A stretch of 23,052 nucleotides of DNA, taken from the NCBI GenBank assembly GCA_017381835.1, contig JAFOBK010000136.1, positions 1 to 23,052 of the forward strand, in the 5' to 3' direction. Under the pieces are notes generated by a model. The model was not told the origin of the DNA and made no database searches. It saw nothing but the letters and a program-made list of their open reading frames with translations. Each line of letters begins with the position of its first letter. Within the stretch, counting starts at the first letter, position 1. Source of the stretch: Oscillospiraceae bacterium (GTDB taxonomy: Bacteria; Bacillota_A; Clostridia; Oscillospirales; Oscillospiraceae). The position numbers and the translations under genes are program-made. Shown piece after piece: positions 1-23,052 of the stretch.

Positions 1-830
1 AGAACGGCGGTAAAGTCATTGAGTTCCGTAAGTTTGCGCCTCTGACCAAGGCTCTGACTCCCCTGACTGAAGGCGTTACCCCCGAAGGCAAGTCCCTGGA
101 TGTGACCACCATCACCGCTGAAGTCAGCCAGTACGGCGACTTCATCACCATGTCCGATATGCTGGAACTGACCGCTATCGACAATGTGGTTGTGGAAGCA
201 CTGAAGCTGCTGGGCCGTCAGGGCGGTGCTACTCTGGACACCGTTGTCCGTAACATCCTGCACACCGGCACCAACGTCATGTACTGCCCCAAGATCGGTG
301 CTGACGGTGCAGAGACCGCAGTTACCTCCCGTACCAACCTGGATAACACCTGCAAGCTGACTGTCAAGGTCATTCAGAAGGCCGTTGCCAAGCTGAGAGC
401 ACAGAACGCACCTACCATCTCCGGCAAGTACGTTGCCATCATCCACCCCTACGCAGCCTACGATCTGATGCGTGACAAGGAATGGATCGATGCACACAAG
501 TACGCACAGCCCGACAACCTGTATGAAGGCGAGATCGGCGAGATTGCCGGTGTCCGCTTTGTGCAGACCACCGAAGCCAAGATCTATGAGAACGGTGTCT
601 TCGGCACCCTGATCTTCGGCGAAGGTGCTTACGGCAACACCGAGATCGCAGGCGGCGGCATGGAAACCATTGTTAAGCAGAAGGGTTCCGCCGGTACCGC
701 AGACCCCCTGGATCAGCGTTCTTCCGTTGGCTGGAAGGGCCAGAAGACCGCCGAAATTCTGGTGGAGCAGTACATGGTCCGTGTCGAGAGCAAGTCTCCT
801 GACTTCTCTGACGGTCTGGCAGCTAACTGA
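1..830 (+). CDS. Major capsid protein, N4-gp56 family (5' truncated)
   Basis: The reading frame is open from position 3, so the gene begins before the window; an internal GTG at 102 is not the start. About 275 C-terminal residues are present. They read like the N4-gp56 family of HK97-fold major capsid proteins: an early basic/hydrophobic stretch (VIEFRKFAPLT), the TEGVTPEGKSLD turn, a helix with DFITMSDMLELTAIDNVV, a LDTVVRNILHTGTNV segment, and a C-terminal half with KYVAIIHPYAAYDLM followed by FGEGAYGNTEI. The protein forms the icosahedral shell. It is followed by a GC-rich hairpin and then a small head gene, which is the common order in Firmicutes phages of this type. The family is recognised from its sequence pattern; no search was run. 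Portal, terminase and any scaffold would be expected upstream of the window. Confidence 0.88.
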   Translation, partial: NGGKVIEFRKFAPLTKALTPLTEGVTPEGKSLDVTTITAEVSQYGDFITMSDMLELTAIDNVVVEALKLLGRQGGATLDTVVRNILHTGTNVMYCPKIGADGAETAVTSRTNLDNTCKLTVKVIQKAVAKLRAQNAPTISGKYVAIIHPYAAYDLMRDKEWIDAHKYAQPDNLYEGEIGEIAGVRFVQTTEAKIYENGVFGTLIFGEGAYGNTEIAGGGMETIVKQKGSAGTADPLDQRSSVGWKGQKTAEILVEQYMVRVESKSPDFSDGLAAN

Positions 831-837
831 TTTACGC

Positions 838-866
838 GGGGGAGGTAACCCCTCCCCCTGGCTTTT
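838..866 (+). terminator. GC-rich hairpin after capsid gene, possible attenuator
   Basis: A perfect 8-bp stem (GGGGGAGG, loop TAACC, CCTCCCCC) sits 8 bases after the capsid stop codon and is followed by TGGCTTTT, a weak U-tract. The SD of the next gene (AGGAGG, 868-873) starts just beyond it. It may be a partial terminator that lowers transcription downstream of the capsid gene, or a 3'-end stabiliser of capsid mRNA. The U-tract is poor, so full termination is unlikely. Confidence 0.5.
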
Positions 867-877
867 AGGAGGATAAC

Positions 878-1099
878 ATGGCAGAAGCAAAACAGAAGAT
901 GGTTAAGGTTCGTCTTCCCAGAATGAACAAGAAGCAGCAGCCCCAGTTCGTATCCGTCAACAACTACACCTGTCTGATCAAGCCCGGTGAAGAAGTTGAG
1001 GTGCCCGACTTCGTGGCTGAAGTTCTGAGACACCGGGAAGAGATGCTGGAAGTGGTCGCAGCCTTTGAGGATGCCAACCAGCAGAGAGTGCCTAAGTAA
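878..1099 (+). CDS. Small putative head protein downstream of capsid
   Basis: A 73-residue basic protein with a strong SD (AGGAGG, five bases before the ATG). The N-terminus is Lys-rich (AEAKQKMVKVRLPRMNKK). The middle contains a short beta-type segment (VSVNNYTCLIKPGEEVEVP) followed by one amphipathic helix (DFVAEVLRHREEMLEVV). The phrase 'I-K-P-G-E-x-V-E-V-P-x-F-V-A-E-V-L' is typical of small proteins that follow capsid genes in Firmicutes phages and are usually annotated as hypothetical. A role as a capsid decoration or head-completion protein is inferred only from position and size. Hairpins lie on both sides, so its transcript level may be set separately from its neighbours. Confidence 0.75.
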   Translation: MAEAKQKMVKVRLPRMNKKQQPQFVSVNNYTCLIKPGEEVEVPDFVAEVLRHREEMLEVVAAFEDANQQRVPK

Positions 1100-1100
1100 C

Positions 1101-1127
1101 GGGGAGCAAGCATGCTCCCCATTTTTT
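1101..1127 (+). terminator. Rho-independent terminator
   Basis: Perfect 8-bp stem GGGGAGCA, loop AGCA, TGCTCCCC, followed directly by ATTTTTT. It begins two bases after the stop codon of the small head gene. The next gene's SD (AGGGGGAA) follows within 10 bases, so any terminated transcript ends just before the connector gene. Confidence 0.85.
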
Positions 1128-1144
1128 GAACAGGGGGAATTGGC

Positions 1145-1576
1145 ATGAAAGTGAGAGAGGCCATTGACCGCATTGACAGTTTGAAACATAACACCTACAC
1201 AAACGGTGAAAAAATAGAATGGCTGACCCGGCTGGACGGTCAGATCAAGCATGAGATCATCGATACCCACGAATGCGGCGAGGATGTCATCTTTAAGCCC
1301 TATCTGGAACAGGATATGGAACGGGAACTGATGATCGGTGCCCCTTATGACAGCATGTACATCCGATGGCTGGAAGCTCAGATCGACTACTATAACGGTG
1401 AAATTGCCCGGTACAACAACTCCATGATGATGTTCCAGGCAGAATACGACAACTACAAGCGGTTTTATAATCGCACGCATATGCCGATAGGATACAAAAA
1501 CAAATACTTTGGCGGTTCTTCCCAGTCTACCTATACCAAGCAGAGTATTGTTGATGTTGATATCAGGGAGGTGTAA
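1145..1576 (+). CDS. Putative head-tail connector/adaptor protein
   Basis: A 143-residue acidic, mostly helical protein. The start follows AGGGGG with normal spacing. The first 40 residues form a helix-turn-helix arrangement (VREAIDRIDSLKHNTYT, then EKIEWLTRLDGQIKHEII). A second conserved part reads LMIGAPYDSMYIRWLEAQID, followed by GEIARYNNSMMMFQ and a Tyr-rich helix ending in YNRTHMP. This pattern (helical N-terminus, 'P-Y-D-x-x-Y-x-x-W-L-x-A-Q-I-D', 'R-Y-N-N-S', 'Y-N-R-T-H-M-P') recurs in Firmicutes phage proteins located between capsid and tail genes. By position and size it could be a gp6-like ring protein that joins portal and tail, which is an inference. It is 3 bases from the next gene and probably co-translated with it. 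Confidence 0.6.
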   Translation: MKVREAIDRIDSLKHNTYTNGEKIEWLTRLDGQIKHEIIDTHECGEDVIFKPYLEQDMERELMIGAPYDSMYIRWLEAQIDYYNGEIARYNNSMMMFQAEYDNYKRFYNRTHMPIGYKNKYFGGSSQSTYTKQSIVDVDIREV

Positions 1577-1579
1577 GAA

Positions 1580-2668
1580 TTGGCAGAGAAATACAAGCAG
1601 TATATTCTGGATTTTAGGCTGCATGATGGAACCACGCACAGTGTTCCTTTCGATGTGCCTGTTGGTGATCCTGGTGTCCATTTTGGTTCTGATCGCCCAC
1701 CCGATACCGCAACTGTTTGGGTCGATCCCAACGGTGAACCTACCAGCACAGAGGATTGGGATTTTACGCTGTACAGTGGCACGACCGAAACAAAGAGAGT
1801 GGTAGTGGTTGGCGCAGAAGAGGAAAACGGTCATTCTGGTATTCTTAGGCTGAAGGATGAAAACGGAGTCTGGAGAGAAATTCCTGCTCTTGTTGGTCCC
1901 AGAGGTTTTCGAGGCGAGAAAGGTGTTCCCGGTGTTTACGTTGGTTCGGATACTCCTCCCGAAGACGCAATGGTATGGGTGAATCCCAACGGTGAGCCTA
2001 CCAGCACGGAAGACTGGGAGTTCGCCATGGAAGACGGCTCCAATGACACGAAGACCGTTGTTGTGGTTGGTGCAGAAGAATCCAACGGATACTCCGGCAT
2101 CCTTAAAGTCAAACAGGAAGACGGCACCTGGAAGGAGATCCCCGCCATTGTTGGCCGCAAAGGTGATAAGGGTGATCCGTTTGTCTATGCAGATTTTACC
2201 CCAGAGCAGCTGGAAGCACTGAGAGGCCCCCAGGGTGAACGAGGGTTCCAAGGTATCCAGGGCATTCAGGGAGAACGAGGTTTGCAGGGTGAGCGAGGTT
2301 TGCAGGGTGAGCAGGGTATTCAGGGCGAGCGAGGTTTGCAGGGCGAGCGAGGTTTGCAGGGTGAGCGAGGTTTGCAGGGTGAGCCGGGTATTCAGGGCAT
2401 TCAGGGCATTCAGGGCATTCAGGGCGTTCCCGGTGAGCGGGGTTTGCAGGGTGAGCGAGGCCCCCAGGGTATCCAAGGCATTCCGGGCATTCCGGGTGAG
2501 CAAGGCCTTCCTGGTGAGAGCGGCATTGTGACTCCTGTCAGCGGCTTCTTCACTCTTTCCGTTGACTCCGACGGAAATCTCTGGGCTTATTCCGAGGATG
2601 GCAATGCACCGAATTTGGAATATGACAGCGAAACAGGCAATCTTTATGTAGTACACGAACAGGGGTGA
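1580..2668 (+). CDS. Collagen-like tail fibre protein with duplicated module
   Basis: A 362-residue protein starting at a TTG preceded by AGGGAGGTG. Residues 1-30 are a short N-terminal segment. Residues about 31-116 and 117-202 are two copies of one module with an exact 86-residue offset; both contain [10 protein letters not shown], a VVVVGAEE strand and an EIPA(L/I)VG end, and each closes with a short Gly-X-Y stub. Residues 216-314 are 33 uninterrupted Gly-X-Y triplets dominated by GIQ, GER and GLQ, as in collagen-like phage fibres that form trimeric triple helices. The last 47 residues ([20 protein letters not shown]) look like a small C-terminal trimerisation or tip domain. Likely an elongated fibre or appendage on the virion. 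Collagen-like phage proteins are well known; the specific receptor is unknown. Confidence 0.82.
1670..2185 (+). repeat. Tandem 258-bp coding duplication
   Basis: Two adjacent 258-base units (1670-1927 and 1928-2185) encode the 86-residue module of the collagen-like fibre. Landmarks such as [10 protein letters not shown] and VVVVGAEE recur at exactly the same offset. The DNA has diverged at many third positions, so the duplication is not recent. Confidence 0.85.
2225..2521 (+). repeat. Gly-X-Y coding repeat (33 triplets)
   Basis: A 9-base-period repeat (for example GGTTTGCAGGGTGAGCGA units) encodes 33 consecutive Gly-X-Y triplets. A 72-base section (2396-2467) matches 2727-2798 in the next gene at 69 of 72 positions. 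Such repeats are prone to slippage and recombination. Confidence 0.9.
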
Positions 2669-2672
2669 TAAT

Positions 2673-3017
2673 ATGGCAACCGTTAAAACGTTAATTGGCA
2701 ACATTAAAGGCCCTCAGGGCGAGCAGGGCATTCAGGGCATTCAGGGTATTCAGGGTGTTCCCGGTGAGCGGGGGTTGCAGGGTGAGCGAGGCCCCCAGGG
2801 CAACCAGGGTGTTCAGGGACCTCAGGGCAGTACTGGCCCAGCGGGAAAAACACCAGTTAGAGGAACTGACTACTGGACTCCTTCAGATATTGCAGAAATT
2901 AAATCGCACTGTGATTCTATTATAGCTAGTTACAATCCTGTCGCTGTGCTTTCTGGTGTTGCTACCCCAACTTCTGATGTTGGAAACGATGGGGACATCT
3001 ATCTTGTAACGGAGTGA
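2673..3017 (+). CDS. Short collagen-like tail protein
   Basis: A 114-residue protein starting 4 bases after the first collagen-like gene; SD AGGGG overlaps the previous stop. Residues 1-12 ([12 protein letters not shown]) are an N-terminal cap often seen before phage Gly-X-Y segments. Residues 13-60 are 16 Gly-X-Y triplets, eight of which are almost identical at DNA level to those of the gene before. Residues 61-90 contain [17 protein letters not shown], a motif common in Firmicutes phage fibre proteins, followed by a short helix and a C-terminal segment with [14 protein letters not shown] character ([11 protein letters not shown]). Probably a second, shorter fibre subunit, or a fibre that shares a trimer interface with the longer neighbour. 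The precise role is not visible. Confidence 0.8.
2709..2852 (+). repeat. Gly-X-Y coding repeat (16 triplets)
   Basis: Sixteen consecutive Gly-X-Y triplets. The part from 2727 to 2798 differs from 2396-2467 at three positions only, including several synonymous third positions that are identical. This indicates a recent copy or gene conversion between the two fibre genes. Confidence 0.88.
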
Positions 3018-3023
3018 TGAATT

Positions 3024-3740
3024 ATGGCAGATATTGCAAAAGCTATCGCAAAAGAAAAAGAATACCTGGCATATCGCAGAAGGGGCGAAGAACCGTATCA
3101 CTTGGCTGATGCCATTAAGGAATGCGGTTATGAAAGTCTGACGGATTATTTCAAAGCAAAATCTGAACACAATTTTGAAAAGCTGAATTTTTCCTATATC
3201 GAAAAAAAACCCAGTGAGTGTATTGATTACTTCTTTGAAATGATGGATAGACAGGAAACAGGCGTTGTTTTCATTGATTCCAACGAACGCTTTGTTTTCA
3301 GTGGAGAAAGCAAGCCCTACAATGCGGAATACTGCCAGAAAAACAACATTCCTGTTTATCCGCTTTATACAAAGGGTGGTGCTATTGTAAGCGCACCCGG
3401 CGATTTTTCCATTGGTCTTTGCTTCCCAGAAACAGTCGGTGTGGATGTGCTCTTCATTTTGGACAAGCTGAGAAAGATCTTTGGAAAGTACATGGATAAT
3501 GTGGAAGTCAGAGGTAACGACATTCTTCTGAACGGTGAAAAAATCTGCGGTTCTATCATGTATCGCAGAAATGGGATGAAATGCTTTGCTGCTCATTTCT
3601 CTTTTGATGACCATTCAGAATTGATCGAGAAAATCTGCGGAATTTCTGGTTCTATTAAAGTTCCCACAGTTATCAGCGGGTTAACCGTTGCATTGTTTAA
3701 ACAGGCGGTGAGATTATGGCTTCGGGTATACTCTACTTAA
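3024..3740 (+). CDS. Lipoate-protein ligase-like (LplA fold) protein in fibre cassette
   Basis: A 238-residue protein with GGAG SD and ATG. Residues 1-60 are a helical N-terminal part (AIKECGYESLTDYFKAK). Residues about 62-215 line up with the catalytic domain of LplA and related biotin/lipoate ligases: FEMMDRQETGVVFIDSNERFVFSG corresponds to the opening segment, YTKGGAIVSAPGDFSIG (115-131) to the RRxxGGGAVxHDxGN loop, GNDILLNGEKICGS (164-177) to the substrate and lysine segment, with Lys173 at the position of the LplA active-site lysine, and AAHFSF to the HGTLL strand. The double Arg before the Gly loop and the HGT motif are not conserved, so activity may differ. Known family role: attaching lipoate or biotin to a lysine of a target protein. 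Here it may modify a virion or host protein, or be a structural reuse of the fold. The gene overlaps the next by 25 bases. Confidence 0.62.
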   Translation: MADIAKAIAKEKEYLAYRRRGEEPYHLADAIKECGYESLTDYFKAKSEHNFEKLNFSYIEKKPSECIDYFFEMMDRQETGVVFIDSNERFVFSGESKPYNAEYCQKNNIPVYPLYTKGGAIVSAPGDFSIGLCFPETVGVDVLFILDKLRKIFGKYMDNVEVRGNDILLNGEKICGSIMYRRNGMKCFAAHFSFDDHSELIEKICGISGSIKVPTVISGLTVALFKQAVRLWLRVYST

Positions 3741-4390
3741 GACCTAGTGCGGATATTTCTGTCGGGCATATTTTATACCCAGCAGGCAGCACGGCGGCCT
3801 ATCTATTGATTAACGAAGAAGTAAGTGACAACAACTCTACTTATATTCGGTCGAATACCGGAGAAAGCTCTGCCCCAGTAACATCCAAATTTGTTTTGTC
3901 CAATTCCAACCAGCCCTCTGCGAAAAATTACATTGTTACGTCTGTAATATTAAACATCGATCCATACTGCAGTAGCACTGATGCAGGAACAGCTTATAAC
4001 GAGTTTGATTTAGAAATCGATGGTGTATCGATGGGATTTAAGAACAGTTCTGAACCTTCAAAAGAAGCTATTATATATTTTACTGAAGCAATCGCAGTAA
4101 TAAACGAGTTTTTAGCAGTAAAAGGTACTCTTCCTCCCATTAAACTAACGGTAATTTCTCATGGTGGTGCAAATACAGATACAACAAAAAGCACGAATAT
4201 TTCCATAGGTATATCTCAGGCATACTTAGCGGTATATTATGACGAAATAACCGATATTGGTATTCATCATAAAGTTAATGGTACATGGTTAGGTGCTACG
4301 GCGGCATACCAGAAACAGAGCGGTGCTTGGACGGAAATCACCGCAGAAGAAGCAAAAACCATCTTGCAGAACTCCTTCTGTACAAAGTGA
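3716..4390 (+). CDS. Putative tail fibre / receptor-binding protein
   Basis: A 224-residue protein starting inside the 3' end of the ligase-like gene (25-base overlap, SD GGCGGTGAG). It is clearly richer in A/T at third positions than the genes around it, which suggests recent acquisition as in many fibre genes. The first 180 residues are predicted mostly beta (Ser/Thr/Asn-rich, with FDLEIDGVSMGF, IKLTVISHGGA and AYLAVYYDE strands), compatible with a jelly-roll or fibre head domain. The C-terminus, KVNGTWLGATAAYQKQSGAWTEIT followed by a short acidic helix, is a common closing motif of Firmicutes phage fibre proteins (two short 'G-x-W ... Y-x-K ... G-x-W-x-E-I' hairpins). The receptor is unknown. 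Confidence 0.6.
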   Translation: MASGILYLRPSADISVGHILYPAGSTAAYLLINEEVSDNNSTYIRSNTGESSAPVTSKFVLSNSNQPSAKNYIVTSVILNIDPYCSSTDAGTAYNEFDLEIDGVSMGFKNSSEPSKEAIIYFTEAIAVINEFLAVKGTLPPIKLTVISHGGANTDTTKSTNISIGISQAYLAVYYDEITDIGIHHKVNGTWLGATAAYQKQSGAWTEITAEEAKTILQNSFCTK

Positions 4391-4402
4391 GGTGTGAGTT
4401 AA

Positions 4403-6178
4403 TTGAAGTTTTCCGAAGTAGAAGCGGTGCGAGTCCCGAACGGCAGTGTAGTGGAAATTAAAAGTAAAGGCTTGGTGATGTGGGACAACTGCATTGGTCG
4501 GTACGTTTCTTTTGGTGACAGTATTGCCGCAGGACATGCCATCAACGAAGACTGGGAAAAAGATTACGGCGAAGGATCGCAGTATGGAAGGAACGGAAAT
4601 ACTGCAACGAAATTGGTTCCTGGCTGTTATACTGACCTGATTCGTGCGGATTTAATGGAGAGAAAGGGCGGTAATATATCAGTAACGAGCTATGCAGTGA
4701 GTGGTGATACCGTTGGCGATCTGATCGATATCCTCCATCACGATGGTGTCAGAAAGACTCTGGCAAGAGCAGATTATGTTACTCTCTGTATCGGCGCAAA
4801 CGATGTGTTGCAGCCAGCTTTGATGAATATTGACCAGTACATTTACGCTGGTGATTTATCGGGTATCACTGCCATGGTTGAAGCTAACTTGGTAAGGCTG
4901 GCAGATGATAGTTATGAAAAATCCTATAGGTCACTTTTTGATTTACTGGCAAGTATCAATTACCATGCGAAGTTCGTGTTTACTACAGTTTACAATCCCT
5001 ATAAGTACCTGTGGCTGGAAGAAAGTACAAGAGAACATGATTACAAGAACGGATTCTTAGGCCCTCTTATGTGGACTGTTCCTGATGCTTTTGGTGATGT
5101 AGCAGCTAATGCTTTCAGAAGAGCGTTTATTGAAACCGATATCGTCAGAAAGCTGTTTGACAGAGTAAATGGTGTTGGTGCGTGGGCAGAAACCCATGTT
5201 ACTGCTCTGAATAATATTCTGCGAACCAAGATCAACAACTACGGGAATGCAAACTTCCTGCTGGCTGATACCAAGGCGGTGTTTGACTGTGTGCCTGACA
5301 GAGTTGTTTCTGCACCAAAACACTACAACGACCTTGTGAATGTGGAACCCACTCGCGGGTATGTAGTCGAGGATCTGGACTGGGGCCAGTTCTGGGGGAA
5401 TATTGACTGGGCGAGTGCATTATCCAATATTGGAAACATTGCCAATGAAGTGATGGACAAGGTTCTGGAACATGTTATCCTCCCGGACATTGACCCACAC
5501 CCGGAATGGTACGGACACGAAGCGATGAGGTATTGCTTTGAGGATGCATTGGGCTGGTCTACCTTGACCAAACATACCGTTTCGTTCCATGCCAACGGCG
5601 GCTCCGGAGCGATGGACGCACAGGTAGTTACTGCTCTGCCGGGCATGGCGGCTTATGTTCCGATGTGGGACTGCGCGTATACAACACCTGGAATCGGCTA
5701 TCATTTCGCAGGATGGAACACTGCGGCAGATGGCAGCGGAACCACATTCACCAAGGGCCAGGTGGTTGCTATCGAGAGCGACATGACTCTGTATGCCCAG
5801 TGGACGAATATGTGCGTTATCACAGTACGTCACTCTTACGACTCTTATCTGCATGGCGAGGGCGACACCGGCCCCATGGAGAGCTACGCTTTGTGGATCG
5901 ACGGCACCGAGCAGCCCGACCTGGGTGCTTTCCGCAACGGCCCAAGAGTAATCACGCTGCCCTATGGCTCCCAGGTGGGCGTTATTGTGCAGACAAAATC
6001 CGGTTCTGCACGGTCTTACATCACACTGAACGGCGAAAAGATTGCCGGAAATTCCAGCGATGCGCGATGGACATTCAACGTGACAGGCGATATGGACATT
6101 CACTATGAATGGAACTATTGGATTGACGGAATCACACCACAGTCTTACTGGAACTGCTATGTGACTACATACGAATAA
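4403..6178 (+). CDS. Tail-associated SGNH/GDSL hydrolase with InlB-type repeat
   Basis: A 591-residue protein starting at TTG with GAGGTG eight bases upstream. Residues 33-370 hold an SGNH hydrolase: block I FGDSIAAG with nucleophile Ser40, block II Gly near 101 (VSGDT), block III GAND at 131-134, and block V DPHPEWYGHEAM with the Asp364/His366 pair. Enzymes of this family remove acetyl or acyl groups from polysaccharides or lipids. Residues about 390-470 match the Listeria-Bacteroides (InlB B) repeat: TVSFHANGG, FAGWNTAADGSGTTF, MTLYAQW. Residues 475-591 are a beta-rich C-terminal domain (ITVRHSYDSYLHGEGD start, WTFNVTGDMDIHYEW end). Most likely a tail spike or fibre enzyme that de-esterifies host capsule or cell-wall polymer during adsorption. 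The enzymatic residues are visible; the substrate is inferred. Confidence 0.85.
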   Translation: MKFSEVEAVRVPNGSVVEIKSKGLVMWDNCIGRYVSFGDSIAAGHAINEDWEKDYGEGSQYGRNGNTATKLVPGCYTDLIRADLMERKGGNISVTSYAVSGDTVGDLIDILHHDGVRKTLARADYVTLCIGANDVLQPALMNIDQYIYAGDLSGITAMVEANLVRLADDSYEKSYRSLFDLLASINYHAKFVFTTVYNPYKYLWLEESTREHDYKNGFLGPLMWTVPDAFGDVAANAFRRAFIETDIVRKLFDRVNGVGAWAETHVTALNNILRTKINNYGNANFLLADTKAVFDCVPDRVVSAPKHYNDLVNVEPTRGYVVEDLDWGQFWGNIDWASALSNIGNIANEVMDKVLEHVILPDIDPHPEWYGHEAMRYCFEDALGWSTLTKHTVSFHANGGSGAMDAQVVTALPGMAAYVPMWDCAYTTPGIGYHFAGWNTAADGSGTTFTKGQVVAIESDMTLYAQWTNMCVITVRHSYDSYLHGEGDTGPMESYALWIDGTEQPDLGAFRNGPRVITLPYGSQVGVIVQTKSGSARSYITLNGEKIAGNSSDARWTFNVTGDMDIHYEWNYWIDGITPQSYWNCYVTTYE

Positions 6179-6189
6179 CGGAGGCATAA

Positions 6190-7944
6190 ATGAGATATCC
6201 GACACTGAAAGAACTGCCGACGTCCAGGGAAATGGTTGATGTGTTCCGAGGATACAACCACAATCTGCGGATCAGCAACGGCGAGTGGTTCAATATGAAA
6301 AATATGACTTCGGACTACTATCCTGTGCTCTCTCCCAGAGATAAGCGCGGTGTGTACGCAAGGCCGGCAAGCCCGCAGGCTCTGATTGCCAAGGAGAAGC
6401 TGTGTTATGTGGACGGTACCGATTTTGTTATTGGTGACGAGCGCATCAATATGGATCTGTCCACGTCCGCACGGGACAACCCAAAAAAACTGGTATCCAT
6501 GGGCGCATTCGTGATCATTATGCCCGACAAGAAGTACATCAACACCGCCAATACGGATGATTGGGGAAATATAGAATCCAAATTCGAAACGGCAGGAGAG
6601 GTGCAGTTCACTCTGTGCAGAGTGGATGGAAGTGCATATGAGATTCAGCATTCTCAATCCTACGAGCCGGAGAATCCTACCTCAACAACGCTGTGGGTAG
6701 ATACCTCCACCACTCCAAATGTTCTGAAACAGTGGAGTGACAGCAGCAAGATGTGGATCGACATCGCTACAACCTACGTCAAGATCCAGTGTACCGGAAT
6801 CGGCAAGGGATTTGAAGTACACGACGGAATTACCATCAGCGGACTGAAGGAACAGGAGGCCCAGATTGCAGCACTTGAGGGTGCTGCAATCGTCTGGGAC
6901 AAAACAGACGACTACATTGTGATCGCGGGAATTCTGGATAAGAGTGCATCCATCAGCGTGCCGGTGACCATAAAGAGAACCATGCCGATTATGGATTTCA
7001 TCATAGAGGCTAATAACCGGCTGTGGGGTTGCCACTATGGCATGGATGAAAACGGTGAAATGGTGAACCGACTGTATGCATCCAAGCTGGGTGATTTCAA
7101 GAACTGGAACTGCTTTATGGGTGTAAGCACAGACAGCTACTTCGCAAACGTGGGTACTGACGGATACTTCACCGGCGCGGTGACGCATCTGGGTGCGGCT
7201 CTGTTCTTCAAGGAACATTGTCTGCACAAGGTATATGGCAGCTTCCCGGCGGAGTTCACGGTGCAGGACACGGCCTGCAGAGGTGTCCAGAACGGCTGCA
7301 GCAACAGTCTGGCCATTGTGAATGAGATCCTGTACTACAAAGCCCGGAATGCGGTTTGTGCTTACGATGGCTCCCTGCCTGTGGAGGTCAGCTATGCACT
7401 GGGCAACGAAAGGTATTATGATGCCGTAGGCGGTGCCCATGGCAATAAATACTACATCTCCATGTGCGATGCCTTTGGCAACTGGAATCTGTTCGTGTAT
7501 GACACATCCAAGGGTTTGTGGCATCGGGAAGATGATCTCCATGCCTCGTTCTTTGCTTCCTACCGGGGCGAAATGTACTGTGTAGACGCAGAAGACAGGA
7601 ATATTATTACCCTCTTAGGAAGCGGCCAGGAGGACGAGGAAGATGTGGAATGGATGGTGGAAACCGGAGAACTGGGAATCACCAGCCCGGATATGAAATA
7701 CATCAGCCGGATCACACTGCGCATGAGCATGGAGATCGGTGCGGAGATGAACATTTACGCACAGTACGATCTCAGCGATGAATGGGTGGAAGTGTGCCAT
7801 ATCCGTAGTACAAGTCTCAGAAGTTTCTCAATCCCAATCCGACCCAGGCGGTGCGATTTTATGCGTTTGAAGATCGAGGCAAAGGGCATGGGCAAGATCT
7901 ATGCAATGACTAAAACCATTGAACAGGGGAGTGATGTATCGTGA
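6190..7944 (+). CDS. Putative tail nozzle / stopper protein (beta-propeller-like)
   Basis: A 584-residue protein with SD CGGAGG. The N-terminus (VFRGYNHNLRISNGEWFNMKNM, then DYYPVLSPRDKRG) is the characteristic opening of large beta-rich tail proteins of Firmicutes phages. The centre and C-terminus carry blade-like repeats: NNRLWGCHYG, YFANVGTDGYFTGAVTHLG, ALFFKEHCLHKVYG, VNEILYYKARNAVCAYDG, NKYYISMCDAFGNWNLFVYD, GLWHREDD and RGEMYCVDAED. Each is a short strand pair of the kind found in beta-propellers. In short-tailed phages, proteins of this kind (T7 gp12, P22 gp10) form the nozzle that closes the portal. The family link is by position and repeat pattern, not by search. Residues about 480-500 form an acidic patch (GQEDEEDVEW). 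Co-transcribed with the SGNH gene 11 bases upstream. Confidence 0.6.
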   Translation: MRYPTLKELPTSREMVDVFRGYNHNLRISNGEWFNMKNMTSDYYPVLSPRDKRGVYARPASPQALIAKEKLCYVDGTDFVIGDERINMDLSTSARDNPKKLVSMGAFVIIMPDKKYINTANTDDWGNIESKFETAGEVQFTLCRVDGSAYEIQHSQSYEPENPTSTTLWVDTSTTPNVLKQWSDSSKMWIDIATTYVKIQCTGIGKGFEVHDGITISGLKEQEAQIAALEGAAIVWDKTDDYIVIAGILDKSASISVPVTIKRTMPIMDFIIEANNRLWGCHYGMDENGEMVNRLYASKLGDFKNWNCFMGVSTDSYFANVGTDGYFTGAVTHLGAALFFKEHCLHKVYGSFPAEFTVQDTACRGVQNGCSNSLAIVNEILYYKARNAVCAYDGSLPVEVSYALGNERYYDAVGGAHGNKYYISMCDAFGNWNLFVYDTSKGLWHREDDLHASFFASYRGEMYCVDAEDRNIITLLGSGQEDEEDVEWMVETGELGITSPDMKYISRITLRMSMEIGAEMNIYAQYDLSDEWVEVCHIRSTSLRSFSIPIRPRRCDFMRLKIEAKGMGKIYAMTKTIEQGSDVS

Positions 7945-8072
7945 CCCAAATCCGATATCCCAATATCACAGGAAAGACACCGGAGGAACGGCAACAGCAG
8001 ATGGAAAAATACATCCGGTATCTGGTGGATCAGCTTAACTTCGTTCTAAAGAACAATTCCAAAGGAGGATAA
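7941..8072 (+). CDS. Conserved 43-residue phage protein
   Basis: A short gene with a GTG start at 7941 overlapping the previous stop by 4 bases, SD GGGGAG (7927-7932), stop TAA at 8070. The product has 43 residues: a conserved-looking YPNITGKTPEE turn followed by one amphipathic helix (MEKYIRYLVDQLNFVLK). The same 'R-Y-P-N-I-x-G-K-T ... Y-I-x-x-L-V-x-Q-L-N' pattern occurs in small phage proteins next to tail genes in Firmicutes, normally unannotated. It may be a small trimeric coiled-coil adaptor, which is inference. Coding support comes from the exact fit between the neighbours, translational coupling and composition like its neighbours. Confidence 0.72.
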   Translation: MTQIRYPNITGKTPEERQQQMEKYIRYLVDQLNFVLKNNSKGG

Positions 8073-8075
8073 TGT

Positions 8076-8912
8076 ATGGCTTATGAGCAGCGACAGTACA
8101 CTGAGAGTGATGCTGTCAAGAAATTTCGTGAGAATATGGAGAAGCAGGCTGCCTACCAGAGCCAGTGGCAGCCTCAGATTAAGGACACCATGGACAGCAT
8201 CCTGAACAGGAAGGACTTCCAGTACGATGTGAATGAGGATGCGCTGTATCAGCAGTACAAAGACCGGTATGTAAATCTTGGTCAGCAGGCCATGATGGAT
8301 ACCATGGGACAGGCTGCAAAGCTGACCGGCGGCTACGGCAACTCCAATGCCCAGATGGTAGGCCAGCAGGCATACCAGGGTTATCTGCAGGGGCTGACGG
8401 ACAAGATCCCGGAACTGGCGCAGCTGGCCTATCAGAGACACGCACAGCAGGGCCAGGATCTGTACCAGAAGTACGGTCTGCTGAACACCCAGGAGCAGGC
8501 AGATTACAACCGCTGGCTGGCTGAACGGGACTTCCTTGCCAACCAGTATAACACCGAGCGTGGCTTTGACTATGGTCAGTACCGGGACACTGTTGGTGAT
8601 GATCAGTGGAAGGCACAGTTCGATGAAGATCTGCGCAGGTTCAACTTCCAGAATAAACTGGGCGAGTTTGCTCCCGTGGCATCCGCTGGTGGCGGTGGCG
8701 GTGGCGGAGGCGGCGGCTCCAGTGGTGGTAGTTCTAATAACAATTACCAGGGAAGTGGCTACAGATCTGCAGAAGTCCTTGTAAAAAATGCAGCGAGCGT
8801 AGAAGATCAGCAAAAAGTTATTGATAACGCAGTAAGTAAGGGATATGTCACATCCAAAGGAGCAAGCGATTTAAAGAAACTGGTTGGAAACACTACGTAC
8901 ACAAAAAAATGA
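8076..8912 (+). CDS. Putative internal virion/ejection protein with poly-Gly linker
   Basis: A 278-residue protein with SD AAAGGAGG. Residues 1-195 are helical and rich in Gln, Tyr and Ala (DALYQQYKDRYVNLGQQAMMDTMGQAA, GGYGNSNAQMVGQQAYQGYL, QRHAQQGQDLYQKYGLLN). This pattern is common in Firmicutes phage proteins encoded directly before a giant protein. Residues 205-214 are ten consecutive glycines followed by a Ser/Gly/Asn-rich stretch, forming a flexible linker. A C-terminal helical domain of about 50 residues (AEVLVKNAASVEDQQKVIDNAV, SKGASDLKKLVG) follows. Position before the giant gene and its composition suggest a DNA-ejection or internal core protein (the role of T7 gp14/gp15), or a tail-tip protein; this is inference. 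No transmembrane helix is evident. Confidence 0.6.
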   Translation: MAYEQRQYTESDAVKKFRENMEKQAAYQSQWQPQIKDTMDSILNRKDFQYDVNEDALYQQYKDRYVNLGQQAMMDTMGQAAKLTGGYGNSNAQMVGQQAYQGYLQGLTDKIPELAQLAYQRHAQQGQDLYQKYGLLNTQEQADYNRWLAERDFLANQYNTERGFDYGQYRDTVGDDQWKAQFDEDLRRFNFQNKLGEFAPVASAGGGGGGGGGGSSGGSSNNNYQGSGYRSAEVLVKNAASVEDQQKVIDNAVSKGYVTSKGASDLKKLVGNTTYTKK

Positions 8913-8922
8913 GGTGATGTAA

Positions 8923-11900
8923 ATGGCGGCAAAGAAGTCACCGGATGAAATTTTTGACGAAATAATGGCGAAGGCTTCAAGCAAAGGTTCCGGAAGCAGT
9001 TCTTCAAACAGATCTCCAGATGAAGTCTATGACCAGATAATGTCCCGTGCAAAGGCGGCGAGCCATGTAAAACAGGCAAATCGTTTCCTTGTTGATACGG
9101 ACAAGTTCTACCGTGCCGTTGATATGGACACCTCCGGCGAGAATCAGTTCAATGCTGCAGACTACTTTGAGGAAAGAAAAAAGCAGGCAGAAGAACTGAA
9201 AACCAGGGCAGCAGCTATGTCCCTGTATATGAACGATCATGCGGACTCCTTTAGCGAGGAGTCCTATGAGCGCATGATGAACATTCTGTCTACATTTGAT
9301 ACGGATGTGGACGATGTTATGAACCGGTATCAGCCCAGCATCAATGCCAAGACCGGCATGAGGGCCTATGAGGATGAACTGCTGGCGGCTATGGATCAGA
9401 GGCAGCAGGAGCAGGATCGGTGGAGTAAGATCATCGGTTTCGATCTTTCCAGAATCGGACGGGATAACAGTGGTGATTACGCTGTTGCAGACACCTGGAC
9501 ACCGGAGCAGCGGTACCGCTTGGGCATGATGCAGATGGATGATCCGTCCGTAGCCAGGGAATATGCCGGTCAGGTCAATGCAGGAAAAGACCCTTATGTG
9601 CTGCAAGCCAGAGCAAAGTCTATGGATCTGGAAGCGGAGAGGCGGGAGATCGACCGGCTGCAGGCGGAACTGGATGATTTCTATTGGAACGCAGACTATG
9701 ATGCTACTTCCACGAATGCCAGAAATGCATTCGATCAGGAGATCAAGCGCAGAGAGAAGGAAATCTCCGACAGAACCCAGTTCTATAACCAGGCAAAGCA
9801 GATGCAGGAAGGCATTCAGTTTGCCTCTGCTACCCAGAGAGATGACTTTGCAGCGAGAAGCGGTTATGCTGGCAGTGGTTTTGAGGTACCCGCCTTCGTT
9901 GAGGATGCAGATCCTGACGAACTGACCTACGAATATATCAACGATCCTGATATCCGTACCCAGATCAATAGGCAGACCAATTCTCTGGCAGCAAAGGGCT
10001 ATGATCTGCTGAATGAGGAAGAGGTCGGAATCTACAATTACTACTATGCCACTGAAGGCCCCGCGAAGGCGCAGCAGTATCTGAATAACATCCAGGACAC
10101 GCTGAATCAGCGCATTGGTGAACGTGGAGCAGAAACCAAGCAGGGTAATATCTGGAAGCAGCTTATGGCCGGTGCAATTTCCGATTACAGTAATGCGGTT
10201 ACTGCTCCTCAGTATTTCTTTGACAAAGATTCCGACCACATCAACACCAATCCTTCCCAGTATATGTCCGCAGCTATCCGGGAGGATCTTGCTGATACCG
10301 GTCCTGTGCTTCCAGGTGTTCCTGGCGGCGCATCTCTGGGACAGATTGCGTTTGATCTGGTAAACACCACAGCAAACATGGCACCTTCTATTCTGTTGTC
10401 TACAGCAGCAAATGCAGTTCTGCCGGGATCTGGTGCATTTATTGGTGCAGCTACAATGGGCCTGTCATCTGCCGGCGGTGCCTATCAGCAGGCACTGAAT
10501 GCAGGATACTCCAAGAAACAATCCAGAGCCTACGCAGCACTGTCCGGTGCCTCTGAAGCCGGTATGGAATACTTACTTGGCGGTATCAGCAAACTGGGCG
10601 GAGAAATCCCTCAGAAGGTTCTGAGCGATATTGTAAGAGGCGTGGATAATGCCATCGCCAAAGCTGCCCTTACTATCGGCGGGGATATGGTATCCGAAGG
10701 TTTCGAAGAAGGTCTACAGGAAATCATCACGCCCTGGCTTGAAAATCTGGTGCTTTATGCCGACAAGGATGTTAACTGGGACGATGTGGCTTACTCCACT
10801 CTGCTGGGCGCACTGTCCGGCGGCGTAATGGAAGGCCCCAGGGTGGCTGTGAACACCACCCGTGTGTCGAAAGTGGATAAGCAGCTTCAGAATCTGGGCG
10901 CGAAGGGAAATACCTGGGATCTGGCAGAACTGATTGTGAAGCACAGGTCCGGTGAACAGCTGAGCCAGGAAGACTACATCAAACTGGTTAAGAGTGAACC
11001 GGCCATGAAGATCCTGGAGGGTATGCGCAGTGCAGAACCTGCGGAGCCTGCTATCGCTAACATGACAGCAGAACAGGTGGATGAAATGAAACCTTCCACT
11101 TCTGCTGATGGCAATGCCATACAGATTTCCAGAAATGCGTCCATCAATGTTGTGGAATTTGCGGACATCAAGGACGGAAAAGCCACTGTCAAAACAGACA
11201 GCGGCACTGTTGACTATTCTGATGTCAGCTTTGGCACAGAAAAGCAGGGAAACCAGTATTTCGCCGTTGAGAGTCTGCCTTCTATTGATACAGCCCATGC
11301 CAATGATCTGCTGCGCACCATCCAGAATGCGGATGTGGGCAATGATACAGCAGAAGTGGTAGCAATCCGTGAGGCATACCGTCTTGGCTATATGGGCGCA
11401 TCTACCCGTGATCTGCGGGGCAGCGATGCCAATATTCTTCCCACCAAGCTGCAGGATCAGATCTACGACATCGGCAGACAGCAGAGATCCGCAAACGATG
11501 CTGTGAGGGCTACAGTAAAGGCTGTTCCGACGAAAGCAACCGGGAAGTATAAGAAGGTTATCATCGAGGGTAAACTGTCCAATCTGACCGGAGATGCCGC
11601 CAAGAAGCGCAAGGCTGAGATTGCCTACGTTGATCGTGTGGCAGACACCTTTGCCGGAACAGCTGTCCATGTATATGAGTCTTACGAAAAGAACGGCAAG
11701 CGGTACTACAAGGACAACAGCGGCAAAGAGCAGCTGGCACCCAATGGAAAGTATGTGAACGATGAGATCTGGGTAGACCTTAATTCCGGTGACAAGGGTG
11801 AGGGTATGATGCTGAACACCTTTGCACATGAGATGTACCACCACATTGAGAAGTGGAACAAACCCAAGGCACGGGAACTGGCTGAGTTCGTGGTCAAGGA

Positions 11901-14900
11901 ACTGGGACTGGAGAGCGTGGACAAGGCTGTACAGGCACAGATTGAGAAGGCCAGAGCAGCTGGATATGGCGAAGAACATTTCAAGGGAATGACACCGGAT
12001 CAGGCCCAGAATGAGGTCTACATGCGAGCCATGAGCGACTTTGTGGCTGACTCTCTGGAAACCATGTTCACCCGTGGTGATCCTGCCAAGGCCATTGCCA
12101 ATCTGAAGAAGGAAAACAGAGGCCTGTTCGATCAGATCAAGGCGTTTATCGATGAGTGGATCTCCAAGGTCAAGAAGTTCTATTCCGATAAGACTATCTC
12201 CCAAGAGGGCGCGATGGTTGCCCAACTGGAGAAGTTCGAGCAGCTGCAGCAGTTGTTCATGGAGGCCATGGCTGGAGCCGGTGAGAACTACAATGCTTCG
12301 CTGGAGTCCATTACTCCCGGTGAGGCTGGCATCATGGTGAATGAGGCTGGAGATCCTGTCGCCATGAGTACCGAGGACGGCAGCGTGATGCTGAGTATTC
12401 GCACTTACGAAGAAGACGGACGGGAAGCATTCCGGAAGTATCTGGATAAGTGTGTCACCAGCAACCGGCTGACCGAAGCGGAAGCCAAGGAAATGCGTGA
12501 CGGTATCGAGGAAATCTACAATACCTGCAAGGAATTCAAGGACAAGTATGCACCCTTCAGCGCATGGTCTGATGCCGAAGTGATCCGGGATACCCGTGGC
12601 AGACCTGTGTTCAGCGTGGTCACCCCCAACGGCGACTACAAAATGAACCTGGATTTCTCTCTGGTATGTAAGAAGCGCAGAACCCTGGATGCGGTATTCA
12701 ATGAAATGTCTAGACGGGGTATCATCGATGACTTCGAACTGGGTCAGAAGAGCGTGGTCAAGATCAATGAGATCATCCGCAAGTATGGTCTGGAGACTGC
12801 ATGCTCTCTGTGTTTTGTAGATGCCAAGAGATTCCGTCAGGCATCCATGGCAGATTCTTTTGTACGGCTCTACAATGAACTGGTAGAGAGTCTTGTACCC
12901 GAAGATCAGAATGGCAACATCGACCACTTCAATTTCTCCGGCTATGAAACCATCAAGAAAGTGGACGGCGGCATTGATACCTGGGCTAATTCACAGCTGG
13001 ACTTCTCCCATCTGGACGATGTCATGAAGCGGTACGGCAAAGGTACCGTGGAGCATAAGGCTGCGAAGTACATCAAATCCCGGCCGGAAGCCAGAAAGCT
13101 GCTGCTGCGTGGCGATTTCATGTCCTCCCAGGGCTTTGATGCAGTGAAGACCCAGAACAAGGACATTCTGAAACTGTACAACTCCAAGAAGGGCACCGGC
13201 GGCCCAAAGGCTGCGTTCGGTGATGTGCAGTATCTGAACGAGATCATCAAGAAGGAAAGAACCTGGACTCCTTCCAAAGCCTATGAGGTTGGCGGCATCA
13301 GAATTCAGTCTTTCTCTGATTACGTTCCCAGAATGGTATTCGACTACACCCAGATGATCTACGATCTGGCTGCGAGAAAGCTGCCTGCTCATGCCTACAC
13401 CAAGGAATCCCTGTTCGTAAAGCAGTTTGGTCTGACCGGCGTGAAGATCAACATGTCCCTGATCCCTGCGGTGGCAGAGGGCGGCATTGCTGCCGGTCTG
13501 GATGCCAAGGGTAACTATGTCTGGGCAGGAGAGTCTTTCAACTACGATGAGGCTGTGGAAATTCAGAATACAGAAGGCTATTCCGAAAACTGCGGTACCA
13601 TCTGCGTGGGTGTTTCCAAGCAGCACATCGAAAAGCTGCTGAGAGATCCCAACATCCGCATGGTTATTCCTTACCACAAGTCCGGTCTGAATCCCATCGT
13701 GGCCCACATGAACAAGATTGCAGAGTTCACGGACTACACCAACGACCAGAGAACCAAGGGCAAGGACGGCAAGGCGGTCAGCAAGGACTTCAACTTCAAC
13801 GAAGCAGTGAAGAGAACCGGCGATCCCAAGGCCGCTGCCGATGAATATCTGAAGTGGTGCGCAGACAACGGTTATACCGCCAAGTTCGATGAGTTCAAGG
13901 GAGAGGATAACTACTACAAACTGCTGGAGGACTTCACCCTTTACGACAAGGACGGCAAGTACGTTCCACAGCGTGAGGTCAGAGCGGTATTCCCCAAGGA
14001 GGGAAATGCGTTCGGCACCATGAAGGATCTGATCAAGGCTGGTCTGGAAGAGGATGCCATCGTTGAGGGCAAGCGGGACAAGAATCTGTCTTCCATCGTG
14101 GATGAGATCCAAAAGACCCTGCCCAAGACTGAGGCTGAGATCAGCGAGGAGCAGGTGGCACAGGCAGACCGGGATTTGGAGGCATTTTCCCTCCGCAATG
14201 AAAAACTGACGAATCGGCAGATTCTGGAGCAGCTGGACATTGCCAAGCGGAAGCCATGGGAGAGGGATCACCTTCAGCGGTACCAGGAACGCAGAGAACT
14301 TCTGAGCCAGGAGAAACCCAAACTGGATACCGTGAATGCACGGATCAAGGAACTGTCCGCAGATCCCAAGCAGAACAAAGCAGAACTGACTCAGCTGAAG
14401 GCAGAGGCCCGTGCGCTGAAGCGCAGCGTGGACTCTCTGAGCCGTAAGATCCGGGAGCAGGAACAGTCTGAGATGTTCAAAAGAATCGCGACTGAGGAAC
14501 GGCTGCGGCTCATGAAAGAGACTGGGAAGAATGCGCAGAAGTCTTATAAGAATGAGCAGCGCAAGATGGTTGAGGCCATGAACATGGATCAGAGAATGAT
14601 TCGTGAGATGCTGACTGGCACTCAGAGTCTGATGAGCCGGATGGAGGATAACTTCATCGATCTGGTAAAGGCTTATGAGAACAAGGAAATTGACCGTAAT
14701 ACCATGCGGACAATGTTTGTGCAGCTGGGACAGGAATATGACCAGCAGACCAAGGATACCAAGATCTGGGATAGAGAGTTCAGCCGTCTGATGAAGATGT
14801 ATGACGAACTGTCCGAAAAGTACATTAAAGACACCGGTGATGCCAAGAAAAAGATCGAACGGCTGGAGGCGACCATTGCTAAACAGAGAGCAGATGCCAT

Positions 14901-17900
14901 TGAGAGAACCAAGGCAAGGGCAGAATCTGCGGAAGTTCAGAAACAGCGCAAGCATGTGGAAGATAACGCAAAGAAGCTGATGAAGATTCTCGCAAATCCC
15001 ACGAAGGATGCACACGTTCCAATGGCACTGCAGGAACCACTGCAAAAATTCCTGGACAGTATCGACTTTACTTCCAATCGGTATGCTTCTGGTGGCTCTG
15101 CAACCATCAAAGACAGATCTTACACCAATGCACTGGCTAAAGTCCGTGATGCGATCAAGGGTCAGAGAACGGCGTTAACTTCCGAAGATGGCGTATTTAC
15201 GCTGGACGTTCCTCCGGAGTTTACTGACGAAATTGATAAGCATATCAAAATGGTCAGTGATGCTACAGAGGGACTGGATCTGACTACTAAGCGAGTTTAT
15301 GAAATGACCGGTGCGGAACTGAAGGATCTGAACTACATTCTGAATACCATCAACAAGGCTATTCGGGATATCGACCGGATGCACATGCAGGGTGAAAAAG
15401 CCAGAACCAGCGGCCTTGCCAGGGATACCATGCAGGAAATGCAGAACCGGAAACCTATCAAGGGCGAAAAGGGAAACTGGTTCGTGTGGAACAACTACAC
15501 CCCGTTCCATGCATTCCGGCGGTATGGCAAAGCGGCTCTGAAGATCTTTGATGGACTCAAGGCAGGACAGGCGAAACTGGCGCGAACTATTGACTCCGTA
15601 GTTAAGTTCACCGAGAAAACCTATACTGCAAAGGAAGTCAAGGAATGGGAACGCACCCGGCATGAAATCAAGCTGGATTCCGGTAAGACCGTTACAATGT
15701 CTTCTGCGCAGATCATGACCTTCTGGTGTCTGAGCCACAGAGACCAGGCAATTCCCCACATGCATGGAGCCGGTATCCGCATGACTACTCTGGAGAAGTT
15801 TGTCAACAAGGCAAATTCCCAGAACGAACTGGTGCAGAAGGATCACTTCTCTCTGACACTGGAGGATGTGAACAGAATCAATCAATTGCTGACAGATCGT
15901 CAGCGGACGGTTGCCCGTGAGATGCAGCAGTTTATGCAAAACTTCGGCGGCAAGTTGGTCAACGAAATCAGCATGGCACGATGGGATTTTATGTCTGCTA
16001 CCGAGAAGGATTACTTCCCAATCGATACGGTAGAAACCAGCAGAGATGTGAAGAATCCGGATCAGAAGAAGACAAGCCTGTTTGCGCTTCTGAACAAGTC
16101 CTTTACAAAAGCACCAGTTCAGAACGCACGCAACGCTATGGTAATCGACTCCATCTTCAATGTATTTGCAAACCACATGAGCGAAGTTGCTGAGTACAAT
16201 GCCTTTGCGCTGCCTCTTGTGGATACAATGAAATGGTTTAACTACCGGGAGAATGTTGATGTTGGTGAAGGCCACATCCATGATGTAGGTGTGAACAGAG
16301 CCATTAGGGATACCCTTGGCACAGAAGCCATACAGTATTTCGTTGATCTCATGACCGACATTAACTCCAGCCAAAAGGCGGGACGGCATGAGGATTTCTT
16401 CGGAAAGATTCTGGGCAGATCCAAAGCAGCTAGTGTTGCTTGGAACACAAGAGTTGCTATTCAGCAGATCTCTGCACTTCCTCGAGCCAGCATGATTCTG
16501 AACTACAAGAGTCTGATAAAGGGTGCTTCGAAGGTCCGGCTGAAATATGCCACACAGGAAATGATGAAGTATTCCGGAATTGCACTGTGGAAGAGCATGG
16601 GCTACTACGATCTGAACGTTGGTAAGAGTGTGGAGCGGCAGATTAAGGGTGACACCAGTATCGTTGATAAGTTCAATGAAGCGGGCATGTGGCTTCCCGG
16701 AAAAATGGATGAGAGAACCTGGGCAAGAATCTGGATTGCTACGAAGGATCAAGTTCAGAACACCACCCATCTGACCGGTGAAGATCTTCTGCAGGCTACT
16801 GCAAAGAAGTTTGAAGAAGTTGTTTACGAAACCCAGGTTGTTGACTCTGTGCTTACCAAATCTTCCTTTATGAGAGATAAAAATCTGTTTATCAAGGAAG
16901 CAACCTCCTTCATGGCAGAACCTACATTGGCAATCAATATTCTGATGAGCGCATTCCAGGACTATGAGGAAGGCCACAGCAGAAGCGAAAAGGTGAAGCG
17001 TGGTCTGATGATTGGCTTCACAGGATATGCTCTTGCAGGAGTTGTCAACGCACTATTAAACAGCTTTAGTGATGCGTGGAGAGACGATGACGAATTCGAA
17101 GATTACTGGGAGAAGTACCGGCAGGCGTTGTTCGGAGAGAAATTCTTTGACGGAAATCTGTTCGGCGAACTGAATCCCATTGAGAAAATCGCATTCGTCA
17201 AAGATATCCTGTCTGTCGCAAAGGGAAATGAGCCTCACAGCACATATTCCAAACTAATGACTGATGCAGTGAATCTGATCAATTCTTATCAGTCTATTGC
17301 AGATGGTAAAGGTTCCAAAACTGCCTATGGTGTCGTGTATCAGACTCTGCAGTATCTCAGCACTGCAAGCGGTGTAGGCATGTCCAATATGACCCGTGAA
17401 GTTATTGATGTCTGGAATAACACCATCGGCAAAATCAATCCGGAAAAGCGCATCCTGCGGCACAAGCCAGATAACGGTGACGAACTTCTGAATGCGATCC
17501 AAAAGGGTACTGAAGAAGATATCCAGAGAGTCTTTGGTCGCTTTGAAAACCAGCAGAAGGCTGAGAGTGCCCTCCAGAGTGCCATCCGCGCAAAATATGT
17601 ATCCGGAGAAATGACCGCAGAGGAAGCAGAGGAAATGCTGACCACATACTTTGACCGGGACGATGAGTTCGAAATCTACTGGCTCATGGAAGAGTGGGAT
17701 TATGCCAAGGAAAACGACGGTTCCTCCGATGGTTATACCAAGTACGGCAGCCTGTATGATGCAATCGAGACCGGAGAGTACGAAACCGAGATCGCCCGGT
17801 TACTGGAGCATGGCGCAGATGCATCTACCATCCGCAGTCAGATCACCAGAGAATACCGCAAGCAGTATATGGCTGATGAAACTGCCCGGGAAGATATCCG

Positions 17901-18744
17901 TGAGAAGCTGTTGCCTGTCTATGAGGCAACCGGCATGTATGTGGATGACATTGAGGATAAGTTCAATGACTGGAACTTCGAAGCTGAGTACGGCATGACC
18001 TACGGCGAATTTAAGGCTGAATACCGTGAGGGTATGGTCACCGAAACCGAAATGCGTGAGGCGATGAAGTTCTACGGGCTTATGAACTACGAAATTGCTG
18101 AAGAGATTCGTGGTCTGAACGACGAAATCAAGTTCGTAAATCAGTACGACATGACACTCACTGATATGAAGGATGCCTACGATCACGGCGATGTCACCCG
18201 CAATCAGATGACCAATGCGCTGGTATTCTCCGGAATGACTCAGATGGAAGCAAGAGAATGGGTAAAGGAAAGAGATATTGAAAACCGTTTGGGTATCGAC
18301 TACGCCAAGCTGGACGATGCCTACAAGCACAACGATATTTCCAGAGCTACCCTGTATAATGCAATGATCGAACATGGAGCAACCAAACAGGAGGCTGACG
18401 ATGCAATCCTAGGCTATGACTGGCTGAAGAAACATGTCAATAGGTATCCTGATCTGGCTATCAGTGATGCGAAGAAGTTTGCTGTCAGAATCAGCACCAA
18501 TGCTCCGGATTACACTCTGGAGGACTTCGGTGTTAAGATTGATGATTACATTCAGTATTCCAAACTGAGACCTGACTGTAAGGGTGTTGATAGGAATGGC
18601 GACGGTCAAGCTGACTCTGGAACGAAGCGCGATGCGATCTTCAGTATGATCGATTCTCTGCCGATCTCCAGTGAAGCGAAGGACGGTCTGGCACTGATCG
18701 ATTACGGCATGAAGAGCATCAAGAAAAATGCTCCTTGGCACTAA
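8923..18744 (+). CDS. Giant polyvalent virion protein with zincin motif (3273 aa)
   Basis: One uninterrupted frame with GAGGTG SD. Residues 6-18 and 31-43 are two copies of SPDE(I/V)(F/Y)D(E/Q)IM(A/S)(K/R)A. Residues 45-430 are charged and helical. Residues 472-525 are a Gly/Ala-rich hydrophobic stretch, followed by more Gly-rich helices to about 640. HEMYHH at 969-974 is an HExxH zinc metallopeptidase motif; Asp1039 in SDFVADSLETMF is a candidate third ligand. Residues about 1150-1710 form a distinct domain with Cys1249, CSLCFVDAKR (1294-1303), YTK, NCGTIC (1556-1561) and IPYHKSGLNP (1582-1591). Residues about 1747-2030 are coiled coil. Residues about 2170-2760 resemble large polyvalent protein-associated domains (perhaps LPD38), with a hydrophobic helix at 2694-2713. 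The C-terminus has three helical repeats (3017-3164) and a DRNGDGQAD loop. Polyvalent phage proteins enter the host with DNA and carry effector domains. That role is inferred here. Confidence 0.8.
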   Translation: MAAKKSPDEIFDEIMAKASSKGSGSSSSNRSPDEVYDQIMSRAKAASHVKQANRFLVDTDKFYRAVDMDTSGENQFNAADYFEERKKQAEELKTRAAAMSLYMNDHADSFSEESYERMMNILSTFDTDVDDVMNRYQPSINAKTGMRAYEDELLAAMDQRQQEQDRWSKIIGFDLSRIGRDNSGDYAVADTWTPEQRYRLGMMQMDDPSVAREYAGQVNAGKDPYVLQARAKSMDLEAERREIDRLQAELDDFYWNADYDATSTNARNAFDQEIKRREKEISDRTQFYNQAKQMQEGIQFASATQRDDFAARSGYAGSGFEVPAFVEDADPDELTYEYINDPDIRTQINRQTNSLAAKGYDLLNEEEVGIYNYYYATEGPAKAQQYLNNIQDTLNQRIGERGAETKQGNIWKQLMAGAISDYSNAVTAPQYFFDKDSDHINTNPSQYMSAAIREDLADTGPVLPGVPGGASLGQIAFDLVNTTANMAPSILLSTAANAVLPGSGAFIGAATMGLSSAGGAYQQALNAGYSKKQSRAYAALSGASEAGMEYLLGGISKLGGEIPQKVLSDIVRGVDNAIAKAALTIGGDMVSEGFEEGLQEIITPWLENLVLYADKDVNWDDVAYSTLLGALSGGVMEGPRVAVNTTRVSKVDKQLQNLGAKGNTWDLAELIVKHRSGEQLSQEDYIKLVKSEPAMKILEGMRSAEPAEPAIANMTAEQVDEMKPSTSADGNAIQISRNASINVVEFADIKDGKATVKTDSGTVDYSDVSFGTEKQGNQYFAVESLPSIDTAHANDLLRTIQNADVGNDTAEVVAIREAYRLGYMGASTRDLRGSDANILPTKLQDQIYDIGRQQRSANDAVRATVKAVPTKATGKYKKVIIEGKLSNLTGDAAKKRKAEIAYVDRVADTFAGTAVHVYESYEKNGKRYYKDNSGKEQLAPNGKYVNDEIWVDLNSGDKGEGMMLNTFAHEMYHHIEKWNKPKARELAEFVVKELGLESVDKAVQAQIEKARAAGYGEEHFKGMTPDQAQNEVYMRAMSDFVADSLETMFTRGDPAKAIANLKKENRGLFDQIKAFIDEWISKVKKFYSDKTISQEGAMVAQLEKFEQLQQLFMEAMAGAGENYNASLESITPGEAGIMVNEAGDPVAMSTEDGSVMLSIRTYEEDGREAFRKYLDKCVTSNRLTEAEAKEMRDGIEEIYNTCKEFKDKYAPFSAWSDAEVIRDTRGRPVFSVVTPNGDYKMNLDFSLVCKKRRTLDAVFNEMSRRGIIDDFELGQKSVVKINEIIRKYGLETACSLCFVDAKRFRQASMADSFVRLYNELVESLVPEDQNGNIDHFNFSGYETIKKVDGGIDTWANSQLDFSHLDDVMKRYGKGTVEHKAAKYIKSRPEARKLLLRGDFMSSQGFDAVKTQNKDILKLYNSKKGTGGPKAAFGDVQYLNEIIKKERTWTPSKAYEVGGIRIQSFSDYVPRMVFDYTQMIYDLAARKLPAHAYTKESLFVKQFGLTGVKINMSLIPAVAEGGIAAGLDAKGNYVWAGESFNYDEAVEIQNTEGYSENCGTICVGVSKQHIEKLLRDPNIRMVIPYHKSGLNPIVAHMNKIAEFTDYTNDQRTKGKDGKAVSKDFNFNEAVKRTGDPKAAADEYLKWCADNGYTAKFDEFKGEDNYYKLLEDFTLYDKDGKYVPQREVRAVFPKEGNAFGTMKDLIKAGLEEDAIVEGKRDKNLSSIVDEIQKTLPKTEAEISEEQVAQADRDLEAFSLRNEKLTNRQILEQLDIAKRKPWERDHLQRYQERRELLSQEKPKLDTVNARIKELSADPKQNKAELTQLKAEARALKRSVDSLSRKIREQEQSEMFKRIATEERLRLMKETGKNAQKSYKNEQRKMVEAMNMDQRMIREMLTGTQSLMSRMEDNFIDLVKAYENKEIDRNTMRTMFVQLGQEYDQQTKDTKIWDREFSRLMKMYDELSEKYIKDTGDAKKKIERLEATIAKQRADAIERTKARAESAEVQKQRKHVEDNAKKLMKILANPTKDAHVPMALQEPLQKFLDSIDFTSNRYASGGSATIKDRSYTNALAKVRDAIKGQRTALTSEDGVFTLDVPPEFTDEIDKHIKMVSDATEGLDLTTKRVYEMTGAELKDLNYILNTINKAIRDIDRMHMQGEKARTSGLARDTMQEMQNRKPIKGEKGNWFVWNNYTPFHAFRRYGKAALKIFDGLKAGQAKLARTIDSVVKFTEKTYTAKEVKEWERTRHEIKLDSGKTVTMSSAQIMTFWCLSHRDQAIPHMHGAGIRMTTLEKFVNKANSQNELVQKDHFSLTLEDVNRINQLLTDRQRTVAREMQQFMQNFGGKLVNEISMARWDFMSATEKDYFPIDTVETSRDVKNPDQKKTSLFALLNKSFTKAPVQNARNAMVIDSIFNVFANHMSEVAEYNAFALPLVDTMKWFNYRENVDVGEGHIHDVGVNRAIRDTLGTEAIQYFVDLMTDINSSQKAGRHEDFFGKILGRSKAASVAWNTRVAIQQISALPRASMILNYKSLIKGASKVRLKYATQEMMKYSGIALWKSMGYYDLNVGKSVERQIKGDTSIVDKFNEAGMWLPGKMDERTWARIWIATKDQVQNTTHLTGEDLLQATAKKFEEVVYETQVVDSVLTKSSFMRDKNLFIKEATSFMAEPTLAINILMSAFQDYEEGHSRSEKVKRGLMIGFTGYALAGVVNALLNSFSDAWRDDDEFEDYWEKYRQALFGEKFFDGNLFGELNPIEKIAFVKDILSVAKGNEPHSTYSKLMTDAVNLINSYQSIADGKGSKTAYGVVYQTLQYLSTASGVGMSNMTREVIDVWNNTIGKINPEKRILRHKPDNGDELLNAIQKGTEEDIQRVFGRFENQQKAESALQSAIRAKYVSGEMTAEEAEEMLTTYFDRDDEFEIYWLMEEWDYAKENDGSSDGYTKYGSLYDAIETGEYETEIARLLEHGADASTIRSQITREYRKQYMADETAREDIREKLLPVYEATGMYVDDIEDKFNDWNFEAEYGMTYGEFKAEYREGMVTETEMREAMKFYGLMNYEIAEEIRGLNDEIKFVNQYDMTLTDMKDAYDHGDVTRNQMTNALVFSGMTQMEAREWVKERDIENRLGIDYAKLDDAYKHNDISRATLYNAMIEHGATKQEADDAILGYDWLKKHVNRYPDLAISDAKKFAVRISTNAPDYTLEDFGVKIDDYIQYSKLRPDCKGVDRNGDGQADSGTKRDAIFSMIDSLPISSEAKDGLALIDYGMKSIKKNAPWH

Positions 18745-18754
18745 ATAATGAAAG

Positions 18755-18783
18755 GATGGGGGATTACACCCCCATCTTTTTTT
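18755..18783 (+). terminator. Strong Rho-independent terminator after giant gene
   Basis: Perfect 8-bp stem GATGGGGG, loop ATTACA, CCCCCATC, followed by seven T. It lies 11 bases after the stop codon of the giant gene. It separates the ejection-protein block from the second fibre block, so the latter needs read-through or its own promoter. A TATTAT-like box lies at about 18782-18787 but no convincing -35 element was seen. Confidence 0.9.
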
Positions 18784-18816
18784 ATTATAGCATTGCCTCA
18801 AAAGGAGGCGATAACC

Positions 18817-19122
18817 ATGATGCAGGGAGATTCCTATAATCTGGGATTTCGGGTGATGAACAATGCCAAGAATGTTGTCACACCTATTGATATACAGGAT
18901 ATGGAAATCACTATCGGCCATATCCGGAAGACATACCGGAACGCACAAATCACATTTGACGGCAGCCGGTGGCTGTTTCCTATCAGTCAGAGTGAGACAT
19001 TTGGATACTGGCCCAAAGTGGTCGATGCGCAGATCCGGATTCTGTGGGCGAATGGTACGCTGGAAGGTAAGAAGATTCACGGTGTCAGGATTAATGAGAG
19101 TATCAGCAAGGAGGTACTGTGA
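18817..19122 (+). CDS. Small conserved phage tail/baseplate-type protein
   Basis: A 101-residue protein. The start is placed at the ATG at 18817 because AAAGGAGG (18801-18808) is at ideal distance; the frame is open further upstream, but that stretch is the terminator. The product is beta-rich: GDSYNLGFRVMNNA, TPIDIQDMEITIGHIRKTY, RWLFPISQSETFGYWPKVVD, QIRILWANGTLEGKK and VRINESISKEVL. Short Ig-like domains that start 'G-D-(S/T)-x-x-L-x-F-x-V' resemble the N-terminal domains of baseplate or fibre proteins of the BppU type, which anchor adhesins. The same sequence pattern is common in Firmicutes phages without an assigned name. Its position at the head of the second fibre block suggests an anchor for the following adhesion proteins. 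Confidence 0.65.
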   Translation: MMQGDSYNLGFRVMNNAKNVVTPIDIQDMEITIGHIRKTYRNAQITFDGSRWLFPISQSETFGYWPKVVDAQIRILWANGTLEGKKIHGVRINESISKEVL

Positions 19123-19469
19123 TGACGGAATATGGTAGCGGCGGTGATCTTACCGTCATTATGGAAGGGCCTTTCTCCGGCTCTGGCGGCTCTGAATCGA
19201 AAATTTCTACCATCAGCGCACCGGCGGAGAACTGGAAAGGCGGCACAAGTCCCTATTCCCAGGTAGTCGCTGTTGAAGGTGTCAGCGTAAATACAAAGGT
19301 GGAAATTCAGCTGAGTGTGGAACAGATCCAAATGTTTCGAGACAAAGGCTATGACATCTCGTTCACCATTGAAAACGAAGACGGCATTGTAACATTGTTT
19401 GCCATTGGCAGCAAGCCTGATATGGACTGTGAGTTCCAGGTTGCATTATCGGGGGTGATTGCAGTATGA
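19122..19469 (+). CDS. Putative fibre/adhesion domain protein
   Basis: A 115-residue protein. The ATG at 19122 overlaps the previous stop (TGATG), with AAGGAGG seven bases upstream; a GTG three bases earlier is in frame but too close to the SD. The first 25 residues are Gly/Ser-rich (GSGGDLTVIMEGPFSGSGG). The rest reads like a C-terminal beta domain frequent on phage fibres: ISAPAENWKGGTSPYSQVV, VNTKVEIQLSVEQIQMFRDKG, FTIENEDGIVTLFAIGSKP and CEFQVALSGVIAV. The pattern 'W-x-(6-8)-Y-x-Q-x-V ... N-x-x-G-x-V-T-x-x-A-I-G-x-x-P' is known from many Firmicutes phage tails, usually at the end of longer fibres. Here it stands alone as a small gene. It overlaps the next gene by 4 bases. Confidence 0.65.
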   Translation: MTEYGSGGDLTVIMEGPFSGSGGSESKISTISAPAENWKGGTSPYSQVVAVEGVSVNTKVEIQLSVEQIQMFRDKGYDISFTIENEDGIVTLFAIGSKPDMDCEFQVALSGVIAV

Positions 19470-19903
19470 AAATAAAAGGAAATACCATATCCATTCACCA
19501 GGAGAGCCTTCCTATAAAAGGTGGGACTATGGAAGGCACAGTGAACATGAACAATCATCCGTTGGAAGGGATATCCGATCCTGTAAAAGATGATCAGGCC
19601 GCAAACAAGAAGTTTGTGGAAGATTCTGTGAAAGATGTAAAGGAAATCGCCGACCAAAAAACCGGAAAGGTAAGCATCCAGGTGACACTGAAAGCGGACA
19701 GCTGGGTGGATAACAAGCAGTCTGTATCTGCAAAAGGTGTGACAGCGGATAATGATGTGTTTATCACAGCGGCCCCGGACAGCTATGTTGCTTATGCAGA
19801 AAGTATGATCTACTGTTCTGCACAAGAAAAAGACTTGCTGACTTTTGCTTGTGGCGAAGTGCCATCAAAACAGGTAAATGTCAATGTGATCATTTTCACA
19901 TAA
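19466..19903 (+). CDS. Putative tail fibre protein
   Basis: A 145-residue protein with an ATGA overlap to the gene before. Residues 15-55 (SLPIKGGTMEGTVNMNNHPLEGISDP and DDQAANKKFVEDSV) form the standard tail-fibre motif 'G-G-x-M-x-G-x-(I/V)-x-M ... L-x-x-(I/L)-x-x-P-x-x-x-x-(D/Q)-A-A-x-K-x-(Y/F)-V', which links a trimeric shaft to downstream domains. Residues 65-145 are a beta domain typical of Firmicutes phage fibre tips (VTLKADSWVDNKQSVSAKGV, DNDVFITAAPDSYVAYAE, DLLTFACGEVPSKQVNVNVIIF). Likely a short trimeric fibre or tip that binds the host surface. Receptor unknown. Confidence 0.72.
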   Translation: MKIKGNTISIHQESLPIKGGTMEGTVNMNNHPLEGISDPVKDDQAANKKFVEDSVKDVKEIADQKTGKVSIQVTLKADSWVDNKQSVSAKGVTADNDVFITAAPDSYVAYAESMIYCSAQEKDLLTFACGEVPSKQVNVNVIIFT

Positions 19904-19916
19904 GGGGAGGCACTGT

Positions 19917-20669
19917 ATGATCTTTAACTTTGGCCCATGGGAAACGAAACGGCTTCCCGTTCTGGACGAGAACTTTCCTGCTGATGTGAAAACAACAATC
20001 GGAAAAGCGGCTACCTTTACCGTGGTATTTTCTGAAGAAGGCAAGCCGGATGTATATACCTACCAGTGGTATGTGAACGACAGCCCGGTTGATGGGGCGA
20101 CGGCAGCCAGCTACACCAGAACAGCCCCGGCCGTTGGAACAGAAACCATTTACTGTGTGGTGACGAACAAGGCCGGATCAGTGCAAAGTCGGACAGCAAA
20201 ACATACTGTTACTACGGAGTATGTTTTCAAAAACGGAACTTTCTATAATGGCGGTAGCTGGGACTGGACACACAACAGTGATACCTATGCTGTTTGTGAA
20301 GTTACTGATACCTGGCATCTTGGCGTAGATGGTAGAGGCCATTTCGGTGCAACCTGGACAACGAAGCCGGTATCCACAATCGGAAAAAATAAGCTGATTT
20401 TTACAGTATCTGCCACTGATACTACGGGAAATAACGAAACCGGATACGGCGTAGGTGTGGTATATGTAGGTATCACTGACAGTAACAATCTGGGGAATAA
20501 AACTATGGTTGCTGCAGTCAGTTTCAGACCATTTGATAACTTTAACAGCAGGGAGTACGTCGTAGATTTGTCCTCTGTGAACGGTTCTTATTACGCAAAA
20601 ATCCTGATTGACAGAGAAGGCGTATACGACCAGGATCATGTGTATGTGTCGGCAATTCGTTTTGAGTAA
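19917..20669 (+). CDS. Ig-like domain adhesin / tail fibre protein
   Basis: A 250-residue protein with AGGGGAGG SD. Residues about 22-100 form an Ig-like domain: TFTVVFSEEGKPDVYTYQWY with Trp51, then ETIYCVVTNKAG with Cys80, i.e. the Trp and second Cys of the classical core, although the first Cys is absent. Residues 101-250 are a second beta-rich domain (YVFKNGTFYNGGSWDWT, DTWHLGVDGRGHFGATWTTKP, YVVDLSSVNGSYYAKILID). This looks like a carbohydrate-binding jelly-roll, which is a guess from composition. Ig-like domains on phage virions are known to bind surface glycans or mucus. Probably an exposed adhesion subunit of the second fibre block. Confidence 0.68.
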   Translation: MIFNFGPWETKRLPVLDENFPADVKTTIGKAATFTVVFSEEGKPDVYTYQWYVNDSPVDGATAASYTRTAPAVGTETIYCVVTNKAGSVQSRTAKHTVTTEYVFKNGTFYNGGSWDWTHNSDTYAVCEVTDTWHLGVDGRGHFGATWTTKPVSTIGKNKLIFTVSATDTTGNNETGYGVGVVYVGITDSNNLGNKTMVAAVSFRPFDNFNSREYVVDLSSVNGSYYAKILIDREGVYDQDHVYVSAIRFE

Positions 20670-20681
20670 AGGAGGGGTGTT

Positions 20682-20957
20682 ATGAAAATCTATATTGATT
20701 CCGATTTTCGCTGTCACACCGCTCCTGCTGATAATCTACGGGAGTTCGATGTACCGTTTTTTGACGATAAGTGCACTGCTCTGATTGAGGGATACCGATA
20801 TGAACCGTCCGGAGAAGGTCGGAACGACGAAGTGTATCCCTATGACCGGATCACTCCTGCGGTAGATTACACTCTGCTGAAAATCGCCCAGGACCAGTAT
20901 GAACAGGATATTACAGAGGCAGCGGCTTCTTACTGGGAAGGAGTGAATGCTGTATGA
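20682..20957 (+). CDS. Small conserved phage tail-associated protein
   Basis: A 91-residue acidic protein with SD AAAGGAGG. The opening MKIYIDSDFRCHTAPADNL followed by REFDVPFFDDKCTALIEGYR is a recurrent pattern in small Firmicutes phage proteins encoded after the fibre genes. The second half is a helix with LLKIAQDQYEQDITEAAASY, resembling the C-terminal segment of tail fibre assembly or accessory proteins. Two cysteines (in FRCH and DKCTA) could form a metal site or disulfide. No function can be assigned. Coupled to the next gene by an ATGA overlap. Confidence 0.62.
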   Translation: MKIYIDSDFRCHTAPADNLREFDVPFFDDKCTALIEGYRYEPSGEGRNDEVYPYDRITPAVDYTLLKIAQDQYEQDITEAAASYWEGVNAV

Positions 20958-21421
20958 ATCTTAATCAGATGAAAGAATGGGCATTTAAGCAGGGAAGGGC
21001 GGATGCACTGGAAATCCAGGAAAAGTCTCCGCAGATGACCGGTACGGAACTGAATGCTGCAGATGACCGCATACCACGATTTCGGGATGCAATCAAGCGA
21101 AAGAATATGCTTGACCGAAAGGCAGGACAGCAGGACGGCTTTGTGTGTTTGTCCACTGCAGGACGGGTGGTTCGGCTTATTCAGAATTATAACAGCGATA
21201 TTTACCAGGAAGAACCGGAAAATCTGCCCGCTCAGTACCGGTTCGTGTGGTCTACAGACCCCGCTAAAGCAAGACCTTTTATTGCCAGTTCCACCAGTTA
21301 CTACAATACTGGAGACTGCTGCCTCAACAAAGCGGGAGAACCCAGACGAAGCAAGATCGATGCCAATGTATTCGATCCCGATACTTCCCCAGAATTTTGG
21401 GAAGACCCCTATGCTGTATGA
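20954..21421 (+). CDS. Tail-associated protein with possible carbohydrate-binding C-terminus
   Basis: A 155-residue protein starting in an ATGA overlap; GGAAGGAG lies upstream. The first 60 residues are helical and charged (NQMKEWAFKQGRADALEIQE, IPRFRDAIKRKNMLDRK). The C-terminal 55 residues contain FIASSTSYYNTGDCCLNKAGEPRRSK and DPDTSPEFWEDPYAV. This resembles the CBM5/12-type arrangement seen on phage proteins ('Y-x-x-G-D-x-C-x-x-x-G ... P-D-x-x-P-x-x-W'), although the aromatic binding residues are only partly present. A role in binding host glycans is possible but weakly supported. It lies immediately before the endolysin gene. Confidence 0.55.
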   Translation: MNLNQMKEWAFKQGRADALEIQEKSPQMTGTELNAADDRIPRFRDAIKRKNMLDRKAGQQDGFVCLSTAGRVVRLIQNYNSDIYQEEPENLPAQYRFVWSTDPAKARPFIASSTSYYNTGDCCLNKAGEPRRSKIDANVFDPDTSPEFWEDPYAV

Positions 21422-21467
21422 CGATTATTACGATCATGATGTATCTGGATTATTGGAGGATTACTGA
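21411..21467 (+). CDS. Possible 18-residue acidic peptide
   Basis: An ATG at 21411 opens a short frame ending in TGA at 21465-21467, overlapping the endolysin ATG (TGATG). The product (MLYDDYYDHDVSGLLEDY) is strongly acidic. It fills exactly the gap between the previous gene and the endolysin and could couple their translation. SD is weak (GGGAAG). It may be a leader peptide or chance; the acidic composition and exact fit are the only support. Confidence 0.3.
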   Translation: MLYDDYYDHDVSGLLEDY

Positions 21468-22063
21468 TGACGAATAAACAGAGACAGCATTTACTGGCCT
21501 ATCTTGGGTATTACGAGATGAACGTGGACGGATACTGGGGCAGTGGCAGCAGGGAAGCCTGCAAAGCATTCCAGCGAGACCTGAATCTGACCGTAGACGG
21601 CTACGGCGGCCCGGAGACGGACAAGCAGCTGCGGTATGCTGTGTATAACGATCTGGAGAAAACGGAGCCGGAAGAGGATGCGACCGACAATAATGTCGGT
21701 GACAAAACAGGTACCTTCTGGGACCATATCCGTTACTGGAAACGGGAAGAGTTCCGTTGCCGGTGCGGTGGCAAATACTGCAACGGATTTCCCGCAGAAC
21801 CCGACCAGACACTTGTGGAACTGGTGGATGATATCCGGCACAAAGCAGGAAGACCCGGTATTCCATCCAGTGGTCTGCGGTGCAAAACCTGGAACAGCAT
21901 CCAGGGCGGCGTGGCCAACAGCGACCATATGAAAGGAAAGGCACTGGACTTCTCTATTGAGGGTATGTCCGGCGCACAGCTGCTCTCTCTGGCACTGGCA
22001 GATCCGAGAACCCGATATGCATACATTATCGATGGCGGCTGGGTTCATGTAGATGTCGAGTAG
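21467..22063 (+). CDS. Endolysin: PG-binding domain plus M15 peptidase
   Basis: A 198-residue lysin with TTGGAGGA SD. Residues 5-58 are a PG_binding_1 domain (LLAYLGYYEMNVDGYWGSGS, ACKAFQRDLNLTVDGYGGPET). After an acidic linker (62-80), residues 84-198 form an M15A-type zinc peptidase: the FRCRCGGKYCNGFP segment (Cys98, Cys100, Cys105), PSSGLRCKTWN, the zinc motif SDHMKGKALDF with His154 and Asp161, and the C-terminal WVHVDV with His194. M15 peptidases cut D-Ala or L-Ala-D-Glu bonds of peptidoglycan stems. The protein has no signal peptide, so it needs a holin for release, consistent with the holin genes that follow. TAG stop, 14 bases before the next gene. Confidence 0.92.
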   Translation: MTNKQRQHLLAYLGYYEMNVDGYWGSGSREACKAFQRDLNLTVDGYGGPETDKQLRYAVYNDLEKTEPEEDATDNNVGDKTGTFWDHIRYWKREEFRCRCGGKYCNGFPAEPDQTLVELVDDIRHKAGRPGIPSSGLRCKTWNSIQGGVANSDHMKGKALDFSIEGMSGAQLLSLALADPRTRYAYIIDGGWVHVDVE

Positions 22064-22077
22064 GGGAGGTGAGTCCG

Positions 22078-22377
22078 ATGGAGTGGGAAGAAGTCGTGCA
22101 GTGGGCAAAGGATATCTGCACCATTGCAACATTCCTGGCATTGGTCATCAAACCTGTCCGTGAGTGGTTGTTTGGTTTTGGAGCCATCCGGGACGGCTTG
22201 CGGAGCATCCTTCGCAGTGAAATCACCCGGATCTACTACCGGCATCACGATGATCAGAAGCTGAAGGAATATGAATTCAAAAACATGGATCAATGTTACG
22301 ATGCGTACAAAGCACTGAAAGGAAATTCCTTTGTCGATAAGATTCACGATGAGATGAAGGAATGGGATGTCGTATAA
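22078..22377 (+). CDS. Holin-like membrane protein
   Basis: A 99-residue protein. ATG at 22078 is chosen because GGGGAGG lies eight bases upstream; an in-frame GTG at 22069 overlaps that SD. One N-terminal hydrophobic helix (residues about 12-34, ICTIATFLALVIKPVREWLFG) is followed by a basic then charged soluble part (YYRHHDDQKLKEYEF, YDAYKALKGNSFVDKIHDEM). The C-terminal 'Y-x-A-Y-x-x-L-x-G-N-x-F-V' pattern is widespread in small membrane proteins of Firmicutes phage lysis cassettes. It may be a holin, an antiholin or a spanin-like accessory. It lies between endolysin and the two-helix holin, in the same transcript. Confidence 0.7.
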   Translation: MEWEEVVQWAKDICTIATFLALVIKPVREWLFGFGAIRDGLRSILRSEITRIYYRHHDDQKLKEYEFKNMDQCYDAYKALKGNSFVDKIHDEMKEWDVV

Positions 22378-22389
22378 GGAGGAACTTTT

Positions 22390-22581
22390 ATGATTGACTG
22401 GAAGAAGAAACTGACCTCCAGAAAGTTCTGGATGGCAATCGTTGGCTTTATCACCCCTCTGCTACTGGCTTTCGGTCTGGCAGAAACTGAGGTGTCTCAG
22501 ATTGTCGCAATCATCATGGCCGGTGCTGATGTTGTCGCCTACATCATTGCCGAGGGCCTGGTGGATGCTGGCAGCAAGTAA
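22390..22581 (+). CDS. Holin, small two-helix type
   Basis: A 63-residue protein with AAGGAGG SD. A short basic N-terminus (MIDWKKKLTSRKFW) precedes two hydrophobic helices, about residues 14-32 (WMAIVGFITPLLLAFGLA) and 36-57 (VSQIVAIIMAGADVVAYII), separated by a short acidic turn (ETE). This is the layout of small phage holins in Firmicutes ('N-W-K-x-x-x-x-x-x-x-F-W'), which make membrane lesions and release the endolysin. Position two genes after the endolysin supports the call. Confidence 0.85.
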   Translation: MIDWKKKLTSRKFWMAIVGFITPLLLAFGLAETEVSQIVAIIMAGADVVAYIIAEGLVDAGSK

Positions 22582-22824
22582 TTGAACGACCTTGTTTGGA
22601 CAACAAAACGGCTTGGGGCATTTATCGAAGCTGCGTGTCTGAGCGAGGACGAAAAGGATGTACTTGCAGACTGGGTCAATCACCACAGCCCTGCATGGTC
22701 TGCGGAACACCGTTCCATGTCGGAAAGTAAGGTAGGAAAGATCCGGACAAAGATCCGACGAAAGTACGATGTCGTGCAGCAGGAATATCCGGAGATCTTT
22801 CCACCACGAATCAAATATGGATAA
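22582..22824 (+). CDS. Small basic, possibly HTH DNA-binding protein
   Basis: An 80-residue basic protein with a TTG start directly after the holin TAA stop (TAATTG); no strong SD, so translation is probably coupled to the holin. Residues 20-35 (LSEDEKDVLADWVNHH) and 45-62 (MSESKVGKIRTKIRRKYD) look like two helices with an HTH-like 'S-x-S-x-V-x-x-I-x-x-x-I-R-x-K-Y-D' recognition helix, followed by VQQEYPEIFPPR. The same motif set is found in small unnamed Firmicutes phage proteins. It could be a late regulator or a sigma region 4-like protein; the function is not established. The gene ends inside the left arm of a terminator. Confidence 0.65.
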   Translation: MNDLVWTTKRLGAFIEAACLSEDEKDVLADWVNHHSPAWSAEHRSMSESKVGKIRTKIRRKYDVVQQEYPEIFPPRIKYG

Positions 22825-22855
22825 CCCCTTCCCGTACTGGGAGGGGGTTGTTTTT
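22823..22855 (+). terminator. Rho-independent terminator after lysis cassette
   Basis: An 11-bp stem (AACCCCTTCCC, loop GTACT, GGGAGGGGGTT, with one G-U pair) followed by GTTTTT. It starts within the stop codon of the HTH-like gene and closes the late operon. Confidence 0.9.
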
Positions 22856-22900
22856 GTACAGAAATCGTAGCGAACAACGGCAGATACACGGCGGTAAAAA

Positions 22901-22962
22901 GCCTCCGAAATTTAGTACCGTAAGGGTGGATCAGAGGAAATCTGGTACTAAATTTTCGGAGG
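22901..22962 (+). promoter_or_regulatory. Long hairpin covering the RBS of the last gene
   Basis: The arms CCTCCGAAATTTAGTACC (22902-22919) and GGTACTAAATTTTCGGAGG (22944-22962) pair over 18 bp with a single one-base bulge; the loop is 24 bases. The right arm contains GGAGG, which sits 8 bases before the ATG at 22971 and is the only SD. T6 follows the stem and touches the ATG, and A5 precedes the left arm, so the element could also terminate in both directions. The start of the next gene is thus controlled by this fold. Confidence 0.75.
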
Positions 22963-22970
22963 TATTTTTT

Positions 22971-23052
22971 ATGATTGAAGTCGAAAAGGATTTCGCTTCC
23001 AAAGGTGTAGCCGGTGCCGGTCTGGGTCTGGGTATCGCTGGTACTGCACTGG
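22971..23052 (+). CDS. Phage structural-type protein, N-terminus only (3' truncated)
   Basis: The first 27 codons of a gene that runs out of the window. The product begins MIEVEKDFASKG, then a Gly/Ala-rich hydrophobic helix (VAGAGLGLGIAGTALG-type). This N-terminus is recurrent in Firmicutes phage proteins of unknown function that continue with Cys motifs and a coiled coil. The hydrophobic segment could be a membrane or fusion-like helix. Its RBS is sequestered in the hairpin upstream. Confidence 0.6.
   Translation, partial: MIEVEKDFASKGVAGAGLGLGIAGTAL

Follow-up and report, generated by a model that had tools for sequence, protein, structure and literature searches.

FibLpl, an LplA/LipB-fold protein family of phage fibre-tip cassettes and a possible Cys/Lys acyltransferase

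Gene content of the apparently inserted fibre cassette

The window, i.e. the whole stretch of 23,052 nucleotides analysed here (contig JAFOBK010000136.1), is from a gut-type phage and contains a fibre cassette at about 1577..6189 (genes 1580-6178, + strand). It lies between a phrog_12105 gene on the left (1145-1576) and an internal virion/tail gene assigned to phrog_511 on the right (6190-7944). The first cassette gene (1580..2668) encodes a collagen-like fibre protein that matched Pfam Collagen (E 1.4e-19) and tail-fibre PHROGs, and the second (2673..3017) encodes a short collagen-like fibre protein (Pfam Collagen, E 6.8e-10) with a C-terminal tail of the GDIYL type. The third (3024..3740) is an open ORF of 238 aa whose product is an LplA/LipB-fold protein, designated FibLpl. 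It is followed by a tip-type gene (3716..4390) encoding an ILxPxxDIS protein with a predicted jelly-roll domain (residues 1-177) and C-terminal K.NG.W / Y.K..G.W repeats. The cassette ends with a gene (4403..6178) for a GDSL/SGNH-hydrolase protein (Lipase_GDSL, E 1.3e-8) that carries a Listeria-Bacteroides repeat (Flg_new, E 1.3e-10) and could de-esterify surface glycans. A preliminary description of this DNA had placed FibLpl between fibre genes; indeed, two collagen-repeat genes lie upstream and the predicted jelly-roll and GDSL-hydrolase genes lie downstream. Outside the cassette, the product of 8923-18744 is a single protein of 3273 aa that matched nothing in Pfam at E <= 0.01 and is probably a giant protein of the virion interior.

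The site of the cassette was compared among related phage loci recruited via the gene at 6190-7944 (n=79, stretches of 4.4-21.8 kb rather than whole phages). FibLpl was found in 0/79 of these stretches. The two flanking genes were within 100 bp of each other in 74 of the 75 related loci holding both, whereas they are 4617 bp apart in the window; therefore, the cassette (1580-6178) looks like an insert at its site. Of these 75, only L027 also carries an insert there (7289-9412, 2123 bp).

The occurrence of the family in bacteria was also surveyed. Genomes sharing the order, the family or the class of the genome G001 were sampled in three overlapping draws, and FibLpl was detected at E <= 1e-12 in 1/394, 1/395 and 1/391 of them, each time in G001. 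Because G001 was the sole genome met and carries its own, separate LplA of 337 aa, FibLpl is a phage gene rather than a housekeeping gene. Recent capture of a host LplA was likewise rejected, given this restriction to G001 among the sampled genomes and the long divergence of the family.

The FibLpl protein and its active-site residues

The FibLpl ORF reads as coding: a GGAG stretch lies 5' of the ATG, only 6 nt separate its start from the end of the collagen-like gene upstream, and its 3' end overlaps the next gene by 25 bp. Pfam LplA-B_cat (PF21948) matched residues 68-193 with E 2.1e-8 and 34.8 bits, above the curated cut-off of 27, and structural comparison gave an LplA-type fold, with a lower Z for BirA biotin protein ligase than for LplA-type proteins. 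The order of LplA-type catalytic motifs previously read at residues 62-215 was thus borne out by the profile match, and the fold proved to be LplA-type, not unrelated. The divergent member at locus L080 scored 16.9 bits, under the same cut-off. Chance similarity to LplA was rejected, since profile, fold and conservation were concordant. The BirA profile TIGR00121 gave no match with the window protein (P0001) at E <= 0.1 and matched 1/67 members at this threshold. The GRGRRG-like motif is a motif of BirA; none was seen in FibLpl.

In a protein search with P0001, 66 of 304 candidates were accepted as relatives at E <= 1e-3; when ten diverse members served as queries, at least 567 relatives were obtained from 7998 scored candidates, the best 120 of the 567 being listed. 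The relatives listed have 233-253 residues, except for three fragments (205, 132 and 132 aa), and apart from these fragments the alignment spans both an N-terminal module and the LplA-like domain. Two relatives, P0031 and P0122, are named lipoate-protein ligase A at their source. Among phage proteins in BFVD, the uncharacterised A0A8S5URE8 (siphovirus ctg6c78, 229 aa) matched FibLpl over almost its full length (TM 0.88/0.91 and 33% identity across 231 columns); the shorter A0A8S5QKT7 (siphovirus ctVCm11, 187 aa) is named Lipoate-protein ligase A. PHROGs gave no good match for FibLpl; phrog_5195, of unknown function, matched the relative P0066 over residues 62-128 (E 1.8e-5) and was not matched by P0001 at E <= 0.1. 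Zero matches were obtained by tblastn with P0001, P0067 and P0066 against phages and with P0063 against plasmids; the phage search with P0096 yielded two Listeria-phage records that lack annotation (E 0.02-0.03). No relative was confirmed in scans of viral contigs with P0001, A1, P0067 and the tip gene, or in a scan of genome contigs with A1.

The N-terminal helical module (residues 1 to about 52-55; 3024..3188, + strand), with helices at residues 4-19, 27-32 and 39-52, lies outside the LplA fold. The 50 structural matches listed begin at residue 43 or later, mostly at 51-56, and none of those listed covers the module. It is nevertheless well conserved, with A7 in 134, E11 in 133, Y14 in 134, G35 in 136 and K46 in 136 of 137 aligned sequences. 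A search with residues 1-60 accepted 19 of 21 candidates, all of them already among the relatives found with P0001, and its 54-aa consensus gave nothing informative against Pfam and PHROGs. Lys46 (3159-3161) could be a self-acceptor of an acyl group.

Subsequently, the active-site residues were examined in an alignment of 137 sequences, consisting of 131 of P0001-P0134 (the fragments P0059, P0064 and P0065 were left out) and the members at L085, L112, L159, L086, L167 and L204. The residue counts are not independent because near-identical rows are present (e.g. L086/L167 and P0001/P0002). When members from eight phage loci were compared pairwise, identity was 25-40%, except for L086 and L159 at 93%. 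The following residues are encoded on the + strand. Gly118-Gly119 (3375..3380), the equivalent of the lipoate-binding loop, was kept in 132/137 (G118) and 137/137 (G119), the first Gly being absent from P0058, L080, L085, L112 and L204. The Asn165-Asp166 pair (3516..3521) was kept in 137/137 at each position, as were Lys173 (3540..3542), equivalent to the active-site lysine of LplA and to LipB Lys135, and K212. In the alignment, the E. coli LplA counterparts of G118-G119, N165-D166 and K173 were the GGG loop, the N-D pair and the active-site Lys, and related LplA chains gave the same placement; Lys173 was aligned to the Lys of both E. coli LplA and E. coli LipB, and to that of the Bacillota sets. 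The preliminary description had singled out these five residues, and they were found where it had placed them, with both the Lys and the Gly loop conserved in the family.

Other parts of the LplA active site have changed. The columns of the LplA Arg pair (RRxSGGG loop) are occupied by P113-L114 in FibLpl (Pro in 126/137, Leu in 111/137), residue 117 is variable (G 31, K 30 and R 22 of 137), and the LplA/LipB His column holds Ser in 116/137 members; the double Arg and the HGT motif, earlier described as altered, are thus replaced and changed, respectively. The His residues of LipB and LplA and the Arg of the LipB RGG are not conserved in the family, and the RGGxxTYHGPGQ motif of LipB is lacking in the 137 sequences. 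The SVRSRV loop of LplA has a role in adenylate binding, and this stretch is short in the FibLpl alignments. The C-terminal accessory domain is missing, FibLpl ending at 238 aa as compared with 338 in E. coli LplA. In comparison with LplA (PF21948; E. coli, Enterococcus and Listeria), FibLpl is therefore without the RR, the His, the SVRSRV loop and the accessory domain, and has in addition the N-terminal module and Cys205.

Cys205 (3636..3638, + strand) was present in 136/137 members, and its spacing to Lys173 was 32 residues in all 136 sequences having the Cys. PMC9307952 describes the Cys169/Lys135 dyad of E. coli LipB and its thioester intermediate, and both positions were recovered in the fetched E. 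coli LipB sequence. MAFFT placed LipB Cys169 on Cys205 and Lys135 on Lys173. The same pairing was given by hhalign under a permissive setting with six Bacillota LipB-type sequences and E. coli LipB. In another hhalign run with three LipB sequences, the Lys was aligned and the alignment stopped short of the Cys, and global mode gave no sensible alignment. The overall hhalign probability of FibLpl against LipB was 0.6% (E 0.1), versus 96.9% (E 1.8e-10) against LplA (11 Bacillota proteins and E. coli); therefore, the equivalence of Cys205 and Cys169 is local. A Cys and a Lys are present in FibLpl at the places aligned with the LipB dyad; FibLpl differs from LipB in keeping the LplA-like Asn-Asp pair.

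We also compared FibLpl with nine Bacillota proteins that we take, by their motifs, to be LipM-type octanoyltransferases. These are, like FibLpl, relatives of LplA (hhalign probability 78%, E 1.8e-5). Their conserved Cys, however, is located in an ACF segment before the Lys in 9/9, whereas Cys205 of FibLpl is located after it; compared with these nine sequences, FibLpl has neither the ACF Cys segment nor the RRxTGGRAVLH motif. Considering the good match to LplA, the poor match to LipB and the position of the LipM Cys on the other side of the Lys, the FibLpl family appears to descend from LplA and to have a Cys where LipB has its own. Furthermore, since Cys205 aligns locally with LipB Cys169 and the Arg pair, the adenylate loop and the accessory domain of LplA are missing, FibLpl looks, from its sequence, more like a putative Cys/Lys acyltransferase than an ATP-dependent ligase.

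Gene order around FibLpl

Four loci were found via FibLpl itself, namely the window, L080 (whose genes were met on another contig as L081), L082 and L085; the gene context described here covers the loci listed. L082, also recovered as L083, belongs to a Clostridia MAG from the colon of a water deer, and L085 is a 344-kb contig. By eye, other genes on the L082 contig look like fibre, tail and bacterial genes, so that a prophage is likely. In 4/4 of these loci, the gene preceding FibLpl ends with GxxxPxxxxG(N/D)(D/N)GD(I/L)(Y/F)L 3-11 nt upstream, and the next gene overlaps FibLpl by 13-25 bp and begins with MAxxxxLxPxxD(I/V). The tip genes are homologous between the window and L082 (E 3.5e-22) and between L085 and L080 (1.8e-60); for the window and L080 the values were 2.1e-7 for the whole sequence and 2.3e-3 for the best domain. 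A short protein of L074 (2034-2483) weakly matched the L080 tip protein (E 3.5e-4), probably through its repeat domain.

When loci were instead recruited by the GDIYL-type tail, FibLpl was found in 5 of the 120 loci listed (L086, L112, L159, L167 and L204), the tail being present by construction. In the four of these with a readable next gene, the ILxPxxDIS gene was found again, with an overlap of 16-19 bp. Consequently, an overlapping tip-type gene followed FibLpl in 10/10 sources with a readable next gene. These sources represent six lineages with 27-40% mutual identity (the window, L082, L080, L085, L112 and the L086/L159/L167 group). The neighbour survey that had been proposed for FibLpl thus found it in the same row of fibre and tip genes in six lineages. 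The tip gene of L112 is split into two ORFs (1176-1667 and 1674-2600), owing to a frame break or an assembly error.

A profile of eight tip genes matched no gene beyond the FibLpl sources at E <= 0.1 in 206 sources (L001-L205 and the window); its ten matches were the eight building sequences and two duplicates, so that the informative part is the absence elsewhere. The tip genes P0136 and P0137 gave no match against phages. The GDIYL tail was considered as a FibLpl-specific mark and rejected: it seemed exclusive to FibLpl loci in the first 86 sources (L001-L085 and the window) and was not so in the tail scan. There, 105 of the 120 loci listed had a GDIYL-type tail no more than 5 aa from a stop, with many kinds of genes behind it. 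Since the tail closes many fibre genes without FibLpl, the specificity lies in the tip-gene pairing alone. This fixed gene neighbourhood, the conserved N-terminal module and Cys205 are features beyond those of the preliminary description.

Possible roles of FibLpl

The computed features described above are the LplA-type fold, the Gly loop, Asn-Asp, Lys173, Cys205, the N-terminal module and the gene order of GDIYL-tailed fibre gene, FibLpl and tip gene. The kept pocket, the added Cys, the lost ATP features, the appended module and the fixed tip partner are best read together as a tip-serving acyltransferase. Hence, we tentatively regard FibLpl as a phage LplA/LipB-fold family of the fibre-tip cassette and, quite possibly, a putative LipB-like Cys/Lys acyltransferase for the tip. 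In such a reaction, octanoyl or a similar acyl group donated by ACP or CoA would be held on Cys205 as a thioester, Lys173 would serve as the acid/base, and the group would then be handed to a lysine on the adjacent tip or fibre protein, or to one in FibLpl's own N-terminal module (e.g. Lys46, present in 136/137), while assembly proceeds inside the host. The module may also dock FibLpl onto the fibre. Such acylation could contribute to adhesion, stability or maturation of the tip.

The retention of the residues across members of 25-40% identity argues for the acyltransferase. Several observations argue against it: Cys205 is missing in the divergent member L204, whose contig ends within the gene; the overall profile match to LipB is poor; the His residues, the LipB RGG Arg and, in five members, the first Gly have been lost; the GDIYL tails of the window, L080, L082 and L085 share no lysine; 115 of the 120 GDIYL-motif loci listed are without FibLpl; and fibre proteins with YxKxxGxW-type motifs are also encoded at loci without detected FibLpl (e.g. 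L149, L162 and L178). The C-terminus of the fibre tail was rejected as the acylated or ligated group because the tail ends differ (VTE, QTL, LLEE and KV).

The main rival is a non-catalytic role, in which the LplA fold of FibLpl would serve as a binding body linking the jelly-roll tip to the fibre with the GDIYL tail, or FibLpl would be an assembly chaperone that aids tip folding; in either case it might remain in the virion or be absent from it. Chaperone genes often adjoin fibre tips, and the position of FibLpl is fixed, behind a tail-tagged fibre gene and overlapping with the tip gene that follows. The N-terminal module common to the members and the loss of Arg and His residues typical of LplA as well as of LipB are also consistent with this role, which is a reasonable possibility. 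However, an active-site set is unnecessary for a mere binder, and yet G119, N165, D166, K173 and K212 are invariant and Cys205 nearly so at 25-40% identity.

An unlikely alternative in our view is a putative ATP-dependent lipoate/biotin ligase acting on host proteins (GcvH, E2 or a carboxylase carrier) and carried among the fibre genes as a metabolic passenger. LplA gave the closest profile, Lys and Asn-Asp are retained, the LplA equivalog gives weak matches (E <= 0.1) to 64/67 members, and P0031 and P0122 bear the ligase name. On the other hand, P0001 scored 18.1 bits on this equivalog (TIGR00545), below the cut-off of 280, the RR, the SVRSRV loop and the accessory domain are all absent, the same fibre neighbours recur in six lineages, and the genome with the L082 member has its own LplA. 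A virion-borne ligand binder or adhesin that holds a small acid, acyl group or surface ligand without catalysis would fit the location among tip genes and the retained pocket residues, and is very improbable, since a host-facing pocket should vary, whereas hardly any residues of FibLpl are better conserved than these. The earlier interpretation of FibLpl as a ligase or otherwise acylating protein, or an adhesin, among fibres is thus supported in part: the acylating role is favoured, and the ligase and adhesin roles appear unlikely.

LplA, LipB and BirA are cofactor-attaching enzymes of central metabolism. If FibLpl is a tip-serving acyltransferase, cofactor-attachment chemistry would have moved to host recognition or virion assembly, and its retention beside one kind of fibre-tip gene in very different phages raises the possibility that the fibres of some phages are chemically modified, or built, in a way not yet recognised. 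A broader proposal, which we consider rather doubtful, is that a large putative enzyme family with the LplA fold and a LipB-type Cys acylates the receptor-binding fibre tip and travels with it between podoviruses, prophages and jumbo phages; to our knowledge, this would be the first modification of a virus particle of the lipoyl- or octanoyl-lysine type. Among the papers listed in full-text searches of the open-licence literature, none was found that links a phage or virion to lipoate ligases, lipoylation or octanoyltransferases; in the passages of the phage papers PMC7996906 and PMC6139136 that use it, the word "lipoylation" denotes the lipoprotein signals of spanins, not lipoic acid.

The trio of fibre gene, FibLpl and tip gene forms a three-gene unit open to direct expression and testing. 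The GDIYL-tailed fibre end is marked as a joint for different tip modules, some with FibLpl; in the L086-L205 loci listed, the tail GN(D/N)GDIY(L/F) seems to be a general-purpose joint onto which tip modules can be exchanged.
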